From the IMG/VR virus record IMGVR_UViG_3300046472_000072, positions 1 through 53,402 of that record: a stretch of DNA of 53,402 bases. The stretch is one strand, 5' to 3'. Under the pieces are notes generated by a model, which was given only the letters and a program-made list of their open reading frames with translations, made no database searches and was not told where the DNA came from. Below are positions 1 through 53,402 of the stretch, one piece after another. This stretch comes from a virus. Made by a program: the position numbers and the translations under genes. How positions within the stretch are numbered: the stretch's first letter is position 1; each line of letters opens with the position of its first letter.

Positions 1-30
1 ATAGTATTCTCCTTATGCCAGTAACCCAAA

Positions 31-216
31 TCAACCCTCCCTCACCAACTTAAGATGTGCCGCCTGACATAGCGTCTCATAAAACTTGACACAAAGCTCC
101 GACAGAATTGCATCACCCACCACATCAGAAGCAATCTTCAGCCGCTCGCCCTTGCTGTCAAGGCTGTACACTCGTACAGAATGCTCTTGCCGGACAACTT
201 CATAGCCGTGGGTCAC
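31..216 (-). CDS. Hypothetical protein, 61 aa
   Basis: Unrecognised 61-residue soluble protein and the last complete gene of the leftward operon in this window. The GTG start is chosen because it overlaps the stop of the upstream gene by four bases (GTGA), which implies translational coupling. No motif was recognised. Confidence 0.7.
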   Translation of the reverse strand: MTHGYEVVRQEHSVRVYSLDSKGERLKIASDVVGDAILSELCVKFYETLCQAAHLKLVREG

Positions 217-434
217 GTTTCTTCCCTCACAACAAGCTTATCCCCGACAACTAGGCAGTGACTCCTAATCACCTCGACAACATCCATATCCTTGTAGCGA
301 AACACGAGTTGACCTTCAGCACGGTCAAGCTGGCTAATCTCACTACTGCCCAGGAATACATACTTGGGCTCCCTGCCTGTCTCGCGCAGATATGCGACAC
401 GTTGTGCATCGATACGTTCCTTAACCGTGCTCAC
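213..434 (-). CDS. Hypothetical protein, 73 aa
   Basis: Unrecognised 73-residue protein that begins with an amphipathic segment (MSTVKERIDAQRVAYLRE) followed by beta-rich sequence. It starts with GTG, overlapping the upstream stop codon as GTGA, and ends in the same way over the next gene, so it is an integral part of the operon. No function can be assigned. Confidence 0.7.
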   Translation of the reverse strand: MSTVKERIDAQRVAYLRETGREPKYVFLGSSEISQLDRAEGQLVFRYKDMDVVEVIRSHCLVVGDKLVVREET

Positions 435-571
435 TGAATTTGCCTCTCAAAGTCACTAGCAAATGCTAAAATTTCGCTCTTGAGCGATTCCATGCAGAAT
501 GTGTCGTCAAAGTGAAAACTGTCCTCGTTCTGTTCGAGGTAGGCCATTAAGTCGTAGAAGACTTGTTTCAT
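431..571 (-). CDS. Small acidic hypothetical protein, 46 aa
   Basis: A 46-residue acidic protein (MKQVFYDLMAYLEQNEDSF start) fills the gap between two coupled genes. Its ATG shares one base with the upstream stop (TGATG) and its stop overlaps the next start (GTGA). Perfect packing with both neighbours is the main evidence that it is real. Function unknown. Confidence 0.65.
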   Translation of the reverse strand: MKQVFYDLMAYLEQNEDSFHFDDTFCMESLKSEILAFASDFERQIQ

Positions 572-966
572 CACCACACCTCCGTGCGCTTAACAATACC
601 GTAGAAATCATAAAACCCTGAAGGCTCTGGATAGGGCTCCTTAGTGTAACGAATTCGCGATGCAATAAGCTTCTTATCCCGCTCACTGACATACTCCGAG
701 CAGAATACATGCGTGAACATTGAGCCTGCCACAAGCATCCACACTTCAGAACCTGCATCATAGAATTTCACCACACCGCCTTCAAAGCTCTCATACGTAA
801 GAGTGTGGACCTTGAACACACCGTTGCTAAGACCTCCCTGCGAACTCAGGCTGTCCTGCACCTTCTGGCGTACACGCAAATCAAACACAGCAACTCGCGC
901 ACTAGGATCGTTGTCCGCAATTTGTACGGCTTTTTCGGACACCTGTTCAAACGTCTTGAAACTCAT
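571..966 (-). CDS. Hypothetical protein, 131 aa
   Basis: Unrecognised 131-residue protein (MSFKTFEQVSEKAVQIAD...). The ATG at 966 is preferred over an upstream TTG because GGAGGA lies five bases before it and because it overlaps the preceding stop as ATGA. Soluble, mixed composition, no recognised domain. Confidence 0.75.
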   Translation of the reverse strand: MSFKTFEQVSEKAVQIADNDPSARVAVFDLRVRQKVQDSLSSQGGLSNGVFKVHTLTYESFEGGVVKFYDAGSEVWMLVAGSMFTHVFCSEYVSERDKKLIASRIRYTKEPYPEPSGFYDFYGIVKRTEVW

Positions 967-1166
967 CGCTTCCTCCAAACAGTGATGCTGTGTACGACAC
1001 CTAGTAGTGGACTAAGAAGCCATGCCAGCACACCGCCAGGCCCGCACAGCAACGCCATGAAGATGTCCAGCAAAGTAATCTCGTCGCACTCACACGCAAT
1101 CATGCAGCAAGTAATCCCCGCGCAAATAAGCCATGCGAGAGCGATAAGTAGAATAAGGGTTGTCAT
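963..1166 (-). CDS. Small membrane protein, 67 aa
   Basis: A 67-residue hydrophobic protein with a membrane segment near residues 3-22 and a second around 33-58, ending in the basic WRKR. An AAGGAG ribosome site precedes the ATG. Probably an inner-membrane protein with both ends close to the bilayer; whether it acts in lysis, exclusion or nothing known cannot be told. Confidence 0.75.
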   Translation of the reverse strand: MTTLILLIALAWLICAGITCCMIACECDEITLLDIFMALLCGPGGVLAWLLSPLLGVVHSITVWRKR

Positions 1167-1175
1167 GGTTTCTCC

Positions 1176-1547
1176 TTAAAGTTGTTCTTCAATAGCATCT
1201 GCCAGTTCAGCAAACGCAACGCCGTAATCGCTGTGGTCCATCAGAGTGTCAACGATTCCGTTAATTTCTACATGGGAGTCATAGTCGTCAAGACCTACCC
1301 AATTCTTGACGCTGTGTGCTGGACCAAACCATCTCTGCCATCTCCGATCACTCTGATCAATACCGTCTTCATAGCGATAAAGTTCACCCAGATCTGGTAC
1401 CCATGCACCAATTTCTGACACATCACAAATAACACCCCACACACAGAAGCAGTCACCACGACGGAGGTATCCAGCACCTTGCTTGTACTTCCCACTACGT
1501 AGTGCCTCTACAACTTTAGTTTTCGCTTCAGGATTCATCTTTGCCAT
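1176..1547 (-). CDS. Conserved phage-type hypothetical protein, 123 aa
   Basis: A 123-residue protein of a type often seen in phages: an N-terminal 'EALRSGKYKQGAGYLRRGD' segment followed by a CVWGVICD motif, resembling the common 'G-Y-L-R..CxxGVLCD' hypothetical family. The ATG at 1547 is preferred over an upstream TTG because GGGAGGGAA directly precedes it. Function unknown. Confidence 0.75.
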   Translation of the reverse strand: MAKMNPEAKTKVVEALRSGKYKQGAGYLRRGDCFCVWGVICDVSEIGAWVPDLGELYRYEDGIDQSDRRWQRWFGPAHSVKNWVGLDDYDSHVEINGIVDTLMDHSDYGVAFAELADAIEEQL

Positions 1548-1582
1548 ATTCCCTCCCAAGTAATCTTTCCTAAAATTGTCTC

Positions 1583-1602
1583 AAAAGAGCGCCGAAGCGC
1601 CC
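1583..1602 (-). terminator. Rho-independent terminator, leftward
   Basis: On the minus strand GGGCGC-TTCG-GCGCTC forms a six-pair hairpin with a UUCG loop, followed by TTTT. It lies directly after the stop of the secreted-protein gene, so it could partly insulate it from the genes downstream. Confidence 0.6.
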
Positions 1603-1616
1603 TCGCCCTCTACAGC

Positions 1617-1946
1617 TTACGCGCAGCCAATACCCTCAGCAGCCTTCTTCGCCTTCCGCTTCTGTGCCAGCTTGCCCAGCCCAATCAGCCCGACAAGGCC
1701 CACGCCAGCCAGGAGAGCACCGTTGTCGTCAGAACCCTTGTCAGCTTTCGTGAGGACAGGAGCTGGTGGGCCACTTACCTCGTCGGGAGGAACACCACTG
1801 GGCGACAGGATAGGCTCATTAGTGCTCGGCTCAACGATGATGGGCGGTCCAGACACTTTTCCATCTGTACAAGTGGGTGCAGTTTGTTGTGCAAATGCTG
1901 CCGAAGCACACATCGCTAGGATGCACGTCATAAGAATTTTCTTCAT
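1617..1946 (-). CDS. Exported or membrane-anchored hypothetical protein, 109 aa
   Basis: The N-terminus (MKKILMTCILAMCASAAFA) is a textbook Sec signal peptide with a likely cleavage after AFA at about residue 19. A proline-rich region follows, then a glycine/leucine membrane helix at about 78-93 and a lysine/arginine-rich tail. It is therefore predicted to be exported with a C-terminal membrane anchor. Its own promoter lies just upstream and a terminator just downstream, so it is a monocistronic unit. No family recognised. Confidence 0.8.
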   Translation of the reverse strand: MKKILMTCILAMCASAAFAQQTAPTCTDGKVSGPPIIVEPSTNEPILSPSGVPPDEVSGPPAPVLTKADKGSDDNGALLAGVGLVGLIGLGKLAQKRKAKKAAEGIGCA

Positions 1947-1972
1947 ACATTTCCTTTCTTGCTGATTGTTAG

Positions 1973-1990
1973 GCGTGCCTTATGACACGC
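1973..1990 (-). other. Hairpin at the predicted 5' end of a transcript
   Basis: The minus strand reads GCGTG-N8-CACGC, ending about where transcription from the promoter at 1997-2025 should begin. A 5'-terminal stem may stabilise the mRNA or mark a control site. Confidence 0.4.
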
Positions 1991-1996
1991 ACAGAC

Positions 1997-2025
1997 ATGG
2001 TATAGCAAATGTTGAACAGCGTCAA
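1997..2025 (-). promoter_or_regulatory. Sigma70-like promoter, leftward
   Basis: TTGACG, a 17-base spacer and TACCAT on the minus strand, about 50 bases before the start of the exported-protein gene. Confidence 0.6.
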
Positions 2026-2066
2026 TGATTTTCTGTATTGTTATGCTGGCTGCGTAGCTTTTGTTG

Positions 2067-2717
2067 TCACGCGACTTTGAAGCTCTTGTTGACCTGATCC
2101 GCAATCAATCGTGCCAACTCGACGTGTTCCTGTTGCGTAACACCCTCCTCAAGTCGCACGTCGAGATAGTGAATCCACGAGCGAATCGTGCCATTGAAGT
2201 ACGCACGCGACATAGTGTTGCCTTCTGGAAGAATTACTCGGGCACACTCTAGTGCTATTCCTCGTTCGATGGCTTCCGCATACTTGGTCTTAACAAGCGT
2301 AAGAATCTCTTCCTGGGAATCACGCCACCACTGTTTCAGGTCTTCGTTATCCGTCTGCAAACTGTTCTGGCGATTCTTATCATCTTGCAGACGGGCTTCA
2401 CGAATCATAAAAGCGTTACCGAGTTCATTCACGTTCTGGTAACGCTGGCTAAATTCTTGTGGGCGCAAGCTCCAGTGGCGCAACAGTTGACGCATGATGT
2501 CACGTGGTGCCTCCGCCTCAACAACACAGTTAGCCATATCCAGCGGAGACCAGTGGCGCATACGCTTCAGGTAGTCAATCAGCTTCTGCGCTGTGTCCAT
2601 GTTCATTTGGTTCTTTGGATTGCTAACCCTAGCGCAATAGGCGATTAGGTCTTTTGCGTCTTCCATGCCAGTGCCGTCTACAGGCGTCGTAACTGCAATC
2701 AGTCGTGCTTTAAACAT
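2067..2717 (-). CDS. thyX: Flavin-dependent thymidylate synthase ThyX
   Basis: ThyX makes dTMP from dUMP using methylene-tetrahydrofolate, NADPH and FAD, supplying thymidylate for phage DNA synthesis. The 216-residue length fits the family. The signature lies at about residues 80-90 and continues EFSQRY, as in phage ThyX proteins; further family features include RSWIHYLDVR and QQEHVELA near the C-terminus. The usual RHR is RHW here (third position Trp), a noticeable variation in the FAD/dUMP-binding motif. The ATG at 2717 has an internal AAGGAAGAG ribosome site and overlaps the end of the adjoining endonuclease gene by eight bases. Confidence 0.9.
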   Translation of the reverse strand: MFKARLIAVTTPVDGTGMEDAKDLIAYCARVSNPKNQMNMDTAQKLIDYLKRMRHWSPLDMANCVVEAEAPRDIMRQLLRHWSLRPQEFSQRYQNVNELGNAFMIREARLQDDKNRQNSLQTDNEDLKQWWRDSQEEILTLVKTKYAEAIERGIALECARVILPEGNTMSRAYFNGTIRSWIHYLDVRLEEGVTQQEHVELARLIADQVNKSFKVA

Positions 2718-3249
2718 ACTCTTCCTTGGTACTTTCATAATTCTCTAACACAAATAAGACCCTGTGATCTAGCAGGTCATGGTATTTATCAGCCAGAATT
2801 TTTGCTGTCAAAATTTTGTGTGCTACATATGCGATTCTCGCTTGTTTTGGTGTATCGTATGACCCTAGATATATGTTTTCGTTGGCAACCTTACATTGGG
2901 CTACATACTTCCCAGTACGCTTAAAGCACGTAACCCCAACAGGTAGACCATTAGACATATACGCTTCACTAGTGGCCCCCGAGAAAAACATGTTCACTTC
3001 TCTAGGAACAAAGACACATAAATCTTCGGAGTACACTTTGTTGCCGCGCTTTAGTATGTCTTTGTCCAGTTGAAAATCTTTGATACTGAATCCAGCCTGC
3101 TGATGGCACCAAGCCCGGAAGTAGGATAGGTTTGAAAAGTTTTCAGACATCGAACAACCACGGTATGTGGGTTTCTTTGACTGATAGTAGTCCCGACACC
3201 TCAGCCTCATGTTATCCCATAAGGTTCTACACCTGTCACGTTCTGTCAC
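2710..3249 (-). CDS. HNH/AP2-type homing endonuclease
   Basis: A 179-residue protein of the phage HNH-AP2 type. The N-terminal half has the LDKDILKRGNKVYS and CVFVPREVN landmarks of phage HNH homing endonucleases. The C-terminal 60 residues (GKYVAQCKV...YLGSYDTPKQARIAYVAHK) look like an AP2 DNA-binding domain. It starts with GTG overlapping the upstream stop (GTGA), and its last codons contain the ribosome site and start of thyX. Homing endonucleases are often found next to thymidylate synthase genes, which supports the call. Activity is not proven by sequence. Confidence 0.8.
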   Translation of the reverse strand: MTERDRCRTLWDNMRLRCRDYYQSKKPTYRGCSMSENFSNLSYFRAWCHQQAGFSIKDFQLDKDILKRGNKVYSEDLCVFVPREVNMFFSGATSEAYMSNGLPVGVTCFKRTGKYVAQCKVANENIYLGSYDTPKQARIAYVAHKILTAKILADKYHDLLDHRVLFVLENYESTKEEYV

Positions 3250-3557
3250 CCAACCTCCGTCTCAACATCATCATAAACTTCTTCATACACAACAGCGATT
3301 TTCTGCCCAGCAGCCTCTTTCAACTTCACAGAAAAGTTGCTCGCCACAGAGCCCACACCTTCAACGAAATCCAAATCGTACTGTGCCAGTTGCCTTGCAA
3401 CATACGCGCACAGATTGTTCAGCTTCTCGTCCAGGGTCTCCCCCTCAAGCTCCCACATGTACGATTCAAACTCGTTCACAAACTCTTGTGTGAGAATGTC
3501 GGGCCGAAGCTCAATCTCATACTCCTTTTCAATTACTACTTTGACGGTTTTCTTCAT
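3246..3557 (-). CDS. Hypothetical protein, 103 aa
   Basis: A 103-residue charged protein opening with a beta-like MKKTVKVVIEKEYEIEL segment and continuing acidic. ATG at 3557, shared with the upstream stop (TGATG), is preferred over a GTG one codon earlier. Not recognised. Confidence 0.7.
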   Translation of the reverse strand: MKKTVKVVIEKEYEIELRPDILTQEFVNEFESYMWELEGETLDEKLNNLCAYVARQLAQYDLDFVEGVGSVASNFSVKLKEAAGQKIAVVYEEVYDDVETEVG

Positions 3558-3736
3558 CACGTCTCCCTTTCCCGAATAACCACCTCATATCGCTCTGCAC
3601 ATCCTTCGCAGATCACCTTCCAATCGCCCAATCGTAAGCCATGCTTCGGATACTCTACAAAGCAATAGTCCAGGTTGGAGTCGTAGAAGGTTTTGCAATC
3701 GCAGATGTCGCAGAGCCTGTAGTCAGCCGCTGCCAT
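3557..3736 (-). CDS. Small putative zinc-binding protein, 59 aa
   Basis: A 59-residue protein packed between two genes: its start overlaps the upstream stop as TAATG and its stop overlaps the next start as TGATG. It has CDICDC near residues 9-14 and CEGC near 45-48, two cysteine pairs spaced as in a small treble-clef or zinc-ribbon fold. Metal binding is inferred from cysteine spacing only. Confidence 0.65.
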   Translation of the reverse strand: MAAADYRLCDICDCKTFYDSNLDYCFVEYPKHGLRLGDWKVICEGCAERYEVVIRERET

Positions 3737-4050
3737 TATACAGCCTCCCAGCTCACAATAGTTTTCGTAACAACCTTCTCAACACGCTTCACTTGGCTGA
3801 TGAACGGCTCACCATAGTACCAATCAGTGTGGTAGCCGCCAGAGCGGTTGTTGTCAAGTTGGAAGAAGTTACCCTCCTCGTCCGTGACAATCGTCGTGCA
3901 GTTTTGGTACTTGTGGTCCTGCACCCAATCGCCCTCTTCAACGACTGTCAGGTTGAACTCTTCAGGAAGGTTGTCAATGTCGTAGTAGCCGCAACCATAC
4001 TCATCCATGCAATACTCGTCCAGTGCTGCTGTAAGTTGTTCTAGCGTCAT
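3736..4050 (-). CDS. Hypothetical protein, 104 aa
   Basis: Acidic, tyrosine-rich 104-residue protein (MTLEQLTAALDEYCMDEYG...). It is coupled to both neighbours by overlapping start and stop codons. No recognised domain. Confidence 0.7.
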   Translation of the reverse strand: MTLEQLTAALDEYCMDEYGCGYYDIDNLPEEFNLTVVEEGDWVQDHKYQNCTTIVTDEEGNFFQLDNNRSGGYHTDWYYGEPFISQVKRVEKVVTKTIVSWEAV

Positions 4051-4224
4051 TTCTCAAGCCCTTTCAATCGATGATAAGCCTCTGTCAATTCCACAATCTC
4101 GAATTTGTCCTGGTCGTCAAACTTCACAGGGTCTTTGTAGTGCCGGTGGCAGTTGTAAGCGTTCTTTGCATTTGCTGGTCGTGCCCATGCATTCTTTGTT
4201 GAGGATGGCGTAGATGTGTGTCAT
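4047..4224 (-). pseudogene. Frameshifted paralogue of the adjacent 70-aa gene
   Basis: The start at 4224 reads MTHIYAILNKE, nearly identical to the next gene's MTKIYAILNKE, but the frame ends after 35 codons. One base out of frame the sequence continues as ordinary protein (AWARPANAKNAYN ... DKFEIVELTEAYH), matching the paralogue's DKYVAVELTEYYY, and stops exactly in an ATGA overlap with the next gene. The span of 178 nt is one base over a multiple of three. Dropping one A from the AAA run near the NKE codons restores one 58-residue frame. It is either a real inactivating indel or a sequencing error. Confidence 0.6.
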
Positions 4225-4436
4225 CAAAACGTCTCCCTAGCGTAGTAATATTCCGTGAGTTCTACGGCGACATACTTATCCTGTTCCTTCCACTTCACCT
4301 GCTTATCTTTTGCCCAATACTTCTGCCCAGCGTGGAAGCTGCTCTGCAGTGAGTTGAGAGCCTTCCAGCAGATTCGATTGTTAAACTCACAGAACAGCCC
4401 TGTCTCTTTGTTTAAGATCGCGTAGATTTTTGTCAT
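4224..4436 (-). CDS. Hypothetical protein, 70 aa
   Basis: A 70-residue protein (MTKIYAILNKETGLF...) with a strong ribosome site (TTAGGAGGGCTA before ATG). A diverged, frameshifted tandem copy lies immediately downstream, so this small family was duplicated in place. Function unknown. Confidence 0.75.
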   Translation of the reverse strand: MTKIYAILNKETGLFCEFNNRICWKALNSLQSSFHAGQKYWAKDKQVKWKEQDKYVAVELTEYYYARETF

Positions 4437-4444
4437 TAGCCCTC

Positions 4445-4876
4445 CTAAGTTAATTTACGTTCCCGGCAGAACACCTGCCTACCCACCACCTTGTCACACT
4501 GCATACGCTTTGCCCAAGACGGGTGGATGTCCTTGCGATAATAATGCGTGTAGTCTTCCGTTAGTACTGCGCGCATTCTACGTGCCTTATGGAATCTTGT
4601 CAAGAACTGAGAATCATCTTTCCCAAGTTTCGTAAGATTCATACCACGTTTGTAAAAGCTGAATTGGTGAGGAGACTTAACTACACGACAGGGGCTTACT
4701 CCTTGCCGCCTAGCTCGATTGATCACCACCTGCTGCACTGCCCGCATTCCTTTCAGGCTTTCGCCCCTGGCTTCTGCAAAGACTGCTGCTTTGGTGCAAA
4801 CTTCGTCAGAGGCTACAGCAGAGTGTTGCTGAGCACTGACTAGCATTAGCGCAAGCAGCAGCTCTGTGCCACTCAA
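4445..4876 (-). CDS. SleB-like cell-wall hydrolase
   Basis: The middle of the protein (AEARGESLKGMRAVQQVV, INRARR, SPHQFSFY) matches the Hydrolase_2/SleB family that cleaves peptidoglycan, including the conserved catalytic Glu of the EARGE motif. Families of this type serve as phage endolysins, so it may act in host lysis. The N-terminus is hydrophobic (TELLLALMLVSA), possibly a weak signal segment. The TTG at 4876 is chosen because it overlaps the upstream stop as TTGA and follows GGAGGGGAAGG; a GTG at 4891 is the alternative. Confidence 0.8.
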   Translation of the reverse strand: MSGTELLLALMLVSAQQHSAVASDEVCTKAAVFAEARGESLKGMRAVQQVVINRARRQGVSPCRVVKSPHQFSFYKRGMNLTKLGKDDSQFLTRFHKARRMRAVLTEDYTHYYRKDIHPSWAKRMQCDKVVGRQVFCRERKLT

Positions 4877-5121
4877 GCCTTCCCCTCCCACACCACCTTA
4901 CATCCCTCGAAAGGAACTACACAGCCCATGTAGATGTGCTCACCAAAAATCTGCATGATGTGCCAGAGGGAATCGCGTAGGACATCGCCTTCAGCTTTGT
5001 AGCGCATTACTTGGCCTTCGTATAGACCTTCGAATCGTCGCTCGTAAGCGTTGTAGATTTCCACTCCGCGAGCATTGAGGACAACTTCTACGTGGTCGTT
5101 CAGGTTGATTTCGTGTTTCAC
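4873..5121 (-). CDS. Hypothetical protein, 82 aa
   Basis: An 82-residue protein (MKHEINLNDHVEVVLN...), likely soluble. Its ATG overlaps the upstream stop as ATGA and it is coupled to the hydrolase gene downstream. Not recognised. Confidence 0.75.
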   Translation of the reverse strand: MKHEINLNDHVEVVLNARGVEIYNAYERRFEGLYEGQVMRYKAEGDVLRDSLWHIMQIFGEHIYMGCVVPFEGCKVVWEGKA

Positions 5122-5249
5122 TCAGCCTCCTGTTGTTCATACCATCCCAAATTACCTAGCACCCTATCAATCTCAGTTGGCTCAGGCTTGTAGTCGGGTG
5201 CAGTGTAATGACGATGTTCGCGCATGTCTAGATGTTCTTGTTGTATCAT
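5118..5249 (-). CDS. Small hypothetical protein, 43 aa
   Basis: A 43-residue protein (MIQQEHLDMREHRHYTAPDY...). The start at 5249 is preferred over longer alternatives because it overlaps the stop of the preceding gene as ATGA. Function unknown. Confidence 0.6.
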   Translation of the reverse strand: MIQQEHLDMREHRHYTAPDYKPEPTEIDRVLGNLGWYEQQEAE

Positions 5250-5527
5250 ACAAGGTCTTCTTCGTGTTTGGGCACATCGACAGGCTTCAGCAAATCCTTC
5301 ACCTTCTCGCGGCACCAAGCATCCTCTGCGGGTGGGAAACGCTTTAGTTTGATTTCGCAGCTCTGTGCACGCCAGCTACCAGACTCTCCCTGAATTTCTA
5401 CCTCGTAAGCTTCGTAGCCGTCCGACCACACCTTAAAAGGTCCAACAACAGTGCACTCCTTACCAACAAAGTGTGGATATGCTGGTGCTTCGACTATCAC
5501 ACACAGGCTCCCTACTTGATACCGCAT
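5246..5527 (-). CDS. Hypothetical protein, 93 aa; first gene of the leftward operon
   Basis: A 93-residue, probably beta-rich protein (MRYQVGSLCVIVEAPAY...CTVVGPF). The ATG at 5527 has AGGAGA five bases upstream. It is the promoter-proximal gene of the minus-strand operon that runs past the left end of the window. No family recognised. Confidence 0.75.
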   Translation of the reverse strand: MRYQVGSLCVIVEAPAYPHFVGKECTVVGPFKVWSDGYEAYEVEIQGESGSWRAQSCEIKLKRFPPAEDAWCREKVKDLLKPVDVPKHEEDLV

Positions 5528-5561
5528 GACATTCTCCTTGTAAGTTAATACGACAATAGCC

Positions 5562-5590
5562 ATACTACAGCATGTCAAAACGCTTTGCAA
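5562..5590 (-). promoter_or_regulatory. Sigma70-like promoter of the leftward operon
   Basis: On the minus strand TTGCAA, 17 bases and TAGTAT, about 35 bases before the first gene. It diverges from the rightward promoter at 5634. Confidence 0.65.
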
Positions 5591-5633
5591 GCAGAATTTT
5601 TATGGATTCTTACACGATCTTGCCAACACCCTC

Positions 5634-5662
5634 TTGCGCTCCTCTACAACACCTGCTACAAT
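5634..5662 (+). promoter_or_regulatory. Sigma70-like promoter, rightward
   Basis: TTGCGC, 17 bases, TACAAT, about 45 bases before the GTG start at 5708. Together with the promoter at 5562-5590 it forms a divergent control region. Confidence 0.65.
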
Positions 5663-5707
5663 GCGCCTTGTCGCTGTAGGACATTTATAAATTTTGAGGA
5701 GAAGAAC

Positions 5708-6154
5708 GTGAAAGTTGAGTGCATTAACAATCTAGAAGGTCAGAACTTTTTGACGGTTGGGAAGTACTATGATGTCATTTCAGATGAAGGTAGTCACTGG
5801 AATGTGCGGAACGATGAGGGGTCGGAGAACTGGTATCCGAAAGAACACTTCGCGGGCGATACTCACGATATGAAGGTTGAGAGTGCTGATGAAGCAGGTG
5901 CAATCGACGCCCACTACAGCAGCTTCGAATACGTGCTCCCTTGCAACATGAAGAAGGGCGATGTCATTAAAATTGATCCCTACTTCGTCTCGAAGACGTG
6001 GCGACTGGGCAGTAAGGATGATAGCGGAATTCTCTTCCACTGCCTGAAGACGTTGGCACGATACTCGGAGAAGAATTCTCGGGAGAGGGAAATTTTGGCG
6101 CTGTATAAGCAGGTGAAACGCCTTGCGCAACTAGAGGGCGTGGAATTGGTGTAG
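5708..6154 (+). CDS. Hypothetical protein, 148 aa
   Basis: A 148-residue acidic soluble protein (MKVECINNLEGQNFLTVGKY...). It begins like an SH3-type small beta domain (LTVGKYYDVISDEG..WNVRNDEG). The GTG at 5708 follows GAGGAGAAGAAC and is preferred over a much longer upstream reading that would run through the promoter. First gene of the rightward early region; function unknown. Confidence 0.7.
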   Translation: MKVECINNLEGQNFLTVGKYYDVISDEGSHWNVRNDEGSENWYPKEHFAGDTHDMKVESADEAGAIDAHYSSFEYVLPCNMKKGDVIKIDPYFVSKTWRLGSKDDSGILFHCLKTLARYSEKNSREREILALYKQVKRLAQLEGVELV

Positions 6155-6797
6155 CATGCATTGGAGGGTTGCGAAAGCCGTCCTCCGAGTTCATTTCCAA
6201 GCTCAATCTGCGAAGGGGCAAGCAACTTCGATTTTGGTCTAGGAATTTCTAAGGGCTTGGCATCAACGAGGCCCTCCCTGAAAACCCCCTTTAATTCAAA
6301 CACTTAGAGCAACTTGACGGTGGGGTAGGGCAAAGCTTGCCCGCACCTTGCTCCTAGCGTCCTCCGCAGCAGGCTTGCACATTCCCTCTCCAGCCGTCCC
6401 TGGCGGGCCTGGCGCAGCACCTTGCCATTCTTGCGGCGAATAGGCCCCTTTATCCCCGCTGTGAAGCGTGGCTCCTGACTGTCCAGCTAATACAAGCCCT
6501 TCCCATGTCGTGCATATGTGTGGCTGTGCCGTCTCTATAGCGATAGGTAAAGCGGCTCCCTGGCCCTCACCGAAGAGGGCTATTCATAAAGCATGCTGCC
6601 GAGCGTGATTCTTTTATACGCCCTATCACGGTACACTTCTTGAACAGTGTTGTACAGCCCGTTCGTGACAATCTCACCGTCATTTACATGTGTGTCATGT
6701 CGAGTGACTAGTTCTCACAAATAATTGATACAAAGTAACGCGTAGCACGATTCTGAACAAAGTACAAGAAATTCTGCGATTTTTCGCACGATACCTA
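6155..6797. other. Gene-less, hairpin-rich stretch R1
   Basis: No convincing gene is seen in about 640 bases. Visible structures include GGAGG/CCTCC with a GCGAAAGC cap (6163-6186), GGGCAA-AGC-TTGCCC (6328-6342) inside a longer GGTG/CACC stem, and GCCCTC-N6-GAGGGC (6563-6580). A 16-base sequence at 6257-6272 recurs at 27154-27169 in another gene-less stretch, and a CGATTTTGG(T/C)CTA motif near 6230 recurs near 15613. It may encode structured RNA or be a replication or packaging region. Confidence 0.4.
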
Positions 6798-6826
6798 TTG
6801 ACAAGCGTCTTATGTGCCCGTACCAT
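6798..6826 (+). promoter_or_regulatory. Sigma70-like promoter
   Basis: TTGACA, 17 bases, TACCAT; 85 bases before the start at 6911. The spacer begins AGCGTCTTA, a partial match to the repeated TAAGAWTCTTA element. Confidence 0.65.
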
Positions 6827-6910
6827 GCATCTCATCGACGGCACGAAGGGTGCGGCGGCCGGTCGTAGCTGTCTAAACTAACCTAACCACTAATATCTAA
6901 GGAGTCTCAA

Positions 6911-7606
6911 ATGAAACAAGTAATTGCAAGGATTTCGCCAATCACCAATACTCCGGTAATCTTCGATGTTGATTCGCGCAAGACTGGAGATGGACGCCTG
7001 AAAGCCTACCTCGATGGGAAGGATGTCCTCGTAGGGTATGACTTTTACATGAACACCGAGCACCTTCCGCAAGATCAGGCACTGAAAATCGCACGAGCTT
7101 ACGCCCAACATGCGGGCATCCCCGAGCATGAAATTATGGTTCGCCAGAGGTTCCCGAAGACTACCACTGGCAAGCGCAAGACCCATGACGCTGCGCTGAA
7201 GCTGGTTGAGAAAACTGATGAGAAGGTTGCAGACAAGCCTGAGACGCTTCAGCAACTTGCACAGGAAGTCCACGACCAGCATACGAAAGAGAAGGCTCAG
7301 AAGGAGTCCAAGAAGGCTGAGCCGAAGAAGGAAGTTAAGGTAGAGAACAAAGCAACCTCCGCCAACCCCGAAGGTGCAAAGGTTGAGCAACCGAAGCGCA
7401 GGCAGTATAACCGTAAGAACACGAAACGTTCTGAGGCAGCAATGTCTCGCTATTTGAAAGAACTTGGAAAAAATTCAGCAGTGTCGGAGACGTTGCTTGA
7501 GGCGGCTGCACCTGGACCCGGTGTGACCCCTGCTCAAGTGGATGAGGCAAAACTGAAGCTCGGCATGGCGATTGCTGAAATTTTGATGAAGTTTAATGTT
7601 CTGTGA
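6911..7606 (+). CDS. Lysine/glutamate-rich hypothetical protein, 231 aa
   Basis: A 231-residue protein with a folded-looking N-terminus (MKQVIARISPITNTPVIFDV, about 1-90), a long charged, probably coiled or disordered middle (about 90-160, many KKAE/KKE repeats), a basic stretch (QPKRRQYNRKNTKR) and a helical C-terminus. The basic tract suggests nucleic-acid contact, but no family is recognised. AAGGAG precedes the ATG. A hairpin terminator follows, and the next gene converges on it. Confidence 0.75.
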   Translation: MKQVIARISPITNTPVIFDVDSRKTGDGRLKAYLDGKDVLVGYDFYMNTEHLPQDQALKIARAYAQHAGIPEHEIMVRQRFPKTTTGKRKTHDAALKLVEKTDEKVADKPETLQQLAQEVHDQHTKEKAQKESKKAEPKKEVKVENKATSANPEGAKVEQPKRRQYNRKNTKRSEAAMSRYLKELGKNSAVSETLLEAAAPGPGVTPAQVDEAKLKLGMAIAEILMKFNVL

Positions 7607-8684
7607 GATGGTGAGCCTCTCTGTTTGGAGAGGCTTCCTCTGCGCTGAGCAGGGTATATCCATTCACTTCCTTCATGGCACCTCTGGCGAACCGGTAAAC
7701 CTGTGTTTTGGTGCAGTTTAGTATGGCAGCAATGTCCTCGGCTGATCCCCTAACAACATCCCCAGTGGGGATGTTGTGTAAGGTGTAAAATCCGTTCTTT
7801 AGAGGCTTCTTGCGTTCCTTTTTCAGTCTAGGATCGTCCTCAAGAGTTGAATTAAGGCAGAAATCTCCGCATTTTACCATCTTACCTTTCAGCACGGCGA
7901 AAACACTACCCGCTGGTAGGCTGTATTCCTCGATCAATTGTCTACTCGTCTTGTGCAGGACTTCCCCTGTAGAAATTCTTCTAAACTCTCTGAGTATGGC
8001 GGGCCTATGATTCCAATCGTCTGTACTGGCCATGCAGTAACCTTGTGTAAACTTCACCTCTCCATCTACAATTCTGTTTACATAAGTAATAGGTATGTCT
8101 GCAAATACGCTAAATTCCTTCCTAGTCATCTGGTAAGTCTCGCCAGAGACGATATGCTTAAACATATGCAGAGTGCTGTCTAGTACATTAGGGACCGCCA
8201 TGTTTGATACTGCCATACAAACGCCTTTAGATGTTGTTATTTGCCCCAAAACCAGCCTCGCCACGTCGTTCCTAGTAAGGCCAAATTTTTTCTTGGCGTC
8301 ATCTCTGGTTCCGACCAAAACTTCGCCTGTTCGTAAATCTCTGAACTCATACTTCTTGAAGTCCTTCCTTTTCGCAAGAAACCTGCGAACCGCTTCTTCC
8401 TTAACCCTTGCATACATCTTTCTATTCTTAACTACTGTCCTTCCATCTCTTGGAATGAGCATTGCTTTGGCTGCGTACCACAGCTCGTCAGTGTCGTATG
8501 CCTTAGCTAACAACAAGTGCGCCATAAAGTGGTCTTCCACAGTAAGGTAAACCAAGTTCTCTGGCTCATCCCCTCCTCCCATGCATCTTGCAACGATATG
8601 GTGCCTCTCATAGTACACACCTTCCAGCTTCGGCATCATCTTCCTGTGCTCAATCAACTCATTGTAGATGCGCAGGTAATCCAT
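7593..8684 (-). CDS. HNH homing endonuclease with C-terminal NUMOD-type repeats
   Basis: A 363-residue protein. The HNH nuclease domain is near residues 25-60 (YYERHHIVARCMGGG, then ENLVYL and the helical HFMAHLLLAKAY). Four repeats of about 55-70 residues follow, each with a (S/T)GE or (S/T)GD turn and a small helix-turn-helix; these are NUMOD-type DNA-binding modules typical of phage homing endonucleases. It lies antisense to the surrounding early genes and is the second gene of a cassette whose first gene stops in a TGATG overlap with this start. A homologous cassette lies at 18.2-19.4 kb. Confidence 0.85.
   Translation of the reverse strand: MDYLRIYNELIEHRKMMPKLEGVYYERHHIVARCMGGGDEPENLVYLTVEDHFMAHLLLAKAYDTDELWYAAKAMLIPRDGRTVVKNRKMYARVKEEAVRRFLAKRKDFKKYEFRDLRTGEVLVGTRDDAKKKFGLTRNDVARLVLGQITTSKGVCMAVSNMAVPNVLDSTLHMFKHIVSGETYQMTRKEFSVFADIPITYVNRIVDGEVKFTQGYCMASTDDWNHRPAILREFRRISTGEVLHKTSRQLIEEYSLPAGSVFAVLKGKMVKCGDFCLNSTLEDDPRLKKERKKPLKNGFYTLHNIPTGDVVRGSAEDIAAILNCTKTQVYRFARGAMKEVNGYTLLSAEEASPNREAHHLTEH
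7614..7635 (+). terminator. Hairpin terminator, rightward
   Basis: AGCCTCTC-TGTTTG-GAGAGGCT is an eight-pair stem with a weak T-rich tail, just after the stop at 7606. It lies inside the 3' end of the convergent HNH gene. Confidence 0.5.
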
Positions 8685-8908
8685 CAGACAGACCCTTCCT
8701 GGTCTGTTCCGTACAGTGCGTCATATGCTTCGGTAAGCTGAATGATCTTGGCCAAGCGGTTTGCCTGTTCAAGCTTCGCAAGCATTGCAGCGTCTTCCTT
8801 ATTGGTGTAGTATGTGATTAGCTTCCGGTAGGCTTGGGCCTGGACAGTGTTGAGGTGTTGTGCAGTTTCTACAAGCGTGGCTTTACGATAGTCGAACGAA
8901 CGCGACAT
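8684..8908 (-). CDS. MSRxFDY small protein, partner of the HNH gene (copy 1)
   Basis: A 74-residue, mostly helical protein starting MSRSFDYRKATLVETAQHLN. It is clearly homologous to the protein at 19133-19339, roughly half the positions matching by eye, with shared landmarks FDY, LNTVQ, YYT and MLAKL. In both places it is followed without a gap by an HNH-NUMOD endonuclease, so the two genes move as a unit. The ATG follows GGAGATATCAC. Function unknown; it could be a repressor, antitoxin-like or RNA-binding partner that limits the nuclease. Confidence 0.8.
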   Translation of the reverse strand: MSRSFDYRKATLVETAQHLNTVQAQAYRKLITYYTNKEDAAMLAKLEQANRLAKIIQLTEAYDALYGTDQEGSV

Positions 8909-8961
8909 GTGATATCTCCATGTATAAGAGTGTTTAGAGGGAATTTGAAACAGGCTTACTA

Positions 8962-8980
8962 GAGTAGCGTTGCACTACTC
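8962..8980 (-). ncRNA. 5'-terminal leader hairpin with GCAAC loop (copy 1)
   Basis: The minus strand reads GAGTAGT-GCAAC-GCTACTC: a seven-pair stem including a U-G pair next to the loop. It begins about three bases after the predicted start of transcription. The second cassette has a hairpin of the same size and position with different stem bases and loop GCAAT (19382-19400), so the structure is conserved by compensating changes. Likely a regulatory RNA element. Confidence 0.6.
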
Positions 8981-8989
8981 CATGACGAT

Positions 8990-9018
8990 ATATTACCATT
9001 TGACAAGCCATTTGTCAA
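8990..9018 (-). promoter_or_regulatory. Sigma70-like promoter of HNH cassette 1
   Basis: On the minus strand TTGACA, 17 bases, TAATAT, about 80 bases before the first gene of the cassette. Confidence 0.7.
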
Positions 9019-9059
9019 GATTTGCAGCAATCTTATGGCTCTGTCCCTGATTATTTCTC

Positions 9060-9088
9060 TTGCACGCTTAGGATTCTTATGGCAATAT
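9060..9088 (+). promoter_or_regulatory. Sigma70-like promoter with repeated palindrome in spacer
   Basis: TTGCAC, 17 bases, CAATAT. The spacer holds TAGGATTCTTA (9069-9079), one mismatch from the TAAGAWTCTTA element. It diverges from the cassette promoter at 8990. Confidence 0.55.
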
Positions 9089-9124
9089 GAAGGCTCTTAA
9101 CAGACACATGAGGATTGGACTGAC

Positions 9125-9331
9125 ATGCACTCCCGCAAACACGCCCTCCGCATCCTTGAGCATGGCAACATACAAGCGACAATTGTAGGCCCATCCACAC
9201 GGTGCACATTATATATTCGCTCCAAAGACGAGCCCACAAGCAAGCCATACCAAACGAACATTCATACGCTGCGTCAAGCACGCACAATTTTTGATAACTA
9301 TGTAAGGAGCAATGAGAATGGAAAACAATGA
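9125..9331 (+). CDS. Hypothetical protein, 68 aa
   Basis: A basic 68-residue protein (MHSRKHALRILEHGNIQATI...). Its end overlaps the start of the long GC-rich gene that follows. Ribosome site weak. Not recognised. Confidence 0.6.
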   Translation: MHSRKHALRILEHGNIQATIVGPSTRCTLYIRSKDEPTSKPYQTNIHTLRQARTIFDNYVRSNENGKQ

Positions 9332-11099
9332 TATGAGCACTGTTGTGCTCGACCTGGACAAGCTGGAAGCACTGGCGCGTACCCCGATGCAAGCCGCGAC
9401 AGCAGTTAAAGCCGAGCAAGCGTTATCGGACTTTCATGACGAGGCGACCCCGGCCACCGTGCTCCAGCTTATCGCCCTGGCACGCCGCGCCCCTGCGCCT
9501 GCCGATGATAGGATTACGAAGCTGCGTGAGGCGCTGCGTCAGATCAGCGAAACGCGCTTCGGATGGGAAGGCGACTGCGGCGTGACCCGCATCGCTGACG
9601 ATGCACTGCACGCCGACGATGAAACCGCCGCCCATCAGGCCGCGCCAGCCTCCGCACCTGCTGATGCTCGCGAAATATTGAAGGGCGCAGTGATTCCACT
9701 CGACTGGCGCGTAGTCGCCGGGCAACTGGAAGCGATTGCCGAGAAAGATCGGTCGCCTGAAGTTAAGCGCGGGGCTGAAATTATCCGCTACGTGTGTGAA
9801 CAGCATTTGAGGGTGAAAGAAGCCATCCTAGCCCATCAGGGCGCGCCAGCACAGCCCGCCAACGACGACGACCGACCTATCTTGGAGCGCTCGCGAGAGG
9901 CGCTTGACTACTGCATCAAGGCGCTTGATTCGTTGGGCGTTGCTGAGAATAGCCGCAAGTTTGCACTGAAGAATGCAAGGGAAGTGATCAATTACATCGA
10001 TAGCATCGCGCCAGCACAGCTATCAGCCGCGCCGAGCATCGACACGCCGCAATACCGCAATTTGCTTTTCTGCTACCTGAACGCGTCTCTTTCAAGTGGC
10101 GCGCGCGAGAAGGCTAAAGGCGCGCTTACCGCCTATATCGACGCCGAAATTAAACGTCTCGCCGCAGCGCCGACCAGTGACCAGCAGGCCGGTGCAGTGG
10201 CTGCATTGGTTCCGCTGTCGAGAGAACTTCCTTCGCCCGACGATCATGACCGCGTGCTGGTTTATACCGATGGCGTGGATTTCGCCGGCGAACAGTATTT
10301 CGACATCAAGACCGAGGACTTGTGGGAGGTTGGCCCCGAAAATAGAACCGAAGTGGTCGAGGCCGCAACCCACTGGATGCCCCTGCCGATGCCTGGCGCC
10401 GCTCCTGCTGCCATCAAGCAGGCCGGTGCGCCCGATGCCAAAGATCGGCACATCGAGAGCCTGAAACTGTTAGTACAAGCGTACGGTCCCAAGTCGCTGC
10501 AATACGACATCGAGCACCCAAACGATGGCCTGAATGGCGATGTCGAGCAGGCCGGTGCGCAGCCGGTGGCGCAAGCCGATATTCAGGTGATGCGCGATCT
10601 TGCTTACCGCACGCTGTGGCTGGCATTCGTTTGGAATGATCACAACTTCGACGCGGCCCACAAGGAGGCGCGGGCGACGTGCCAAAATCTCGGCATCAAG
10701 ACGATGAGCGCCGCCAACGAATGGCTCGAAAAGATCAACCGTCTCGCCGCTCCTACGCCTGCTACCGATCAGTCCCAAGCCGCGCGCGATGTGCTGGCCG
10801 AGCGTCAGCGCCAGAAAGAAGTCGAGGGCTGGAATACGAACCACGATGATGGGCACGATGGTGGCGAGATGGCAGTAGCGGCGGGCTACTACGCTCTGTC
10901 CTGCGGCTATCCGCACGAACGTGATATCGGTCGCGGGGCGGTTCCTACGTATTGGCCTTGGGCGCCAAGCTGGTGGAAGCCGAAGGACCGCCGCAGCAAC
11001 CTCGTGCGCGCTGGCGCACTGATCATCGCTGAAATCGAGCGCATCGACCGGGCCGCTACTCCTGTCACCGACCAGCCCAAACAGGAGGATCAGCAATGA
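9318..11099 (+). CDS. Large patchwork hypothetical protein, 593 aa, GC-rich
   Basis: A 593-residue protein that strings together modules usually found in separate small phage proteins. The middle (DRVLVYTDGVDFAGEQYF ... THWMPLPMPG, about residues 305-360) resembles DUF551. The last 100 residues (AERQRQKEVEGWNTNHDDGH ... WKPKDRRSNLVRAGALIIAE) match a common phage protein with the RQRQ..EGW..HDD and WKPKDRR signatures. Alanine/proline linkers (APAPADD, APASAPADA, QQAGAV, EQAGAQ) join the pieces. Codon use is far richer in GC than in neighbouring genes, suggesting recent acquisition. The ATG at 9318 is preferred over 9312 for its 8-base spacing from AAGGAG. Confidence 0.8.
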   Translation: MENNDMSTVVLDLDKLEALARTPMQAATAVKAEQALSDFHDEATPATVLQLIALARRAPAPADDRITKLREALRQISETRFGWEGDCGVTRIADDALHADDETAAHQAAPASAPADAREILKGAVIPLDWRVVAGQLEAIAEKDRSPEVKRGAEIIRYVCEQHLRVKEAILAHQGAPAQPANDDDRPILERSREALDYCIKALDSLGVAENSRKFALKNAREVINYIDSIAPAQLSAAPSIDTPQYRNLLFCYLNASLSSGAREKAKGALTAYIDAEIKRLAAAPTSDQQAGAVAALVPLSRELPSPDDHDRVLVYTDGVDFAGEQYFDIKTEDLWEVGPENRTEVVEAATHWMPLPMPGAAPAAIKQAGAPDAKDRHIESLKLLVQAYGPKSLQYDIEHPNDGLNGDVEQAGAQPVAQADIQVMRDLAYRTLWLAFVWNDHNFDAAHKEARATCQNLGIKTMSAANEWLEKINRLAAPTPATDQSQAARDVLAERQRQKEVEGWNTNHDDGHDGGEMAVAAGYYALSCGYPHERDIGRGAVPTYWPWAPSWWKPKDRRSNLVRAGALIIAEIERIDRAATPVTDQPKQEDQQ

Positions 11100-11323
11100 G
11101 GACTGACCTGCAAATTGCGGTGGGCCACTTGCTACAAGCGATCGATGACGAGGACGCCCAGCGCGCGTTCTGCGAGTCTGTCGGCGGCGCAGCCCTCTTT
11201 CTCGCACTCGGAGGTCTGAACAAAGCCACTGAGTTGCGAATAGGATGGGGGCAGCATGTTCGCAGATTGCTTGACAACCCGGCCACCCCATCGTCTTCCA
11301 ACCAAGGAGCGGGGAATGCGTGA
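11096..11323 (+). CDS. Hypothetical protein, 75 aa, GC-rich block
   Basis: A 75-residue protein (MRTDLQIAVGHLLQAIDDED...) coupled to the previous gene by ATGA. It shares the high-GC composition of the block. No recognised domain. Confidence 0.7.
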   Translation: MRTDLQIAVGHLLQAIDDEDAQRAFCESVGGAALFLALGGLNKATELRIGWGQHVRRLLDNPATPSSSNQGAGNA

Positions 11324-11438
11324 CCTCTACGAAGCACTGCGCAAGGCGATGCGCGAACAGACGCAAGCAGCTCGCGATTTCAGCGAGGCATGGCGGGCAA
11401 ATACTGCACGGCAGCATAAGAAAGGGAGCGGGCAATGA
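11316..11438 (+). CDS. Small helical protein, 40 aa, GC-rich block
   Basis: A 40-residue, arginine/alanine-rich, probably single-helix protein (MRDLYEALRKAMREQTQAAR...). AAGGAGCGGGGA precedes the ATG; it overlaps both neighbours. Function unknown. Confidence 0.6.
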   Translation: MRDLYEALRKAMREQTQAARDFSEAWRANTARQHKKGSGQ

Positions 11439-11923
11439 CTGAACTGACCAACGAGCGCGCAGAGTTTGAGGCGGCGGCACGACGTGACCCATACGCAATC
11501 TACGGCTTCGCACTTTTTGCGGACGGCAAGATGCGGGATCAGGCGCGAACCTATCTTGATACCAAGACGGAAGCCGCATGGGGAATCTGGAAAGCCGCCC
11601 GCCGCGCTACAGTCGCTTGCGGCAAACCTCCAACCTCCGAGTGCGCCCTGCCGCCGCTGCCTGAACCGACTGCCATTGGGTACGCAGATGGCAGCATGAT
11701 GCGCCTGAAGTACGGCTACACCGCCGAGCAGGTCGAGCAGATCAGGCGCGAGGCCGTGGAAGCTGATCGCCGGGGCCAACTCGAATACGCACGCACACTC
11801 GGCTATGAACTTGCTGGCGTGATTGCAGATGTCGAGCAGGGACATGGTTTTGATGATGTGTGCCTTGAAACCATCAAGCGAGTCCGCGCAAGTCTCGCCG
11901 CTCCCGCACAAGGAAAGGAGTGA
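11435..11923 (+). CDS. Hypothetical protein, 162 aa, GC-rich block
   Basis: A 162-residue protein (MTELTNERAEFEAAARRDPY...) of a kind common in Burkholderiales-type prophages: an N-terminal helical segment with AAWGIWKAARR, a proline linker, then a helical C-terminus. It is coupled by ATGA to the previous gene and is the last gene of the GC-rich block. Confidence 0.7.
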   Translation: MTELTNERAEFEAAARRDPYAIYGFALFADGKMRDQARTYLDTKTEAAWGIWKAARRATVACGKPPTSECALPPLPEPTAIGYADGSMMRLKYGYTAEQVEQIRREAVEADRRGQLEYARTLGYELAGVIADVEQGHGFDDVCLETIKRVRASLAAPAQGKE

Positions 11924-11964
11924 TGTCCCAACACAAGCCCTCATAAAATTCTTATCGTCTCCCA

Positions 11965-11993
11965 TTGACAAAACTTCCACGCTGCCCTAGCAT
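11965..11993 (+). promoter_or_regulatory. Sigma70-like promoter
   Basis: TTGACA, 17 bases, TAGCAT. TAAAATTCTTA, one mismatch from the repeated palindrome, lies just upstream (11944-11954). Confidence 0.65.
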
Positions 11994-12029
11994 GTAGCCA
12001 TTAGATGCAAAACATAACAGGGAAGTCCG

Positions 12030-12245
12030 ATGAGCAACATAATGTCAATGGAAGATATACACATCAGCAGCGTTGTTGATGGCGAAATGTATGCGTTTGC
12101 CAAAGCATCTGCTGCCGACAAATCGTGGCCCCTGCAAATCGTTTATCAAGGCGCTGTGTATGAGCTTGACGGCTCGCCATGGGTGCTGCCGAGCGGTCTT
12201 GGCGGTGGGTATGTTGGGGCTGCTCGCTACCTGTACATATGTTAG
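12030..12245 (+). CDS. Hypothetical protein, 71 aa
   Basis: A 71-residue soluble protein (MSNIMSMEDIHISSVVDGEM...), first gene after the promoter at 11965. AGGGAAG precedes the ATG. Not recognised. Confidence 0.7.
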   Translation: MSNIMSMEDIHISSVVDGEMYAFAKASAADKSWPLQIVYQGAVYELDGSPWVLPSGLGGGYVGAARYLYIC

Positions 12246-12254
12246 GAGGGAAGG

Positions 12255-12452
12255 ATGGTTACATTAAGCGAACAGCAATACATCGAAGGCTACGAAGAAT
12301 GTGTCCGATGGTGTCAACTCAACAGACCTCATCCAGATTATATAACAAACTTTCAAGTAAATCCTTTGTGGTCTGACGCGAAATGCAAAGGTTTCCTTGA
12401 CGGGTTGAACGACTACAGGGAGATACATTATGGAGATAGGCGCTACAACTAA
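12255..12452 (+). CDS. Hypothetical protein, 65 aa
   Basis: A 65-residue protein (MVTLSEQQYIEGYEECVRWC...) with GGAGGGAAGG before the ATG. The IEGYEE..W and GFLDGLNDY segments suggest a small helical fold. Function unknown. Confidence 0.7.
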   Translation: MVTLSEQQYIEGYEECVRWCQLNRPHPDYITNFQVNPLWSDAKCKGFLDGLNDYREIHYGDRRYN

Positions 12453-12663
12453 CACTACAGCACGCAATAGGTCTTGTGGGCTTATACTCAAGTGGTGCTA
12501 TGCTTCAGGTATTTGGTATGAATTCTCTGATGATGATATTGTTATTGTGTCTAAGCTCTATCACCTCAAAAGATTCCAACATGGGGTGAAGCAAGTTGAA
12601 CTGTGGCGTTATGGTGATAGTCGCCCAACGCTCACGTACAAGAAGCCTGCGGAGGACGAATGA
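12430..12663 (+). CDS. Hypothetical protein, 77 aa
   Basis: A 77-residue protein (MEIGATTNTTARNRSCGLIL...) that overlaps the previous gene by 23 bases. AGGGAG lies inside the previous coding sequence. Not recognised. Confidence 0.65.
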   Translation: MEIGATTNTTARNRSCGLILKWCYASGIWYEFSDDDIVIVSKLYHLKRFQHGVKQVELWRYGDSRPTLTYKKPAEDE

Positions 12664-12845
12664 AATCCCTCTTAGACAAAGCCTCATACGAGCAGTTATT
12701 CGCTGTCAACATACTGCTTGCTGCTACAAATTTTGGCTTAGGCGGCATTAACATGCTGTTCGGGCTAGTGAGTTTGTGTGTAGCGGGCATGTCTTGGTGG
12801 GATTGGTTTGAACAAGAAAAACGTACACAGAGGAATGAGAAATGA
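12660..12845 (+). CDS. Small membrane protein, 61 aa
   Basis: A 61-residue protein with a hydrophobic stretch at about 13-45 that could form one long or two short membrane helices, ending in a charged tail (EQEKRTQRNEK). ATGA overlaps couple it to both neighbours. Function unknown. Confidence 0.7.
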   Translation: MKSLLDKASYEQLFAVNILLAATNFGLGGINMLFGLVSLCVAGMSWWDWFEQEKRTQRNEK

Positions 12846-13009
12846 ATGATTACATCAAAGATTACTTGGTCTTCCCTTCCGACTTCAAGCATGGTGAGTT
12901 GGAAGAGGCGGTCTTACTTCTTGCTATAAAACTCAATGTTTCCATCATTCGCACAAACAAGCATACTCGGGATGGGAGTGTTGAAATTACACTGGAGGAA
13001 GACGAATGA
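12842..13009 (+). CDS. Small acidic hypothetical protein, 55 aa
   Basis: A 55-residue protein (MNDYIKDYLVFPSDFKHGEL...) with an acidic end. The first ATG, in an ATGA overlap with the preceding stop, opens the full frame; the ATG four bases on leads only to a short frame. Not recognised. Confidence 0.65.
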   Translation: MNDYIKDYLVFPSDFKHGELEEAVLLLAIKLNVSIIRTNKHTRDGSVEITLEEDE

Positions 13010-13085
13010 GCGAGTTAGCCAACCAGCATTGACGGTGTTCAGTTTGTTCTGTAGCCTTGATGTGTTAACCACAACGGAGCACAAC

Positions 13086-13514
13086 ATGAAAAATACTGTC
13101 TGCATTCTCGTAGCAGCCCTCTTGTCAGCATGCGGCGGAGGAGGCTCTACCCCTGCTGTGGACAACTCAGCGGCAATTCAGCAAGCCATTAGCAACATCA
13201 GCGTCCCAGGTGTGAGCACGACAGCTCCAGCATACACGGGTGCGTTCGTTCTCGTGAATAACTCGGCTGTAGGCTTCGTTGCCGGGACAAGCGATGACAA
13301 CGTAGCGATGGTGGCTGCTAAGGCTGTGGCAGACAATCCGAAAGGGCAAGCGGACAATTATAAACTCCTGATTTCTGATGCAGGACTAAAGCTGACCGTC
13401 GTTGGCGGCTTGACCGGCACCAAAAGCAGCATTACGGGTCTCTTGCTGTCGTACCCAGATATTCATTACTTGGCCAAGCTGACAACCACAGGGTTGATTG
13501 TGCAGCGCCTGTGA
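13086..13514 (+). CDS. Phage-encoded lipoprotein
   Basis: A 142-residue protein with a signal sequence and lipobox LSAC (cysteine at residue 16) followed by GGGGS, so it should be lipid-anchored. Glycine at +2 favours the outer membrane. The mature part is alanine/threonine-rich with beta-like segments. Phage lipoproteins of this size are often superinfection-exclusion factors that block receptors or DNA entry (for example T5 Llp); that role is inference from type, not homology. A structured RNA and a terminator follow. Confidence 0.8.
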   Translation: MKNTVCILVAALLSACGGGGSTPAVDNSAAIQQAISNISVPGVSTTAPAYTGAFVLVNNSAVGFVAGTSDDNVAMVAAKAVADNPKGQADNYKLLISDAGLKLTVVGGLTGTKSSITGLLLSYPDIHYLAKLTTTGLIVQRL

Positions 13515-13558
13515 CAAACATCAGCACACCATCAAGACATCACGCTACAATACATCTG

Positions 13559-13598
13559 TCCCGCCAATACGTTGAGGCTGTGGGGCAGCTAGGCGGGA
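13559..13598 (+). other. Stable stem-loop
   Basis: TCCCGCC pairs with GGCGGGA (seven pairs) around a 26-base loop that contains a smaller GCTGtggggCAGC stem. It lies just before the terminator, so it may be the 3' end of the lipoprotein mRNA or a small RNA. Confidence 0.4.
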
Positions 13599-13610
13599 GG
13601 CAGCACTAGG

Positions 13611-13645
13611 GCCGGGAGCGTAAGCTTTCCGGCTCTTTTCTTTTG
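13611..13645 (+). terminator. Rho-independent terminator
   Basis: GCCGG/CCGGC with an inner AGC/GCT around a GTAA loop, followed by TCTTTTCTTTT. It ends the lipoprotein transcript. Confidence 0.75.
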
Positions 13646-13660
13646 TGTGCTGAAAAGTTC

Positions 13661-13689
13661 TTGCAATGCTCAAGATTCCTTGGTAAGAT
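13661..13689 (+). promoter_or_regulatory. Sigma70-like promoter
   Basis: TTGCAA, 17 bases, TAAGAT. The spacer carries CAAGATTCCTTGG, a relative of the repeated palindrome; a perfect copy follows at 13700. Confidence 0.6.
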
Positions 13690-13699
13690 CGAATCTCGT

Positions 13700-13710
13700 T
13701 AAGATTCTTA
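13700..13710. promoter_or_regulatory. Perfect TAAGAWTCTTA palindrome
   Basis: TAAGATTCTTA, about where the transcript from the promoter at 13661 should begin; a good operator position. Confidence 0.5.
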
Positions 13711-13738
13711 CGTCATCTAACAAACAACGGAGAGCAAA

Positions 13739-14002
13739 ATGAACGACATCGAATCCCTCATTCCCCAAGGCTGGCTGTTCCTCTCGGCAGATTTCTCGTG
13801 CAAGACTAGTTCATTCGACATGTTCGCCGATCACGACACAGGCTCTGTAATGCTTGTACGCAATTACGAAGGACAACGAGCGTTCTACGCGCTTGAGAGT
13901 TACGAAGAACGAGATGCTTTCCAGCTCTACGTCTTAGGCAGCGGGAAGACGCTTAGGGAGGCTGTTGAGAATGCTGTAGAGCATATTCAGAAGGAGGAGT
14001 GA
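13739..14002 (+). CDS. Hypothetical protein, 87 aa
   Basis: An 87-residue acidic protein (MNDIESLIPQGWLFLSADFS...) with an alpha/beta pattern, of a type seen in other phages. The ribosome site is in an AACAAACAACGGAGA leader (13719-13733) that is repeated before the gene at 14810. Function unknown. Confidence 0.75.
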   Translation: MNDIESLIPQGWLFLSADFSCKTSSFDMFADHDTGSVMLVRNYEGQRAFYALESYEERDAFQLYVLGSGKTLREAVENAVEHIQKEE

Positions 14003-14229
14003 TGAAAACATACGGCACATACAAGGACTGCGCAGGAGCTGACGCACCAATCGACCAATATCGCATGCACGAGCTACTAGACAGAGTGCACATGCTTCAT
14101 ATAATGTTCGGGGACTTTATCGAGGACCATCCCGCAGCAACACTTGTACAAGAAGATGTGCAAGAAATTGGGAGGCTTCTTTCGGGCCTGTATCAGAAGG
14201 TTGGGCGAATTGAATTCAATGGAGGCTAA
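14002..14229 (+). CDS. Hypothetical protein, 75 aa
   Basis: A 75-residue helical protein (MKTYGTYKDCAGADAPIDQY...) starting at the ATG that shares its first base with the previous stop (TGATG). Not recognised. Confidence 0.7.
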   Translation: MKTYGTYKDCAGADAPIDQYRMHELLDRVHMLHIMFGDFIEDHPAATLVQEDVQEIGRLLSGLYQKVGRIEFNGG

Positions 14230-14231
14230 AT

Positions 14232-14399
14232 ATGTGCCCCACTACAGTACTCTCGATTTTAGCCTTTCACGGTGTACCCTACTTCATCGAAGACTCGCGA
14301 ATTATTGCTGTTAGCAAGCAGATGCACAACGGGCTGTTTGAGTACCACACTATTTTTAGCAAGTGGGATTTGCTAGTGTGGCTCGGCGTAACAAACTAG
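14232..14399 (+). CDS. Hypothetical protein, 55 aa
   Basis: A 55-residue protein (MCPTTVLSILAFHGVPYFIE...) with GGAGGCTAAAT before the ATG. Mixed hydrophobic, no clear membrane helix. Function unknown. Confidence 0.6.
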   Translation: MCPTTVLSILAFHGVPYFIEDSRIIAVSKQMHNGLFEYHTIFSKWDLLVWLGVTN

Positions 14400-14408
14400 G
14401 AGAATAAA

Positions 14409-14735
14409 ATGGCAAAGAAAGATAGTAAGGAAATGCTGCAAAACAAAATAGCAGCATTAAGGAAGGCTCGAAGCAGAATTAGAGGTGGTATCAGGCATTG
14501 GATTTGCATTGCCCTAGACGACGTAGGGGGGCAAAATCCTAAACTCAGGAACGCTTGCACAGAGTTGATTCGTTACATTGCCAAAGCACTCGGAAGACAC
14601 AGCCTTCTCAGTGACTGGGTGCATTCTCGCCCACACAAATTTTATGTCTCTTGGGACGATATGCAGCGCAACCGCCTTCAATGGATTGACTGGATGATTG
14701 CTTGTCTTGAAGAAGACCTTGCGGAGAAAGCGTAA
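14409..14735 (+). CDS. Hypothetical protein, 108 aa
   Basis: A 108-residue basic, helical protein (MAKKDSKEMLQNKIAALRKA...) that may bind nucleic acid, judging only from its charge. AGGAG precedes the ATG. Confidence 0.7.
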   Translation: MAKKDSKEMLQNKIAALRKARSRIRGGIRHWICIALDDVGGQNPKLRNACTELIRYIAKALGRHSLLSDWVHSRPHKFYVSWDDMQRNRLQWIDWMIACLEEDLAEKA

Positions 14736-14751
14736 AATTCTTATTGAGTCC

Positions 14752-14780
14752 TTGACAGCCAACCTTAGGCTTGCTATTCT
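14752..14780 (+). promoter_or_regulatory. Sigma70-like promoter
   Basis: TTGACA, 17 bases, TATTCT; TAAAATTCTTA (14733-14743) lies just upstream. Confidence 0.65.
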
Positions 14781-14809
14781 AAACCTGTCAACAAACAACG
14801 GAGAATGAC

Positions 14810-14959
14810 ATGAGTGAAACTACCGAAAAAGCCCTGATCCACCTAAAATGGTTGCTGGAGTGCGGATGTGACTTTGAGTACTCTGCCTCCAAAACAGCTA
14901 TGTGCTACGGAGTTGACCGACAGGCACTGGTAGACGCCTATTCAGAAAATAAACACTGA
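14810..14959 (+). CDS. Small hypothetical protein, 49 aa
   Basis: A 49-residue protein (MSETTEKALIHLKWLLECGC...) with GGAGAATGAC before the ATG in the AACAAACAACGGAGA leader (14790-14804). Function unknown. Confidence 0.65.
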   Translation: MSETTEKALIHLKWLLECGCDFEYSASKTAMCYGVDRQALVDAYSENKH

Positions 14960-14968
14960 GACCCAACC

Positions 14969-15355
14969 ATGTCCCCCAAGCTCCTCATAGCCCTCTGCGC
15001 ATCTGCCCTAGTCCTCCTTGCAGGTTCTGTGCAGCTCACCAAGAGCCACGCACAGGCCCACAGTCAGCAAGAGGCTGTGTCCGAAGGGGAATATTGCATG
15101 ACAATGAATGGGCGTGAAGTGGGTTGCTTGACAGGGATGGGCGAAGGGAGGCATGGAGCGATTCGTGATGTCGTAGCACACGTTGTTGCTCGCCTGGATA
15201 TGAACAAGCAGGATGTGCGATATGCGCAGCTCACGAGCAAGGAGGGCTTGAACGTGGTGATGGTGGAGAGTGGCTTGGGGAGTGTTACTAGTGTGACGCT
15301 GTGGCAGAATGTGAAGGATGGGCGTATCACTATTCAATATGGGAGCGAGAAATAA
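14969..15355 (+). CDS. Exported or membrane-anchored hypothetical protein, 128 aa
   Basis: A 128-residue protein with an N-terminal hydrophobic segment (KLLIALCASALVLLAGSVQL) that is either a signal peptide or a single anchor, followed by a hydrophilic domain with two cysteines (YCMTMNGREVGCLTG). The domain is likely periplasmic, where the cysteines could form a disulfide. No family recognised. Confidence 0.7.
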   Translation: MSPKLLIALCASALVLLAGSVQLTKSHAQAHSQQEAVSEGEYCMTMNGREVGCLTGMGEGRHGAIRDVVAHVVARLDMNKQDVRYAQLTSKEGLNVVMVESGLGSVTSVTLWQNVKDGRITIQYGSEK

Positions 15356-15564
15356 TGTGGATTGAAATTGAGAAGCTTAAAGAGCATGTCAAGGGTCGTG
15401 AAATGTTTGTTGTAAAGGCATTTGACGTAGTTCTTAGCGAGATATCAGGTTACAAATACACAACGGACCCTTGGTGCGTGTGGTTAAGTGATGACGGAAG
15501 TTTTTCACGCTGGCCACACAGTTTTCCGCCTACGCACTTTCACACTCTTCCTGAAAACATGTGA
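15355..15564 (+). CDS. Hypothetical protein, 69 aa
   Basis: A 69-residue protein (MWIEIEKLKEHVKGREMFVV...), coupled to the previous gene by a TAATG overlap. Not recognised. Confidence 0.7.
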   Translation: MWIEIEKLKEHVKGREMFVVKAFDVVLSEISGYKYTTDPWCVWLSDDGSFSRWPHSFPPTHFHTLPENM

Positions 15565-15927
15565 GCAGCTTTTCATTTCCAATCCTGCCAAAATTTCATA
15601 AATCCTAACTCGATTTTGGCCTATGAATTCGCATACCCTTGTGATCAACGAACACCCTTCCAACCATACGCCTCTACGCCAATTCCCAGCATTCTCGCCA
15701 GTTTTTGTGCCGAGCGTGGAAGGGGAGGGGCAAATCTGCGATTTGCTGGCCTGTTTTGTGCATGGGAGGGCAGGGCCTAGCGAGGGAACACGGTAGACAG
15801 TCTTATATAGGGCGTGCTGTGTTCCCTGTTCGGGGATGCATGGGGGTGCTGCTGTAGGAAGGATGCTAGAGGGAGCGCGCGAGAAAGGCTCGATAAAGTC
15901 TTTAGTCGCTAAAGTTGCTTGTGACGC
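15565..15927. other. Gene-less, hairpin-rich stretch R2
   Basis: No gene is seen in about 360 bases. Strong stems include GCAAATC-TGC-GATTTGC (15730-15746), AGGGAACAC pairing with GTGTTCCCT around 27 bases (15783-15827), and CTTTAG-TCG-CTAAAG (15900-15914). Several short sequences recur in stretch R1 (CGATTTTGGYCTA, GCCGAGCGTG, AATCTGCGA, CATTTCCAA), suggesting common origin or function. Confidence 0.4.
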
Positions 15928-15956
15928 TTGACAGCTACCGAAGCACGGTCTACTAT
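15928..15956 (+). promoter_or_regulatory. Sigma70-like promoter
   Basis: TTGACA, 17 bases, TACTAT, about 35 bases before the start at 15990. Confidence 0.7.
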
Positions 15957-15989
15957 GGGAACAGTTCAACACACATAGGAGTGCTACCC

Positions 15990-16202
15990 ATGAAAACCAC
16001 ACAATTGCCAATCTGGAATAACCGCGAACTCGTCGGCTATGCTTCCTCTGTCGCTGGCGCGGAACGTCTCTTAAAGCGCATGCTTACGATTCATCCTATG
16101 TTCGAGCTTTCTGTGTGGCGTAGGCCGGAACACTTGCAAGAGATTCTAGGCTTGCCGGATGGCTTTGTTTATGCGATCTCTTACACTTACAATAAGGCTT
16201 AA
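15990..16202 (+). CDS. Hypothetical protein, 70 aa
   Basis: A 70-residue protein (MKTTQLPIWNNRELVGYASS...). The ATG at 15990 has AGGAG upstream and sits after the promoter; a longer reading would begin inside the promoter. Function unknown. Confidence 0.7.
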   Translation: MKTTQLPIWNNRELVGYASSVAGAERLLKRMLTIHPMFELSVWRRPEHLQEILGLPDGFVYAISYTYNKA

Positions 16203-16205
16203 GCC

Positions 16206-16367
16206 ATGAAAACCCGAATGTATCATCTAGTTGCAAAGAACAACAAAACCGACGAAAAGACCTACTTGACGCGCTACCCAATGACGCACGAGGAGTGCTG
16301 TGTCATGAAGTCTAAATTTTCGCATCATCCACTGCGTAGGATTGAACTGGAGGAATGCACAAAATGA
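16206..16367 (+). CDS. Small hypothetical protein, 53 aa
   Basis: A 53-residue basic protein (MKTRMYHLVAKNNKTDEKTY...), three bases after the previous gene and ending in an ATGA overlap. Not recognised. Confidence 0.65.
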   Translation: MKTRMYHLVAKNNKTDEKTYLTRYPMTHEECCVMKSKFSHHPLRRIELEECTK

Positions 16368-16756
16368 AACTCACAATCAACGCCGCTATACTCGATGCAA
16401 TCGACCTTGTGATGTTTTTTGTCGAACAACAAAAAGAAGTTGCTAACAAGGTTAAAACGCTAGAGTATTGCTTAGAAGACACTGACGCAAAAACTGTGCG
16501 CGATATTCTGTGCAACAATGATGTTGCCAATTGCCACTTTTCGGAAAACTCTTTATATGTCAGTGTTCCGCTTACACAAGAGGAAATTTCTAAAGAGATT
16601 GAAGACTTGCAAGACGGTGCCGAATACTGGATAGGCCGCTTGATTAAATGGTCTGACAATTCGGAAGAGTACAAAGAGCAAATAAGCCGGTATCTACAGG
16701 CGCACTATTCAAAGTATGCAGTAGTTATAAGCATGCTGGCTAATCGTACAATATGA
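16364..16756 (+). CDS. Hypothetical protein, 130 aa
   Basis: A 130-residue acidic helical protein (MKLTINAAILDAIDLVMFFV...). The ATG at 16364 is preferred over 16355 because GGAGGA is then nine bases away rather than adjacent. Function unknown. Confidence 0.7.
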   Translation: MKLTINAAILDAIDLVMFFVEQQKEVANKVKTLEYCLEDTDAKTVRDILCNNDVANCHFSENSLYVSVPLTQEEISKEIEDLQDGAEYWIGRLIKWSDNSEEYKEQISRYLQAHYSKYAVVISMLANRTI

Positions 16757-16786
16757 ATACAATTAAGGTTGGGAGTATGTACTAAC

Positions 16787-17032
16787 ATGGAGCTAATCGA
16801 CGGATACACACTCACGAGCACTAATAGCAGCGCCAAACAATCTGGTGGCGTGACAGTAAGGGATAGTGCTGGTGTAGTGGTGGCTCGCGTGCGATACGAT
16901 GGCGCTAGAGTGTTGAATAGGATTCGCACAGTGTACGCTTGCAAGGAGCGGCAAGCCCTGATTGTGCAGCTACAGAGGGCCGGTGTGCCAAACATCACTG
17001 TAGAGAGAATTATTTGCAAGCCGGGTGCTTAA
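16787..17032 (+). CDS. Small paralogous protein, copy 1 (81 aa)
   Basis: An 81-residue protein (MELIDGYTLTSTNSSAKQSG...) homologous to the gene at 17699: both share DGYT, VTVRDS, ARV, KER and QLQ.A landmarks. The two copies flank the acidic protein gene at 17142. Function unknown. Confidence 0.7.
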   Translation: MELIDGYTLTSTNSSAKQSGGVTVRDSAGVVVARVRYDGARVLNRIRTVYACKERQALIVQLQRAGVPNITVERIICKPGA

Positions 17033-17037
17033 AGTGC

Positions 17038-17066
17038 TTGACAGGCTTTCTGAACTGTCCGATACT
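17038..17066 (+). promoter_or_regulatory. Sigma70-like promoter
   Basis: TTGACA, 17 bases, GATACT, about 75 bases before the start at 17142. Confidence 0.6.
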
Positions 17067-17141
17067 AGAACCACTGACTGAGCAATGCGAAGTTTAACTT
17101 AAACGAAACCCTCAACAGAGCACTTACCAGGAGAATACAAA

Positions 17142-17696
17142 ATGTCCACCACTACCAATCTCGCAGACTTCGGCTTCCGTGAAATCAAGATGGCTCGTGA
17201 CCTGCTCGACGCATGGGTAAATAACGGATTGCCGGATGACTTTGGCGACAATGGCGTACACCTGATGATGAACCAGAACAGTGGTAATGTGTTTCTGACG
17301 AATGAGGAATTCGAAGTGGCTATGCTGAACGGCGACACGCTGGAAAGCTTCTACACATCGCCTTACGAGGGCCGCGAAGGCTTTTTCGAAGACTTGATTG
17401 ACGAATACGAAGACATGCACGAGGAAGACAAGGAATGGCTTCGCAACATTGCAGAGAATCGTGATGAACTGGACAAGCTTGTGCGTACGTTCGAGTATTT
17501 CATCAACAAAGACGAGCGCGGAGAATTTAATGCTGATGTCCGCGACAAAGACGGCAACACTGTGTTCGAGATCGAAGGTTATGATGTGTTCGAAGACGGT
17601 TTCATGTCGGATAAGAACGACCTGGACGGCCTGAAGGATCACCTCGTTGACTGTGGTCTGATGAAGGAAGAAGATGAATTGAAGGAGGGTAATTAA
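17142..17696 (+). CDS. Strongly acidic hypothetical protein, 184 aa
   Basis: A 184-residue protein very rich in Asp and Glu, especially from residue 75 on (FFEDLIDEYEDMHEEDKEW). The N-terminal part (LADFGFREIKMARDLLDAW...GNVFLTNEEFEVAM) has the look of a conserved phage protein. Such acidity is seen in DNA-mimic anti-restriction proteins, but there is no specific match to Ocr or ArdA, so that remains only a possibility. Confidence 0.7.
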   Translation: MSTTTNLADFGFREIKMARDLLDAWVNNGLPDDFGDNGVHLMMNQNSGNVFLTNEEFEVAMLNGDTLESFYTSPYEGREGFFEDLIDEYEDMHEEDKEWLRNIAENRDELDKLVRTFEYFINKDERGEFNADVRDKDGNTVFEIEGYDVFEDGFMSDKNDLDGLKDHLVDCGLMKEEDELKEGN

Positions 17697-17698
17697 TC

Positions 17699-17944
17699 AT
17701 GGCAGAGCACATTGACGGCTACACTATCACGGCATCTAACGCCAGCGTGAAGGCCTCCCAGCAAGGAAACGTTACCGTGCGGGATAGCAGCGGGGAAATC
17801 CTGGCGCGTGTCTACACTCACCGCTCACAGCCGCTCAAGTGGTTGCGGCGCTGGGTGGATAGCAAGGAACGAAAAGAGCTAGTTGCACAGTTGCAAAAGG
17901 CTAACGTGAGTGCTGAAACGATTACGCGCATTGTGTCTCTATGA
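17699..17944 (+). CDS. Small paralogous protein, copy 2 (81 aa)
   Basis: An 81-residue homologue of the protein at 16787 (MAEHIDGYTITASNASVKAS...). GGAGGGTAATTAATC precedes the ATG, two bases after the acidic-protein gene. Function unknown. Confidence 0.7.
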   Translation: MAEHIDGYTITASNASVKASQQGNVTVRDSSGEILARVYTHRSQPLKWLRRWVDSKERKELVAQLQKANVSAETITRIVSL

Positions 17945-17955
17945 CAGGAGCCTAC

Positions 17956-18130
17956 ATGTACACAATCCAGCAACACAACGGCCTACAATGGGGAGCCCAT
18001 CCACAATGGACAGCATAGCGACATCCTCTCTGCCGTGGACACTGTTGCAGAGCTTGTAAGCGTGCTCAATTGGAAACACTTACGCATTGTAGACCAGACA
18101 GGGGATGTTGTGTGGGTGCAACAAGAATAA
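17956..18130 (+). pseudogene. Frameshifted small gene
   Basis: A good start (AGGAGCCTAC then ATG at 17956) opens MYTIQQHNGLQW but stops after 20 codons. One base later a clean frame runs on (EPIHNGQHSDILSAVDTVAE ... VDQTGDVVWVQQE) with no start of its own and ends at 18130. The span of 175 nt is one over a multiple of three. Dropping one G from the GGGG run restores a single 57-residue frame. Either a real indel or a sequencing error. Confidence 0.6.
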
Positions 18131-18147
18131 TGTGTTGGGGTCAGGTT

Positions 18148-18180
18148 GGCAGCAACCTAAAACCTTTCATTGTTGCTGCC
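18148..18180. terminator. Hairpin between convergent genes
   Basis: GGCAGCAAC pairs perfectly with GTTGCTGCC (nine pairs) around 15 bases, with TTT after it on the plus strand. It separates the rightward early genes from the leftward HNH cassette and may terminate either strand. Confidence 0.5.
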
Positions 18181-18221
18181 TTTCCCGACAATAGGTTGCT
18201 TAAAAAAGCCGGAACTGACAT

Positions 18222-19136
18222 TCAGTTTTTCCTTATTTCTTTCTTAGTTCCGGTGATCGTCTCGCCTTCAGCATTAATTAGGCGGATTGGCTTGAACTTC
18301 TCTGCCAAAACTCTCTCGTAATTTTCTGGTAGACAATACCCGAACGATGTCAGTGACTTTCCATTAGTTATATGTGAAACTGAGCTATTGTGCATTCCTG
18401 TCAACCTCATCAACTCTGGACGAGTGCCAGTTATGACTGCACCTGATTCTATGTGAACTAGCGTAAACTCATCCACGGCTTTTGTTTTCTTGGTAGGGTC
18501 AGTTCCTTCTAAATAGTATTTGCCAGCGACAAGTTTTATTCTACGTGTCAATGAGTAAATACTAGCCTCTGAGATTCCTAATTTCTCGCTCAACTCTTTA
18601 GCAGTGCCTGTATGGGTCAGGCCATCTTCAAGACTAACTATGTTGTACTTCTTGTGTTTACCGGCATTTTCTGCGTTTCCCGCCAAGCAAATACCCCTAG
18701 CAGACGCTGAGATACCTCTGACTAATTTACTCGTCTGGGAAAAATCCAACCCGTATTCCTTTTGTAGATATTCCCTTGTGGCCGTAAACACCTTACCCGT
18801 CCTCAAGTCTTCAAACTCATACTCTGTTTGGTCGGACACATAAATTGCTAGATTTCTTCTTGCGACAGCAAACATATGTCTATTCCTTATAACTCGCCCG
18901 TTTTGCGGCATCTGCATTGCAATAATGGCTCTCCACATAGGCCCGCCGTACGTCTTTGCCAGGAGGAGATGTGCGAAGTAGTGTTCTTCGTATGTTAAGT
19001 ATATAAGGTTCTCGTCGTCATCGCGTCCACCAAGACTCACAGGGTGTATGTGGTGACGTTCGTAATACTCGGAGTTCAGTTTAGGGCGGAATTTGCGACT
19101 TTCTATGAAGTCGTCATAAATCTTGTTGTAGTTCAT
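18222..19136 (-). CDS. HNH homing endonuclease with NUMOD-type repeats (cassette 2)
   Basis: A 304-residue relative of the protein at 7593-8684. The HNH domain is near residues 23-60 (YYERHHIHPVSLGGRDDDEN), followed by three full NUMOD-type repeats. A fourth begins (RLINAEGETITGTKKEIRKN) but is cut by a stop. In the -1 frame the missing part continues at once as LNVSSGFFKQPIVGKGSNNE and ends at 18157, so the fourth repeat is split by one base at an AAAAA run. Its ATG overlaps the stop of the MSRxFDY gene (ATGA). Confidence 0.85.
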   Translation of the reverse strand: MNYNKIYDDFIESRKFRPKLNSEYYERHHIHPVSLGGRDDDENLIYLTYEEHYFAHLLLAKTYGGPMWRAIIAMQMPQNGRVIRNRHMFAVARRNLAIYVSDQTEYEFEDLRTGKVFTATREYLQKEYGLDFSQTSKLVRGISASARGICLAGNAENAGKHKKYNIVSLEDGLTHTGTAKELSEKLGISEASIYSLTRRIKLVAGKYYLEGTDPTKKTKAVDEFTLVHIESGAVITGTRPELMRLTGMHNSSVSHITNGKSLTSFGYCLPENYERVLAEKFKPIRLINAEGETITGTKKEIRKN

Positions 19137-19339
19137 GCGCCGTACTCCTGCGCATACTCAGCCTGAAGCTTCAGAATTTTTGACAGCTTGCGGGCCTGGG
19201 CTAGTTTAGCCAGCATTGTCGCGTCCCCTTTTTTCGTGTAGTAGGCGACAAGGCGTCGATAAGATTGGTCTTGCACAGTGTTTAGGCGAACGGCGATAGC
19301 ATCGACGGACGCCGACTGGTAGTCGAAATTTCGGCTCAT
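19133..19339 (-). CDS. MSRxFDY small protein, partner of the HNH gene (copy 2)
   Basis: A 68-residue helical homologue of the protein at 8684-8908, starting MSRNFDYQSASVDAIAVRLN and sharing LNTVQ, YYT and MLAKL landmarks. The ATG at 19339 matches the other copy's start and follows AAGGAACTCCC; an upstream in-frame ATG at 19390 lies inside the leader hairpin and is unlikely. Always paired with the nuclease gene; function unknown. Confidence 0.8.
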   Translation of the reverse strand: MSRNFDYQSASVDAIAVRLNTVQDQSYRRLVAYYTKKGDATMLAKLAQARKLSKILKLQAEYAQEYGA

Positions 19340-19381
19340 GGGAGTTCCTTTAGTTGGGATTTTGTACTTCAGACTTTCAAA

Positions 19382-19400
19382 GTGAGGCATTGCACCTCAC
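19382..19400 (-). ncRNA. 5'-terminal leader hairpin with GCAAT loop (copy 2)
   Basis: The minus strand reads GTGAGGT-GCAAT-GCCTCAC, with the same stem length, U-G closing pair and distance from the promoter as the hairpin at 8962-8980, but other stem bases. Compensating differences argue for a selected RNA structure. Confidence 0.6.
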
Positions 19401-19410
19401 AATTAACAAT

Positions 19411-19439
19411 ATTATAGCGCGTGACATGCATATTGTCAA
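19411..19439 (-). promoter_or_regulatory. Consensus sigma70 promoter of HNH cassette 2
   Basis: On the minus strand TTGACA, 17 bases, TATAAT: a perfect consensus, so the cassette should be strongly transcribed unless repressed. Confidence 0.8.
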
Positions 19440-19505
19440 GAGGTTGTCAAGCTTTAGATTAGAATTTTCCTGCTAATTTCTTCGATAAAATTCTTAAGAG
19501 TCTTG

Positions 19506-19534
19506 TTGACACGCCAAAAACAGCGGCGTACTAT
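19506..19534 (+). promoter_or_regulatory. Sigma70-like promoter
   Basis: TTGACA, 17 bases, TACTAT; TAAAATTCTTA (19486-19496) lies just upstream. It diverges from the cassette promoter. Confidence 0.7.
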
Positions 19535-19588
19535 ACAACACATGGACGCAGCGACAGGCTGCACAGACAACCCACCCAGGAGAGCATC

Positions 19589-19813
19589 ATGCAAGCCATT
19601 GTAACCAAGTATGCAGGTCCGACCAACACTCGCGGTAGCCGTATCATTGCCAAATGCGAAGCTGGTAGCGTCACGATCCCGTACCCGCACGAACTGTCTG
19701 GTGAAGATGTGCACCGTAAGGCAGCAGAAGCCCTTTGTGCTAAACTGAAGTGGGAAGGTAAGTTGATTGGCGGGAGCACCAAAACGGGCTACGTGTTCGT
19801 GTTTGCAAAATAA
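19589..19813 (+). CDS. Conserved phage-type hypothetical protein, 74 aa
   Basis: A 74-residue protein (MQAIVTKYAGPTNTRGSRII...) of a type found in many phages, with the pattern TKY.GPT..RGSRI.A. followed by a helical segment. AGGAGAGCATC precedes the ATG. Function unknown. Confidence 0.8.
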   Translation: MQAIVTKYAGPTNTRGSRIIAKCEAGSVTIPYPHELSGEDVHRKAAEALCAKLKWEGKLIGGSTKTGYVFVFAK

Positions 19814-19832
19814 CCACCCTACAACCAAACAA

Positions 19833-19853
19833 GCAGGGCAGTCTAAAGCCTGC
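19833..19853 (+). terminator. Possible weak terminator
   Basis: GCAGG/CCTGC around 11 bases, followed by CTTTATC. Confidence 0.35.
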
Positions 19854-19885
19854 CTTTATCAACTAACGTTTCGAAAGCCTTGAAA

Positions 19886-20059
19886 ATGTTCACATCGCAA
19901 CTCACGCTTGACGACAATTCCCCTTTCATGCTCTACAAGAAAGCCAAACGTGCGAGCCTTGTCAAAGGCATCTTGAAAGAGGTTGGCAACGTGCTAATGT
20001 GTGGCGCTCTGCTGGCGTGCTTTAGTGTGCTGGCTGTATGCGGGATTCATGCGGAATGA
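19886..20059 (+). CDS. Small membrane protein, 57 aa
   Basis: A 57-residue protein with a hydrophilic, basic N-terminal half and one C-terminal membrane helix (MCGALLACFSVLAVCGI). Likely a tail-anchored inner-membrane protein with a cytoplasmic N-terminus. The ribosome site is weak. Function unknown. Confidence 0.65.
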   Translation: MFTSQLTLDDNSPFMLYKKAKRASLVKGILKEVGNVLMCGALLACFSVLAVCGIHAE

Positions 20060-20107
20060 TGTAAACTTCGTTTCCATCCTTTCTCAATTACATTTCGAAA
20101 GTAAGTT

Positions 20108-20449
20108 ATGAACGTCAACGAATATTGGAGAACATTGTTAGATCGTCGCATGCCTGAAACTTACGAGATTGAGCGATTAATCACTGTGCTGAAGGGCTTT
20201 TATCTGTCCGATTGCATTTACAATGAAACCTTGCAACAAGATCACAAGAAAGGATTGATTGAGTTTTGGGGCAGTAAGCGCCCGTACGGCAACAAAGATG
20301 TTCCTGCCTCGATTGCGTTTAATCTTGGCTGGGACTACAAGCGGCAATTGTGCTTTCACGCTATGCCTGATAATATTGAGGCAGTGGCTAATGAATTGCA
20401 CAATAAAGTGTTGCAAGAGATTGAAGAGAATACGTATTTGTACATTTGA
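20108..20449 (+). CDS. Hypothetical protein, 113 aa
   Basis: A 113-residue protein (MNVNEYWRTLLDRRMPETYE...), mixed alpha/beta, not recognised. Confidence 0.7.
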   Translation: MNVNEYWRTLLDRRMPETYEIERLITVLKGFYLSDCIYNETLQQDHKKGLIEFWGSKRPYGNKDVPASIAFNLGWDYKRQLCFHAMPDNIEAVANELHNKVLQEIEENTYLYI

Positions 20450-20542
20450 CGGGACTAACAAGTGACACAAGAAGACATGCTCTGGATAGGCTGGAGCGTA
20501 TGCAACGGGTTGAGTTTGTTTAATTGATTATTGGAGAACACG

Positions 20543-20716
20543 ATGACTGACAATTCCGGCATCCTCGTAGTTGACAACGTAGCTTATGCTGAAGGTTGGA
20601 ATGCTTACTACTTCAGCGGTGCTGATCGTCGCAGCAATCCTTACGAGCGTGGCACTGGCAAGAGTGAAGAGTGGGATCGTGGCTGGTTGGCCTGTGAGCA
20701 GGAGTATGGAGAGTGA
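20543..20716 (+). CDS. Rmf/CrpP-like small protein, 57 aa
   Basis: A 57-residue protein with AEGWNAYYFSGADRRSNPYE and EEWDRGWLACE. The G..A...G, NPY and W..GW spacing recalls the ribosome-modulation-factor/CrpP family of small helical proteins that phages and plasmids often carry. The match is by pattern only. GGAGAACACG precedes the ATG at 20543. Confidence 0.65.
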   Translation: MTDNSGILVVDNVAYAEGWNAYYFSGADRRSNPYERGTGKSEEWDRGWLACEQEYGE

Positions 20717-20868
20717 CACAAGAAGACATTCTGCAATGGCTCGTCTTCATTCCTCTCGGCCTAGCGGCTTTCCTGGCAATTTGGTATGTTATAAGGTTTG
20801 CGCTGAGGGATTGGCGAGAGGAGAAACGGCAGAGGGAACGGGGAGAAAACACTAAGGGGAAGAAATGA
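20713..20868 (+). CDS. Small membrane protein, 51 aa
   Basis: A 51-residue protein with one membrane helix (about 9-28) and a highly basic tail (RDWREEKRQRERGENTKGKK), predicted inner-membrane with the tail in the cytoplasm. It starts with GTG overlapping the previous stop (GTGA). Function unknown. Confidence 0.65.
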   Translation: MTQEDILQWLVFIPLGLAAFLAIWYVIRFALRDWREEKRQRERGENTKGKK

Positions 20869-21077
20869 CAATCGTATTCTTTAAGTGCTCGCAGTGTGGC
20901 CAGGTGGGCGACGTGGTTTCTGGCGAACTCGCTTTTGTACAAAGCAAACCGCACGCTTACTTTTGGAATGGGCCTGCATGGTGTACAGGATATTGCACAG
21001 TGAGCAGCACCCAGGAGGAATGGGAAGCACAAAAGAAAAGGCCATATCCGGCAGACTTATTGGAGCAATACAAATGA
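20865..21077 (+). CDS. Small putative zinc-binding protein, 70 aa
   Basis: A 70-residue protein with CSQCGQ near residue 8 and CTGYC near 40, a spacing that could bind zinc. It is coupled by ATGA overlaps to both neighbours. Function unknown. Confidence 0.7.
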   Translation: MTIVFFKCSQCGQVGDVVSGELAFVQSKPHAYFWNGPAWCTGYCTVSSTQEEWEAQKKRPYPADLLEQYK

Positions 21078-21277
21078 TTGATTACGAAGAGATTGCGCGG
21101 GAAGCTGGGATGCATCCAGACAAGCTGTATGCCCCGCTCGCTAAGGCTCACGGGTATATAGTTCTCTTCTACTTCAAGGGATTCTACTGGACCGACACCA
21201 TTCGCGCATCTGTTGAAGACTACGCGACGGAGTTAGAAGCATGGAAAGCCGCTTGTCTTGAAAACAATTTGATTTAG
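21074..21277 (+). CDS. Hypothetical protein, 67 aa
   Basis: A 67-residue protein (MIDYEEIAREAGMHPDKLYA...) coupled to the previous gene by ATGA. Not recognised. Confidence 0.7.
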   Translation: MIDYEEIAREAGMHPDKLYAPLAKAHGYIVLFYFKGFYWTDTIRASVEDYATELEAWKAACLENNLI

Positions 21278-21287
21278 GAGGGGAGAA

Positions 21288-21482
21288 ATGAACAACATGC
21301 CAGCACGCGAATTAGCAATATGGGCTAAGGAGGAAGTGTTAGAGTTTATCGACAGAGGATTACGTGATAAACTTGAATATGGTGGGTTGACATTTGATGA
21401 GCGGGAAGCTTTGAAGAAAGAGCGTAGCAGGGTGGCTAAGATGTTCCGGCTAGATATCGCCTTCGGCGAATGCACAGAATAG
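21288..21482 (+). CDS. Hypothetical protein, 64 aa
   Basis: A 64-residue charged helical protein (MNNMPARELAIWAKEEVLEF...) with GGAGGGGAGAA before the ATG. Function unknown. Confidence 0.7.
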   Translation: MNNMPARELAIWAKEEVLEFIDRGLRDKLEYGGLTFDEREALKKERSRVAKMFRLDIAFGECTE

Positions 21483-21484
21483 CC

Positions 21485-21533
21485 ATTCCAAGGCGTCTAG
21501 CGGGCCGCTATTCAACGAACGGGGGCTTGGAAT
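21485..21533 (+). other. Nested stem-loops in a short intergenic gap
   Basis: ATTCCAAG (21485-21492) can pair with CTTGGAAT (21526-21533), enclosing a near-perfect TAGCGG-G-CCGCTA palindrome. There is no T-tract, so it is more likely a control element or processing site than a terminator. Confidence 0.4.
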
Positions 21534-21592
21534 AGGGAATGTGTAAACGGACAGCCTGGAAGGGCTTTAAATCGATTGGAGAAGATATTAGC

Positions 21593-21952
21593 ATGTGGAC
21601 TAAATTTTTCGATATGTCAAGTGGTGGTAGCACTAAAGTAAAACTTGACGGACGATACAAAGAGCATATTTATATCGAATTGCCCGAAGACGAAGCAATC
21701 AATTATTTTGAGGAACGTTTCAACAGGCACCCTTATAATGTAACTTGCGATTGTTGCGGAGAGGATTATAGCATTAGCTCTGCTGAAACGCTGGAAGAAA
21801 TCACAATGTACAATCGTAATGCTTGGACAATGGACGGCAATAAATTCCAACTTGATGTTGAAGATTATGTCAAGCGTGGCGATGTGATGGTTATCTATTC
21901 GAAGGATATTCAACAGGTTTTGAAATACCCTTCTTTGGAGAACAAGAAATGA
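21593..21952 (+). CDS. Conserved phage-type hypothetical protein, 119 aa
   Basis: A 119-residue protein beginning MWTKFFDMSSGGSTKVK, a start seen in a family of phage proteins, with CDCCGEDYS near the middle (possible zinc site). The ATG at 21593 is favoured by that family start although the ribosome site (GGAGAAG) is somewhat distant. Function unknown. Confidence 0.75.
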   Translation: MWTKFFDMSSGGSTKVKLDGRYKEHIYIELPEDEAINYFEERFNRHPYNVTCDCCGEDYSISSAETLEEITMYNRNAWTMDGNKFQLDVEDYVKRGDVMVIYSKDIQQVLKYPSLENKK

Positions 21953-21974
21953 CTAATACTGAACGGAGTGAAGT

Positions 21975-22199
21975 ATGACTCTCAATTGGAAATCCCAAGC
22001 AACGCGCACACGCTTTCAAGAGGCAATCTTTACACTCACTAATCCTTATTTCCCCGATATGAAATGGATTGATGATTGGCTGGACGATCGACACTTATTT
22101 AGGCTCACAGGCAGGGCTGGCAGGCTTCAGGATCGGTGCTATACAGTGTTTGGGTTGGCGGGGTGTGGACAAGCGTATAGCAAGGGTTGCAAGGCTTAG
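21975..22199 (+). CDS. Hypothetical protein, 74 aa
   Basis: A 74-residue protein (MTLNWKSQATRTRFQEAIFT...). GGAGTGAAGT precedes the ATG. Not recognised. Confidence 0.65.
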   Translation: MTLNWKSQATRTRFQEAIFTLTNPYFPDMKWIDDWLDDRHLFRLTGRAGRLQDRCYTVFGLAGCGQAYSKGCKA

Positions 22200-22255
22200 G
22201 GAACGGTATATCAGGGAGTGTTTCGGGGAGTGGTTGATTTACTGATTGCACACAA

Positions 22256-22273
22256 CCTATCAATTCTGATAGG
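22256..22273. promoter_or_regulatory. Inverted repeat upstream of the HTH regulator
   Basis: CCTATCA-ATTC-TGATAGG, a perfect seven-pair palindrome about 40 bases before the -35 box; possible operator. Confidence 0.4.
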
Positions 22274-22289
22274 ATACACAACAATTTAG

Positions 22290-22303
22290 GTGTAGAAATA
22301 CAC
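22290..22303. promoter_or_regulatory. GTGTA-N4-TACAC operator candidate 1
   Basis: GTGTA-GAAA-TACAC, extended by one more G-C pair, 41 bases (about four helical turns) before a second copy that overlaps the -10 box. Confidence 0.6.
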
Positions 22304-22310
22304 CAACAGA

Positions 22311-22339
22311 TTGACAAGAATCTTAGCACGGTGTATAAT
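22311..22339 (+). promoter_or_regulatory. Consensus sigma70 promoter of the HTH regulator
   Basis: TTGACA, 17 bases, TATAAT: perfect consensus. The -35 box runs into CAAGAATCTTA (22315-22325), one mismatch from TAAGAWTCTTA, and the -10 box lies in GTGTA-TAAT-TACAC (22331-22344). Both elements could repress it. Confidence 0.8.
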
Positions 22340-22365
22340 TACACTTATTGACCAATGAGAGTATT

Positions 22366-23127
22366 ATGACACCACAAGAAAAGAAAGCGTTAGCCGTACA
22401 ACTTCGGCAAGCTGGGCACACATACAAAGAGATCGCACAACAAACAGGATACAGTGTGGATTGGTGCAAACACAACCTTAAAGAAGTACAGAAGAACAAG
22501 GATGAAAAGGATGTGATTAAGGATTGCATCAAGCTCGCACAGTCGCAAACTGGCATCACTAGCGGACAGATTAAACGCGCTGTGCAATTGGTGTATCCGT
22601 ATCAGGAAGGTAAGGAGTACGCACAACTAGAAGAGAAAGCAATCCGCAGGTTCAGGACTGCTATAAACAAAGCACCAAACACAGTCATTCGTCCATACTG
22701 GATGCAACCACAGCTTGCTAAATTTAGCCTAGATACTGTGTTGTCAGCCATTGATTGTACCATGCAACACATGAATGATACAGTGGACCATGTACGCAAA
22801 CAACTCAACCTAGACCAATCATACGACAAGAGTGTAAGACATGCTATTATTAGTATGCTTTATTGTGGTGGAGCTAGTACAGACGTTGTAGTCGCAACAT
22901 GTGAGCGGTGGAGCGAATCCGCAATACAACTAGAAAAAGTTAATCCCTCTCACAGTGGTGGCCCTAATCCCTACACCTCTGATGCCCCTATAGAATATTG
23001 TTCGCAAAAGTGTACACTTTCCAGTCCTGTTGAGGAAAAGTGTAATAGTGTAGAATTACACCATAGTGACGAACTAGATGTTGACCTGATTAACAACCTT
23101 ATTGCAGAAGCTTATGAACCCGACTAA
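22366..23127 (+). CDS. Helix-turn-helix DNA-binding regulator
   Basis: A 253-residue protein. Residues 1-40 (TPQEKKALAVQLRQAGHTYK, EIAQQTGYSVDWCKHNLKE) form a homeodomain-like helix-turn-helix. The middle is helical and basic, and the C-terminal 50 residues are Ser/Pro-rich and probably flexible. Two GTGTA-N4-TACAC palindromes in its promoter and another in its own 3' end suggest it controls itself and the helicase gene downstream. The ATG at 22366 is preferred over a TTG at 22348. It may act as an early-gene repressor; no specific family recognised. Confidence 0.75.
   Translation: MTPQEKKALAVQLRQAGHTYKEIAQQTGYSVDWCKHNLKEVQKNKDEKDVIKDCIKLAQSQTGITSGQIKRAVQLVYPYQEGKEYAQLEEKAIRRFRTAINKAPNTVIRPYWMQPQLAKFSLDTVLSAIDCTMQHMNDTVDHVRKQLNLDQSYDKSVRHAIISMLYCGGASTDVVVATCERWSESAIQLEKVNPSHSGGPNPYTSDAPIEYCSQKCTLSSPVEEKCNSVELHHSDELDVDLINNLIAEAYEPD
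23048..23061. promoter_or_regulatory. GTGTA-N4-TACAC operator candidate 3
   Basis: GTGTA-GAAT-TACAC inside the 3' end of the regulator gene, 53 bases before the helicase start. A related perfect palindrome AAAGTGTACACTTT lies at 23007-23020. Confidence 0.5.
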
Positions 23128-24595
23128 ACACCAACAGGCTTGCATCGATGCAGCTAAGAAGAGCAACCTGCTTAAAATTTCAGCATGTGCTGGTGGTGCT
23201 AAGACAACCACTCTTAGCATGATTGCTAACGAGATTGAAGAACCAAGCATTTACCTTGCATTCAACAAAGTGACAGCAGATGAGGCAAGCCGTAAGTTCC
23301 CTCTTCATGTTGTGTGCAAAACAACACACTCCCTTGCGTATGCTCAGTTTGGCAAAGACCTAGCACATAAGCTTTCTCGTCCTAAACATGGGTATGTCAA
23401 TGTTGCTGGCACTGGTGGAGAGATTGCCACATACTACAAGATTAAGGCAATTGATGCCGATGATGGAACAACCATTGTTACGGCTGCTGGAGTAGGTCAG
23501 TTTGTAAAGATGTGTGTTGCCAAGTTCGAACAGAGCGCAGATAAGAAAATCACAGACAAGCATCTTCCCATGTACGACATGCACAAAGCAATTGAGCTTG
23601 GAGCAACTAAGCTTAAATCTGTTGTGTTGCTGAATGCTAAGAAGCTCTGGAACGATCGCACAAACGAGAATTCTAACGTGCTGGCAACACATGACACTTA
23701 TCTCAAGTTGTTCCAACTGTCCAAGCCAAACCTGAGCAAGTATAAAATCATCTACCTGGACGAAGCACAGGACAGCACGCCTTGTGTACTAGACATCGTG
23801 CTACAGCAGAAACAACAATCTAAGATTGTGCTAGTAGGTGACGGACGACAAGCCATCTACCAGTGGCGCGGAAGTGTTAATGCAATGAAAGTTGTAGAAG
23901 GTGATGAGGCTTTCTTAGGGCAGTCTTTCCGTTATGGTCAAGCTGTGGCAGATGTTGCAATGCATGTACTTAAAGGCAACATGACGATTGAAGGCTTTGA
24001 CAAGCTTGACAGCAGGATTATGAGGATTGACGACAGCAAGCCTTATGCTAAGTTGTTCCGTACGAATAGCGCATTGCTGAGTGAGGCTGTAAACGCAATG
24101 GAACGCGGTGTATCGGTTGATATCGAAGTAGACACAAAAGACTTTGTGAAGATGTTGCAGAGCGTGGAAGGGCTGTATCAGGATCGAATCAAGGAAGTGA
24201 AACACGACAGGATTATTCCTTTTGCTACATGGTTTGCTCTGTGCGAGGAAGCCAAGGAAGACCCAGAGATTAACCGCGTTGTGAAGCTCGTAAAGGATGG
24301 CGAAAGCGCCAGGATGATTCGTATGCTTGAGAGCTACAGGAAGCCAGCAAACCCTCATGCAACGTACACGACAGCACACAAAGCTAAGGGCAGGGAATGG
24401 GAACAAGTTGTATTGGCTGAAGACTTCCCAAGCCATTACAAGTATGACAAGAAGAATGGTAGACAATGGGTAGGCTTGCAAGAGATGGAAGAAAACCTAT
24501 TGTATGTTGCTGTCACTCGTGCAAAGCTTGTGTTACAGACAAACGACAGTGTACAGGAAGCGATTGACCACATGCAGCAAAGGAAAGCAGCGTAA
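23114..24595 (+). CDS. UvrD-like superfamily 1 DNA helicase
   Basis: A 493-residue helicase with the SF1A motifs in order: Q-motif TKHQQACI; motif I SACAGGAKTTTL (about 23-34); motif II YLDEAQDSTP; motif III VLVGDGRQAIYQWRG; motif IV SFRYGQAVADVA; motif V TTAHKAKGREWEQVVLAE; motif VI LLYVAVTRAK. It should unwind DNA with ATP in phage replication or recombination. The usual GK(T/S) of motif I is AKT here (Ala before the Lys). It is shorter than UvrD (about 720 aa), as in phage helicases. The ATG at 23114 overlaps the regulator gene. Confidence 0.9.
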   Translation: MNPTKHQQACIDAAKKSNLLKISACAGGAKTTTLSMIANEIEEPSIYLAFNKVTADEASRKFPLHVVCKTTHSLAYAQFGKDLAHKLSRPKHGYVNVAGTGGEIATYYKIKAIDADDGTTIVTAAGVGQFVKMCVAKFEQSADKKITDKHLPMYDMHKAIELGATKLKSVVLLNAKKLWNDRTNENSNVLATHDTYLKLFQLSKPNLSKYKIIYLDEAQDSTPCVLDIVLQQKQQSKIVLVGDGRQAIYQWRGSVNAMKVVEGDEAFLGQSFRYGQAVADVAMHVLKGNMTIEGFDKLDSRIMRIDDSKPYAKLFRTNSALLSEAVNAMERGVSVDIEVDTKDFVKMLQSVEGLYQDRIKEVKHDRIIPFATWFALCEEAKEDPEINRVVKLVKDGESARMIRMLESYRKPANPHATYTTAHKAKGREWEQVVLAEDFPSHYKYDKKNGRQWVGLQEMEENLLYVAVTRAKLVLQTNDSVQEAIDHMQQRKAA

Positions 24596-24610
24596 CAACA
24601 CATAGAAATG

Positions 24611-24639
24611 TTGACAGCGTACCTGTTGTATGAGACTAT
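24611..24639 (+). promoter_or_regulatory. Sigma70-like promoter
   Basis: TTGACA, 17 bases, GACTAT, about 90 bases before the next gene. Confidence 0.5.
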
Positions 24640-24727
24640 AGGTGCATCGACGCTGCTAAATGGGCTGAAGCTAAAGAGCAGATTAACAAGTATGCACAGA
24701 AACGTGCTAATGCATAGGGGAGATGAT

Positions 24728-24919
24728 ATGTTAAAGTGCCCACACTGCGGATATGACGAGTACTACCGTAAAATTTACATGAAAGGTGAGTCACAGTATC
24801 ACTTCAGGTATGACAAAGAGTCTGCTGACAACTCGCACTTACACGACACCCTAGACTACAGAGAATCGAAGACTACCTACTGTTGCAAGTGCCACAAGAA
24901 AGTGAAGGTTTCGCAATAG
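24728..24919 (+). CDS. Small zinc-ribbon protein, 63 aa
   Basis: A 63-residue protein with CPHCGY at the N-terminus and CCKCHK near the C-terminus, two CxxC knuckles about 48 residues apart, consistent with a zinc ribbon. The ATG at 24728 has GGGGAG upstream and is preferred over longer readings. The 80 bases before it also hold an unopened reading frame (AKWAEAKEQINKYAQKRANA), perhaps a gene remnant. Confidence 0.7.
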   Translation: MLKCPHCGYDEYYRKIYMKGESQYHFRYDKESADNSHLHDTLDYRESKTTYCCKCHKKVKVSQ

Positions 24920-24999
24920 ACACAAAATTCTTGACACAAGCCCTAGCCAGCATGCTAGAATGGTGTCTGTCAATGTCTTAAGGCTAACAAGGGGCTTAC

Positions 25000-25239
25000 A
25001 TGCAACGTGAAAACTACACCATCTCCTACAATGGCAAGCAAGCTGTAAAACATAAATGGAATGCTGCTGTACGTGAGATTGAACGTCTCATCAAAGAGAT
25101 TGCCAGGGAAGAGAACACCACTTATACACTCACTGGTAGCCATAGCGAAAAGGAAGGCTTCTACCACGTGTCAGGCTATCGTCAGTGGGAACGTGAGGAC
25201 GGAAAGATTGTGATGTTTGAGATTCGGAAGGAATCTTAA
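25000..25239 (+). CDS. Hypothetical protein, 79 aa
   Basis: A 79-residue basic protein (MQRENYTISYNGKQAVKHKW...), not recognised. A TTGACA at 24931 with TAGAAT at 24956 (19-base spacer) may be its promoter. Confidence 0.7.
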   Translation: MQRENYTISYNGKQAVKHKWNAAVREIERLIKEIAREENTTYTLTGSHSEKEGFYHVSGYRQWEREDGKIVMFEIRKES

Positions 25240-25258
25240 GCACCAATGCAAATAACGC

Positions 25259-25287
25259 TTGCAATGCTTACTAGGGTGTGAGAACAT
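25259..25287 (+). promoter_or_regulatory. Possible promoter
   Basis: TTGCAA, 17 bases, GAACAT, before the membrane-protein gene at 25331. Confidence 0.4.
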
Positions 25288-25330
25288 GGGGTTTATTGGA
25301 GCAGCAAACAACATAGACAAGGAGCCTAAC

Positions 25331-25525
25331 ATGTTCAACAAAGAAAACGTTCTGGTGGCAATCATGTTCATCACTTTCATGAGTGTCATCGGCTTTGCTG
25401 TCACGTTGTTCGCTGGTGCATTCTTCGTGCAGGCTCTTGGTGTTGCTGGTGCGATTGCTCTTCCGGCAGGCTTCGCATTGGTGGCCCTGGCAGGGAACTT
25501 TGTTGTTAACAAGCTTGAGGCATAA
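25331..25525 (+). CDS. Small membrane protein with two helices, 64 aa
   Basis: A 64-residue protein with two membrane helices (about 8-30 and 34-56) joined by a short turn. AAGGAGCCTAAC precedes the ATG at 25331. Predicted inner-membrane; function unknown. Confidence 0.75.
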   Translation: MFNKENVLVAIMFITFMSVIGFAVTLFAGAFFVQALGVAGAIALPAGFALVALAGNFVVNKLEA

Positions 25526-25526
25526 C

Positions 25527-25733
25527 ATGACTACTCAAATCAAAGACTATAAGCTAGTGTGGTATAATTTCTCTGGTGACATGTTCGAAGATATGTACAC
25601 CGAAGAGGAAGCAAACATTCTGTTCGAGCATAAGCAGATGACGAGTAGTCAAGTGGAGTTGATTCCTCCTTTTGGCAACTGGTTCACTGTGTGGAATCGG
25701 AAACTTGACAAATGTTTCGATTGTCATAAATGA
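25527..25733 (+). CDS. Hypothetical protein, 68 aa
   Basis: A 68-residue protein (MTTQIKDYKLVWYNFSGDMF...) with CFDCHK at its C-terminus. It begins one base after the previous stop codon. Function unknown. Confidence 0.65.
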   Translation: MTTQIKDYKLVWYNFSGDMFEDMYTEEEANILFEHKQMTSSQVELIPPFGNWFTVWNRKLDKCFDCHK

Positions 25734-25761
25734 TTGCTGTAAGACACTCAAAGCGTATAGT
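25734..25761 (+). promoter_or_regulatory. Possible promoter
   Basis: TTGCTG, 16 bases, TATAGT, before the gene at 25789. Confidence 0.45.
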
Positions 25762-25788
25762 AAGAGACGCAACCAGGAGACCTAAACC

Positions 25789-25950
25789 ATGCGCAAAGAA
25801 CAGACATTCTACGGGGACAATGCCCAAGGGCTTGCAGCAGGGCTTGTGGAGGACATGGACAGGCAGGGATGCAGAGCTATGTCGTTTGTGTTTAAATGTG
25901 CTAGTGGGAGTGTGGCTTGTGTGAGGGTTGTCTGGTACGCTGGTGCGTAA
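25789..25950 (+). CDS. Small hypothetical protein, 53 aa
   Basis: A 53-residue protein (MRKEQTFYGDNAQGLAAGLV...) with CAGGAGACC upstream. Not recognised. Confidence 0.65.
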   Translation: MRKEQTFYGDNAQGLAAGLVEDMDRQGCRAMSFVFKCASGSVACVRVVWYAGA

Positions 25951-26114
25951 CAACCCTTCGTGCCTCAGTAAACGCTACTCCGTAGCTGCATGGTCTGTTA
26001 CTGCGTGACGCATGCCTACGCTTGTTACAATTTATTTGCTTAAAGGGCTTGTGTTTCTTGTAGAGGCGTGTAGAATAGAACTCATTGGAACACAAACCCT
26101 TTAGGAGAAACATC

Positions 26115-26219
26115 ATGGAAGCAGTAATCTTCGTAGCAGTGGCAAGTCTGGCAGCTGGTGCTCTGCTGATCGCTGGCCTGATCAAGCACGGTAGCGATTA
26201 CAACAAGGGCAGGGCTTGA
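26115..26219 (+). CDS. Tiny membrane protein, 34 aa
   Basis: A 34-residue protein with one membrane helix (VIFVAVASLAAGALLIAGLI) and a short basic tail. TTAGGAG precedes the ATG. A promoter-like TAGAAT at about 26070 precedes it, so it seems to be its own transcription unit. Function unknown. Confidence 0.55.
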   Translation: MEAVIFVAVASLAAGALLIAGLIKHGSDYNKGRA

Positions 26220-26263
26220 GTGAGTTGTGCGGATAAGACAACTTAGGATTCTTGTGAAAGTTG

Positions 26264-26292
26264 TTGACATGCGCTTTGGTGTGTGCGAATAT
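26264..26292 (+). promoter_or_regulatory. Sigma70-like promoter
   Basis: TTGACA, 17 bases, GAATAT. Confidence 0.6.
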
Positions 26293-26354
26293 CACTACAT
26301 CAACAGAGCGAAAGCTATGTTAAATCGAATCAACAAACGAAACGGAGCTTCAAA

Positions 26355-26549
26355 ATGACCACTAAAATGAGACAGTGGGAAAAGAAACTTTCCGAAGAGT
26401 TCAAGGATGTGTGCGAGATTGACCGTAGAGAATGTGGCTATGTCCTCATATGGGATGATGGTACAGCGAGCTACCCTTGGAGCTTGGAAGATGCCAGGAA
26501 GCTAGCGGACCAGAAGAGAGGGGAGCTTGCAAGTTCGTTGCGTGAATAA
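26355..26549 (+). CDS. Hypothetical protein, 64 aa
   Basis: A 64-residue charged protein (MTTKMRQWEKKLSEEFKDVC...). The ATG at 26355 follows CGGAG and suits the promoter position. Function unknown. Confidence 0.7.
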   Translation: MTTKMRQWEKKLSEEFKDVCEIDRRECGYVLIWDDGTASYPWSLEDARKLADQKRGELASSLRE

Positions 26550-26586
26550 GACATGTAAGAATCTTCTGCTTGTTACAATTTAGTGC

Positions 26587-26615
26587 TTGCAAGGCTTAGA
26601 AAGCTTCTATATAGT
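26587..26615 (+). promoter_or_regulatory. Sigma70-like promoter
   Basis: TTGCAA, 17 bases, TATAGT. A GCTTGTTACAATTTA element ends five bases before it and also occurs at 26020-26034. Confidence 0.65.
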
Positions 26616-26668
26616 TACTACATCGACGCAGCAAACACTTACGAAGTAAAACTAAACAGGAGCTAAAA

Positions 26669-26833
26669 ATGACCCAAGCCGAAATCAACAAACTGACTGC
26701 CGCTGAGTGCTTCAAGAAACTGGACTACATCGAAATGTCTGCTAAGGTGGCAGGTAAGGAACTGACAGCAGCGCAAAAGAAACTAGTCAAAGCCCTGGAA
26801 AAGCGCCTCGACCAGCTGATGCCGGATGACTGA
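26669..26833 (+). CDS. Small helical protein, 54 aa
   Basis: A 54-residue Lys/Glu-rich helical protein (MTQAEINKLTAAECFKKLDY...) with AGGAGCTAAAA before the ATG. A strong palindrome follows its stop. Not recognised. Confidence 0.7.
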   Translation: MTQAEINKLTAAECFKKLDYIEMSAKVAGKELTAAQKKLVKALEKRLDQLMPDD

Positions 26834-26842
26834 GACGAGCCC

Positions 26843-26860
26843 GCCCGGCTCGAGCCGGGC
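26843..26860 (+). terminator. Strong GC palindrome, probable terminator
   Basis: GCCCGGCTCGAGCCGGGC is an 18-base perfect palindrome just after a stop codon. It has no clear T-run. Confidence 0.5.
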
Positions 26861-26888
26861 TCTATAGAGCAGGAGTACGGAGGGAATT

Positions 26889-26975
26889 ATGAGTAGACTT
26901 ACTGCGACAGTGTGTTATTATGCAACTTGGCTATCGCTGGCAGTGTTTGCAGTCTTGGATCACATGAGGCATTGA
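26889..26975 (+). CDS. Tiny membrane protein, 28 aa
   Basis: A 28-residue hydrophobic peptide (MSRLTATVCYYATWLSLAVF...) with GGAGGGAATT before the ATG. Plausible single-helix membrane peptide; its short length limits certainty. Confidence 0.4.
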   Translation: MSRLTATVCYYATWLSLAVFAVLDHMRH

Positions 26976-27730
26976 GCCTAAACTGTTCTACACATGGACG
27001 CTACGGCGTCCTTTTGCTATTGTGCGAATGCTTTCTGTGTGGCTGTGTGGCGTGCTATCAGATTGCTTTGCATGCGAAGTACTTATGATTGGCTATTGTG
27101 GAACACTGTTCCGTTTAATCGAAACTCGTTCAAGAGTGAGAATCACTCGCCCCTTGGCATCAACGAGGCATCATAGCCGTATCCTATCAAGCTGATAGCG
27201 CAATGCTATCGTGTAAAGCTTCCTTTACATCACACTAGCAAGCATGGCGAAAGGTGCATCCGTCGCAGCAGGAGCACGCCAGGACAGGCCCAAGCCACGC
27301 CAGAGGGCAGCTTGTGGCAGGACATGGGCAGGGATGGCTATCGAGGCAGCGTGAGAGGCGTTACAGGGGCTGGCAGGGGCGTGCTGGCAGGGAGACGGCA
27401 CAGAGGCGTGAGAGGGGATTGTGTGGGGGCGTAGCTGGTGAGGAGTAGCTGTCAAGAGGACAGCGGTGCGCCGCATGGGATGGTGCTGGAGTAGGCTATT
27501 GGGTGCCCGATTGAGCCATCTATACGCCCATTTAGGTCTGTAGATGGCCCCGGTAGGCGATACTTTGGGTAGGATGGAGGCGCATCTAGCCCTCCTGCCG
27601 GGCCTGTTAATCCATGATCCTGCCACTGCAAGGAAACTGGACCTTACCTTCCAGATATTCTGCACCTTGCTTCGAAAGCAACTCCTCGCAGAGGGTCACT
27701 CGCCAAAAATTTTATATCGAAAAACGCGAA
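26976..27730. other. Gene-less stretch R3 with a tandem hairpin array
   Basis: About 750 bases without a convincing gene. Between 27134 and 27227 lie GAGTG-AGAAT-CACTC, the 16-base repeat shared with R1 (27154-27169), CTATCA-AGC-TGATAG, an overlapping GATAGC-GCAAT-GCTATC, and GTAAAG-CTTC-CTTTAC. Two of these share GATAG and so exclude each other, like an attenuator. The rest (27240-27600) is G-rich on the plus strand with repeated GGCAGG-type words. Confidence 0.4.
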
Positions 27731-27761
27731 AAGGGAGGAATGCCCGAAAGCACCCTCCCTT
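27731..27761 (-). terminator. Rho-independent terminator of the resolvase unit
   Basis: On the minus strand AAGGGAGG pairs with CCTCCCTT (eight pairs, inner TGC/GCA), followed by T-rich sequence (TTTTCGCGTTTTTCG). It lies 70 bases beyond the resolvase stop. Confidence 0.7.
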
Positions 27762-27832
27762 ACGAAGATATTTGCTGAGATATTTCTTTTAAAACAACAT
27801 ACTACATCTGTTTCTTAAAGTAAATTTTCAGA

Positions 27833-28498
27833 TCAATTCCAGCGAGAAATCACACGACAGATACTTGCTGCACTCCAATCACCGCCTCGCGCAGTAGGAA
27901 CTCCTAGCGCGTTCATTTCTTCAGCAATCTCAGCATAGGTCATTCCACAATTCTTCATACGCTCGATGGGTGGGCGGACATGCGCAGCAAACCTGTCAGC
28001 CTTGGCTTTCACCATAACAGCAGCTTTCTCGCGAGCCTCTGGCAAGTTGGTACGGTTGCCCAGGATGACACCTCGCGCCTTAGCTGCTGCCAACCCTGCT
28101 TTGGTACGCAGGCCAATCATCTTGCGCTCTTTCTCGGCAAGCCCAGCAAAAATTGTACCAACGAACTCGTCGTGCTCGGCCCCGAGGTCGATGGCAATAA
28201 CTTGCTTCTTCTTCTGTATATACTCACGCGAGATATCGAAGTCCCTGCTGAACCTATCGCTCTTAGTCACCACCACCTGAGCCTTCATCTTTTTGGCCAT
28301 AGCAAGGGCCATCGACATTACGGGACGGTCTTTCATCGGCGTGCTGCCAGAGATCACCTCATCCATGATTGTGACGAGGTTATATCCGTGATGCAGTGCC
28401 CAGCGTTCGATCTCTGCCCGTTGACTGTCCAAACCGTTTTTCGTGATGGACTGCGAGCGGGTTGAGACCCTGCAAACCCCAATGAAAGTTTTAGTCAT
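27833..28498 (-). CDS. Serine recombinase (resolvase/invertase family)
   Basis: A 221-residue small serine recombinase. The catalytic serine is in GVCRVSTRSQS (residue 12), with the VTKSDRFSRD arginine motif near 80 and GLAEKERKMIGLRTKAGL leading into the long helix. The C-terminus (GMTYAEIAEEMNALGVPTAR, GG.W) is the helix-turn-helix DNA-binding part. Such enzymes invert or resolve DNA between short sites, or move small elements. It is too short for a large serine integrase. AAGGAG precedes the ATG. The next gene upstream shares its C-terminal half. Confidence 0.85.
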   Translation of the reverse strand: MTKTFIGVCRVSTRSQSITKNGLDSQRAEIERWALHHGYNLVTIMDEVISGSTPMKDRPVMSMALAMAKKMKAQVVVTKSDRFSRDFDISREYIQKKKQVIAIDLGAEHDEFVGTIFAGLAEKERKMIGLRTKAGLAAAKARGVILGNRTNLPEAREKAAVMVKAKADRFAAHVRPPIERMKNCGMTYAEIAEEMNALGVPTARGGDWSAASICRVISRWN

Positions 28499-28559
28499 TA
28501 TTCTTCTCCTTGTATATACCGTTTAGATTCCACAATGATAGACAAAGAAAATGAGCACG

Positions 28560-29015
28560 TCAAGCAGATTCTTTAGAGAGTACTGCCTTGGCCCGAACCC
28601 ATACGTTACTCACTGATTTGCTGTACCACTTTCCACCGCGAGCTGTTGCAATATTCTGGCTGTTGAGGTATTCTGCTATTGTGTCGAGAGGCATGCCCTG
28701 CTCTTTCATAGGCAAAATAATTTCGTAAATCTTCAAAGCAAACTCGTTTGCGCGTGCGGTCTGAGACTCCCGACCAAGCCTCCTGGCTTCTTCTGCGTTG
28801 GTGTGATTACCTAGTTTAACTCCACGCTCCTTCGCACGCCTCAGCCCTTCCCTCGTAAGCTCAGCATGGTTATCCCTCCGCTTCCATCCGGCGTCATGCA
28901 CTCGTTCGTGACAAGACCCACAAAGTGGGACAGTCTTAGTACCTCCTAAGCTCTGAGGGATTACATGGTGATCTTCAGTCGCTGGTGCCGCACATTCAAA
29001 ACATTCTTTTAACAT
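28560..29015 (-). CDS. HNH nuclease fused to a resolvase-type DNA-binding domain
   Basis: A 151-residue chimera. Residues 1-45 are an HNH domain (CFECAAPATEDHHVIPQSLG, then LCGSCHERVH, with paired cysteines for zinc). From about 53 to the end it aligns with the C-terminal half of the neighbouring serine resolvase: GL..AK.RGV.LGN.TN..EAR, then MK..GM....IAE..N......ATARGG.W...S. A nuclease domain thus replaces the recombinase catalytic domain on the same DNA-binding platform. Probably a homing or site-directed nuclease. CTGGAGAACT precedes the ATG. Confidence 0.85.
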   Translation of the reverse strand: MLKECFECAAPATEDHHVIPQSLGGTKTVPLCGSCHERVHDAGWKRRDNHAELTREGLRRAKERGVKLGNHTNAEEARRLGRESQTARANEFALKIYEIILPMKEQGMPLDTIAEYLNSQNIATARGGKWYSKSVSNVWVRAKAVLSKESA

Positions 29016-29057
29016 AGTTCTCCAGTGATATAATTCTTAAAAGTATGGTTTACCATA

Positions 29058-29068
29058 TAAGAATCTTA
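29058..29068. promoter_or_regulatory. Perfect TAAGAWTCTTA palindrome over a -10 box
   Basis: TAAGAATCTTA overlaps the -10 box of the leftward promoter of the HNH-resolvase chimera, so a bound protein would block it. Confidence 0.55.
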
Positions 29069-29091
29069 CCACGAGAGTTGCTATTTGTCAA
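29063..29091 (-). promoter_or_regulatory. Sigma70-like promoter of the resolvase unit
   Basis: On the minus strand TTGACA, 17 bases, TAAGAT, about 50 bases before the chimera gene. Confidence 0.7.
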
Positions 29092-29124
29092 ATCTTACGC
29101 ATTCTTACGCCCACAAAAACAAAA

Positions 29125-29150
29125 GGCCCGCCAACCTAAGTCAGCGAGCC
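29125..29150 (-). terminator. Rho-independent terminator, leftward
   Basis: On the minus strand GGCTCGC pairs with GCGGGCC around 12 bases, followed by TTTTGTTTTT. It ends the long leftward operon just after the gene at 29161. Confidence 0.75.
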
Positions 29151-29160
29151 CCGCGAGCGG

Positions 29161-29376
29161 CTAGTAGTCCCTCTTGTACAACTCTTTAGCCTCAGCCCAA
29201 CCATCGTCGTAACCATTGCCATAAGAGTCTACGTTGTCAGCCAACCTCTCAATCTCCCTCTTATACGCCGCAATCAACTCCTCAACATCCTCCCACCGAC
29301 AATAACGCCCATAAGAAAGAGGAAGCTCACCAGCCTCATTGAACTCGTAGCGTGGAATGTCTCTGTCGTTTGTCAT
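29161..29376 (-). CDS. Hypothetical protein, 71 aa
   Basis: A 71-residue acidic protein (MTNDRDIPRYEFNEAGELPL...) with a central coiled-coil-like helix. GGAGGGATTG precedes the ATG, which overlaps the previous stop (TGATG). Last gene of the operon. Confidence 0.7.
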   Translation of the reverse strand: MTNDRDIPRYEFNEAGELPLSYGRYCRWEDVEELIAAYKREIERLADNVDSYGNGYDDGWAEAKELYKRDY

Positions 29377-29702
29377 CAATCCCTCCAAGAAGTGCTGCGG
29401 TCATACCCGGCAACAGGGTTGTTCCTACCTGAGTTATAGGCTTCAGAGATTTTCTTCTCCATCGCAGCAACAATGCGTGTAAAGTCTTCGTAGAGGATGT
29501 ACGTGCCGTCTTCGAACTCGCACATTTCCCCTGTAGTTAAGCTATCCCACCGCCTCACATACTTTGGATCATCCTTGCGGCGCTCTGCTTCAGCTTCTTG
29601 TACAATCTCGCACCTAATCTGAAGCCACTCGTGAAAGTCCAGTCCATTGCAGAGATTGAGTGTGCCAAGCCTCACCGTGCTGGTCTTTGTCTCGTAGTCC
29701 AT
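29376..29702 (-). CDS. Hypothetical protein, 108 aa
   Basis: A 108-residue acidic protein (MDYETKTSTVRLGTLNLCNG...). The ATG at 29702 overlaps the previous stop. Not recognised. Confidence 0.7.
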   Translation of the reverse strand: MDYETKTSTVRLGTLNLCNGLDFHEWLQIRCEIVQEAEAERRKDDPKYVRRWDSLTTGEMCEFEDGTYILYEDFTRIVAAMEKKISEAYNSGRNNPVAGYDRSTSWRD

Positions 29703-29878
29703 CACCCTTTCTCCCTAATTTCAAACGTATGCACACCATTCGCCCAATCATTCGTCTCCACAAACTCATAATCCGCAATGATCTTATCAGAGTTCTGCAA
29801 AATCCACTGAGCAGCGAAGCACTCCTTGTTTTGCTCAAGAGAACGCATGGCTTTGAACACGAGGTCTTCGATGGTCAT
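29702..29878 (-). CDS. Hypothetical protein, 58 aa
   Basis: A 58-residue protein (MTIEDLVFKAMRSLEQNKEC...) that exactly fills the space between its neighbours with ATGA and TGATG overlaps. Function unknown. Confidence 0.65.
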   Translation of the reverse strand: MTIEDLVFKAMRSLEQNKECFAAQWILQNSDKIIADYEFVETNDWANGVHTFEIREKG

Positions 29879-30228
29879 GCACGTCCCTCCTTCAACTCAA
29901 GCAACAACCCAGCCAGAGCCCACAAGGTCCACTTGGGATTATTCTCAATAAAATACTCAACGCTCGTATAGTGTTCCTTGAACGTATCGTTACTGATCCC
30001 CACCTTGCGCATCATCTTCCGCACACCCTTAGCTGTGCATGGCTCGTTGTAGCTTGGCATTCTTACCTTGTGTTTGCTCCCTAGTTCACGCCAATGATTG
30101 CCGTCTAGGTAGTCGAGCTTATATAGATGCTCATTGGCTTTGTTGTGTGCAGCCTTAACAGCCCTAGACTCAATAGACTTTTGAAGGGCAATTTGCCGTT
30201 CTTCAGGTGTCAACGTTGCGATTGTCAT
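29875..30228 (-). CDS. Hypothetical protein, 117 aa
   Basis: A 117-residue basic protein (MTIATLTPEERQIALQKSIE...) with an N-terminal helix and a WREL..K....PSYNEPC segment; coupled to both neighbours. Not recognised. Confidence 0.7.
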   Translation of the reverse strand: MTIATLTPEERQIALQKSIESRAVKAAHNKANEHLYKLDYLDGNHWRELGSKHKVRMPSYNEPCTAKGVRKMMRKVGISNDTFKEHYTSVEYFIENNPKWTLWALAGLLLELKEGRA

Positions 30229-30287
30229 TCGCCCTCCAACTCGTCTTTACGCTCCCCAAACAGCGACTCAAATCCAATAATAGCCAT
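30225..30287 (-). CDS. Tiny ORF, 20 aa
   Basis: A 20-residue reading frame (MAIIGFESLFGERKDELEGE) with GTAGGAGGGTAT before the ATG and an ATGA overlap at its end. The ribosome site and overlap suggest it is translated, at least to couple its neighbours. Confidence 0.4.
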   Translation of the reverse strand: MAIIGFESLFGERKDELEGE

Positions 30288-30295
30288 ATACCCTC

Positions 30296-30397
30296 CTACC
30301 CCAAGACATTAATAAGAATCACACCTGTGACATACCCTACAACAAGCCCTGTGGCAGCACAAATTAGGGCGAACTTAGCAGCAGACGGATATGACAT
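30296..30397 (-). CDS. Tiny membrane protein, 33 aa
   Basis: A 33-residue hydrophobic peptide (MSYPSAAKFALICAATGLVV...) predicted to be one membrane helix. The ATG at 30397 has GGAGG seven bases away; the one at 30400 is the alternative. Function unknown. Confidence 0.5.
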   Translation of the reverse strand: MSYPSAAKFALICAATGLVVGYVTGVILINVLG

Positions 30398-30495
30398 CAT
30401 TCACCCTCCGCCATATCAGGAATAATGCCAAGCTTCACAGCAGCCATAACAATCAGCAGCATTGTGCCGTAGAAAATGTCTTTCAGAATGTTCAT
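30397..30495 (-). CDS. Tiny membrane protein, 32 aa
   Basis: A 32-residue peptide (MNILKDIFYGTMLLIVMAAV...) with one likely membrane helix and an acidic end. Its stop overlaps the next start. Confidence 0.5.
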   Translation of the reverse strand: MNILKDIFYGTMLLIVMAAVKLGIIPDMAEGE

Positions 30496-30496
30496 T

Positions 30497-30709
30497 TCAG
30501 TCTCCGTACGCTGTAAGGTCTTCCTCAAATGCTTCTTGAGGCGTGTAGCCAAGATCGTAGTACATGTACCAGTGATCTCGGTCTAAGGTACCAAACTCCT
30601 CTAGGTCGAGAAAACCTTGCGTGAACATATGCACGTACAATTTTGTGATCCACTCATCAAAAAGAGTTACACCTACAGTTGGAAAATCGTCTTCGCCATC
30701 CAAATTCAT
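30497..30709 (-). CDS. Acidic hypothetical protein, 70 aa
   Basis: A 70-residue acidic protein (MNLDGEDDFPTVGVTLFDEW...) ending one base before the next gene's start. Function unknown. Confidence 0.7.
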   Translation of the reverse strand: MNLDGEDDFPTVGVTLFDEWITKLYVHMFTQGFLDLEEFGTLDRDHWYMYYDLGYTPQEAFEEDLTAYGD

Positions 30710-30721
30710 TTCGTAAGCTCC

Positions 30722-31255
30722 TCAAAAGGAAGTGCGAGACGCAGTAAGCTCCTCAAACCTGCGCATAAAGTAAATGTAGGACATATGGCTGTCCCACGCG
30801 ATAATCTTGTTCGGATAGGGCTCGTAGCCCTCATAGCAAACTTCCTTGACGCATGGCTGCATATCACGGCGCTCTGCAAGGAACACTTTAATGTCCGCAT
30901 CCTTCACGCATGGATGTAAAGGAAACTTTACGCCAAAGCGTTTGCACAGGTCTGCCTCAGCACGCTTCTCAATCTCCACATAGCCAGGGAGAAGGCGCTT
31001 CAGAGGGCTGGGAACGTCTGCCATGAAACTCTCAACAGCATCATGCAGGAGGCCCGCCAGGGCGTGTTCAGGAGGCACTACCTTGCTCACTAGGACGCTG
31101 TGCTGGGCCACGCTGTACGCCCTGTCAGTCTGCCCGCTAAAGCGCGCTGTGTGCGAGAGCCCTCGTGCGATGTCTCGGATGTCGTAGCGGCTGCGCTCAG
31201 GGTTGCTGTAATCGAAGAAGCCACCGTTTAGAAGGCTGATGGAGGTGGAGTTCAT
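30722..31255 (-). CDS. HD-domain phosphohydrolase, YfbR-like
   Basis: A 177-residue HD hydrolase. Metal-binding residues are in YSVAQHSVLVS (first His), AGLLHDAVESF (the HD pair) and WDSHMSYIY (final Asp). The arrangement resembles YfbR-type 5'-deoxynucleotidases, which dephosphorylate dNMPs. In a phage carrying ThyX it would help remodel nucleotide pools during infection. The ATG at 31255 overlaps the previous stop (ATGA) and is preferred over a longer reading. Confidence 0.8.
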   Translation of the reverse strand: MNSTSISLLNGGFFDYSNPERSRYDIRDIARGLSHTARFSGQTDRAYSVAQHSVLVSKVVPPEHALAGLLHDAVESFMADVPSPLKRLLPGYVEIEKRAEADLCKRFGVKFPLHPCVKDADIKVFLAERRDMQPCVKEVCYEGYEPYPNKIIAWDSHMSYIYFMRRFEELTASRTSF

Positions 31256-31791
31256 CGGAATGCAATCCTTTTCTTCAAATCGTCCCAAGAGATTGGGGTG
31301 TAGTCAATCTGTTCTACGCTCACACAGGTGTAGCGGGTGTCTTCCACACTAATATATCCCATGAGAGTTTCTACTTCTTCCATCACCTTCTCACTGTGCA
31401 AGTGCCCATGAATATTCCCAGCAAACCGCTCCATCTGGTAAGGGTGTACAGGGATGTGTGTAAGAATGTACCCATCAAACTGTTTTGCACCGTGGATGTT
31501 CTTGAAGTATGGCGTGTACTCGTCCAGACGGAACACGTCATGATTGCCCTTCACAAGCTCAATAGTGCCGTTCAAACGAGATAGGATAGGCAACGCCCTA
31601 CGGTTGATAACGACATCGCCTAGGTGGATTACTTTGTCCTTTGGGCGCACAACTTTATTCCAGTTTTCTACAAGTGCTTCATCCATTTCTTCGATGTTGT
31701 CCCAAGGGCGCAGCTTGGAGCCGTCTTTGTTTAAGAACTGCGTAACTCCGATGTGCCCAAAGTGCGTGTCTGATACTAGAAATGTGTTCAC
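31252..31791 (-). CDS. Calcineurin-like metallophosphoesterase
   Basis: A 179-residue phosphoesterase with the metal-ligand motifs in order: LVSDTHFGH, HLGDVV, VKGNHD, THIPVHP and NIHGHLHS. Substrate unknown; phage members include nucleotide and RNA/DNA 2',3'-phosphoesterases. The GTG at 31791 is chosen because GGAGGGAAC precedes it and LVSDTH then lies near the N-terminus as usual. First gene after a terminator. Confidence 0.85.
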   Translation of the reverse strand: MNTFLVSDTHFGHIGVTQFLNKDGSKLRPWDNIEEMDEALVENWNKVVRPKDKVIHLGDVVINRRALPILSRLNGTIELVKGNHDVFRLDEYTPYFKNIHGAKQFDGYILTHIPVHPYQMERFAGNIHGHLHSEKVMEEVETLMGYISVEDTRYTCVSVEQIDYTPISWDDLKKRIAFR

Positions 31792-31860
31792 GTTCCCTCC
31801 TAAATTTGTTGACAGAAGAATGTTCGCACAAAATTCTTGTAAGCGCAACTGTCTTCTACA

Positions 31861-31888
31861 AATAAAAATGCCCCGCACGAAGCGAGGC
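31861..31888 (-). terminator. Rho-independent terminator, leftward
   Basis: On the minus strand GCCTCGC-TTCGT-GCGGGGC is a seven-pair hairpin followed by ATTTTTATTT. It ends the protease transcript. Confidence 0.8.
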
Positions 31889-31894
31889 GTTGTG

Positions 31895-32548
31895 CTACAG
31901 CGGCATCATTTCTTCTTGCACGGACGGCTGTGCAGGTTTCTTGGTGCGAGGCTTCTTAGGAGGCTTGTTGGCTTCGTCAAACTTACGTTTAGCGTAGTCA
32001 TTACGGGCTTGAGCACGCTCCATCCACTGATCAGCGTCCAGCCACAGGTCTACGCCCTTGATAACGTCGTCCAGCTCGGGCTGCGTAAGAAAGCCTTCAT
32101 ATGCTGTACGGATCACCTTCTCCATCCATTTCGACGTGAACGCTGTCTCGCTCTTGTAGTCGGAGAATTTGCCGATAGCGCCTGTACTGCCGTTGTGGAT
32201 AAGGCTGCTAAAGTTCTCCGACAGCGTGAAGTGGTCGCTTTCCAGCAGAATCAGTGTACCTGCACTATGCACGCCACCAGACGCCCGTACAACGATAGGA
32301 GCTTCGCACTCACGCATAGCTTGCAGCAGCGTGTCCGTAGCGTCCAGGGAGCCACCACAACTTTGCAGGTGGATGATGACAGTATCCTGCTCAGTAGCCA
32401 TACGCATAACTTCGATAGCACCGATAAACTGTGTAGGGGACTCAATCTCACCGAACATGTAGATGTGGTAGGAGCCAGAACGGTGAGGTTCGTAGCTGAT
32501 TGGGAATTGGTTCGCATCCCCGTGGCGAGACATTTGTTTCTTATCCAT
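31895..32548 (-). CDS. ClpP-like serine protease
   Basis: A 217-residue ClpP-fold protease. Probable catalytic residues are Ser95 (GGVHSAGTLI) and His118 (LIHNGSTGA), with an Asp near 160-171 (ELDDVIKGVDLWLDAD); the IIHLQSCGGSLDATDTLL strand-turn that precedes the serine fits the family. The C-terminal 30 residues are basic and proline-rich. It lies among early genes next to a PhoH-like ATPase, not in the head module, which has its own S49 protease, so it probably degrades host or early phage proteins. Confidence 0.85.
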   Translation of the reverse strand: MDKKQMSRHGDANQFPISYEPHRSGSYHIYMFGEIESPTQFIGAIEVMRMATEQDTVIIHLQSCGGSLDATDTLLQAMRECEAPIVVRASGGVHSAGTLILLESDHFTLSENFSSLIHNGSTGAIGKFSDYKSETAFTSKWMEKVIRTAYEGFLTQPELDDVIKGVDLWLDADQWMERAQARNDYAKRKFDEANKPPKKPRTKKPAQPSVQEEMMPL

Positions 32549-32557
32549 ATTTCCTCC

Positions 32558-33304
32558 TTAGTACCCTGCTTTGTCAAATTCAATGATAAGATTCTTACAC
32601 AATTTTCCACGGACAATGTGGTCGTAAGAGTCAAACTCGATCAGTGCTGCGTATTCTTGAAGTGCACGAGAGTTGTAGAGAATGTCAGCAAAGATTGCCA
32701 GCCCACTATCCTCCTTCAGCGCAGACTGGAGCACGTCACCACATAAGATCATCTTCGCACCACCGTTGCGAGTGGCAATACTCTTAATCTCTTCGATTGT
32801 GCAGTCCTCTACTTCGTCTGCAATCACCCATGTGCCCTTGCCGTAGCTCATACCCTTGATGGTTTCAAGTGGCTGAAGTACAATGTTCCCTTCTTGGATC
32901 GCAAGATCGACAACAGTTTTACCAAGGCGTTGATTGAGGACTGTAAGGAGTGGCATAAGCCAAATAGACATCTTAGTATTAGCGTCTCCTGCAAAGAAAC
33001 CCAGGCTCTGCGAGTTGGATACAGCAGGGCGTGCAAGAACGATACGATTGCACTCACCTTTGTAGAACGCCTCTGCAGCAAGACACGTTGCCACAAATGT
33101 TTTGCTGCTGCCCGCATAGCCAGTGGAGACAATTAGGTCTTTTGTGCGGATAGCTTCAAAGTACTCTCGTTGACGCTCATTCAGCGGGTAAATCGGCTTC
33201 GCCTCTAGGTGCTCTGCGCGTTGCTCCCTAAACTTGTCTTTAATGACACGTTCTTCTTTCTCGACGGGCTGCTGGGCTTTTCGTCCGCGATGTGTTCTGC
33301 GCAT
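32558..33304 (-). CDS. phoH: PhoH-like ATPase
   Basis: A 248-residue PhoH-family P-loop ATPase: Walker A GYAGSSKT (about 62-69), the LARPAV element, TIKGMSYGKG, and Walker B WVIADEVEDCT in which the usual DEAQ is DEVE. PhoH proteins are common in phages and may act as RNA-directed ATPases. The ATG at 33304 follows GAGGATTCTT. The 3' end carries a perfect TAAGATTCTTA element (32587-32597). Confidence 0.85.
   Translation of the reverse strand: MRRTHRGRKAQQPVEKEERVIKDKFREQRAEHLEAKPIYPLNERQREYFEAIRTKDLIVSTGYAGSSKTFVATCLAAEAFYKGECNRIVLARPAVSNSQSLGFFAGDANTKMSIWLMPLLTVLNQRLGKTVVDLAIQEGNIVLQPLETIKGMSYGKGTWVIADEVEDCTIEEIKSIATRNGGAKMILCGDVLQSALKEDSGLAIFADILYNSRALQEYAALIEFDSYDHIVRGKLCKNLIIEFDKAGY
32587..32597. 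promoter_or_regulatory. Perfect TAAGAWTCTTA palindrome in the phoH 3' end
   Basis: TAAGATTCTTA inside the last codons of phoH, about 40 bases before the protease start. Confidence 0.45.
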
Positions 33305-33356
33305 AAGAATCCTCAAAAATGTTAATGGAACGCCCAACAATCAAGCCGGACATTCC

Positions 33357-33385
33357 ATAATACTACGGCGACTTCTTTATGTCAA
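33357..33385 (-). promoter_or_regulatory. Sigma70-like promoter of phoH and protease
   Basis: On the minus strand TTGACA, 17 bases, TATTAT, about 55 bases before the phoH start. Confidence 0.7.
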
Positions 33386-33388
33386 ATC

Positions 33389-33604
33389 TTACGGACCTTC
33401 AAGCCATACAAGAAGACAGCTTGAAATACAATATGTAGTTCCTCCTTCTACAGGCTTGACGTGTAAGATGGGGTTGTTATCATTTAGATACTTAAATCCT
33501 TCTATGTAGTAGAACTTGTTAAGATTCTCACTGAAAACAAGAGTTCCTTGTCGTAGGCGGTAAACGTCTATCTCCGTATTCTTAAACTTGATCTTCACTC
33601 TCAC
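33389..33604 (-). CDS. Hypothetical protein, about 71 aa
   Basis: A basic beta-rich protein (MRVKIKFKNTEIDVYRLRQG...). GTG at 33604 is the suggested start; GTG at 33598 is the alternative. It overlaps the previous gene by 23 bases. Confidence 0.6.
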   Translation of the reverse strand: MRVKIKFKNTEIDVYRLRQGTLVFSENLNKFYYIEGFKYLNDNNPILHVKPVEGGTTYCISSCLLVWLEGP

Positions 33605-33938
33605 CGCCCTTCTTCTCAGCACGCTTAGCTTTCAGCGTCTCACGGGCCTTAGCCATGTTAGCACGACGCTCATCAGTGCCGAACGGTTGTCGTCCAGCCT
33701 GTCCAGCTTCCAGGCGCTCCTTGGCAAGTTGTAAGGTACGTGCATTGCGCTCAAGGTGCACCTCGTAGACGACATAGTTGAAGTGCGGGTACATTTCCTT
33801 GCTGAACACCCAACCGTTATGCAGATAGGTTTCCACCTCGTACATTAGGGCTGTGAAGTTGGGGCTGACCAGCGTCTTATACTCGTCACGGCCTTCGGTT
33901 GTGGTTTGCTCGATTACGTCGTTCTGCTGTTCAGACAT
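33582..33938 (-). CDS. Hypothetical protein, 118 aa
   Basis: A 118-residue protein with a folded middle (NFTALMYEVETYLHNGWVFS) and a highly charged C-terminal helix rich in Lys, Arg and Ala (ARETLKAKRAEKKGG). Not recognised. Confidence 0.7.
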   Translation of the reverse strand: MSEQQNDVIEQTTTEGRDEYKTLVSPNFTALMYEVETYLHNGWVFSKEMYPHFNYVVYEVHLERNARTLQLAKERLEAGQAGRQPFGTDERRANMAKARETLKAKRAEKKGGESEDQV

Positions 33939-34677
33939 TTTTAAGCTCCTTAGCTTTGTTGATTCGCTCTACAGCGATGTTAAAGTACTTCTCGTCTTTC
34001 TCGATACCGATGAAGGATCGATTGGTGTTGATGCAGGCCACGCCAGTTGTGCCGCTACCCATGCAGTTGTCGAGGACGGTTTCACCTTCGCGGGCGTACG
34101 TCAGTACAAGATACTCCATTAGGGAAGTCGGCTTCTGAGTAGGATGCAGACCTCGATCTTCTCTACAGGAGTAGTGCAGTTGTGAATCAGGATACTTCTC
34201 ATCATAAATCTTTCCATCGTATAACGAGTTGGTGACAAGAGGAATAGCGTCAGTCATGCCAACATTCTTACCGAGCTTGATAGGCGTATCCCGCTTAATC
34301 ATAATTGGGTAGTAGTTAGGCATCTTACCGTCGTGACTAAACACGCATAAATCTTCATGAGTCTTCAGGGGTTGGCGTTTGGCTTGTGCAAAATTTGCCC
34401 CGAATTTCTTGTCCCACACCCAGTTGTAGCAATACCTGTCCATGTTGGAGTTGATAAGTGCTGTCGTGAACGGTTGGCTCGCCGTTAGTACAATAGCGCC
34501 TTTATCTCGTAGAACACGATAGTAGTGCTTCCACAGCTCTTTTAAGTCGATAACACTGTCCCACTTACAGGCAGTCGTGCCGTACGGAAGATCACACAAG
34601 ATTAGGTCTACGCTTCCCCCAGGGATACCTTCCATCACTTCTAGGCAGTCCCCGAGTAGCAGTGCTGCGTCACTCAT
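33931..34677 (-). CDS. DNA methyltransferase (amino-group, N4/N6 type)
   Basis: A 248-residue beta-type amino-methyltransferase. The catalytic motif IV is CDLPYGTT (DLPY for the usual DPPY, as in a group of phage enzymes) near residue 30, and the AdoMet motif is LDNCMGSGTTGVA near 205. It opens with the LLLGDCLEVM segment typical of such enzymes. It methylates adenine N6 or cytosine N4, probably to protect phage DNA from restriction; no partner nuclease is seen, so it is an orphan enzyme. Confidence 0.9.
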   Translation of the reverse strand: MSDAALLLGDCLEVMEGIPGGSVDLILCDLPYGTTACKWDSVIDLKELWKHYYRVLRDKGAIVLTASQPFTTALINSNMDRYCYNWVWDKKFGANFAQAKRQPLKTHEDLCVFSHDGKMPNYYPIMIKRDTPIKLGKNVGMTDAIPLVTNSLYDGKIYDEKYPDSQLHYSCREDRGLHPTQKPTSLMEYLVLTYAREGETVLDNCMGSGTTGVACINTNRSFIGIEKDEKYFNIAVERINKAKELKNV

Positions 34678-34822
34678 AAGATTTCTCCTTTTTCATCTTA
34701 CGGATTTTACGTCGCGGTGTTTCATCGTCCATGTAGATTTCTCCGAAGCGCAAGTCTTCCAGATCTACGAGGATTTGCTCTTGCAGCTCGTACGCCTCTA
34801 CAATGTGTTCAAGGTCGGTCAT
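34670..34822 (-). CDS. Small hypothetical protein, 50 aa
   Basis: A 50-residue protein (MTDLEHIVEAYELQEQILVD...) with an acidic helix and basic end (PRRKIRKMKKEK). It overlaps the methyltransferase start by eight bases and contains its ribosome site. Function unknown. Confidence 0.65.
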   Translation of the reverse strand: MTDLEHIVEAYELQEQILVDLEDLRFGEIYMDDETPRRKIRKMKKEKSYE

Positions 34823-34830
34823 GGGTACTC

Positions 34831-35007
34831 TCAATTCTGCACAAGAGCCATGATGGGACGCTTCGTCTCGAACCAGCGCGTTTCCAAGAAGATGCGCTGT
34901 CGGGCAATCTTGATAGCGTCCAGGTAGTCATCAGCATGGTCAAGTACAGAGCAAGCGAGTTTGCCAGTAGTGTAGTCTCGCAGGTAGAGCTTTACGTTTG
35001 TTAGCAT
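34831..35007 (-). CDS. Small hypothetical protein, 58 aa
   Basis: A 58-residue protein (MLTNVKLYLRDYTTGKLACS...), first gene of the leftward unit, with GGAGGACAACAT before the ATG. Not recognised. Confidence 0.7.
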   Translation of the reverse strand: MLTNVKLYLRDYTTGKLACSVLDHADDYLDAIKIARQRIFLETRWFETKRPIMALVQN

Positions 35008-35039
35008 ATGTTGTCCTCCTTAAAAGTTGTGACAGGTGG

Positions 35040-35068
35040 ATAGTATATTGATGAGTTCCTTCTGTCAA
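35040..35068 (-). promoter_or_regulatory. Sigma70-like promoter of the leftward operon
   Basis: On the minus strand TTGACA, 17 bases, TACTAT. It diverges from the late promoter at 35094. Confidence 0.7.
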
Positions 35069-35093
35069 CACCCGGCAGTAAAATTCTCAAGAT

Positions 35094-35122
35094 TTGACAA
35101 GATGTTGTTGCTGTGCTACAAT
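35094..35122 (+). promoter_or_regulatory. Sigma70-like promoter of the terminase region
   Basis: TTGACA, 17 bases, TACAAT, about 30 bases before the gene at 35152. TAAGAATATTA (35131-35141) lies just after it. Confidence 0.7.
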
Positions 35123-35151
35123 TTGCAAGTTAAGAATATTAAGGAGGATTT

Positions 35152-35538
35152 ATGGGAGAACTTGTTCCCACCCAGGAGAAGCCCTTATTCTCCAAGAAAC
35201 ATGAACTAAGTAAACTTGTTCGTGATCTTAAGAAGCTGAGCACGAAGGCACTATCGGTGCTAGAGAAGGGTCTAGACAGTCCTGACGAGCGTGTCCGTAT
35301 GATCGCTGCCGAGAAACTGTTGAAGTTCTACACCGATGGGGCTGAGAGCATTCGCGCCGATGAAATTAAATCGCTACTTTTGGATATTCGTGCCGGAGGT
35401 CTTATCGGCAAGGGTAGTGCAGCAGACGATGACGACGATACTCCCGCGCTCGACTTCGAAAACATCAACCCTGAGTTTGCCACAGATGTTACAGATGCTA
35501 AGAATGTTGTAGATATGGGAAACGTTAATAAGATTTGA
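35152..35538 (+). CDS. Putative small terminase subunit
   Basis: A 128-residue protein that opens the packaging and head module. It has basic helices at the start (KKHELSKLVRDLKKLSTKAL), a HEAT-like helix pair (DERVRMIAAEKLLKFYTDG) and an acidic tail (AADDDDDTP). Position before terL, size and helical make-up suggest the small terminase that recognises phage DNA. There is no direct family match, so this rests mainly on context. Confidence 0.5.
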   Translation: MGELVPTQEKPLFSKKHELSKLVRDLKKLSTKALSVLEKGLDSPDERVRMIAAEKLLKFYTDGAESIRADEIKSLLLDIRAGGLIGKGSAADDDDDTPALDFENINPEFATDVTDAKNVVDMGNVNKI

Positions 35539-35546
35539 TGCAGCAC

Positions 35547-35575
35547 TTGACAATAATCTTATCTCGTGTCATAAT
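35547..35575 (+). promoter_or_regulatory. Sigma70-like promoter before the tRNA
   Basis: TTGACA, 17 bases, CATAAT. The spacer starts ATAATCTTA, a partial match to the repeated palindrome. Confidence 0.65.
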
Positions 35576-36026
35576 GTCGTTGTCTTCATGAGTATTACCT
35601 CCCACGCTTGGCACCGCGTGTCCCCGAAACGTGCTGTAGAGGGCTCTCACGAGCCTGTCTACAAAGCCATTCTCCTGTAGTTGCGCTGCCCTCCTCAGCA
35701 ATGCTATGGGATCGAGTGGCTCTGTAGATAACATTAGAACATTGTCTGCTGGATTGGCTGAAAGATTAGGCACTTTACTTGTAATAAAGACTATGTGGGT
35801 TTGAGTCCTACATCCAGCAGAGAGTGTTTTACAGTCTACGCAAGCAAACCGCATCCGGTCTGTAGAGACGGCTCTTGCCTGTGCGCTTGCATTTATTTAG
35901 CGAGTGACGATATATGCGTAAGCGTCAGAATCCCCTACCTGGGACTGTTAGCCTTACGGCTGACGAGGCTTCTTCGAGAGGCTAAGAGGCTGTGGAATTC
36001 AGCCCACAAGAACACAAGGAGAGATT
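35576..36026 (+). other. Transcribed non-coding stretch with tRNA and hairpins
   Basis: About 450 bases without a protein gene. It holds the tRNA at 35748-35819 and, after it, several short stems: TGACG/CGTCA (35905-35927), AGCC-TTAC-GGCT (35950-35961) and GGCTG/CAGCC (35988-36004). A 30-codon frame at 35588 has no ribosome site and is not called. Confidence 0.45.
35748..35819 (+). tRNA. tRNA-Thr (anticodon TGT)
   Basis: A 72-base cloverleaf: acceptor GCTGGAT/ATCCAGC with discriminator A; short three-pair D stem (GCT/GGC); anticodon stem CTTTA/TAAAG with loop CTTGTAA (anticodon TGT at 35780-35782); T stem GTGGG/CCTAC with loop TTTGAGT. CCA is not encoded. The D-loop lacks the usual GG and the T-loop has T instead of C at its third position, so it is somewhat degenerate. 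Confidence 0.7.
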
Positions 36027-36188
36027 ATGTCGAAGGATACATCGTTTCATCACGACTGTGGTAAGGGCTCCAGGCCAAGGTCTTACAGTGTGACGCAGGA
36101 AGAGTTTGGTAAGAACTGGGATGCAATCTTTGGTAAGAAGGCTGAAGAGGCGTCTGTAGAAGAGGAGAAGATCGATGAGCAAAATTGA
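36027..36188 (+). CDS. Small phage-type hypothetical protein, 53 aa
   Basis: A 53-residue protein (MSKDTSFHHDCGKGSRPRSY...) with a VTQEEFGKNWDAIFGKK segment, a pattern seen in small proteins near phage head genes. AAGGAGAGATT precedes the ATG. Function unknown. Confidence 0.7.
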   Translation: MSKDTSFHHDCGKGSRPRSYSVTQEEFGKNWDAIFGKKAEEASVEEEKIDEQN

Positions 36189-36399
36189 GGGTATACGATT
36201 GGTGCTGCCTGCAAAAGCCAAAGGCAAACTTTCCACAGCAAGTGCCACTAAAGTTTATCTCGTAGAAGAGTTGTCCGACATCCCTCTGCACGAACTTAAA
36301 GGAGTCACCTCTTTCGGTGTCCCAGAGGCCAATGCAGATGGCGTTCTTTCTATTACTGTGACGATGCCACTGCTTGAAGTGGTGTACGCAGAAGAATAA
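36175..36399 (+). CDS. Hypothetical protein, 74 aa
   Basis: A 74-residue beta-rich protein (MSKIEGIRLVLPAKAKGKLS...) that overlaps the previous gene by 14 bases, with GGAGAAGATCG before the ATG. Not recognised. Confidence 0.7.
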   Translation: MSKIEGIRLVLPAKAKGKLSTASATKVYLVEELSDIPLHELKGVTSFGVPEANADGVLSITVTMPLLEVVYAEE

Positions 36400-36715
36400 G
36401 TTCTGGTTGTAGCACTACTGTCGAGGTCATGAAAGCCGACGAGGGCTGACACAAATTCTCGTAACAAATTTGCCCAACAGGACAAGCTCCATCTGGGCAT
36501 ACTCCGCTTCGGCGGATTCGAGGAGAGGGCGTCTGTATGGGCGCTGAAGAGGGTCGGGAAGGAAGGTGCTGCGACTCCACCAATTATTTATAGGCTGCAC
36601 GGCAGGGATGCTGTGTGGCTTTTTGTTGTTTCAAGTTTTGTGGCGAACGGATTAGCTATCCTCTCCAGTGCTACACCACTGGATAGTCACTCTTATTAAC
36701 TCGTGTAGGAGCATT
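36400..36715. other. Intergenic stretch before the GIY-YIG gene
   Basis: About 315 bases with no gene seen. It has a TCCGC-TTCG-GCGGA hairpin (36503-36516) and a CCAGTG-N6-CACTGG hairpin near the end. No clear promoter. Confidence 0.35.
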
Positions 36716-37864
36716 ATGAGCGGAAGATTTAAGAAAGGTCAAGGGTTTATTGACTTGACCGGAGAGCGTTACGGCATGTTGACGGTACTTGAGTTTGTTG
36801 GGCAAGACAAGCACAAACGGAGTAAATGGAGATGCCAATGCGACTGTGGCGCTATCACAGAAGAATTCGGAGCTGAGATGAAACACGGAAGTGTTAAGTC
36901 TTGTGGATGTGCAATGACGTGGAAGCGACCGCGAAGGGTTGATCTTGTAGAATTTCTAAGTCGCGCCAAAGAAAAACATGGTGAAAGGTACGACTATTCC
37001 TCTGTGGAGTATAAGAATACTAGCACACATGTGAATATTAGGTGCCACGATCACGGAATTTTTGCACAGACTCCTACTCAACACTATCGCGGTGGGCAAG
37101 GGTGCCCGAAATGTGCTTACGAAGAAAAAGCAAGAGCCAAGCGCAGTAACACCGAAACTTTTGTTCAAGAGGCCAAGAAAAGAAATGGTGGTAATTTTGA
37201 TTACTCTCTTGTTCATTACAGTGATAGTCAAACTCCAGTTGAGGTCATCTGCAAGACCTGTAATACCAACTTTAAACAACGCCCCAGCGTCCATTTACTT
37301 GGTAGTGGTTGCCCAGCATGCGCGAATGCGGACAAAAAGGAACGGTATACGCTCAGCACTGAAGAGTATGTAGAAAAAGCTAAAACTATTTTTCAAGATA
37401 GTGAGTATTGTTATAAGGGCACCGTTTATACGTATTCTAAGGATAAGATTGAGGTCTTTTGCAACTGCTGCAAGTCTACCTTCAAGATTAGGGCAGATGT
37501 CCACTTACGCGGCCACGGGTGCCCTTGTAAAACAACTCATGGATTTGATTTTACCCGTCCTGGGACGCTCTACATCTTAGAGTGTGGACCTATTACTAAG
37601 ATTGGAATTACATCACATGAAGTGAGCCGAAGAATCAAGGACATCTCAAGGTCTTACGGCGTAAATTTTAACCTTGTGACGGAGTTTGAGGTAGAAGACC
37701 CTAGACTCTGCTCAGATGTGGAAACAGAGATGTTACGGTATCTTAGGAGTTGTTATAAACAGCCGAACGACAAATTCGATGGTTATACGGAGTGCTTCTA
37801 CGATGTTGACCAACGTGACCTTATCAACAGGTTGAAAATTAAGCTGGAGGTATATGACCAGTAA
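36716..37864 (+). CDS. DUF723/GIY-YIG homing endonuclease 1, adjacent to the terL intron
   Basis: A 382-residue protein. Residues 1-65 form a zinc module (GERYGMLTVLEFVGQ, CQCDCGAI, SCGC). Three DUF723-type repeats follow, each with a YDYS-type stretch, a V.I.C..HG or V.CK.C segment and a terminal GCPxC. The C-terminus (TLYILECGPITKIGITS ... LRSCYKQPNDKFDGYTECFY) is a GIY-YIG-like MUG113/T5orf172 nuclease. Its last 11 bases overlap exon 1 of terL and carry the terL ribosome site. It probably cuts intron-less terL and so spreads the neighbouring intron; inferred from position. Confidence 0.85.
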   Translation: MSGRFKKGQGFIDLTGERYGMLTVLEFVGQDKHKRSKWRCQCDCGAITEEFGAEMKHGSVKSCGCAMTWKRPRRVDLVEFLSRAKEKHGERYDYSSVEYKNTSTHVNIRCHDHGIFAQTPTQHYRGGQGCPKCAYEEKARAKRSNTETFVQEAKKRNGGNFDYSLVHYSDSQTPVEVICKTCNTNFKQRPSVHLLGSGCPACANADKKERYTLSTEEYVEKAKTIFQDSEYCYKGTVYTYSKDKIEVFCNCCKSTFKIRADVHLRGHGCPCKTTHGFDFTRPGTLYILECGPITKIGITSHEVSRRIKDISRSYGVNFNLVTEFEVEDPRLCSDVETEMLRYLRSCYKQPNDKFDGYTECFYDVDQRDLINRLKIKLEVYDQ

Positions 37865-39608
37865 GAAAAAAGTTTATGGCCCTGCAAGTGAGAAGCAGCG
37901 CCTTATTCTAACAGATCGAACTACAGACGTAATTTTGATCGGCGGTGGTAGGTAATCCAGTGCCTCCGCTTTACCAACAAACCCTTAATTCGGTGGAACT
38001 CTCAATGAGACAATACCGAGCGAAGCCTAGAAATAGGAACGTGTAACGACTAGCCGTAAGGCGTAGGCCCGAGTGGGCCGAAACAGGGTTCAGCCGCTCA
38101 GCGGTGGAAGATATAGTCTGCTCCTTACAGTGATGTAAGGCTGCTTAATAAGCGGGATAAGATTAACGACCTTATCCGAACACTACCTCATGGCTGGTGG
38201 GGGTAAATCAGCAACATGTTTGATCAAAAACCTTGACGGGGTTAATGACCCGCACTTCAGATGCACAATTTTCCGTCGCACATACCCTGAGCTTAAGCGT
38301 CAAGGTGGACTAATTGACGAAAGCAAATCTATCTATTCGTCTTGGTCTGGGGAATACAAATCTCAAGCCATGGTATGGAATTTTAAGTCTGGAGCATCTA
38401 TTGCTTTCTCAGCGATCGCCTCCGATGATGACTTAGGCTCCTGGCAAGGTTCCCAACTTACCCGCGTGCTGATCGACGAAGCTGGTGACAAGTGGACAGA
38501 GAAGCAGGTTTTGTTTCTTCTGTCACGTATCCGCTCTGCGCATAGCAAGATTTACCCGCAGATGATACTTTCATGCAACCCGGATATTAATTCGTTCTTG
38601 AAAAAATGGGTCGATTTCAGTCTTGGACCTGACGGTGTTCCTCTGCCGGGAACAGAGCACAGAATTCGTTGGTTTGTCACTGTAGAAAACCAAGTGTTGT
38701 GGGCGGACTCTGCTGAAGAGTGCTACGAACTCCACGGCAAGCCGCGCAATATGGTTTATGCACGAGGAATGTCCGAGGAAGAGATTAAGAAGCATTCGCC
38801 TGATAAACTCTTTATGCCGAAGAGCTTCCGCTTTATCCCAACCGGAGTATTCGACAATCCGTACCTGTTGCCGCCGAGAAACAACACGTATTTGGCGAAC
38901 CTGTTGTCTCAGCCATATGTGAATCAGTTAAGATTTTTGCATGGTTCCTGGACAGCTCGCGAAGCTGGAGAATCCTTCTTCCGCAGGGATTGGGTAGAGA
39001 TTGTTGATAAGCCACCTGTCAAGGTAACGGGACGTGTAAGAGCGTATGACTTTGCTGCATCCGAGGAGCCTAGCCACGGAGGTTCCTCAAGGGACCCCGA
39101 TTACACGGTTGGTTGCCTCATGAGCCGTGACAGCTCTGGGACTTTATTCATTGAGCATATCAGGCGGTATAGAAAACTCACGGATGGCGTCTTAAAGGAC
39201 GTTATCGAGACAGGGTACAATGATGGTGTAGAAGTGCCTGTACTGATTCCGAAAGATCCAGGTGCAGGTGGTGCAGCAGCTCACCTCTTCTTTGTTCAGC
39301 ACCTATCCGAAGCAGGACTTTCCGTAAAGACCGTGAAGGTAAGTGGACACTCTGGCAAACTCCAACGGGCACAGCCATTTTTTGCAATGGCAGAGGCAGG
39401 CAAGGTCAAGATCGTCAGGGATTCTGAAGGTGACAGGTTCGTAGAGAATATGCTGATGGAATTGGAGTATTTCACAGGTGGTCGGAATGAGAAGAATGAT
39501 CAGGTCGATGCTATCGCCGATGCTGCCAATTTCCTTATGAGGCAACAGGTGATGCCGAATTTCACACTAGCCATAAACACCCAACCCTCACCAATCCCCT
39601 CCCTATAA
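37854..39608 (+). CDS. terL: Terminase large subunit, interrupted by a group I intron
   Basis: Two exons, 37854-37949 and 38193-39608, join in frame to a 503-residue TerL. Exon 1 (MTSKKKVYGPASEKQRLILT ... DVILIGGG) has GGAGGTAT before its ATG. Splicing creates Walker A GGGAGGGKS across the junction. Walker B is RVLIDEAGD, and the C-terminal nuclease domain has YDFAASEE and KNDQVDAIADAANFL. TerL is the ATP-driven motor and nuclease that packages DNA into proheads. The ATG at 38190 is the accidental last three bases of the intron, not a start. Confidence 0.9.
37950..38192 (+). ncRNA. Group I intron (243 nt, no internal ORF)
   Basis: Exon 1 ends in T at 37949, and its last bases GCGGTGGT pair with the internal guide GCCTCCGC at 37962-37969, leaving the conserved U-G pair at the 5' splice site. 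The P7 strands GACTA (38048-38052) and TAGTC (38114-38118, within the hallmark AGATATAGTC) are present. The intron ends in G at 38192, and CCAG at 37957-37960 can pair with CTGG of exon 2 (P10). Removing it restores the terL P-loop. It should self-splice; its short length explains the lack of an internal endonuclease. Confidence 0.9.
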
Positions 39609-39639
39609 TAACACACCTTGGCAGAAATACGCACAAGAT

Positions 39640-39668
39640 TTGACAAAAGTCTTATCGAATGTTATACT
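39640..39668 (+). promoter_or_regulatory. Sigma70-like promoter of the portal gene
   Basis: TTGACA, 17 bases, TATACT, about 30 bases before the portal start. The spacer begins AAAGTCTTA. Confidence 0.7.
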
Positions 39669-39695
39669 TCCTGCTAATTGATAGAAGGAGCACTA

Positions 39696-41180
39696 ATGGC
39701 AGCTAAAAAGCCAATAGACAAATCGGCTGCTGCATTAGCGGCTGACGACGGCATGCCAGTACCCCGCATCTCCCTCGGAGAAAGTGGCTTCGTCGGATTG
39801 CGCACCGTCTGGGGCCGAGTAATCGATGACCCCCAACGGGCCTTCCACTGGCCAGTGTTCTACCGCACCGTACGGGAAATGCTCAACGATGCCGTCATTG
39901 CGTCGGCGTTCAACACCTACCGTATGCTGCTGTCCCGCGTTAAGTGGACTGTAGAGCCTCCTGTAGACGCAACAGACCAAGAAAAAGAACGCGCAAAGTT
40001 TATCCAGTCCTGCATGGACGACATGGACAACACTTGGGCAAGCTTCCTCTCCGACGTAATCACCTACCTGCCGTATGGCTTCTCTGTACAAGAGAAAGTT
40101 TATCGTCGCCGCCTCTACAAGAATGGCTCGCGCTTTAACGACGGCTTGGTGGGCCTCCGCCGTATCTCCCCTCGCAGCCAGGACACGATTGTGCGCTGGA
40201 CCTTTAGCGAAGACGGGCGAGAATTGATTGGCTGCGAACAATCCATTGTCAACCTTGAGAATGGTGCAATGTTCATGAGCCAAGCAAACGAGCATGGCCT
40301 TATTCCCATTAAGCGTGAAAAGTTCATGCTGTTCACTGCCGACGCCACTAAGGGCGATCCGACAGGTAATTCAATCCTAAAGGGCGCGTACAAGGCTTGG
40401 AAGCAGATGGACATGCTTCGTGACCAAGAACTCTTGGGCGTGGCTAAGGAGTCCAACGGGCTCCCTCTTCTGCGACTCCCACCAGAGTACATGGCACCTG
40501 ACGCTCCAGACGACATGAAAGCCGTCTACAAGGCTTGTCAGACGCTGCTAGACACGATCCAGGCAGGTACTAACAAGGGTATCATCTTCCCTCGCAGGAT
40601 TGATGAGGTCAGCAAACAAGACCTCTTCGATCTAACCTTACTTGAGAAAAAAGGTATCAACGGAGCCAACATCGATGCCGTCATCAAGCGATATCATGGA
40701 GAGATTTACTCCGCGCTTGGCGTAGACATCCTGAAGGAAGTTACGGACATTGGCTCGTTCTCCCTTGCTGACTCTGACACCAATCTTGTGTCGCTGATGA
40801 TGAGTCATCGCCTGAATGAGATTGCTGACGTTCTCAATAACGATCTTATCCCACAACTTTTCAGTCTCAACGGCTGGACATTGGAACGTCTTCCTAAGTT
40901 CGTCCACGGCGACATCTCTGAGATGAGTGCTGACGAATTGGGCAAACTCTTGCAGCGCACAGGTAGTATCGGTTTGGTCGCAAAAGATATCGCCACTGTT
41001 AATCGTCTCCGTAAAGCATATGGCGTGAATGAACTGCCTGACGATACGAAGATTGAGGACATTGAGTTCACGATGGAGTCGAGTAACTCCGGTGAGGGGA
41101 TGAAAACGCCCTACGACGGAACGGCGACAAAGCCTACGAAGAAGGATTCCTCCACTTCGAACAATGAAAATGCCGCATGA
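39696..41180 (+). CDS. Portal protein
   Basis: A 494-residue portal, the dodecameric ring at the head vertex through which DNA passes. It has the GLRTVWGRVIDDPQRAFHWP N-terminal part, FNTYRMLLSRVKWTVEPP, a helical stem region and a polar C-terminus, and sits between terL and the prohead protease as expected. GAAGGAGCACTA precedes the ATG at 39696. Confidence 0.85.
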   Translation: MAAKKPIDKSAAALAADDGMPVPRISLGESGFVGLRTVWGRVIDDPQRAFHWPVFYRTVREMLNDAVIASAFNTYRMLLSRVKWTVEPPVDATDQEKERAKFIQSCMDDMDNTWASFLSDVITYLPYGFSVQEKVYRRRLYKNGSRFNDGLVGLRRISPRSQDTIVRWTFSEDGRELIGCEQSIVNLENGAMFMSQANEHGLIPIKREKFMLFTADATKGDPTGNSILKGAYKAWKQMDMLRDQELLGVAKESNGLPLLRLPPEYMAPDAPDDMKAVYKACQTLLDTIQAGTNKGIIFPRRIDEVSKQDLFDLTLLEKKGINGANIDAVIKRYHGEIYSALGVDILKEVTDIGSFSLADSDTNLVSLMMSHRLNEIADVLNNDLIPQLFSLNGWTLERLPKFVHGDISEMSADELGKLLQRTGSIGLVAKDIATVNRLRKAYGVNELPDDTKIEDIEFTMESSNSGEGMKTPYDGTATKPTKKDSSTSNNENAA

Positions 41181-41187
41181 GGAGTAA

Positions 41188-42021
41188 ATGAACACACACA
41201 AACTTATGCGGATCACCGCATCCCTCCGAAACCGACCGCATCTAATCTCCAAAGCAGCATTCCAGGAAATTGAAGACTACCTGAGTGCTCGTAACGCGGG
41301 ACTACTCGATATCGAAGGCAGCAAGTCTGCCGAGGATGTGCAAGAGACGCAACTCGCTAGCGATGTAGGGATCATCACCATTCGCGGCCCTCTCACCTAC
41401 CGTACAAGCGGCTGGGAAGCTTACTGCGGTGGCTTCTCCTACGAGATGCTGCTCGACCAAGCCGAAGACCTGATTCAAGTTGGTGCCAAGACTATTATTC
41501 TTGATATCGACTCTGGCGGCGGCGAAGCATATGGTTGCTTCGAAAGTGTAGACGAGCTTCGCGCAATGTGCGACCAAGCAGGCGTCAAGCTTATGGGTTA
41601 CATCGACGGCTCTGCGTGCTCTGCTGCTTATGCAATCATCTGCGCTTGTGACGAAGTTGTCATTAACCCATTTGGTGATGCTGGATCGATTGGGGTCCTG
41701 ATTTGCCTCTACAACGACAGCAAAATGCTTGAGCAAGCTGGTATCCAGCGAACGTTCGTAACAGACGGTTCCGACAAGGTGCCATTCGCAGACGACGGCT
41801 CCTGGCGAGAAGGCTTCCTCGAAGACATGCGACAGCGTGTTGCAGAACTCGGTGATGCGTTCCGAGCACACGTTGCTCAGTACACGGGCCTGTCGGTTGA
41901 GGACATCAAGAACACTCAAGCCAAAGTGTACTCCGCACAAGATGCGCTGTCAATTGGCTTGGTCAACAAAATTATGACTCGCTCGGAGTTCGTAGATTAC
42001 ATCATCGGACAAAAGGATTAA
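41188..42021 (+). CDS. S49-family (SppA/ClpP-like) prohead protease
   Basis: A 277-residue serine protease of the SppA/protein C type: LDIDSGGGEAYG strand-turn, catalytic serine in GSACSAAYAIICACDEV, then NPFGDAGSIGVL, with a catalytic Lys expected further on. It processes scaffold and head proteins during capsid maturation. It lies directly before the scaffold gene, as in lambda C/Nu3-type arrangements. Confidence 0.85.
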   Translation: MNTHKLMRITASLRNRPHLISKAAFQEIEDYLSARNAGLLDIEGSKSAEDVQETQLASDVGIITIRGPLTYRTSGWEAYCGGFSYEMLLDQAEDLIQVGAKTIILDIDSGGGEAYGCFESVDELRAMCDQAGVKLMGYIDGSACSAAYAIICACDEVVINPFGDAGSIGVLICLYNDSKMLEQAGIQRTFVTDGSDKVPFADDGSWREGFLEDMRQRVAELGDAFRAHVAQYTGLSVEDIKNTQAKVYSAQDALSIGLVNKIMTRSEFVDYIIGQKD

Positions 42022-42023
42022 GC

Positions 42024-42578
42024 ATGCTAGACGCACTTAAGAAGAAGTTGGGCATCACGCCTGTAACCCCGGAGGCTTCGCAAGAGGTCGAAACTACAGG
42101 CAACCTGCCTGAACAACAAAAGGAAGAAACGATGAGTAATGCTCAAACCATTGAGCTTGCTGCGCACGAGGCTGTCGTAGCTCAACTAACTGAACTGACT
42201 GCTGAACTGGCTTCGGTTAAGACTGCTGCTGAAGCTATGAAAGCTGAGTACGAAGAGAAGCTGTCGGCATACGCTGCTGCTGAAGATCAAGCTAAAGCGG
42301 ACGCACAAGCCGCAAAAATGAATGCGCGCCGCAAGGACGCTGAAGCCAAGATGGGCACTGAAAAAGCTGTCGCTTTCATGGCTGCTACCGAGAATATGGC
42401 GGACGAACAATTTGAGTCGTTCCTGAATATTTTCACCACCAATGCTGCTGCCGAGGCTAACGGTGAGATGTTCAAAGAAGTCGGCGTTGAGACTAAAGCA
42501 GACGCTAATGTCGAGCCGAAGGTCGAACATTTTAATAAATACCTCCCCAAGAAATCCGTTAAGAAGGAATCGAAATAA
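42024..42578 (+). CDS. Capsid scaffolding protein
   Basis: A 184-residue Ala/Glu/Lys-rich protein with a long coiled coil (about 45-105: AQLTELTAELASVKTAAEAM...). It is acidic with a basic end, typical of internal scaffolds, and lies between protease and decoration genes. An internal ATG at residue 37 (MSNAQTIEL, with GGAAGAAACG upstream) could give a shorter form. Confidence 0.8.
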   Translation: MLDALKKKLGITPVTPEASQEVETTGNLPEQQKEETMSNAQTIELAAHEAVVAQLTELTAELASVKTAAEAMKAEYEEKLSAYAAAEDQAKADAQAAKMNARRKDAEAKMGTEKAVAFMAATENMADEQFESFLNIFTTNAAAEANGEMFKEVGVETKADANVEPKVEHFNKYLPKKSVKKESK

Positions 42579-42973
42579 TGACTAAATTGGCTACTCGTAG
42601 CAATAAGCTCTCGGGCGTCCTTGCGTTTGAAGAAATGCCGAGCAAAGGTGTCTGCCGTCGCGCCGTCACTGTGACTGTTGAAGCAGGCATGGATATCGGT
42701 GCTGTGCTGCAATTTGATGGCACCAGCAAATACAAGTGGGTCAAGAATGCTGACGTGGCAACTCTGAATGCAGATGTCGTTGTGCTGATCGAAGCAGGTC
42801 TGGACGTGCCGTCGCTGACCCCTGGTGACTACACCGCTGTTGTCCTGCGCGTGGGTCACGCTGGTGTGGTTGATACTGGCCTGCTGTTCAAGGATGTCGT
42901 CTCGGCCCCGAATAAGCAACTGGTCTACACCGCGCTGCGCGCTAAGAACATCCACGTCCGTACCGGCGTGTAA
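42578..42973 (+). CDS. Head decoration protein
   Basis: A 131-residue beta-rich protein in the position and size of lambda gpD-type decoration proteins, which trimerise on the expanded capsid and stabilise it (MTKLATRSNKLSGVLAFEEM...). TAATG overlap with the scaffold gene. Confidence 0.75.
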   Translation: MTKLATRSNKLSGVLAFEEMPSKGVCRRAVTVTVEAGMDIGAVLQFDGTSKYKWVKNADVATLNADVVVLIEAGLDVPSLTPGDYTAVVLRVGHAGVVDTGLLFKDVVSAPNKQLVYTALRAKNIHVRTGV

Positions 42974-42992
42974 TAAGTAAAGGAAAACTCAA

Positions 42993-44045
42993 ATGAGCAT
43001 GACTATTCGCGATTATTTTAACTCCTTCAAGAATTCCGATTTCGTTGACTCGATTTCGCAAGTTCCGCTGCAATATGGCTACATCAATAGCCAGAATCTG
43101 TTTACGGTCAAATCGACCAACCAGACCGCTATCGTTTTCGACAAAGACTACGCTAACGTCACTCTGCTGCCGCAGGTGAATCGCGGTGCTAAGGCTTCGA
43201 CCGAAAACCACGAGCGTAAAGCTGATACCTTTGCTCTGAAGCTGGCTTATTTCAAGCACGAAGACCGCATCACCAACGAAGACATCCAAGGCTGGCGCGT
43301 TCCTGGCTCGACCGACTCGGAGACCTACGGTCGTGCTACTGCCGAGAAGATGACTGATATGCGTCGTGCTTGGGACCAGACTCAGGAATACATGAAGCTG
43401 CAAGCCCTGAAAGGTGTTTTCAAGACTCCTGACGGCGCTGTTGTTGCTGACATGTTTGGCGAGTTCGGCATCACCCAACAGACCATCGATTTCACCCTTG
43501 GCACCAACACCACTAACGTTGATTCGGTCATTCGTCAACTGAAGAAGGCTGTCGCTACCAACGTGATGAACGGTGGGGCAATCTCTGGTATTCAAGTTCT
43601 GGTCGATCCGCTGTTCTACGACAAACTGATCTCGCATCCGAACGTTAAGAATGCATACCAGTTCTATATGGCACAAGGCAATGGTAACGCTGTCCTGCGT
43701 GACGATAACACCTCGTATATGCAATGGGGTATCATGGACGCCTTCCAACTGCGCGGCGTGAAGTTCGTGTCCTATGACGCAACGTTCAACCTGCCGGGCG
43801 GCACCACTGAGCAAGCCTTCGCTGATAACAGCGGTATCGCTTTTGCAGAAGGTGTGCGCGATTTGTTCCGTGGTTATGCAGGTCCCTCGGCAAAACTCAG
43901 CGAAGCAAATGCTCCCGGCCAAGAAATCTTCGTGCGCCAATATTTGGACCCGAAGGACGAGTATGTAGAGTTTGAGATGGAGGCATCGCCCCTTTATTTT
44001 CCAACGAGGCCAGCGTCGATCATCAAACTGACTTCGAGTAACTAA
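42993..44045 (+). CDS. Major capsid protein
   Basis: A 350-residue HK97-fold capsid protein of the lambda gpE type. Supporting features are its length, position after decoration, the MTIRDYFNSFKNSDFVDSI start, the E-loop-like acidic/basic segment (VNRGAKASTENHERKADTF) and the C-terminal FEMEASPLYFPTRPASIIKL. AAGGAAAACTCAA precedes the ATG at 42993; 42999 is an alternative. The stop codon lies in a TAAGATTCTTA element. Confidence 0.9.
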   Translation: MSMTIRDYFNSFKNSDFVDSISQVPLQYGYINSQNLFTVKSTNQTAIVFDKDYANVTLLPQVNRGAKASTENHERKADTFALKLAYFKHEDRITNEDIQGWRVPGSTDSETYGRATAEKMTDMRRAWDQTQEYMKLQALKGVFKTPDGAVVADMFGEFGITQQTIDFTLGTNTTNVDSVIRQLKKAVATNVMNGGAISGIQVLVDPLFYDKLISHPNVKNAYQFYMAQGNGNAVLRDDNTSYMQWGIMDAFQLRGVKFVSYDATFNLPGGTTEQAFADNSGIAFAEGVRDLFRGYAGPSAKLSEANAPGQEIFVRQYLDPKDEYVEFEMEASPLYFPTRPASIIKLTSSN

Positions 44046-44053
44046 GATTCTTA
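44043..44053. promoter_or_regulatory. Perfect TAAGAWTCTTA palindrome at the capsid stop
   Basis: TAAGATTCTTA includes the stop codon of the capsid gene. Further partial copies lie at 44085 and 44114. Confidence 0.45.
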
Positions 44054-44069
44054 GCCCTCCTAAGAGGGC
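44054..44069 (+). terminator. Terminator after the capsid gene
   Basis: GCCCTC-CTAA-GAGGGC, followed by TTAAGTCTCTT. Confidence 0.6.
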
Positions 44070-44078
44070 TTAAGTCTC

Positions 44079-44107
44079 TTGACTATAAGAATCTCTCCTG
44101 CTATAAT
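44079..44107 (+). promoter_or_regulatory. Sigma70-like promoter of GIY-YIG gene 2
   Basis: TTGACT, 17 bases, TATAAT. The spacer carries TAAGAATCTCT. Confidence 0.75.
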
Positions 44108-44139
44108 GGCGGGTTAGATTCTTATGTTAAGGAGATTTA

Positions 44140-45102
44140 ATGGCACGGAAGAAGTCTCAAGAAGAGATACTTACTCTGGCGGTTCAGAAGCACAATAACT
44201 ACTACACGTACGAACATGCTGTTTACGTAGACTCTAAAACGAAGTTTCAAGTGACATGCCCTAACCATGGGCCGTTTTGGATCACTCCAAATAATCACCT
44301 ATCTGGGAAGGGGTGCTCAAAGTGTGGAGATGTTAGAACCGCATCGAGCAAACAGAAGACCACCAGCGTATTTACCAATCAAGTGGAAGAACGGTTTCCC
44401 GGTAAATACGATTTTTCGTGCACGCTGTATAAGTCCGCAAGAGCGAAAGTAGATGTCCGTTGTACGGAGCATGATATTGTTTTTCAAATTACGCCAGACA
44501 ATCTCTTAAGGGGCAAGGGTTGCCCACTCTGCGGAATCGCTTCTCGTGTCAACACAAGAAAAGCCCAATTTGATGAGATGGTTCCAGAAAACGAGCGACG
44601 ATTTGCGGAAGACATTCTGAAGGTGCATGGAGGAAGATACGAATACTTGGGTGGGTATCGAACCAAGGAGAGTCTTGTTTCTCTATTGTGCAAAGATCAC
44701 GGGGAGTTTAAACAAAAAGCGCTGGATCACATCGGAGGTTGTGGTTGTCCATCTTGTGCAGATTATGGCTTTAATCCGGCCAAATCTGGGACAGTGTACG
44801 TTATGCAAGATGGCGAACTCGTAAAAGTTGGTATTACAAACCGCGCTGCAAACATTCGGTTAAGGAATATCAAACGATCTTCTTCGCGTAATTTTTCAGT
44901 AGTTTGCAGTTTTAACTTTGACCAAGGCCACACTGCGCGAGATATCGAAACCGCACTCCTCCGTGAACTACGTTCCCAGTATGAACAACCTACAGAGAAG
45001 TTCGACGGCTCCACAGAATGCTTCTACAACGTCAACCTTCCAGCCCTCCTCGCCCGAATTGAAGAACTAATTAAGGAACACACATGCCTCTCATCGATTT
45101 GA
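44140..45102 (+). CDS. DUF723/GIY-YIG homing endonuclease 2
   Basis: A 320-residue relative of the proteins at 36716 and 51784. Three zinc-containing DUF723-type repeats (ending GCSKCG, GCPLCG, GCPSCA) are followed by a GIY-YIG-like domain (TVYVMQDGELVKVGITN ... LRSQYEQPTEKFDGSTECFY). It has its own terminator-bounded promoter, so it is expressed apart from the capsid gene, and its last 19 bases overlap the next connector gene. Confidence 0.85.
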   Translation: MARKKSQEEILTLAVQKHNNYYTYEHAVYVDSKTKFQVTCPNHGPFWITPNNHLSGKGCSKCGDVRTASSKQKTTSVFTNQVEERFPGKYDFSCTLYKSARAKVDVRCTEHDIVFQITPDNLLRGKGCPLCGIASRVNTRKAQFDEMVPENERRFAEDILKVHGGRYEYLGGYRTKESLVSLLCKDHGEFKQKALDHIGGCGCPSCADYGFNPAKSGTVYVMQDGELVKVGITNRAANIRLRNIKRSSSRNFSVVCSFNFDQGHTARDIETALLRELRSQYEQPTEKFDGSTECFYNVNLPALLARIEELIKEHTCLSSI

Positions 45103-45560
45103 GCAGTCCGATTGGAAAGCTTCGGTATAGACTTGGCGACTACAATGATCTGCCCCGACTCCCAGATGAGGTCTACCAGTCGGCCTTAGATGACAACAAC
45201 GGAAATCTGAAAGCCGCAACAGTGTTATGCGGGCAGTACATCTTGGCGGCATTGGCTTTCGACACTGACCAACGTCTGAATCTCTTACAGGTGTGGGGTT
45301 CGCAGGCTTTCGAGCAATATCAGAAGTTCCTGATGATGGTCATTAAAGACCCCGCATTCAACGGCGTATGCCCCTTGCCATATGTTGCAGGTGCTGACGA
45401 AGTTCACCCAATCCTGCAATTCAAAGAGGACTTCACGAACGCGCAGAATCGCCCCACCTCGGACGAACGCTTGCATCAAATTGCTGTTGGCCCTTTCGAC
45501 CCTTATAGCGGCCCTGTTGCCAATCTCAAGGCGACCGATATGCCAGGAGACGGTGGATGA
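45084..45560 (+). CDS. Head-tail connector protein
   Basis: A 158-residue protein (MPLIDLSSPIGKLRYRLGDY...) in the place of gp6/gpW-type adaptors. The IGKLRYRLGDYNDLPRLPDE start is typical of head completion proteins that bind the portal after packaging. Its start lies inside the 3' end of the preceding endonuclease gene. Confidence 0.7.
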   Translation: MPLIDLSSPIGKLRYRLGDYNDLPRLPDEVYQSALDDNNGNLKAATVLCGQYILAALAFDTDQRLNLLQVWGSQAFEQYQKFLMMVIKDPAFNGVCPLPYVAGADEVHPILQFKEDFTNAQNRPTSDERLHQIAVGPFDPYSGPVANLKATDMPGDGG

Positions 45561-45952
45561 CCCCCCTAGACCGCACAGTAGCAACAATGATGTCCCGCTT
45601 CGGCACTTCAGCCCTCATCAAAGTAGCCATCTCAGAGCAGTACGACACGGACACCTCTGAGAACATTGTCTCCTACCAAGACTACCCTGTCAACGCAATG
45701 TTCTTCGATTACGTCCGCAAGAACGAGGGTGAGTCTACCGAGAATAACACGCTTGTCAAAACTGGCGACAAGCAAGTGTACGTGCAGCCTCCTCAGAAAA
45801 CTGAAACTGGCATCGCCTTGCCACACCTCTCTACTAACAGAGATTTTCTGAAGATTGGAGATAAGCAATACAGAATTATTACAGTGAAACAACTCAATCC
45901 TTCCATGTCTCAAGAAGGTTGCGTTCTTTACGAACTGTATGTCCGAGAATAA
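45557..45952 (+). CDS. Head closure protein
   Basis: A 131-residue beta-rich protein (MTPLDRTVATMMSRFGTSAL...), coupled by ATGA to the connector gene. Size and position fit a head-closure or neck protein. Confidence 0.6.
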   Translation: MTPLDRTVATMMSRFGTSALIKVAISEQYDTDTSENIVSYQDYPVNAMFFDYVRKNEGESTENNTLVKTGDKQVYVQPPQKTETGIALPHLSTNRDFLKIGDKQYRIITVKQLNPSMSQEGCVLYELYVRE

Positions 45953-45983
45953 TACATCATAACGAACGTAAAAGGAATAAATT

Positions 45984-46430
45984 ATGGCTGGCATGAGCGA
46001 CTACCTCGAAAATAAGCTGATCGATTTCGTGTTCCGAGGTCAAACTTTCACTCCCCCCACTACCCTGTACGTCGCCCTGTTCACTACTGCTGATAACGAT
46101 GCTGGTAGCACTCGCGTTGAGGTGAGCGGCGGTGCATACGCACGTGCTGCTATCGCTTCGTCCGCTGCCAATTGGGCTGCAACTAACGGTCCAGGTGTCA
46201 CTACACCGGCATCGAGCGGAAACACAGGTACAACATCGAATAACAATGCTATCCCGTTCCCTACTCCTACGGCCAATTGGGGCACTGTACAGGGTATTGG
46301 CATCATGGATGCTGCTACAGGCGGCAATGAACTGTGGTATAGCCCACTGAGCACCCCTCAAACGATCAATAACGGACAAACTGCCCCACAGTTTAACGCC
46401 GCTGCGCTGTCGATTCAGATTGACGGTTAA
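45984..46430 (+). CDS. Conserved virion protein, tail-fibre related
   Basis: A 148-residue protein of the phage type 'SDYLENKLIDFVFRG.....PTTLYVALFTT', often annotated as a tail-fibre protein, with a Gly/Ser/Thr-rich beta middle. It lies just before the tail spike gene and may attach it to the virion. Confidence 0.7.
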   Translation: MAGMSDYLENKLIDFVFRGQTFTPPTTLYVALFTTADNDAGSTRVEVSGGAYARAAIASSAANWAATNGPGVTTPASSGNTGTTSNNNAIPFPTPTANWGTVQGIGIMDAATGGNELWYSPLSTPQTINNGQTAPQFNAAALSIQIDG

Positions 46431-46441
46431 GGAGGAAATGC

Positions 46442-49024
46442 ATGTCTAGCATTACTCTCGTACGCTCAGCGAAAGGTGCCGCACAAACCGGCACAACGAA
46501 CACCATCGCATTCGACGCCACCGGCTGCGACATGCTTGTGGTCGGCGCGCGCGACCTCGGTAACTCGCCCCTGATCACTGGCGTCACCTTTGGCGGTGTT
46601 GCGATGACGCGCTCGCGTCACGACGGTACGGATGGCCGCGCCACCTCGATCTATACGCTCGCCTCGCCTCCGTCCGGCACGGGCAAGAGCGTCGTCATCA
46701 CGTATAGCGGCGGCGCAACGGGTTTGGGCGCGGTCGTCTCGGGCTGGTCCGGTAATGGGCAAGCGATCGTTGTCGGTAACACGAACGGTCGCGCCGACAC
46801 TGTCGCTAGTGGAGGTTCCGGCATTGGCTCAGCCACCGCAAATAACGTGGTTATCACGATGTCTGACCCTACAAGCGTAGCGGTCGATTATTTCGTGATC
46901 ACCAAGGGGCAAATGTATGCCAGCCCACCGCTGACCCCTGGCGGCTCGCAGACGCTTATTGATGGCATGTTGCAGGGTGATAGTTTCTGCTACGACGAGT
47001 CGTCTTACCTAACCAACGCGTCGAAAATGTATTGGACCTGGGACGGCGCGCGCCCCGAGCTACAGTCGCAATCTGTCATCGAGCTGAAACTTGGCGCAGC
47101 CGTTACGACTACGGTGAGCAGTGTCAGCGTTACCCCGACGACCGCAACCGTATCCGGCGGTGCTACTCAGCAATTCAGCGCGAGCGTTGCTGGTACTGGA
47201 TCGCCATCGCAGTCAGTGACATGGAGTGTCAGCCCGGCTGGCTCGATCGACACGAGCGGACTATTGACCGCCCCGGCCGCAACCGGCAGTGCGCAGACGT
47301 TGACTGTCACTGCTACCAGCGTGGCCGACAATACCAAGAGTGGCACCGCAACCGTAACGGTGCCGGCGAATACGGGCACCGTGTCGGGCGTATCGGTTTC
47401 GCCGTCGGCGCCGTCTGTGGGCGGTGGCGCAACCCAGCAATTCACTGCAACCGTGGCTGGCACCGGCTCGCCATCGCAGGCCGTTACCTGGTCGACAAAC
47501 CTAGGCACGATCACGACCGGCGGCCTGTGGACTGCGCCTGCGGCAACGTCGAGCGTGCAGACCGCAACGATCACTGCCACCAGTGTGCAGAACAGCGCCA
47601 AGAGTGGAACCGCTTCGCCAACCGTTCCGGCCTCAGTTGTCCCGACGCTCTCCGCTACGTTTCTGAGTGTGTTCGGACAGGAGTTCAACTACGCAGATCG
47701 GGTGCGCGATACCGGCACCGTGGCCGCTGATGGGCATGTGGTGCTCGCCGGGACGCCCCCGGCCGGAAGTCAAACGTTCGCAGCAGGCATCGGTGTGGGC
47801 GCGAAGAATATCCCCTACGTGGTGGAGGATGCAAATGGCGCATGGGAAACCAGGGTCGGCACGCTGACGGCCAGCCTCAGCCTGTCGCGCGACAGCATTC
47901 TATCGAGCTCGAATGGTGGCGCTGCTGCTACCTTCTCGGGGCAGGTCAACGTTTATTGCGACGTTGTGGCAGCAGTCATGAAACGCCTTGGGACCGACGA
48001 CTTCATTAACGCTCGCAGGTACGGCGTGGACCCGACATTCACGAACGACTCGACTGCGGCGATCCAGGCCATCATCAACGATGCATTCTTGAGCGGCCTA
48101 CCCGCGCACTTCCCACCGGGCCGCTACAAGATTGCGGGTGCGTTGAAAGCGCCGGACGACTTCGGGCGCGGCTGCAACGGTCAGTTGTATATACCTGCCA
48201 CGCCGTCCGACTCGACCATGAAGCACGTCTACCTCAAGGGAGCGACGCCGCCAAACATGCAGTACTCGGCATTGGTGGATGAGCCAGTCATCAACCAGGG
48301 CGTGATTTTCGAATCGACACTGACGCCTGCTCAGAGCACCGGCACGCTGCCTGCCGTGCTGTATGCAAGCCAGGGATACAGCAACGGATACGGTACGTTC
48401 AACTTTACCGATGTCACGCTCGAAAACATCGTCATCAGGACCAATGCAGCGAATGGTGCTTCCCAGATGTGCGGCTTCAACGCGCAAGCATTGAGCAACA
48501 TGCCAATCTTCAGGGGATGCTGCCGCATCGAGGTCAATGTCGGGCTGTACAGCAACCCTGATCCGACTGCTGTGGGAAGCTGGGGCTTGATCATGTCTCC
48601 GATCAACAACAGCGGCATGGCGAAGTCGGAGTTCCTGTTCATTGGTGGGTTCGCCAATGCCGTGCAGTTCTCGGAGCATACGCACTTCGACAGATTGACG
48701 GTGTACGGCTGCGGCACCGCTGTGACGCTACAGCCCGCCTACCACTCGTCTTACATCGGACACCTAAACGTCGAAGGCTGCAAGAACTCCATCGTCATTA
48801 ACGGCGACCACGCGCTGTTCGTTGGTTTGTACGACGTTGAGCACAATAACAGCGTGGCTTGGCGGGCGTTTGCCTACGACATCAAGTATGTTACCGGCAG
48901 CCGCAAGGTCCATATCTCACTCAGCACCGTAGTCAAGCAAGGCGTCGGTATCAGCGATGCTGACTGGGCGACCAATGCGACCAGCGCGAACTACAAGGTT
49001 GTCAGCGGCGCGGGAGCTAATTAA
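46442..49024 (+). CDS. Large tail spike/fibre with Ig-like repeats and beta-helix, GC-rich
   Basis: An 860-residue adhesin. Residues 1-210 are a beta-rich head-binding part. Two tandem Ig-like (BIG2-type) repeats follow at about 215-395, each with SVSVTP or VSVSPS starts, GGATQQF and TVTATSV endings. Further on, NDSTAAIQAIINDAFLSG and FPPGRYKIAG are the entry of a pectate-lyase-like beta-helix, as in receptor-binding or depolymerising spikes. GC content is well above flanking genes, so it was probably acquired from a high-GC phage. Its place between neck and tail genes is unusual. Confidence 0.8.
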   Translation: MSSITLVRSAKGAAQTGTTNTIAFDATGCDMLVVGARDLGNSPLITGVTFGGVAMTRSRHDGTDGRATSIYTLASPPSGTGKSVVITYSGGATGLGAVVSGWSGNGQAIVVGNTNGRADTVASGGSGIGSATANNVVITMSDPTSVAVDYFVITKGQMYASPPLTPGGSQTLIDGMLQGDSFCYDESSYLTNASKMYWTWDGARPELQSQSVIELKLGAAVTTTVSSVSVTPTTATVSGGATQQFSASVAGTGSPSQSVTWSVSPAGSIDTSGLLTAPAATGSAQTLTVTATSVADNTKSGTATVTVPANTGTVSGVSVSPSAPSVGGGATQQFTATVAGTGSPSQAVTWSTNLGTITTGGLWTAPAATSSVQTATITATSVQNSAKSGTASPTVPASVVPTLSATFLSVFGQEFNYADRVRDTGTVAADGHVVLAGTPPAGSQTFAAGIGVGAKNIPYVVEDANGAWETRVGTLTASLSLSRDSILSSSNGGAAATFSGQVNVYCDVVAAVMKRLGTDDFINARRYGVDPTFTNDSTAAIQAIINDAFLSGLPAHFPPGRYKIAGALKAPDDFGRGCNGQLYIPATPSDSTMKHVYLKGATPPNMQYSALVDEPVINQGVIFESTLTPAQSTGTLPAVLYASQGYSNGYGTFNFTDVTLENIVIRTNAANGASQMCGFNAQALSNMPIFRGCCRIEVNVGLYSNPDPTAVGSWGLIMSPINNSGMAKSEFLFIGGFANAVQFSEHTHFDRLTVYGCGTAVTLQPAYHSSYIGHLNVEGCKNSIVINGDHALFVGLYDVEHNNSVAWRAFAYDIKYVTGSRKVHISLSTVVKQGVGISDADWATNATSANYKVVSGAGAN

Positions 49025-49804
49025 ATGCTCGGCTTCGCCCCACTCAGTGCCGCGCCGCTTGGCGCATTGCCGGGCACATCCCAAGCTCAAACGGGAAGCG
49101 TTGCCCTCTCGTGCGCGATTGTGTCGTCTTCCACAGTGAGTGCAGGGTTGGCTGTAAGAGTGGTTCTGTCAAGCGCAATTGTCTGTGCAGCGATTGTCAC
49201 AGCAAACTTGACAGCGCCATCAGCAGGATTGTCAGCAACCATAGCAAGCAGTTCAGCAGTGACAGCATCACTCGCCACGGCTGTCCGTCTAAGTGCGAGT
49301 TTGCAGAGTGCATCCACTGTCTCTGCAACGCTGACAAACCCAACAGCCACGCTTCTACAAGCTGCGATTCAAGCGCGCGCCACCATCTCTGCAAAATTAA
49401 CAACACCACAGGCAATTCCTATGTTTATTCCAAGCACAGCCAGAACGATCAATGTAATGGCAACATCTCCGATTTTCTCGGGTGGGAAATGGTGGAATCT
49501 GTCAGATGTCAAGAAGCCTCGCGCTACCAAAGACCCTGACGCAACAATTGACATCACGTTCAACTGGGCTGACTACCTGAACGATATCTCGGATAAGAAT
49601 AACGCTGTGGTTATCTCCGATGTCACTTTCACTGTCAACGGAATTAGCAGTTCCGGCACGTTCTCTGACGGTGTTAATACTACAGTGTTCGTGACGGGCG
49701 GCACTCCAGGTAGTTCTGCAACGGTCGCTTGCAAGATTACCACAGCAACTCAGCCTCCACGTACCGATGAACGTACCATCTATCTTGATATCGGAGACGA
49801 GTGA
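49025..49804 (+). CDS. Fibre-associated structural protein, 259 aa
   Basis: A 259-residue protein whose first 130 residues repeat a LSA-I-S-S-V-A-L pattern rich in Ala, Ser and Thr, suggesting a repetitive beta fibre. The C-terminal domain (DATIDITFNWADYLNDISD ... GTPGSSATVACKI) is a folded beta domain. The MLGFAPLSAAPLGALPG start is common in tail-tip proteins. It begins one base after the spike gene and its normal GC content marks the end of the GC-rich block. Confidence 0.7.
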   Translation: MLGFAPLSAAPLGALPGTSQAQTGSVALSCAIVSSSTVSAGLAVRVVLSSAIVCAAIVTANLTAPSAGLSATIASSSAVTASLATAVRLSASLQSASTVSATLTNPTATLLQAAIQARATISAKLTTPQAIPMFIPSTARTINVMATSPIFSGGKWWNLSDVKKPRATKDPDATIDITFNWADYLNDISDKNNAVVISDVTFTVNGISSSGTFSDGVNTTVFVTGGTPGSSATVACKITTATQPPRTDERTIYLDIGDE

Positions 49805-50202
49805 TGCGTTCTTGCACAGTGGTGGTTCGATGCGAAGCTCTCGCAAAGGACGACGTAACTAACGCAGCAAAGCCCAAGGCACCTCTTCGTGCAGTGCCTT
49901 TCGGGGCTTCTTCGAAGCAGATCGTACACAGCGTTGGCGAAGACTCTGTTGATATGTTCTCTGTGTACGAAGAGGCTACGAGTCTACCTGCTGTGATAAG
50001 CGGTATGGCTATCTTCAGGACAATTTCGTCTAAGGACGGCATCGTAGCGGAAGCTAAAGGCCGCATCAGTCAAGATGTTAAGAATGCTGTACTGTTTGCC
50101 ACTCAAGACATTCCGCAAGGATTCTATTCTTACGAAGTTTGTGTGAGGGCAGCAGGCTACTCGCAAACACTTCTCAGTGGCTCATACGTCGTCAAGAATT
50201 GA
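49804..50202 (+). CDS. Hypothetical structural protein, 132 aa
   Basis: A 132-residue beta-rich protein (MRSCTVVVRCEALAKDDVTN...), coupled by TGATG to the previous gene. Probably part of the fibre or neck; not recognised. Confidence 0.65.
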   Translation: MRSCTVVVRCEALAKDDVTNAAKPKAPLRAVPFGASSKQIVHSVGEDSVDMFSVYEEATSLPAVISGMAIFRTISSKDGIVAEAKGRISQDVKNAVLFATQDIPQGFYSYEVCVRAAGYSQTLLSGSYVVKN

Positions 50203-50227
50203 CAAGAATCCTGTCCGATGGTATAAT
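50199..50227 (+). promoter_or_regulatory. Consensus sigma70 promoter of the tail genes
   Basis: TTGACA, 17 bases, TATAAT: perfect consensus, overlapping the previous stop codon. The spacer begins AGAATCCTG, related to the repeated palindrome. Confidence 0.8.
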
Positions 50228-50250
50228 TCTGTTTATTAAGAAGGAGAGAT

Positions 50251-50709
50251 ATGGGAAGTTTTCTAGACTCTCTGAAGTCTAACATAGAACGTGTTCTACA
50301 AGAGACCAACTACAAGCTTACCACAGTAGCGATCAAGCGGTTCTCTTACTCGATCAATCGCTCCCCTGGCGGTGCAACCTGTAGCATTGAGCCGGGGCCA
50401 TTTGTAGATGGCGAGTTTATCAACAACTGGTTCCCTGCGATTAACGGCTACGACACATCCACGACGGCAGCAAGAGACTTGTCAGGTGCTGGCAGTTTAG
50501 CACGCTTGGAGATGCTTAAGCAAGGGAATGCTTTCTTGGGCAAGGACGGCTTTGTCACGCTGTCTAACAATCTTAGCTATGCGACTAGAGTTGAGTACAA
50601 AGGCTGGCCCAAGGGCAAAGACCCTGATAGCGGCTGGTACTGGACAGGCAAGGCGCTCATCTACAATCCGGTATTGTACGGTGAAAATGACATCAAGGCG
50701 GACCTATGA
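50251..50709 (+). CDS. Putative neck or minor tail protein
   Basis: A 152-residue protein (MGSFLDSLKSNIERVLQETN...) in the slot of HK97 gp10-like neck proteins before the tail terminator. The role is inferred from position and size. Confidence 0.6.
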   Translation: MGSFLDSLKSNIERVLQETNYKLTTVAIKRFSYSINRSPGGATCSIEPGPFVDGEFINNWFPAINGYDTSTTAARDLSGAGSLARLEMLKQGNAFLGKDGFVTLSNNLSYATRVEYKGWPKGKDPDSGWYWTGKALIYNPVLYGENDIKADL

Positions 50710-51098
50710 ACATTCGACAAGAAGTTGAATCCGCTATCGCTGCTTACGCTCGCGCTAACAATATGACATGTTCTTTCGAAGGCGTGCCATTCAACAAGCC
50801 GGTGAATGCACCTTGGCTCGAAGTGATGTTCTTGATGTCGTCTACGATGAATCCTACTGTAGATGGTTCTAGAGTGCGTAAGACGGGCGTGTTCCAAATA
50901 AACACTTATGTACCAGTGGGCAAGGGCATGAAAGCGTTGGATAGCTTATCTGACGACATCGTAGCATTGTTCCCATTTGACCGTAAAGAGTTGTACCAAA
51001 CTTTCTCTGTTGAGCAAACACCTAATGCCAGTCAAGCGATGATTGATGCAGGCTTTATCTGGTGTGCAGTGAGGGTTAAATATAGGCAGGAATTTTAA
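50706..51098 (+). CDS. Tail terminator protein
   Basis: A 130-residue protein of the DUF4128/gpU-like type (NIRQEVESAIAAYARANN ... FQINTYVPVGKGMKALDSLS DDIVALFP), which caps the tail tube and fixes its length. ATGA overlap with the previous gene; the tail tube gene follows. Confidence 0.8.
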   Translation: MNIRQEVESAIAAYARANNMTCSFEGVPFNKPVNAPWLEVMFLMSSTMNPTVDGSRVRKTGVFQINTYVPVGKGMKALDSLSDDIVALFPFDRKELYQTFSVEQTPNASQAMIDAGFIWCAVRVKYRQEF

Positions 51099-51117
51099 GG
51101 CAGAGCTGTAAGGCTCA

Positions 51118-51146
51118 CGACAAGAATACGGCTCTAGTCGTATAAC
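51118..51146 (+). promoter_or_regulatory. Possible promoter of the tail tube gene
   Basis: CGACAA, 17 bases, TATAAC. The -35 box is poor. Confidence 0.4.
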
Positions 51147-51190
51147 AAGCATATCTTGCAAAGATAATTTAAATTTAAAGGAAATACGAC

Positions 51191-51640
51191 ATGGCATATA
51201 CATCAGCCACTACAACCTTGTGGATCGGTTCTACACTTCCGACCACGCACGATGACGCTGGCTTCTCCGCTGGCACCATCACTTGGACCAAAGTTACTGA
51301 GTGCAGCGACCTTGGCACCATCGGCGGTAAAACCAACGTAGTCTCGTTCACGGACGTTTCGACTGGCAAAATCACTAAGCGCGGCGGCGCGCAAGATTTT
51401 GGTCAGATGACTGTTAAGGCAGCACGCCATAGCGGCGCAGACCTGACAGCTCTGCGTGCTGCCTTCGCTGATCGTGCGCCGCGCGCATTCAAGGTTATTT
51501 ACCCAGCTCTGATTGGCGAAACTGAGTTCTTCACTGGTGTGGTCACATCTGTCCCTACATCAATCGGCGGTGCGGACTCGATCCTCGAAATGAATATCAC
51601 CATCGACCTGGACGACGAAATCGTGACGGTCGCTGCGTAA
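51191..51640 (+). CDS. Major tail tube protein
   Basis: A 149-residue beta-sandwich protein of the gpV type (TWTKVTECSDLGTIGGKTNV ... FFTGVVTSVPTSIGGADS). Hexamers of such proteins form the tail tube through which DNA is ejected. Position between tail terminator and tail-assembly chaperone fits. Confidence 0.85.
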   Translation: MAYTSATTTLWIGSTLPTTHDDAGFSAGTITWTKVTECSDLGTIGGKTNVVSFTDVSTGKITKRGGAQDFGQMTVKAARHSGADLTALRAAFADRAPRAFKVIYPALIGETEFFTGVVTSVPTSIGGADSILEMNITIDLDDEIVTVAA

Positions 51641-51649
51641 TAGTTTTAG

Positions 51650-51665
51650 GAGGGCTTCGGCCCTC
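51650..51665 (+). terminator. Terminator after the tail tube gene
   Basis: GAGGGC-TTCG-GCCCTC hairpin followed by TGTTG. Confidence 0.65.
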
Positions 51666-51667
51666 TG

Positions 51668-51779
51668 TTGTAAGTAAACGCTGTGAAGCGCCGCTTACAA
51701 ATGCAACAAGGAAAACAGGACTCTACATCCTTTCCTTGAGCATTCTTTCAGACCTACTTTAAGAATATTCAAGAAAGAG
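51668..51779 (+). other. Leader of GIY-YIG gene 3 with three hairpins
   Basis: TTGTAAG/CTTACAA (51668-51700, with inner CGCT-GTGA-AGCG), CAAGGAAA/TTTCCTTG (51707-51738), and TCTTTC (51744-51749) pairing with GAAAGA (51773-51778). The last covers the ribosome site before the ATG at 51784, so translation of the nuclease may be kept low. Confidence 0.5.
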
Positions 51780-51783
51780 ATGT

Positions 51784-52953
51784 ATGCCAGCAAAACTATC
51801 GCAAGAAGAATACCTCAAACGTTGTGTTGAAAAGCATGGAAATAAGTATGGACTGCAACACATAGAGTACGCCCGAACATCTTCCAAGGTCAAGGTAGAG
51901 TGTTATGAACATGGTATTTTCCACGTACACGCAGGAACGTTTATGCGCGGTACAGGGTGTGCCAAATGCGCCTACGAGTACAACGGATTGAAACACAGAG
52001 TTACGCAGGAAGATTTTATAACGCGCAGCAGAGAGATTCACGGCGAAGCTTACGACTACAAGACCGTTGTCTACACTAAATCAGATGTAAAAGTAAAGAT
52101 TTGGTGTAATGCTTGTGCCAATGAGTTCGAGATGACCCCTGAAGCGCATCTCGTGGGGCAGGGTTGTCGAACATGCGGATACAAACGGAATGGTCTTGCC
52201 AAGAGGGCAGACTTCGCAAAGTTTGTAGAGGAATCTCGGTTTCATCACGGCGACAAGTTCAGCTACGAGCATGTTGAAGGCGTTTGGACAGGCATCCACA
52301 CCAAATTCGACCTTTACTGTCACGTGCATCAAGAGTGTTTTGTGGCATACGCTTCTACGCATGCTAAAGGTGCTGGCTGTCCCAAGTGCGCAAAGATCGC
52401 AGGTGGGATCAAGAATAGAAGTGATACTGAGACTTTCATCCAGCAAGGAAAGAAAAAGTTTGGGGACGCTTTCGATTATACCAAGGCAGACTACGTTAAG
52501 AATAACAAGAAGGTTACGCTCCGCTGCACGGAGCATGACAAGTGGTTCAACGTCACGCCAAACGTCCACTTGCACCCAGATAACACCCACGGAGGTTGCC
52601 CACAGTGCGTACAGGCTGGATATAAAATAGCGAAGCCTGGTTATCTGTACGTTCTACATGTCGATGAACTGACTAAGGTAGGAATCACAAACAGACAACC
52701 GGAAGTCCGTTGCAAGTCTGTTGCCAGAGAATCGAGTAAGAGTTTTGAAGTTCTCAAGGCATACTATTTCAATAATGGCATGCTCCCTAGAGAGATTGAG
52801 ACAACATTGTTGAGGGAGCTAAGAGCGCAGTACAAGCAGCCTCTGGAACGTTTTGATGGCTCTAAAGAAACCTTCTACAACGTCAACCTCGCATCCCTCC
52901 TAAACCGCATCGAAGAATTAATAGCAACACAAACAGCGGCACTAGCCGCGTAA
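51784..52953 (+). CDS. DUF723/GIY-YIG homing endonuclease 3
   Basis: A 389-residue member of the same family as the proteins at 36716 and 44140. Four DUF723-type repeats end in GCAKCA, GCRTCG, GCPKCA and GCPQC. The GIY-YIG-like domain (YLYVLHVDELTKVGITN ... LRAQYKQPLERFDGSKETFY) is at the C-terminus. It is inserted between the tail tube and tail-assembly chaperone genes. Start at 51784 with AAGAAAGAG upstream. Confidence 0.85.
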   Translation: MPAKLSQEEYLKRCVEKHGNKYGLQHIEYARTSSKVKVECYEHGIFHVHAGTFMRGTGCAKCAYEYNGLKHRVTQEDFITRSREIHGEAYDYKTVVYTKSDVKVKIWCNACANEFEMTPEAHLVGQGCRTCGYKRNGLAKRADFAKFVEESRFHHGDKFSYEHVEGVWTGIHTKFDLYCHVHQECFVAYASTHAKGAGCPKCAKIAGGIKNRSDTETFIQQGKKKFGDAFDYTKADYVKNNKKVTLRCTEHDKWFNVTPNVHLHPDNTHGGCPQCVQAGYKIAKPGYLYVLHVDELTKVGITNRQPEVRCKSVARESSKSFEVLKAYYFNNGMLPREIETTLLRELRAQYKQPLERFDGSKETFYNVNLASLLNRIEELIATQTAALAA

Positions 52954-53011
52954 CCAAGAGCAGTATAGCTCATAACCGCCCGTAAGGGCAACTCTACCAA
53001 AGGACATAACA

Positions 53012-53402
53012 ATGTTTAAAATTGACTCGCTGAAACTGTCGGAAACCACTGAAATGCTGCTGAAGCACCCTGTTACTGGTGAGGTGCTGGAAGACGAAGA
53101 TGGTAAGCCTATTACGTTTCACCTGTTCGGTACGGCATCGCGGGAGCATCGCAAAGCGGTTGATGTGCTGATCCGCAAAAAGAAGCAACGTGGTGGTCGC
53201 GATGCAACCCTTGCGGAGAGCCGTGCAGAATCGCTGGAGTTCATTACATCGCTGACTGAAAAAGTGGACAACATGGACTACGCAGGCAAAGTCCTCGATA
53301 ATCCCGAGGCTATTAAGGCCCTCTACAGCGACGAATCCCTGTCGTGGATTCGCGATGCAGTAAATGCTGAGCTTTCGAGCGTTGAAAGTTTTTTGAAGCA
53401 AT
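53012..53402 (+). CDS. Tail-assembly chaperone (gpG-like), cut by the window end
   Basis: At least 130 residues of a chaperone that guides assembly of the tape measure (MFKIDSLKLSETTEMLLKHP...TGEVLEDEDGKPITFHLFG). Position after the tail tube fits. The visible end contains the heptamer T-TTT-TTG in the correct phase for -1 frameshifting, which in such phages makes a longer G-T fusion. The 3' end lies beyond the window. Confidence 0.8.
   Translation, partial: MFKIDSLKLSETTEMLLKHPVTGEVLEDEDGKPITFHLFGTASREHRKAVDVLIRKKKQRGGRDATLAESRAESLEFITSLTEKVDNMDYAGKVLDNPEAIKALYSDESLSWIRDAVNAELSSVESFLKQ
53389..53395 (+). promoter_or_regulatory. Candidate -1 ribosomal frameshift site
   Basis: TTTTTTG read as T-TTT-TTG in the chaperone frame, near the expected place of the G/GT shift. 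Confidence 0.55.

Follow-up and report, generated by a model that had tools for sequence, protein, structure and literature searches.

The window analysed here, a viral stretch of 53,402 nt, raises the question of why two nuclease genes on its minus strand are each preceded by the same small gene and the same kind of short hairpin. An earlier note, made from the window sequence alone, had proposed that the hairpin is a selected RNA signal, perhaps one that the small protein targets in order to repress its own operon. The observation is confirmed: the two cassettes repeat each part in the same order, with stem pairs and loop kept: a consensus sigma70 promoter, a GCAAY-loop hairpin, a gene for an MSRxFDY protein of 68-74 aa and an overlapping HNH nuclease ORF. 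In cassette 1 the promoter TTGACA-N17-TAATAT (8990..9018, minus strand, as all parts listed here) is followed by the 5'-terminal RNA hairpin GAGTAGT-GCAAC-GCTACTC (8962..8980), the conserved boxes GTAAGCCTGT (consensus GTAAGTCTGT; 8950..8959) and AATTCCCTC (consensus AATCCCAC; 8937..8945), the small protein P0001 (MSRSFDY..., 74 aa; 8684..8908) and the homing endonuclease P0002 (363 aa; 7593..8684), whose ATG overlaps the TGA of the small ORF. Cassette 2 comprises the promoter TTGACA-N17-TATAAT (19411..19439), the hairpin GTGAGGT-GCAAT-GCCTCAC (19382..19400), the boxes GAAAGTCTGA (19369..19378) and AATCCCAA (19354..19361), the small protein P0003 (MSRNFDY..., 68 aa; 19133..19339 with the stop) and the homing endonuclease P0004 (304 aa; 18222..19136). 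The start of the second small ORF was set at the ATG at 19339, as the start given by the ORF lister (19390) falls within the hairpin. Promoters were assigned from the sequence and a promoter scan, hairpins from covariation, folding and matches to the covariance model R1 described below, boxes from the leader alignment, and the small genes, 54 % identical in their proteins, from the ORFs, the alignment and a protein profile.

The assignment of P0002 and P0004 as homing endonucleases, made from sequence, is firm (phrog_655, E 4.3e-35 and 2.9e-37, respectively); the HNH-NUMOD label given to them earlier holds in that respect, and for NUMOD there were sub-threshold Pfam matches only. A perfect 7-bp hairpin, ACAGACC-AGGAAG-GGTCTGT, lies just 5' of the HNH start codon of cassette 1 (8688-8707), with the likely Shine-Dalgarno sequence of that ORF in its loop. 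Sequence identity of the terminase large subunit (TerL) is 38 % with Pseudomonas phage NoPa and 37 % with PAK_P1, which makes the window phage a distant relative of the PAK_P1-like group; many records with relatives are 84-93 kb long. Within 36668-39608 a group I intron (RF00028, 37921-38140) was found just 5' of the main TerL reading frame, and the same stretch contains a phrog_681 endonuclease (36668-37864). The terminase gene seems to be split by an intron. On the plus strand three alike promoter-like repeats of 40 bases, TTGACAAGAATC..TATAAT, at 22310, 35546 and 50198, probably serve as early promoters of the phage itself.

When IMG/VR was searched with four small proteins, 12 loci were obtained, 10 of them new (L008 and L009 are repeats of L001 and L002, L007 and L015 duplicates of L006 and L014), and a second scan with 12 sequences returned the same 12 loci with none added. 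The alignment set thus consisted of 12 copies, the window pair plus ten IMG/VR copies. In these ten further distinct copies, and in L048, which was found later, both the leader and the small protein are kept. The earlier note had suggested a homologue search and a covariance model of the leaders. Such a model, R1, run on 13 whole viral records (that of the window and 12 others, two near-duplicate pairs included), gave 16 matches below E 1e-6, every one of them in front of an MSRxFDY gene, and six others with E 0.19-0.98. In the same records the small-protein profile marked 29 places, namely the 16 of R1 and 13 without an R1 match. L048 (duplicate L049), a second copy in G010 that is in no alignment, was found separately by R1 and by the protein profile, so that 13 of 13 distinct copies within the MSRxFDY clade have the hairpin. 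A pattern scan for the hairpin gave 15 stretches, nine of them outside cassette loci; the whole model matched none of these nine, the best reaching 18.7 bits by its stem-loop only. The same stem-loop as in the cassettes occurs in an otherwise unrelated contig (L081, 6764-6780), about 20 bases past a promoter-like TTGCAA-N16-TATACT and 5' of a short ORF, and is probably there by chance. In the scan with the boxes only, none of the 80 matches listed contained the full element, and the best among them (L131, 28.6 bits) lies antisense within a coding region, without a hairpin. Among 50,697 phage records (INPHARED) no convincing relative of P0001 or P0003 turned up, and tblastn searches of named phages, PLSDB plasmids and GTDB genomes gave chance-level matches to the small protein or none.

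Folding, base changes and strand preference all bear on the hairpin. Against dinucleotide shuffles the two window hairpins had z-scores of -4.5 and -3.4, with 0/200 and 1/200 shuffles folding as well. Among 22 promoter-like sites in the window (at least 10 of 12 consensus positions), the 5' hairpins of the cassettes (-12.0 and -10.5 kcal/mol) rank first and second in strength, and the other two promoters with 12/12 positions (22311 and 50199) have next to none (-2.2 and 0.0 kcal/mol); a generic 5' hairpin of phage promoters was therefore rejected. All 77 stem cells of the 19-base hairpin are paired (12 copies, 11 distinct). The 11 distinct hairpins show changes on both sides of the stem at five of the seven pairs, with double changes in several branches, so the covariation that the earlier note had predicted for a larger set is present. 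The covariation score was 0.683; shuffles gave 0.266 (0/500 reached the observed score) and sliding never more than 0.135; kinship among the copies inflates such counts, and these figures are not probabilities. Pair 2-18 occurs as all four Watson-Crick types (GC, CG, AU and UA) with zero mismatches. When G8-Y12 is included as an eighth pair, 88/88 cells pair on the transcribed strand and 71.6 % on the complementary one; the 25 cells that fail there are, on the transcribed strand, G.U wobbles without exception, as RNA would be expected to show. This asymmetry, together with the four types at pair 2-18, points to selection on the transcribed RNA, and the sequences support RNA rather than a DNA palindrome as the selected object. 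The loop GCAAY is invariant in 12/12 copies, and since Y is always C or U, G8 and Y12 may pair and leave a CAA triloop; the loop is compatible with such a G-Y pair or with a GCAA fold from which Y is flipped out. An upstream reading frame starting from an AUG in the loop was discarded, as it exists only where the loop ends in U and the next base is G, and is not conserved. Rfam gave zero matches up to E 1 at 8900-9030, and its gathering-threshold scan of the whole window found a group I intron and tRNA only.

The place of the hairpin is as constant as its pairing. In 12/12 copies 16-17 bases separate the -10 box from the loop (the L001 promoter, TTGACA-N17-TACTAT, was read by eye, as the script chose a shifted -35 box). 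The likely transcription start, the seventh base past the -10 box, is a purine in 11/12 copies as judged by eye, and lies about 3-4 bases 5' of the stem in all of them. The earlier proposal of a selected RNA signal is thus borne out by covariation over 12 copies, strand asymmetry, an invariant loop and a fixed place past the promoter. On the 3' side of the stem the boxes GUAAGUCUGU and AAUCCCAC are conserved although the rest of the leader aligns poorly. The distance between hairpin end and start codon is 53 bases in cassette 1 and 42 in cassette 2, and a ribosome site of the AGGAG type lies 3' of the hairpin and of both boxes, not inside the stem. In neither window cassette does the hairpin overlap or occlude this site, so it is not evident how it would block initiation directly; contacts at the boxes, which are nearer the start codon, are possible. 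A pairing between the UCCC box and the Shine-Dalgarno sequence was rejected by eye (at most 3 pairs, missing in L012).

The small protein is better conserved than the enzyme that it precedes: across the same four cassettes mean column identity is 78 % for the small protein versus 51 % for the nuclease. The combination N20, V22, Q23 and Q25 occurs in 13/13 proteins of the hairpin clade and in 0/16 others; the correlation of N20, Q23 and Q25 with the hairpin may, as far as the sequences go, reflect a single event in one clade. Two AlphaFold models, with pLDDT 87.5 (12 rows) and 94.7 (29 rows), show three helices, with the four residues located where predicted helices begin or in the stretches between them. 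Fold searches with both models found nothing significant in the PDB, and the best viral match had E 0.46, a result compatible with membership in a family; across Pfam, NCBIfam and the fold searches no family covers the protein. A PDB profile match to designed armadillo repeats (E 0.001) was judged to be chance, and ICP1 ORF2, a weak fold match, gave no lead on examination. Neither an arginine-rich motif nor a recognised RNA-binding fold was found in the alignments and the fold and family searches.

A wider family was drawn from the 13 hairpin-less places and a scan with three of these (16 loci, 10 distinct; L065, a fragment, was left out of the judgement). Its proteins have 60-75 aa, distant relatives are 25-33 % identical, and many of the latter overlap or abut a nuclease gene, so that the operon arrangement is kept. 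The earlier note had named homologues lacking the hairpin as evidence against its proposal. These exist in the wider family, where no locus outside the MSRxFDY clade has the GCAAY hairpin, and are absent from the clade itself. R1 matched none of the 13 of 16 wider-family loci that were given to it (the run omitted L086 (100 % match), L087 and L094 (duplicates by protein and leader)). Four relatives (L058, L060, L062 and L063) are not beside a nuclease gene and resemble core phage genes; such stand-alone members perhaps represent a phage regulator ancestral to the cassette protein. These four follow near-consensus promoters, and three precede genes of 194-265 aa. In the leaders of subfamily 2, inverted repeats around the start, overlapping the -10 box, were seen by eye. 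Of the relatives, L054 (MSRSYNY; also L069) is the nearest, and its 5' hairpin carries a UUUU loop. In a tree of 29 small proteins L054 groups with the 13 hairpin copies (94/93), and the 13 alone have support of 86/83.

The earlier pairing of the MSRxFDY protein with an HNH nuclease fits both window cassettes and is too narrow as a general scope. Small proteins of clade B (support 100/98) precede three nuclease types: HNH in cassette 2, CapR zinc-finger enzymes in L012, L013, L016 and L048, and another HNH in L014. The CapR nucleases match Pfam CapR above cut-off and phrog_681, and their GIY-YIG part was recognised by eye (Pfam sub-threshold in L066 and silent in the others). The homing families found downstream are phrog_655 for P0002 and P0004, and phrog_681/CapR, phrog_314 and HNH_3-AP2 in relatives; judging by these sequences the control module is not tied to one nuclease family. 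Cassette 1 and its counterparts in L001, L002, L005, L006, L010 and L011 all lie antisense at the 3' end of one gene (locus A; 6911..7606, plus strand), where cassettes are present or absent in relatives. Locus A is occupied in the window and in 8 of 18 IMG/VR loci (L101, L106, L107, L108, L109, L115, L116 and L117). The other ten lack the small protein and the HNH-NUMOD nuclease and are called free by these two genes only, so that other nucleases may be present; L106/L107 and L113/L114 are near-duplicate pairs. A gene that comes after the cassette in L101, an occupied phage, has N-terminal matches no further than about 1.6 kb from the site in nine of the ten free phages. The nuclease at locus A in L115/L054 combines a catalytic part that by eye resembles GIY-YIG (phrog_314, E 1e-7) with a C-terminal part that matches those of the HNH enzymes. 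Presence and absence at one site is the behaviour of mobile nucleases, and by this comparison the cassettes are free-standing homing endonuclease genes with putative homing. The nuclease ORFs of L006, L010 and L054 extend into the antisense of the neighbour's last codons, and their SPSES-type tails are alike.

The reading that we prefer, tentatively and with somewhat less than even confidence, is that each homing endonuclease gene travels with its own control module, in which the small protein acts on the leader of its own message. From a host-type promoter a transcript would fold at once into the 5'-terminal hairpin, followed by the two boxes, the small protein gene and the nuclease, which in the window cassettes would be coupled by the stop/start overlap. 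The three-helix protein is inferred to bind the hairpin and would recognise, on its own nascent message, the boxes and the loop, whether the latter is a GNRA-like GCAAY or, on a U.G/G.Y end, a CAA triloop. Once bound, it would lower translation or stability of the operon, so that the nuclease would be produced in an early burst and then shut off, sparing the phage the costs of a strong antisense promoter and a DNA-cutting enzyme. In this family of large uncultured phages the module would thus probably keep the cutting enzyme in check. The parts, their order and conservation, the covariation at the RNA level, the nuclease reuse and the presence/absence pattern are read from the sequences, and recognition and lowered expression are what we infer from them. 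This reading is weakened by a hairpin that leaves the ribosome site free, by the missing arginine-rich motif and RNA-binding fold, by the relatives that keep the operon arrangement without the GCAAY hairpin, and by what the protein itself resembles.

The resemblance in question is to DNA-binding regulators: weak matches to phrog_357 and phrog_4779 (E about 0.01) and predicted helices 1-2 whose lengths and register, by eye, could be those of a helix-turn-helix. If the protein regulated promoter DNA, the hairpin would be read by a host factor or serve a separate second control, and the subfamily 2 and stand-alone relatives, with strong promoters close to the start codon and no GCAAY hairpin, would fit. 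We consider this unlikely, if a serious contender, as no significant PDB or family match backs the helix-turn-helix and an operator common to the subfamilies was not found. If, instead, the inverted repeat itself were the DNA operator, bound by a dimer, its location just past the transcription start would be where a repressor would work, but pair 2-18, always complementary without base preference, and the wobble cells that pair on the transcribed strand only make this very improbable; it was rejected mainly on the complementary-strand pairing.

Two further explanations accept the RNA. Stabilising 5' stem-loops, such as that of ompA, are established, and the hairpin might be a generic stabiliser of this type that blocks pyrophosphate removal and RNase E entry, with the small protein acting otherwise. 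The few bases before the stem, if transcription starts at the seventh base past the -10 box, and a stem sequence that varies freely with pairing kept are as expected; a plain stabiliser accounts for position and pairing, but not for the invariant GCAA or the two boxes, and the other strongest window promoters do without one, so we regard it as fairly unlikely. Alternatively, the module could work by transcription attenuation or antitermination, with hairpin and protein carrying polymerase past a downstream stop in the manner of boxB and N. A GNRA-like loop at the 5' end would fit, as does the sister cassette, in which L069 has a promoter, the UUUU-loop hairpin, an intrinsic terminator and the small ORF in this order (2884-2971). 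This is improbable, however, given that the sister loop differs, that no terminator was noticed in the other leaders and that the N-terminus of the small protein is not arginine-rich.

A bolder form of the preferred autogenous reading, to which we give still less credence, is that a portable RNA operator and a dedicated RNA-binding repressor are common to unrelated homing endonuclease families, the repressor coming from a regulator family with lone core-genome members and forming a new class of sequence-specific RNA-binding protein. If true, a dedicated, interchangeable module would show how different selfish nucleases come to be tolerated; a 19-base hairpin and a protein of about 70 residues are a compact RNA-protein pair, directly testable. 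What is known of the control of homing endonucleases comes mainly from T4-like phages, with the nuclease itself or a masking hairpin as the agent. For known homing endonucleases of such phages PMC2988022 lists control by the nuclease, masking hairpins, transcript processing and promoter choice. In the literature searched, mostly outside subscription journals, a homing endonuclease with a partner regulator and a leader RNA was not found, so the control module appears to be undescribed so far, controlled free-standing homing endonucleases themselves being already known.

The hairpins of I-TevI, segB and mobE in T4 and Aeh1 are likewise RNA structures upstream of phage homing endonucleases, but sequester the ribosome site, which the hairpin of the module leaves free. 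A hairpin without such sequestering precedes seg43(25) of Aeromonas phage 25, for which the relevant passage mentions no partner protein (PMC2988022). In its transcriptional autorepression I-TevI limits its own expression, as proposed for the module, but there, according to the same passages, the nuclease itself binds the operator (PMC2988022), whereas the module has a separate gene. The CapR zinc-finger type of the T5orf172/CapR homing endonucleases of ICP1 is also found downstream in several cassettes; known phages with CapR nucleases have no MSRxFDY partner, as judged from the INPHARED search and, for CapR-like nuclease neighbours in four named phages, from annotation. The boxB/N pair of lambdoid phages, as outlined in PMC12550061, likewise joins a small protein to a short hairpin, there with a GNRA-like five-base loop, a fold that GCAAY may also take; the module differs in the missing arginine-rich motif, in leaders mostly without a noticed terminator and in a loop that ends in Y. 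A conserved structured RNA in the leader of a presumably regulated operon is what phage autogenous operators have in common with the module, and on our analysis the autogenous translational operator of T4 gp43, which according to PMC3014915 includes a fixed-loop hairpin about 40 bases upstream, is the nearest working model. In T4, however, gp43 is the DNA polymerase and the operator reaches the ribosome site, whereas in the module a dedicated small protein stands before the nuclease, with the hairpin at the extreme 5' end.

What the first reader, a model, noticed from the sequence alone, without database searches (positions are those of the whole stretch)
28560..29015. HNH nuclease grafted on a resolvase DNA-binding domain, next to the parent-like resolvase
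The C-terminal 95 residues align throughout with the adjacent serine recombinase, including the GNxTN and TARGG.W landmarks, while the N-terminus is HNH. The nuclease may therefore target the same site that the resolvase uses, giving a cut-and-recombine pair or a competing element.
Basis: partly seen in the sequence, partly recalled or inferred. Interest (0 to 1): 0.7.

Follow-up and report, generated by a model that had tools for sequence, protein, structure and literature searches.

The report
Phage nuclease wearing a recombinase's DNA-binding tail
A family of environmental phages carries a small DNA-cutting enzyme whose aiming part is related to that of the DNA-rearranging enzyme encoded next door; the two genes appear to travel between phages together, most likely as a selfish 'homing' gene that spreads with its neighbour.

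Summary
Window 28560-29015(-) encodes a 151-aa protein: an HNH nuclease head joined to the end of helix E, linker and DNA-binding domain of a serine recombinase. The tail matches the adjacent intact resolvase (43% over 88 aa, E 3e-17) and Pfam Recombinase above its cut-off.
I found eight more such fusions in viral contigs. All nine lie next to a full resolvase, in two arrangements and with two resolvase types. No relative with the same tail turned up in named phages, plasmids or the bacterial genomes searched.
Identical resolvase tails sit beside fusion tails only 57% alike, so a shared target site is doubtful.
Best reading: a free-standing homing-type endonuclease. Evidence: the same slot holds unrelated HNH genes in relatives; an 'empty' allele exists; the nuclease-resolvase cassette is the best-matching DNA between otherwise different contigs in four pairs; cassette type disagrees with overall relatedness; head and tail have shuffled; and the same HNH head occurs with another HTH tail in T4-like phages.
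Cleavage, target and homing are untested. New variant of a known kind.

The parts
28560..29015 (-). HNH-recombinase-tail fusion protein, 151 aa
   Evidence: ORF and translation; eight homologues
28896..29003 (-). HNH (bba-metal) head, residues 5-40; central Asn of classical HNH replaced by invariant Thr28
   Evidence: Pfam HNH_5/HNH just below cut-off; invariant columns; predicted strands 14-18, 27-31 and helix 33-41
28581..28865 (-). Recombinase-type tail, residues 51-145: end of helix E, linker, PF07508-like DNA-binding domain
   Evidence: BLASTP 43%/88 aa to the neighbour; PF07508 above cut-off; model aligns to the Bxb1 recombinase domain, 47 residues, rmsd 1.4, Z 4.8
27833..28498 (-). Serine resolvase/invertase, 221 aa, catalytic RVS and DRxSR motifs present
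   Evidence: PF00239 E 1.5e-22; alignment A4
28499..28559 (-). 61-bp gap between the two genes; TAAACG at 28520-28525 (-), 27 bp upstream of the resolvase start
29016..29085 (-). Upstream region of the fusion gene; TAAACG lies 36-41 bp from the start in 4 of 5 co-directional loci (TAAACC in the window)
27514..27541 (.). Candidate resolvase crossover site: 28-bp imperfect inverted repeat with CC/GG centre, single copy, about 290 bp downstream of the resolvase
   Evidence: Found in six type-A contigs near the resolvase, one copy each, in either orientation
27225..27700 (.). C-rich non-coding region between convergent gene blocks, holding the candidate site
   Evidence: Sequence and comparison with relatives

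Best explanation
The gene is a free-standing HNH endonuclease of the homing type whose specificity module is a serine-recombinase DNA-binding domain. It sits in a slot beside the resolvase gene that different homing-type nucleases occupy in related phages. In a mixed infection it would bind a recombinase-type site at or near the resolvase locus of a phage lacking it and cut there. Recombinational repair would then copy the nuclease gene together with the adjacent resolvase and its site region. Shown: the domain make-up, the constant neighbour, slot polymorphism, exchange of the cassette between phages, and head/tail shuffling. Inferred: nuclease activity, the target site, cutting of empty alleles, and copying by repair.
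For: (1) Slot polymorphism next to the resolvase: HNH-recombinase-tail gene (window, L001-L003, L008 upstream; L004, L009-L011 convergent), unrelated HNH_5 genes (L016 upstream, L023 convergent), a 299-aa AP2/HNH-like gene (L017), a degenerate second recombinase (L012), nothing (L014, L015). (2) The cassette is the best-scoring DNA match between contigs for window-G003, window-G407, G002-G407 and G005-G406, out of 8 to 65 matches; L010/L011 are 94-99% identical over the fusion gene and resolvase, with much lower identity in the flanks. (3) Cassette type and relatedness disagree: G003 (type A) aligns over 33% of length with G406 (type B), while the window (A) and G407 (A) share 5%. (4) Conflicting halves: window head nearest L002 (8% different; bootstrap 98%), window tail nearest L001/L008 (27-28%; 99.5%). 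(5) Same HNH head plus an HTH (PF13384; PF02796 resolvase HTH below cut-off) in L116/L119, between prohead protease and scaffold/major capsid genes of T4-like phages, with no resolvase nearby. (6) The window has four other homing-type genes. (7) Literature: such genes cluster at essential phage genes, swap DNA-binding domains, and convert flanking DNA (PMC10448857, PMC2988022).
Against: No cleavage, target or homing data. Nine of nine recombinase-tail fusions sit beside a resolvase, which could mean a kept joint function rather than a hitch-hiker. These phages are mosaic everywhere, and other shared blocks at about 90% exist, so cassette exchange alone does not prove nuclease-driven transfer. 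The central HNH Asn is Thr here, and the HNH Pfam scores are just below cut-off, so activity is not certain.
Confidence: 0.6

Rival explanations
1. Functional partner of the resolvase: the nuclease binds the resolvase's own site (crossover site or operator) and nicks, cuts or blocks it, regulating or helping recombination, much as the HK97 HNH protein works with terminase.
For: Adjacent to a full resolvase in 9 of 9 loci and with two resolvase types. TAAACG occurs 21-27 bp upstream of the resolvase in 5/5 and 36-41 bp upstream of the fusion gene in 4/5 type-A loci, about 0.02-0.03 expected per 70 bp; it also occurs in some of the 28-bp sites. Both halves are under purifying selection.
Against: Fusion absent from relatives with the same resolvase family (L012, L014-L017). 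Identical resolvase tails (L002, L008) pair with fusion tails 57% identical. The fusion tail has a higher amino-acid-changing rate than its head. The motif was chosen after looking, and the loci share ancestry.
Confidence: 0.22
2. Exclusion nuclease: it cuts the resolvase/res region of co-infecting phages to remove their markers and is kept for that benefit; homing is incidental.
For: Same genetics as homing; marker exclusion by phage homing nucleases is established (PMC2988022).
Against: Cannot be told apart from homing on sequence alone; nothing specific points to it.
Confidence: 0.1
3. DNA-binding regulator or inert relic: an HNH that lost activity and now acts through its tail, for example as a repressor of the resolvase promoter.
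For: Central Asn replaced by invariant Thr; HNH scores just below Pfam cut-off.
Against: The HNH half is the most conserved part: its metal- and zinc-type Cys/His residues are invariant in all nine, with amino-acid-changing differences as low as 0.016 against 0.50 synonymous.
Confidence: 0.08

Closest known systems
Free-standing HNH homing endonucleases of phages (T4 Mob class; IPA-HNH with AP2 domain, PMC10448857)
   Same: Small modular nuclease plus DNA-binding domain, own ORF between phage genes, present or absent at one locus, associated with exchange of flanking DNA
   Different: DNA-binding part is a PF07508-type serine-recombinase domain; the recurrent neighbour is a resolvase rather than a polymerase, terminase or reductase gene
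Serine resolvases/invertases (PF00239 with PF07508-like tail), e.g. the neighbour P0002
   Same: Helix E end, linker with GNxTN, TARGG.W DNA-binding domain
   Different: No catalytic resolvase domain or nucleophilic serine; HNH head instead
HK97-type HNH protein beside terminase and cos (discussed in PMC10448857)
   Same: HNH gene constantly next to a DNA-processing gene, could be homing-derived
   Different: Partner here is a resolvase; the tail is a recombinase domain
HNH-Orf/YdfU (DUF968) proteins of lambdoid phages (PMC4118853)
   Same: Similar short HNH head (weak matches to phage HNH/YdfU proteins); HNH joined to a recombination-related domain
   Different: Orf is a recombination mediator; DUF968 match here is far below cut-off
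IS607-type elements: serine recombinase TnpA with nuclease TnpB (own knowledge)
   Same: Serine recombinase and nuclease genes side by side, moving together
   Different: TnpB is RNA-guided RuvC; here a 151-aa HNH protein with no RuvC part; transposon ends were not systematically sought

Membership tests
Free-standing phage HNH homing endonuclease | HNH catalytic domain | tested here: met
   HNH Cys/His residues invariant in nine sequences, bba fold predicted; Pfam HNH/HNH_5 E 1e-4 to 5e-4, just below curated cut-offs in the window protein, HNH above cut-off in L004; central Asn is Thr
Free-standing phage HNH homing endonuclease | Separate DNA-binding module | tested here: met
   PF07508 above cut-off in window, L004, L009, L010
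Free-standing phage HNH homing endonuclease | Presence/absence and replacement by other nucleases at one locus among relatives | tested here: met
   L012, L014-L017, L023 against the nine fusion loci
Free-standing phage HNH homing endonuclease | Transfer together with flanking DNA | tested here: inconclusive
   Pattern present, but general phage mosaicism can also produce it
Free-standing phage HNH homing endonuclease | Cuts the endonuclease-less allele and is copied into it | not testable with these tools
   Needs biochemistry and mixed infection
Serine recombinase (PF00239) | Resolvase catalytic domain with nucleophilic serine | tested here: not met
   No PF00239 match in the 151-aa protein
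PF07508 Recombinase domain | Profile score above curated cut-off | tested here: met
   23.4 against 21.1 bits, residues 96-138; Bxb1 recombinase domain alignment Z 4.4-4.8, supportive only
HNH-Orf/YdfU (DUF968) | DUF968 profile above cut-off | tested here: not met
   14.2 against 27.8 bits
HK97-type terminase-associated HNH | Gene next to terminase/cos | tested here: not met
   Terminase at 38190-39608, about 9 kb away
Known anti-phage defence nuclease | Significant PADLOC profile match | tested here: not met
   Only mREase_IV at E 0.012 over the HNH part

The most novel reading that the evidence does not exclude
The nuclease and the resolvase are one two-enzyme mobile unit. Both recognise TAAACG-type sites around the resolvase; the nuclease destroys the recombination-site region of phages lacking the unit, and repair installs nuclease, resolvase and site together. 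A nuclease would thus have turned a recombinase's own address code into a gene-drive target.
Probability: 0.2. Interest if true: 0.8.

Novelty: new variant of a known kind. Interest (0 to 1): 0.5.

Why it matters
Homing nucleases are known to be modular and to swap DNA-binding parts, but I found no description of one carrying a serine-recombinase DNA-binding domain. It suggests a simple way for a nuclease to gain a target: take the aiming part of a recombinase. It also gives natural HNH heads with alternative tails (PF07508-like or HTH) for testing how specificity moves, and points to a resolvase locus as a nuclease hot spot.

Tried and rejected
Rejected: recent duplication of the neighbouring resolvase as source of the tail. 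Rejected: frameshifted or split gene or assembly artefact (nine intact loci from several samples). Searched without finding an HNH-plus-same-tail protein: INPHARED phages and PLSDB plasmids (hits are resolvase tails or HNH-like heads only), a genome contigs pattern scan (one resolvase), 398 genomes of one phylum (resolvase-type tails only). PDB sequence search gave little: the top rows are designed helical repeats matched by helix composition, then weak HNH matches. Foldseek on PDB found no match at E <= 0.001; the best viral match, A0A516KVC1 (238 aa, E 4e-5), has no name and was not followed. The resolvase model is poor (pLDDT 67) and was not used. Literature searches found no prior description, but only open-access full text was searched. 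The corresponding convergent gap of Pseudomonas phage vB_PsaM_M1 is followed by a 213-aa gene that does not look like a resolvase.

Full report
What is there. The ORF at 28560-29015(-) encodes 151 residues. Residues 5-40 form an HNH pattern (C5xxC8, HH16-17, C32xxC35-H36, H40). Residues 54-141 align without a gap to the C-terminus of the neighbouring resolvase at 27833-28498(-), 43% identity over 88 residues, E 3e-17. Pfam Recombinase (PF07508) scores above its cut-off; HNH_5 and HNH score at 1e-4 to 5e-4, just under theirs. The neighbour is an intact serine recombinase: PF00239 at 1.5e-22, with RVS and DRxSR motifs conserved. A model of the fusion shows two strands and a helix in the head and three long helices in the tail; the tail aligns to the recombinase domain of the large serine recombinase Bxb1 (47 residues, rmsd 1.4, Z 4.8), which supports but does not prove the fold.

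Where it occurs. IMG/VR holds eight further fusions. The HNH head is nearly constant; the tail varies. All nine lie next to a full-length resolvase. In the window, L001, L002, L003 and L008 the fusion lies directly upstream of a 'type A' resolvase on the same strand. In L004, L009, L010 and L011 it converges on a different 'type B' resolvase, with overlapping 3' ends in L009-L011. No HNH-plus-same-tail relative was found in INPHARED phages, PLSDB plasmids, a pattern scan of GTDB genomes, or 398 genomes of one phylum; hits there were recombinase tails or HNH-like heads alone.

The neighbour is not the parent. In a tree of tails, the fusion tails fall on one side of a branch supported 96/93, apart from all 17 resolvases. 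The window tail is 41% identical to its own neighbour and 46% to resolvases of L014 and L016. L002 and L008 have identical resolvase tails and 89-95% identical resolvase DNA, yet fusion tails only 57% identical and fusion genes 62-69% identical in DNA. So the fusion is an old lineage that moves independently of the resolvase in at least this case, and a shared binding site cannot be assumed.

The slot is a nuclease hot spot. In relatives the place beside the resolvase holds other genes: a 399-aa HNH_5 protein upstream (L016), a 351-aa HNH_5 protein convergent (L023), a 299-aa protein that by eye resembles AP2/HNH homing nucleases though it has no Pfam hit (L017), or a second serine recombinase lacking the second catalytic Arg of DRxxR (L012). 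L014 and L015 have nothing there. In L014 a gene of the GELPLSYGRY type, which lies upstream of the fusion in the window, L001, L002 and L003, is followed directly by the resolvase: an 'empty' allele. The window itself has four other homing-type genes.

The cassette moves between phages. L010 and L011 are about 93-99% identical over the fusion gene and resolvase; identity falls to 13-56% in much of the upstream flank and to 33-40% beyond the downstream end. On the contigs as fetched, the fusion-resolvase cassette is the single best DNA match for window-G003, window-G407, G002-G407 and G005-G406, among 21, 8, 40 and 65 matches. Cassette type disagrees with overall relatedness: G003 (type A) aligns over 33% with G406 (type B) and G407 (A) over 30% with G005 (B), while the window (A) and G407 (A) share 5%. 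These phages are mosaic in general, so this supports, but does not prove, nuclease-driven exchange.

Head and tail shuffle. The window head differs from L002 by 8% and from L001/L008 by 19-21%; the window tail differs from L001/L008 by 27-28% and from L002 by 42%. Column bootstraps support these opposite affinities at 98% and 99.5%. Both halves have far fewer amino-acid-changing than synonymous differences, and the tail changes faster than the head in every pair, usually two- to seven-fold. The same HNH head occurs in L116 and L119 with a different helix-turn-helix tail (PF13384; resolvase HTH PF02796 below cut-off in L116), between the prohead protease and scaffold/major capsid genes of T4-like phages, where no resolvase is nearby. 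That is a usual kind of place for free-standing homing nucleases (own knowledge; PMC10448857).

Mechanism. Published work shows that phage homing endonucleases cluster at essential genes, mix DNA-binding domains, convert flanking DNA and cause marker exclusion (PMC10448857, PMC2988022). The best reading is a homing-type endonuclease that uses a recombinase-type domain to aim at or near the resolvase locus of phages lacking it. Activity, target and copying are inferred. One observation keeps the shared-site idea alive: TAAACG lies 21-27 bp before the resolvase start in 5 of 5 type-A loci and 36-41 bp before the fusion start in 4 of 5, where 0.02-0.03 is expected per 70 bp. The motif was picked after looking, and the loci are related.

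Likely resolvase site. A 28-bp imperfect inverted repeat with a CC/GG centre lies about 290 bp downstream of the resolvase (27514-27541), in a C-rich non-coding region between convergent gene blocks. It occurs once in each of six type-A contigs, in either orientation relative to the resolvase. Single copy argues against simple inversion within the sequence held, but the contigs may be incomplete. In type-B loci a CTCCAAAGGCTATAC element in the resolvase promoter recurs inverted 220-270 bp away. These sites are candidates only.

Verdict. Real and conserved; a new variant of modular phage homing nucleases rather than a new kind of system.

Noticed in passing
window 27514-27541; L001 7445, L002 7456, L008 7443, L003 7491, L012 5937: Single-copy 28-bp imperfect inverted repeat near type-A resolvases, flipped in the window and L012 relative to L001/L002/L008; candidate crossover site.
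   Followed up: partly
L010 7196-7210, 7430-7444, 7481-7494; also L011, L009: Type-B resolvase promoter element CTCCAAAGGCTATAC recurs inverted 220-270 bp away in the C-rich region.
   Followed up: partly
L012 4302-4922: A second, divergent serine recombinase (PF00239 E 4.5e-11) lacking the second Arg of DRxxR sits in the slot used by the HNH fusion; possible inactive recombinase.
   Followed up: no
L116 1032-1409; L119 3989-4357: Same HNH head fused to a helix-turn-helix tail between prohead protease and scaffold/major capsid genes of T4-like phages.
   Followed up: partly
window 7593-8684, 18222-19136, 36668-37864, 51784-52953: Further homing-type genes: two HNH-like (the first by eye only, no Pfam hit) and two MUG113 (GIY-YIG-related) with DUF4379; the third lies just upstream of the terminase.
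   Followed up: partly
window 42993-44045: Major capsid protein is 64% identical to Pseudomonas phage vB_PsaM_M1 (OP714164.2, 89 kb, listed under Ounavirinae), the nearest named relative seen; the gene at its corresponding convergent gap does not look like a resolvase.
   Followed up: partly
window 26834-27832: Roughly 1-kb C-rich non-coding region between convergent gene blocks, with a terminator-like hairpin just after the resolvase; a similar region is found in related phages; role unknown.
   Followed up: no

What the first reader, a model, noticed from the sequence alone, without database searches (positions are those of the whole stretch)
37854..38195. Group I intron splits the Walker A codons of the terminase gene
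The sequence shows a short exon 1 that ends in ILIGGG, 243 bases with stop codons, and an exon 2 that starts AGGGKSA. P1 pairing with a U-G at the splice site, P7 strands, a P10 pairing and a terminal G are all visible. The insertion point is the ATP-binding loop, about the most conserved spot of terL, which is typical of intron homing sites. At 243 nt with no ORF it is small for a phage group I intron.
Basis: partly seen in the sequence, partly recalled or inferred. Interest (0 to 1): 0.9.

Follow-up and report, generated by a model that had tools for sequence, protein, structure and literature searches.

The report
Self-splicing intron in phage packaging gene
A small self-splicing RNA intron interrupts the DNA-packaging motor gene of this phage exactly at the codons for its ATP-binding loop; it is real and conserved, it sits at the same spot as the intron shown to splice in cholera phage ICP1, and relatives show that this spot is invaded again and again by mobile elements.

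Summary
Exon 1 of terL is 37854-37949, the intron is 37950-38192 (243 nt), and exon 2 is 38193-39608; splicing restores ILIGGG|AGGGKSA. RF00028 matches at 61.3 bits, E 3.5e-13. Intronless relatives at 88-90% aa identity carry the uninterrupted motif, which fixes the junction independently. In ten homologous introns 46 of 58 helix pairs show compensatory changes, and none of 500 shuffles reaches that. The exon-intron helices P1 and P10 covary with synonymous glycine and alanine codons. It is therefore a conserved, very probably active group I ribozyme, subgroup IA2 by its P7.1/P7.2.

It is not a new kind. ICP1 terL has an intron at the same codon boundary, with splicing shown (PMC10448857) and the same layout: a GIY-YIG endonuclease gene overlapping the terL start codon. 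What this analysis adds is that TerL Walker A is a recurrent target: 17 mapped or apparent cases, at least four adjacent insertion points, at least 9-10 gains or losses on the TerL tree, and three relatives with an intron plus an intein in one P-loop. Collaborative homing by the upstream endonuclease is plausible but not shown (phylogeny-aware p about 0.3).

The parts
37854..37949 (+). terL exon 1 (32 codons, ends ...ILIGGG|)
   Evidence: spliced translation continues into TerL; relatives L002-L007 encode the same N-terminus without interruption.
37950..38192 (+). Group I intron, 243 nt, phase 0, no ORF; in-frame stop at its second codon (AGG TAA)
   Evidence: RF00028 61.3 bits; boundaries from intronless relatives; 46 of 58 pairs covary across 10 homologues.
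37950..37971 (+). 5' end of the intron with the internal guide sequence: CCAGU (P10) and GCCUCCGC (P1)
   Evidence: P1 8 of 9 positions paired with U.G at the splice site; P10 5 bp with exon-2 GCUGG.
38048..38052 (+). P7 5' strand GACUA
   Evidence: position 99 of the intron; P7 98% paired, 3 of 5 pairs covary.
38114..38118 (+). P7 3' strand UAGUC
   Evidence: position 165 of the intron.
38053..38079 (+). P7.1 and P7.2 hairpins, typical of subgroup IA introns
   Evidence: P7.2 100% paired, all 5 pairs with changes on both sides.
38193..39608 (+). terL exon 2 (AGGGKSA... to stop); Terminase_6N and Terminase_6C
   Evidence: Pfam; intact P-loop on joining. The ORF caller starts it at 38190 because the intron ends in ATG.
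36668..37864 (+). Free-standing GIY-YIG (MUG113/T5orf172) endonuclease gene with DUF4379 zinc-finger repeats; likely start at 36716; its stop codon overlaps the terL ATG by 11 nt. Candidate homing partner of the intron
   Evidence: Pfam MUG113 and DUF4379; absent from HEG-less relatives L002, L004, L006, where a noncoding stretch runs straight to terL; same position in L015, L065, L069, ICP1.

Best explanation
This is a group I intron (subgroup IA2 by its P7.1/P7.2) that entered terL between the third Gly codon and the Ala codon of the Walker A motif. It folds in the pre-mRNA, and a guanosine bound in P7 attacks after the U that pairs with G in P1. P10 then aligns exon 2, and ligation restores GGGAGGGKS so that a normal TerL is made. 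Translation of unspliced RNA stops two codons into the intron. The intron carries no nuclease gene of its own. The most likely means of spread is cutting of intronless terL by the free-standing GIY-YIG endonuclease encoded just upstream, followed by co-conversion of endonuclease gene and intron (collaborative homing). Shown by computation: fold, boundaries, covariation, exon-intron coevolution, recurrent gain or loss. Inferred: splicing in this phage. Inferred and weaker (about 0.5): that this endonuclease cuts this site. The confidence given is for the intron identity and splicing.
For: RF00028 61.3 bits; L015 intron E 3.8e-8. Intronless relatives at 88-90% aa have uninterrupted GGGAGGGKS. 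Covariation: 89.7% of cells paired, 46 of 58 pairs with compensatory change, 0/500 shuffles; slid versions only about 40% paired. P10 position 3 is U-A in the window and ICP1, A-U in L015, L065, L066, and C-G in L069, following the synonymous Ala codon; P1 follows GGC/GGT. Identical site and layout in ICP1, where splicing was shown by RNA-seq, RT-PCR and Sanger sequencing (PMC10448857). An in-frame stop lies in the first two codons in 7 of 15 introns, binomial p 0.00018 before allowing for relatedness. Sporadic distribution: 10 changes on the TerL tree, at least 9 on starred branches; the window's nearest relative L002 (90%) lacks both intron and HEG.
Against: No RNA data for this phage. The homing step is weak: the window HEG is closer to that of intronless L003 (40%) than to that of intron-bearing L015 (29%). 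Several HEG-bearing phages lack the intron (L003, L009, L016, L075, L086, L093, L096, L119). The phylogeny-aware test of HEG against intron gives median p 0.29, although the naive Fisher test gives 0.012 one-sided. Window and L015 introns (75%) are no more alike than their exons (74%), so recent transfer between these two is not indicated.
Confidence: 0.93

Rival explanations
1. The intron is a resident ribozyme spreading or being lost independently, and the upstream endonuclease merely occupies the same hot spot (a HEG turnover relic), so the two do not move together.
For: HEG and intron are not congruent (L003, L009, L119 carry a HEG only; L050, L057, L066-L068 carry an intron with no HEG at terL). 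The window and L015 introns diverge at the rate of the exons. PMC10448857 proposes HEG turnover as an alternative for ICP1.
Against: The intron needs at least 9-10 gains or losses on the TerL tree, so something moves or removes it often. HEG and intron co-occur more than expected by a naive count.
Confidence: 0.35
2. A dead or degenerate intron: the insertion disrupts terL and the record is of a defective phage.
For: No transcript data for this phage; L057 has an atypical 3' end (intron ending in A).
Against: Strong compensatory change across homologues, P1 and P10 tracking exon wobble changes, and open, well-conserved exons.
Confidence: 0.03
3. Not an intron: an assembly or sequencing artefact, or an unrelated structured RNA.
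For: The record is a metagenomic contig.
Against: The same intron at the same boundary is in the independent contig L015 and in at least five other phages, including ICP1; RF00028 above its gathering score.
Confidence: 0.01

Closest known systems
Vibrio phage ICP1 terL intron (ORF129/ORF128 with HEG ORF130; PMC10448857)
   Same: Same codon boundary in Walker A (GGx|AGGGKS), similar size (262 vs 243 nt), no intronic ORF, similar 5' end (AAATAATCCAGTG vs AGGTAATCCAGTG), same P10 (CCAGU/GCUGG), T5orf172-type HEG whose stop overlaps the exon-1 start.
   Different: Different phage group (TerL about 29% identical); HEG only 24% identical and in ICP1 carries a CapR domain. Splicing is proven for ICP1 and predicted here.
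Bastillevirinae terL introns (SIOphi, phiAGATE; PMC11878797) and Shewanella phage KASIA terL intron (PMC8541194)
   Same: Group I introns in terL shown to splice.
   Different: The Bastillevirinae introns are longer on average (802 nt) and the KASIA intron carries an HNH gene. Their position in TerL was not checked here.
Group I introns in terL/DNA maturase B of T7-like phages (Vibrio VEN, Salmonella SE29, Klebsiella ZH4 and Henu2_3, Edwardsiella WCT72P1)
   Same: Related intron sequence by blastn in the same gene.
   Different: Inserted about 190-400 codons into terL, with an ORF inside or after the intron.
[quoted passage not shown]
   Same: ORF-less intron beside a free-standing endonuclease gene.
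   Different: Cleavage by this endonuclease is untested, and the endonuclease family differs from F-CphI (GIY-YIG against Endo VII-like, PMC6083498).
P-loop inteins of mycobacteriophage TerL (PMC5050341)
   Same: Mobile elements in the same Walker A motif.
   Different: Protein splicing between Lys and Thr/Ser, against RNA splicing between Gly and Ala; the two occur together in L066-L068.

Membership tests
Group I catalytic intron (RF00028) | Match to the covariance model above the gathering score | tested here: met
   61.3 bits against 50, full model 1-253.
Group I catalytic intron (RF00028) | P3-P9 core with P7 and P3 forming the pseudoknotted core | tested here: met
   P3 100%, P4 93%, P7 98%, P9 100% of cells paired, with compensatory changes.
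Group I catalytic intron (RF00028) | P1 with U.G at the 5' splice site, P10, and a terminal G | tested here: met
   the intron ends ...CTCATG.
Group I catalytic intron (RF00028) | Removal restores the host reading frame, and intronless alleles exist | tested here: met
Group I catalytic intron (RF00028) | Self-splicing with a GTP cofactor | not testable with these tools
   Needs in vitro transcription or RT-PCR; shown in vivo for the ICP1 equivalent (PMC10448857).
Subgroup IA2 | P7.1 and P7.2 between P7 and P3' | tested here: met
   Two hairpins; P7.2 100% paired with 5 of 5 pairs covarying, P7.1 weaker at 65-90%. The subgroup rule itself is from general knowledge.
Collaborative homing locus | ORF-less intron next to a free-standing HEG | tested here: met
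   HEG 36668-37864 overlaps the terL start; no ORF in the intron.
Collaborative homing locus | HEG and intron are gained and lost together | tested here: inconclusive
   Naive one-sided Fisher p 0.012; independent pairs sign test median p 0.29.
Collaborative homing locus | HEG cuts intronless but not intron-bearing terL | not testable with these tools
   Requires a cleavage assay.

The most novel reading that the evidence does not exclude
TerL Walker A codons are a general invasion site in tailed phages. Different nuclease families upstream of terL (GIY-YIG MUG113 or HNH-AP2 type) each serve ORF-less introns at slightly different positions in the same P-loop, and the endonuclease gene also supplies the start-codon context of terL. 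The intron would then act as the resistance allele of a nuclease weapon aimed at the packaging motor of co-infecting phages.
Probability: 0.25. Interest if true: 0.65.

Novelty: new member of a known kind. Interest (0 to 1): 0.4.

Why it matters
The window gives a clean, covariation-supported intron in the active site of an essential phage enzyme, with intronless sisters at 90% identity for comparison. The relatives show the ATP-binding loop of TerL being hit repeatedly at neighbouring codons by introns and by inteins. That makes it testable whether upstream free-standing endonucleases drive this, and whether they are used against competing phages, as shown for an intron endonuclease in PhiPA3 (PMC11620839). 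It also warns annotators: 8 of 15 such introns end in ATG or TTG directly before exon 2, so gene callers report a near-full-length TerL without its first 32 residues and miss the intron.

Tried and rejected
Exact 19-base intron core pattern across IMG/VR: only L015 found. TerL of L065 in genome contigs: no relatives. A HEG query from the window alone gave mostly shared zinc-finger hits, so an alignment was used instead. The idea that HEG type dictates intron site was rejected: MUG113 HEGs go with sites a, b and d, and HNH-AP2 HEGs with a, b and c. A naive Fisher association of HEG with intron was weakened after more HEG-bearing intronless loci were found and was not significant with phylogeny. 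RF00028 at the gathering score misses several of the homologues (L015, L050, L057, L058, L065, L069), so absence of an Rfam hit is not absence of an intron. No known Rfam family in the noncoding stretch upstream of the HEG. A GGUAA/UUACC pairing near the 5' end of the window intron is not kept in L015 and was not counted. The 3' splice sites of L057, L068 and L077 are not settled.

Full report
Observation. The window encodes a TerL split by 243 nt. Exon 1 (37854-37949) ends ILIGGG, the intron is 37950-38192, and exon 2 (38193-39608) begins AGGGKSA. Rfam's group I model matches 37921-38140 with 61.3 bits, E 3.5e-13, the only such hit in the record. Close TerL relatives from IMG/VR (L002-L007, 88-90% aa) have the same protein with uninterrupted ...GGGAGGGKS..., which fixes both splice sites.

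A working ribozyme by comparative evidence. L015 (84-85% aa) has a homologous 244-nt intron at the same boundary; Rfam scores it at E 3.8e-8, below the gathering score. Alignment-based scans and ICP1 gave further cases; fifteen boundaries were fixed, all 212-262 nt, each restoring an intact P-loop. On a plain MAFFT alignment of ten introns, the core helices form standard pairs in 89.7% of cells and 46 of 58 pairs have a change on both sides. No shuffle of 500 reaches this, and sliding the partners by 1-3 columns drops pairing to about 40%. P1 and P10, which cross the intron boundary, follow wobble changes in the exons: GGC/GGT glycine codons in P1, and GCT, GCA or GCC alanine codons paired as U-A, A-U or C-G in P10. 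P7.1 and P7.2 hairpins place it in subgroup IA2, by general knowledge of the class.

Precedent. In Vibrio phage ICP1 (NC_015157) exon 1 lies in the 33-codon ORF129, exon 2 is ORF128, and the intron lies at the same codon boundary with the same P10 sequence. Its splicing is proven by RNA-seq, RT-PCR and Sanger sequencing, and its T5orf172 endonuclease beside exon 1 was discussed as collaborative homing or HEG turnover (PMC10448857). Other terL introns are known in Bastillevirinae (PMC11878797) and in Shewanella phages (PMC8541194). In T7-like phages they lie much further into the gene. The present intron is therefore a new member of a known kind.

The neighbour. ORF 36668-37864 is a GIY-YIG (MUG113) endonuclease with DUF4379 zinc-finger repeats; its stop overlaps the terL ATG. 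In HEG-less relatives (L002, L004, L006) a noncoding stretch ending GGCTTTTTGTTGTT runs straight into the terL start. The window keeps that stretch at 36400-36635, followed by the HEG. The HEG is thus a separate insertion at the terL start, and it now carries the upstream context of terL. HEGs at this place also occur with the intron in L015, L065, L069, L127, L077 and ICP1 (MUG113/T5orf172 type) and in L041, L043, L058, L063 (HNH-AP2 type, named from sequence resemblance; only L043 has a Pfam AP2 match). They occur without it in L003, L009, L016, L075, L086, L093, L096, L119, L120. Within TerL-ascertained loci the naive one-sided Fisher test gives p 0.012; independent phylogenetic pairs give median p 0.29. 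Collaborative homing is the likeliest mechanism of spread but is unproven.

Recurrent invasion. On a 42-row TerL tree the intron label needs 10 changes, at least 9 on well-supported branches; the window's nearest relative, L002, lacks it. Insertions fall at four neighbouring boundaries: GGG|AGGGKS (window, L015, L057, L058, L065, L066, L067, L069, ICP1), GG|GAGGGKS (L041, L050, L063, L127, probably L068), GGGAG|GGKS (L043) and GGGA|GGGKS (L121, probably L077). L066, L067 and L068 in addition carry an intein with Hint and LAGLIDADG domains between Lys and Thr/Ser of the same motif (domains checked in L066 and L068), the classic P-loop intein site of mycobacteriophage TerL (PMC5050341). Group I introns and inteins are known to favour conserved sites (PMC2814812).

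Verdict. The finding is confirmed and the first interpretation supported; novelty is low because of ICP1. Interest is moderate because of the clean exon-intron coevolution and the repeated invasion of one active-site loop by several kinds of mobile element.

Noticed in passing
L066:1705-3000, L067:1027-2322, L068:1734-3000: A group I intron and an intein (Hint plus LAGLIDADG_3) sit a few codons apart in the same TerL Walker A motif (GGG|AGGGK|T/S): RNA splicing and protein splicing are both needed to make the P-loop.
   Followed up: partly
window 36400-36635; L002 about 4690-4880, L004, L006: Noncoding stretch upstream of terL conserved among close relatives, ending in a terminator-like hairpin with TTTTTGTTGTT; no Rfam match. 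Possibly a structured RNA or a terminator ahead of terL.
   Followed up: partly
window 44140-45102 and 51784-52953: Two more MUG113/T5orf172 GIY-YIG endonuclease genes in the same record, one just after the capsid gene; relatives (L081-L083, L085, L089, L090, L095) also have such a gene just after the capsid gene.
   Followed up: partly
window 7593-8684 (-), 18222-19136 (-), 28560-29015 (-), 2710-3249 (-): Further likely HNH or AP2-type homing endonuclease genes, so the phage is rich in them.
   Followed up: no
L063 near 3618-3885, L120 near 3376-3656, L123 1578-1810, L124 3304-3536: A second insertion of about 230-280 nt in terL near residue 124 (Walker B, DEAGDK region), with a group I match in L063; L120, L123 and L124 have a HEG-like ORF ending at the terL start.
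   Followed up: partly
L016:1123-1140: TerL Walker A reads AGGDKS instead of AGGGKS on a short contig whose terL is also split in inverted order; probably an assembly error.
   Followed up: no

Follow-up and report, generated by a model that had tools for sequence, protein, structure and literature searches.

A free-standing GIY-YIG nuclease gene and an ORF-less group I intron at the 5' end of a phage terL gene, with interchangeable nucleases at related loci

The window analysed here is a 53,402-base IMG/VR virus record of an uncultured phage. In this sequence, a free-standing endonuclease gene of the GIY-YIG type (T5orf172/MUG113) with zinc-finger repeats precedes a split gene for the terminase large subunit (terL), both on the + strand. 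The nuclease gene (36716-37864, 382 aa) was identified from its ORF, Pfam, PHROG 681 and an alignment of catalytic residues; it runs from an ATG at 36716 to a TAA ending at 37864. The first terL exon (37854-37949, 32 codons, 96 nt), recognized because its spliced product is homologous to intron-less terL, begins with an ATG at 37854, so the two genes overlap by 11 bases, as an initial sequence-only reading had reported. Next comes a group I intron of 243 nt (37950-38192), inserted in the Walker A (P-loop) codons and assigned from Rfam, splice-site geometry and intron-less relatives; it is followed by exon 2 (38193-39608), which encodes the ATPase and RNase H-like nuclease domains (Pfam Terminase_6N and Terminase_6C; PHROG 979, terminase large subunit). 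That reading also described the intron as ORF-less and as closely following the nuclease gene; no ORF lies within 37950-38192, and the distance from the nuclease stop to the intron is 85-86 bases. Ahead of the nuclease gene lies a leader RNA (36640-36715). An ORF-less intron beside a free-standing nuclease gene is the architecture of collaborative homing.

The intron matches Intron_gpI (RF00028) at 37921-38140 with 61.3 bits, against a gathering score of 50. The splice sites were placed between 37949 and 37950 and between 38192 and 38193 because of the P1 pairing and the intron-terminal G, and because joining the exons there rebuilds the packaging ATPase's Walker A loop, IGGGAGGGKS, exactly in frame. 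In P1, the exon end CGGUGGU pairs with the internal guide sequence (IGS) GCCUCCG, leaving a U.G pair at the splice site. A core above the gathering score, the U.G pair, the terminal G and the restored frame are the features of a group I intron, and we infer from them that this intron self-splices. Thirteen other introns at or near this insertion site have the same splice geometry, with L047 as a partial exception: its P-loop intron (3767-4000) lacks the usual terminal G or U.G unless the junction is moved by one base, no nuclease is found nearby, and it is possibly decaying.

Pfam detects MUG113 (22.4 bits, cut-off 22.3) and a treble-clef zinc finger, DUF4379 (25.0 bits, cut-off 24.5), in the nuclease, and PHROG 681, annotated as 'endonuclease', matches it with an E-value of 5.9e-59. 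Contrary to the earlier label DUF723/GIY-YIG, Pfam does not assign DUF723 to the window protein itself, although a terL-adjacent homologue (L068) does match that family. The protein consists of a zinc-finger repeat array followed by a degenerate GIY-YIG domain, in whose core Y286, G297, R306 and E336 are invariant in an alignment of ten relatives. This combination of the catalytic Tyr, Arg and Glu with zinc-finger DNA-binding repeats is that of a T5orf172/MUG113 GIY-YIG homing endonuclease, and by homology the protein is a probable nuclease. A fold search with its predicted structure (pLDDT 81, pTM 0.35) gave no significant PDB match, phmmer against the PDB gave none, and a scan of IMG/VR with the nuclease protein alone returned distant matches only, mostly to the N-terminal zinc finger. 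Two further GIY-YIG-type nucleases are encoded in the window, at 44140-45102 and 51784-52953. On the minus strand there are three candidate HNH/AP2-type homing nucleases (2710-3249, 7593-8684 and 18222-19136), the first of which overlaps the stop-start region of a ThyX-like gene (2067-2738), and a serine recombinase ORF adjoining an ORF with an HNH motif and a Recombinase-domain segment in Pfam (27833-29015).

The arrangement at terL is real but not new: its counterpart in phage ICP1 has already been published with the same layout (PMC10448857), and the window is therefore another case of a published arrangement. In ICP1, a T5orf172 nuclease lies beside the terL N-terminal exon and splicing was shown by RNA-seq and RT-PCR; its authors offer two readings, collaborative homing and nuclease turnover (PMC10448857). 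The ICP1 terL locus (NC_015157) comprises the T5orf172 nuclease gp131, exon 1 as ORF129, and terL exon 2. As in the window, a nuclease of this family abuts a short terL exon 1 and is located outside the intron; in the ICP1 record the overlap between gp131 and exon 1 is 4 nt, and the intron occupies the window's P-loop position (between GGA and AGGGKS). However, the two terL products are 26-28% and the two nucleases 24% identical, the intron sequences have diverged, and ICP1 infects Vibrio cholerae, whereas the window is from an uncultured IMG/VR phage. New here are a comparative test, nuclease families that substitute for one another, a P-loop occupied by both intron and intein, and the leader RNA; the arrangement is common to many distant phages, with one cultured case published.

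Few worked cases underlie collaborative homing. In cyanophage S-PM2, F-CphI and the psbA intron form such a unit, but F-CphI has an EndoVII-type active site rather than GIY-YIG, and its cut at the intron site is proven, whereas the window nuclease is a candidate by sequence. The trans homing of the T4 nrdB intron (I-TevIII) by mobE is similar in that a neighbouring free-standing nuclease mobilizes an intron without an active nuclease (PMC2988022); it differs in that the nrdB intron carries a defunct nuclease and in the nuclease family, which is HNH.

In the leader, P1 (36640-36644/36686-36690) and P3 (36664-36670/36677-36683) are accompanied by a predicted pseudoknot, in which the loop CUACAC (36671-36676) is complementary to GUGUAG (36703-36708), abutting the Shine-Dalgarno sequence. 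A closing stem, two hairpins and the loop-to-strand complementarity are common to six loci (the window, L008, L020, L068, L128 and L129), and the complementarity is kept under different loop sequences (CUCUACU, CCUUAAC and CUGUACU). Across the six, 129 of 130 stem cells are standard pairs, a count biased towards the proposed structure because the stems were aligned by hand, and covariation is seen in P1, P3 and the pseudoknot. A search of IMG/VR with the leader pattern returned 22 stretches; four were chance matches and the other 18 all lie directly before a nuclease gene abutting terL exon 1. The leader is a concrete candidate regulatory element, and no Rfam family matches it. One copy (L173) precedes a nuclease that lacks the GIY motif and is similar to the HNH/AP2 type, consistent with replacement of the nuclease in situ. 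In T4, too, homing-nuclease genes (mobE, segB and I-TevI) have structured RNA at their ribosome-binding sites (PMC2988022). Those are hairpins that sequester the ribosome site, whereas the window RNA is a junction whose predicted pseudoknot joins a loop to the Shine-Dalgarno flank, and terL-adjacent nucleases have it in common.

Two other leader types were noticed. One lies upstream of the nuclease ATG in L014, L061, L041 and L118, before GIY and HNH nucleases alike, and has the form CCUCCUCAGG...CCUGAGGAGG, sequestering the ribosome site. The other, upstream of the nuclease in L114, L115 and L021, at 44050-44140 of the window and in L111, is a ribosome-site stem around a promoter-like box, TATAATGG, and resembles the T4 nuclease genes in which a promoter lies within the hairpin.

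When IMG/VR was searched with terL and with alignments of it, about 60 distinct loci were found, and about 70 related terL loci entered the comparison as a whole; near-duplicates were removed before counting. A search of genome contigs found no terL relative. An exact 20-base intron pattern matched L020 only, and a degenerate intron-core pattern matched 45 stretches, including additional P-loop introns. Thirteen of the loci have a P-loop intron. Directly before terL, three of these encode a GIY-YIG nuclease (the window, L020 and L068), four an HNH nuclease of one type (L040, L041, L114 and L130), three a second HNH type with AP2 domains (L048, L118 and L121), and three no nuclease (L043, L045 and L047). 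One further P-loop intron belongs to a 5'-truncated locus (L044). The introns lie in four registers within the GGN-rich codons (-3, 0, +6 and +12 relative to the window), and every spliced product restores the Walker A loop. Inteins are found in the same loop. L117 has a LAGLIDADG intein after GGGK, before the S (around 2980-4000), first considered as a long intron and rejected as such because the frame is uninterrupted. L043 (2691-4000) has both an intron and a LAGLIDADG intein in its P-loop, 18 nt apart, and is the sole case of a P-loop intein in place of the abutting nuclease. Insertions elsewhere in terL, at residue 124 in L114/L115, residues 119 and 284 in L069 and residue 240 in L151, are probably introns as well.

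An abutting nuclease is present at 10 of the 13 P-loop-intron loci and at 7 of 40 intron-less loci in the terL-ascertained sample (Fisher p=0.00017), a test that ignores relatedness and compares groups of partly different lineage drawn from metagenomic contigs, some of them short. The seven are five GIY (L008, L014, L061, L128 and L129) and two HNH loci (L115 and L021); in L021, terL is split across opposite strands with a GGDKS P-loop, and this is probably an inverted chimeric assembly. A tree-paired sign test on the terL tree found eight independent pairs, on average 6.4 in the same direction and 0.4 in the opposite one (median p=0.031). In other terL lineages, four introns were picked by the intron-core pattern, blind to nucleases, and all four have an abutting nuclease (L073 GIY; L092, L101 and L111 HNH). 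Pooling both samples gives 14 of 17 intron loci with a nuclease versus 7 of 40 intron-less ones (p=6e-6). The co-occurrence is thus above chance for nucleases of any family, and because of these counts the pattern that the sequence-only reading had named as speaking against its proposal, introns without the nuclease as often as with it, is not what relatives display when any nuclease is counted. The picture differs by family. In the terL-ascertained sample the GIY-YIG family alone is found at 3 of 13 intron and 5 of 40 intron-less loci (p=0.39), and HNH alone, the neighbour of most introns, is associated with the intron (p=0.0003).

The association bears on the possibility that two hot spots merely coincide, the region upstream of terL drawing nucleases and the P-loop drawing introns, without a functional link. 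T5orf172 genes are generally enriched near terminases, in 35% of neighbourhoods (PMC10448857), the window itself has three GIY-type nucleases and further HNH genes, and the GIY nuclease is about equally frequent with and without an intron. However, the association exceeds chance also in the tree-paired and intron-ascertained comparisons, and an ORF-less intron moving between lineages needs some nuclease in trans; we consider such a coincidence unlikely. Much less probable still is a role for the nuclease in DNA packaging rather than homing, as proposed for the HNH protein beside the HK97 terminase. Its tight placement before terL, overlapping the start codon, and the precedent discussed in PMC10448857 would suit such a role, but the nuclease is missing in 36 of 53 close and distant relatives, unrelated nuclease families substitute for it, and the other copies in the window sit elsewhere.

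Nucleases without introns are frequent. Among 13 distinct leader+GIY units (including L068 and the window), a P-loop intron is present in six and absent from seven, whereas the intron is found in 3 of 36 nuclease-less terL genes (p=0.0065, comparing a leader-ascertained set with nuclease-less loci of partly different lineages); the nuclease is therefore often intron-free and the intron seldom nuclease-free. In this comparison alone does the GIY-specific association reach significance. Twelve nuclease-bearing loci lack a P-loop intron, and a terL-abutting GIY nuclease accompanies an uninterrupted P-loop in L008, L014, L061, L128, L129, L161, L164, L168 and L175. L008 has a homologous GIY nuclease and the window-type leader, and its P-loop DNA is identical to that of the nuclease-free L009; intron protection is therefore unneeded in L008. 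We also considered a recoded, resistant P-loop in nuclease-bearing intron-less phages, which fits L115 by eye and is contradicted by L008.

These loci weigh on collaborative homing in the strict sense of F-CphI, in which the nuclease would cut the intron-less P-loop at about codon 32, the intron would split the site and protect its carrier, and the two would spread jointly. The identical architecture in ICP1, where the label was used (PMC10448857), and the strong intron-nuclease association argue for it, and P-loop DNA is evidently cleavable, with LAGLIDADG inteins 18 nt away (L043) or in the same codon (L117). A codon-32 cut and intron immunity are possible for the window enzyme. However, the many terL-abutting GIY nucleases beside an uninterrupted P-loop, L008 above all, are not accounted for, the GIY-specific association is absent from the terL-ascertained sample, and intron register varies while intron similarity is independent of nuclease type; overall we find the strict form rather doubtful. 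As a candidate collaborative homing unit, the sequence-only proposal stands for the architecture and for the association with a nuclease of any family, but is unsupported as a fixed pair and, in the terL-ascertained sample, as a GIY-specific association.

Intron presence requires 11-12 changes on the terL tree, with clustering no greater than for shuffled labels, and intron identity shows no correlation with that of the exons (rho=0.06). L040 and L118 have introns 82% identical and exons 57% identical, and in L047 and L114 the TerL proteins are 96% identical in amino acids while the introns are 62% identical and in different registers. Intron state and identity are thus independent of terL lineage, which points to repeated acquisition or horizontal movement of the intron. 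Nor does intron similarity match nuclease type (permutation p=0.41), so intron and nuclease are not a fixed pair, and three unrelated nuclease types (GIY-YIG, HNH A and HNH B) occupy the identical spot before terL. In the GIY tree, intron-bearing and intron-less loci are intermixed; the intron tree groups the window, L020 and L068, all GIY loci, with support of only 34/79. The comparison shows how the locus is built, that intron and nuclease are associated, that introns move independently of terL lineage and that nucleases turn over. Exon DNA is too diverged for clean co-conversion tracts: the window-L020 exon comparison is ambiguous, and L114/L115 exon identity, 89% in codons 1-30 and 77-78% just after, hints at a tract with unclean borders. 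Phage-module mosaic recombination or RNA reverse splicing could be other routes of intron transfer.

The comparison of loci suggests that the nuclease drives the spread and that the intron is usually carried along. We tentatively favour, at close to even chances, a homing hub at the terL 5' end with the nuclease as driver and the ORF-less intron as dependent passenger; this fits the data better than a fixed pair and makes a cut at codon 32 unnecessary. The free-standing nuclease, whose gene sits exactly at the start codon of terL and has a regulatory leader of its own, would cut alleles that lack a nuclease somewhere in the 5' region of terL, and donor-templated repair would copy the nuclease gene with flanking terL and therefore also the ORF-less intron 85-86 bp away. 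Without a nuclease of its own, the intron would depend on this transfer, and its excision would be required to restore the ATPase loop. The driver would be replaceable in place by other families, HNH types A and B and occasionally an intein. For the window phage, we infer nuclease activity, a cut site in this region, co-conversion and splicing.

More broadly, and with somewhat less confidence, the terL 5' end may serve tailed phages in general as a homing hub. One family of P-loop-targeted ORF-less introns would be served by interchangeable mobilizers (GIY-YIG, two HNH types and P-loop inteins), swapped in situ behind a shared, exchangeable leader whose pseudoknot would gate the nuclease ribosome site. 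If so, the intron survives as the passenger of whichever driver occupies the slot. A single gene position now provides about 20 alleles with the intron and over 40 without it, with matched close relatives in four states: intron only (L047), neither (L050), both (L114) and nuclease without P-loop intron (L115). Such a set opens up the questions of which element drives the other, whether one nuclease replaces another while the intron stays in place, and by what means the nuclease is restrained.

Upstream of the locus, the window has a tRNA gene at 35748-35819 (Rfam, 50.9 bits), and in several relatives between one and four tRNAs precede terL. A conserved non-coding stretch (36400-36630) separates the gene at 36175-36399 from the nuclease and terL and ends in a terminator-like hairpin (ggctgcacggcagggatgctgtgtggcttttt). 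Equivalents are found in L007, L009, L011, L008 and L020, kept with and without the nuclease, and the stretch may be a structured RNA belonging to the packaging module.
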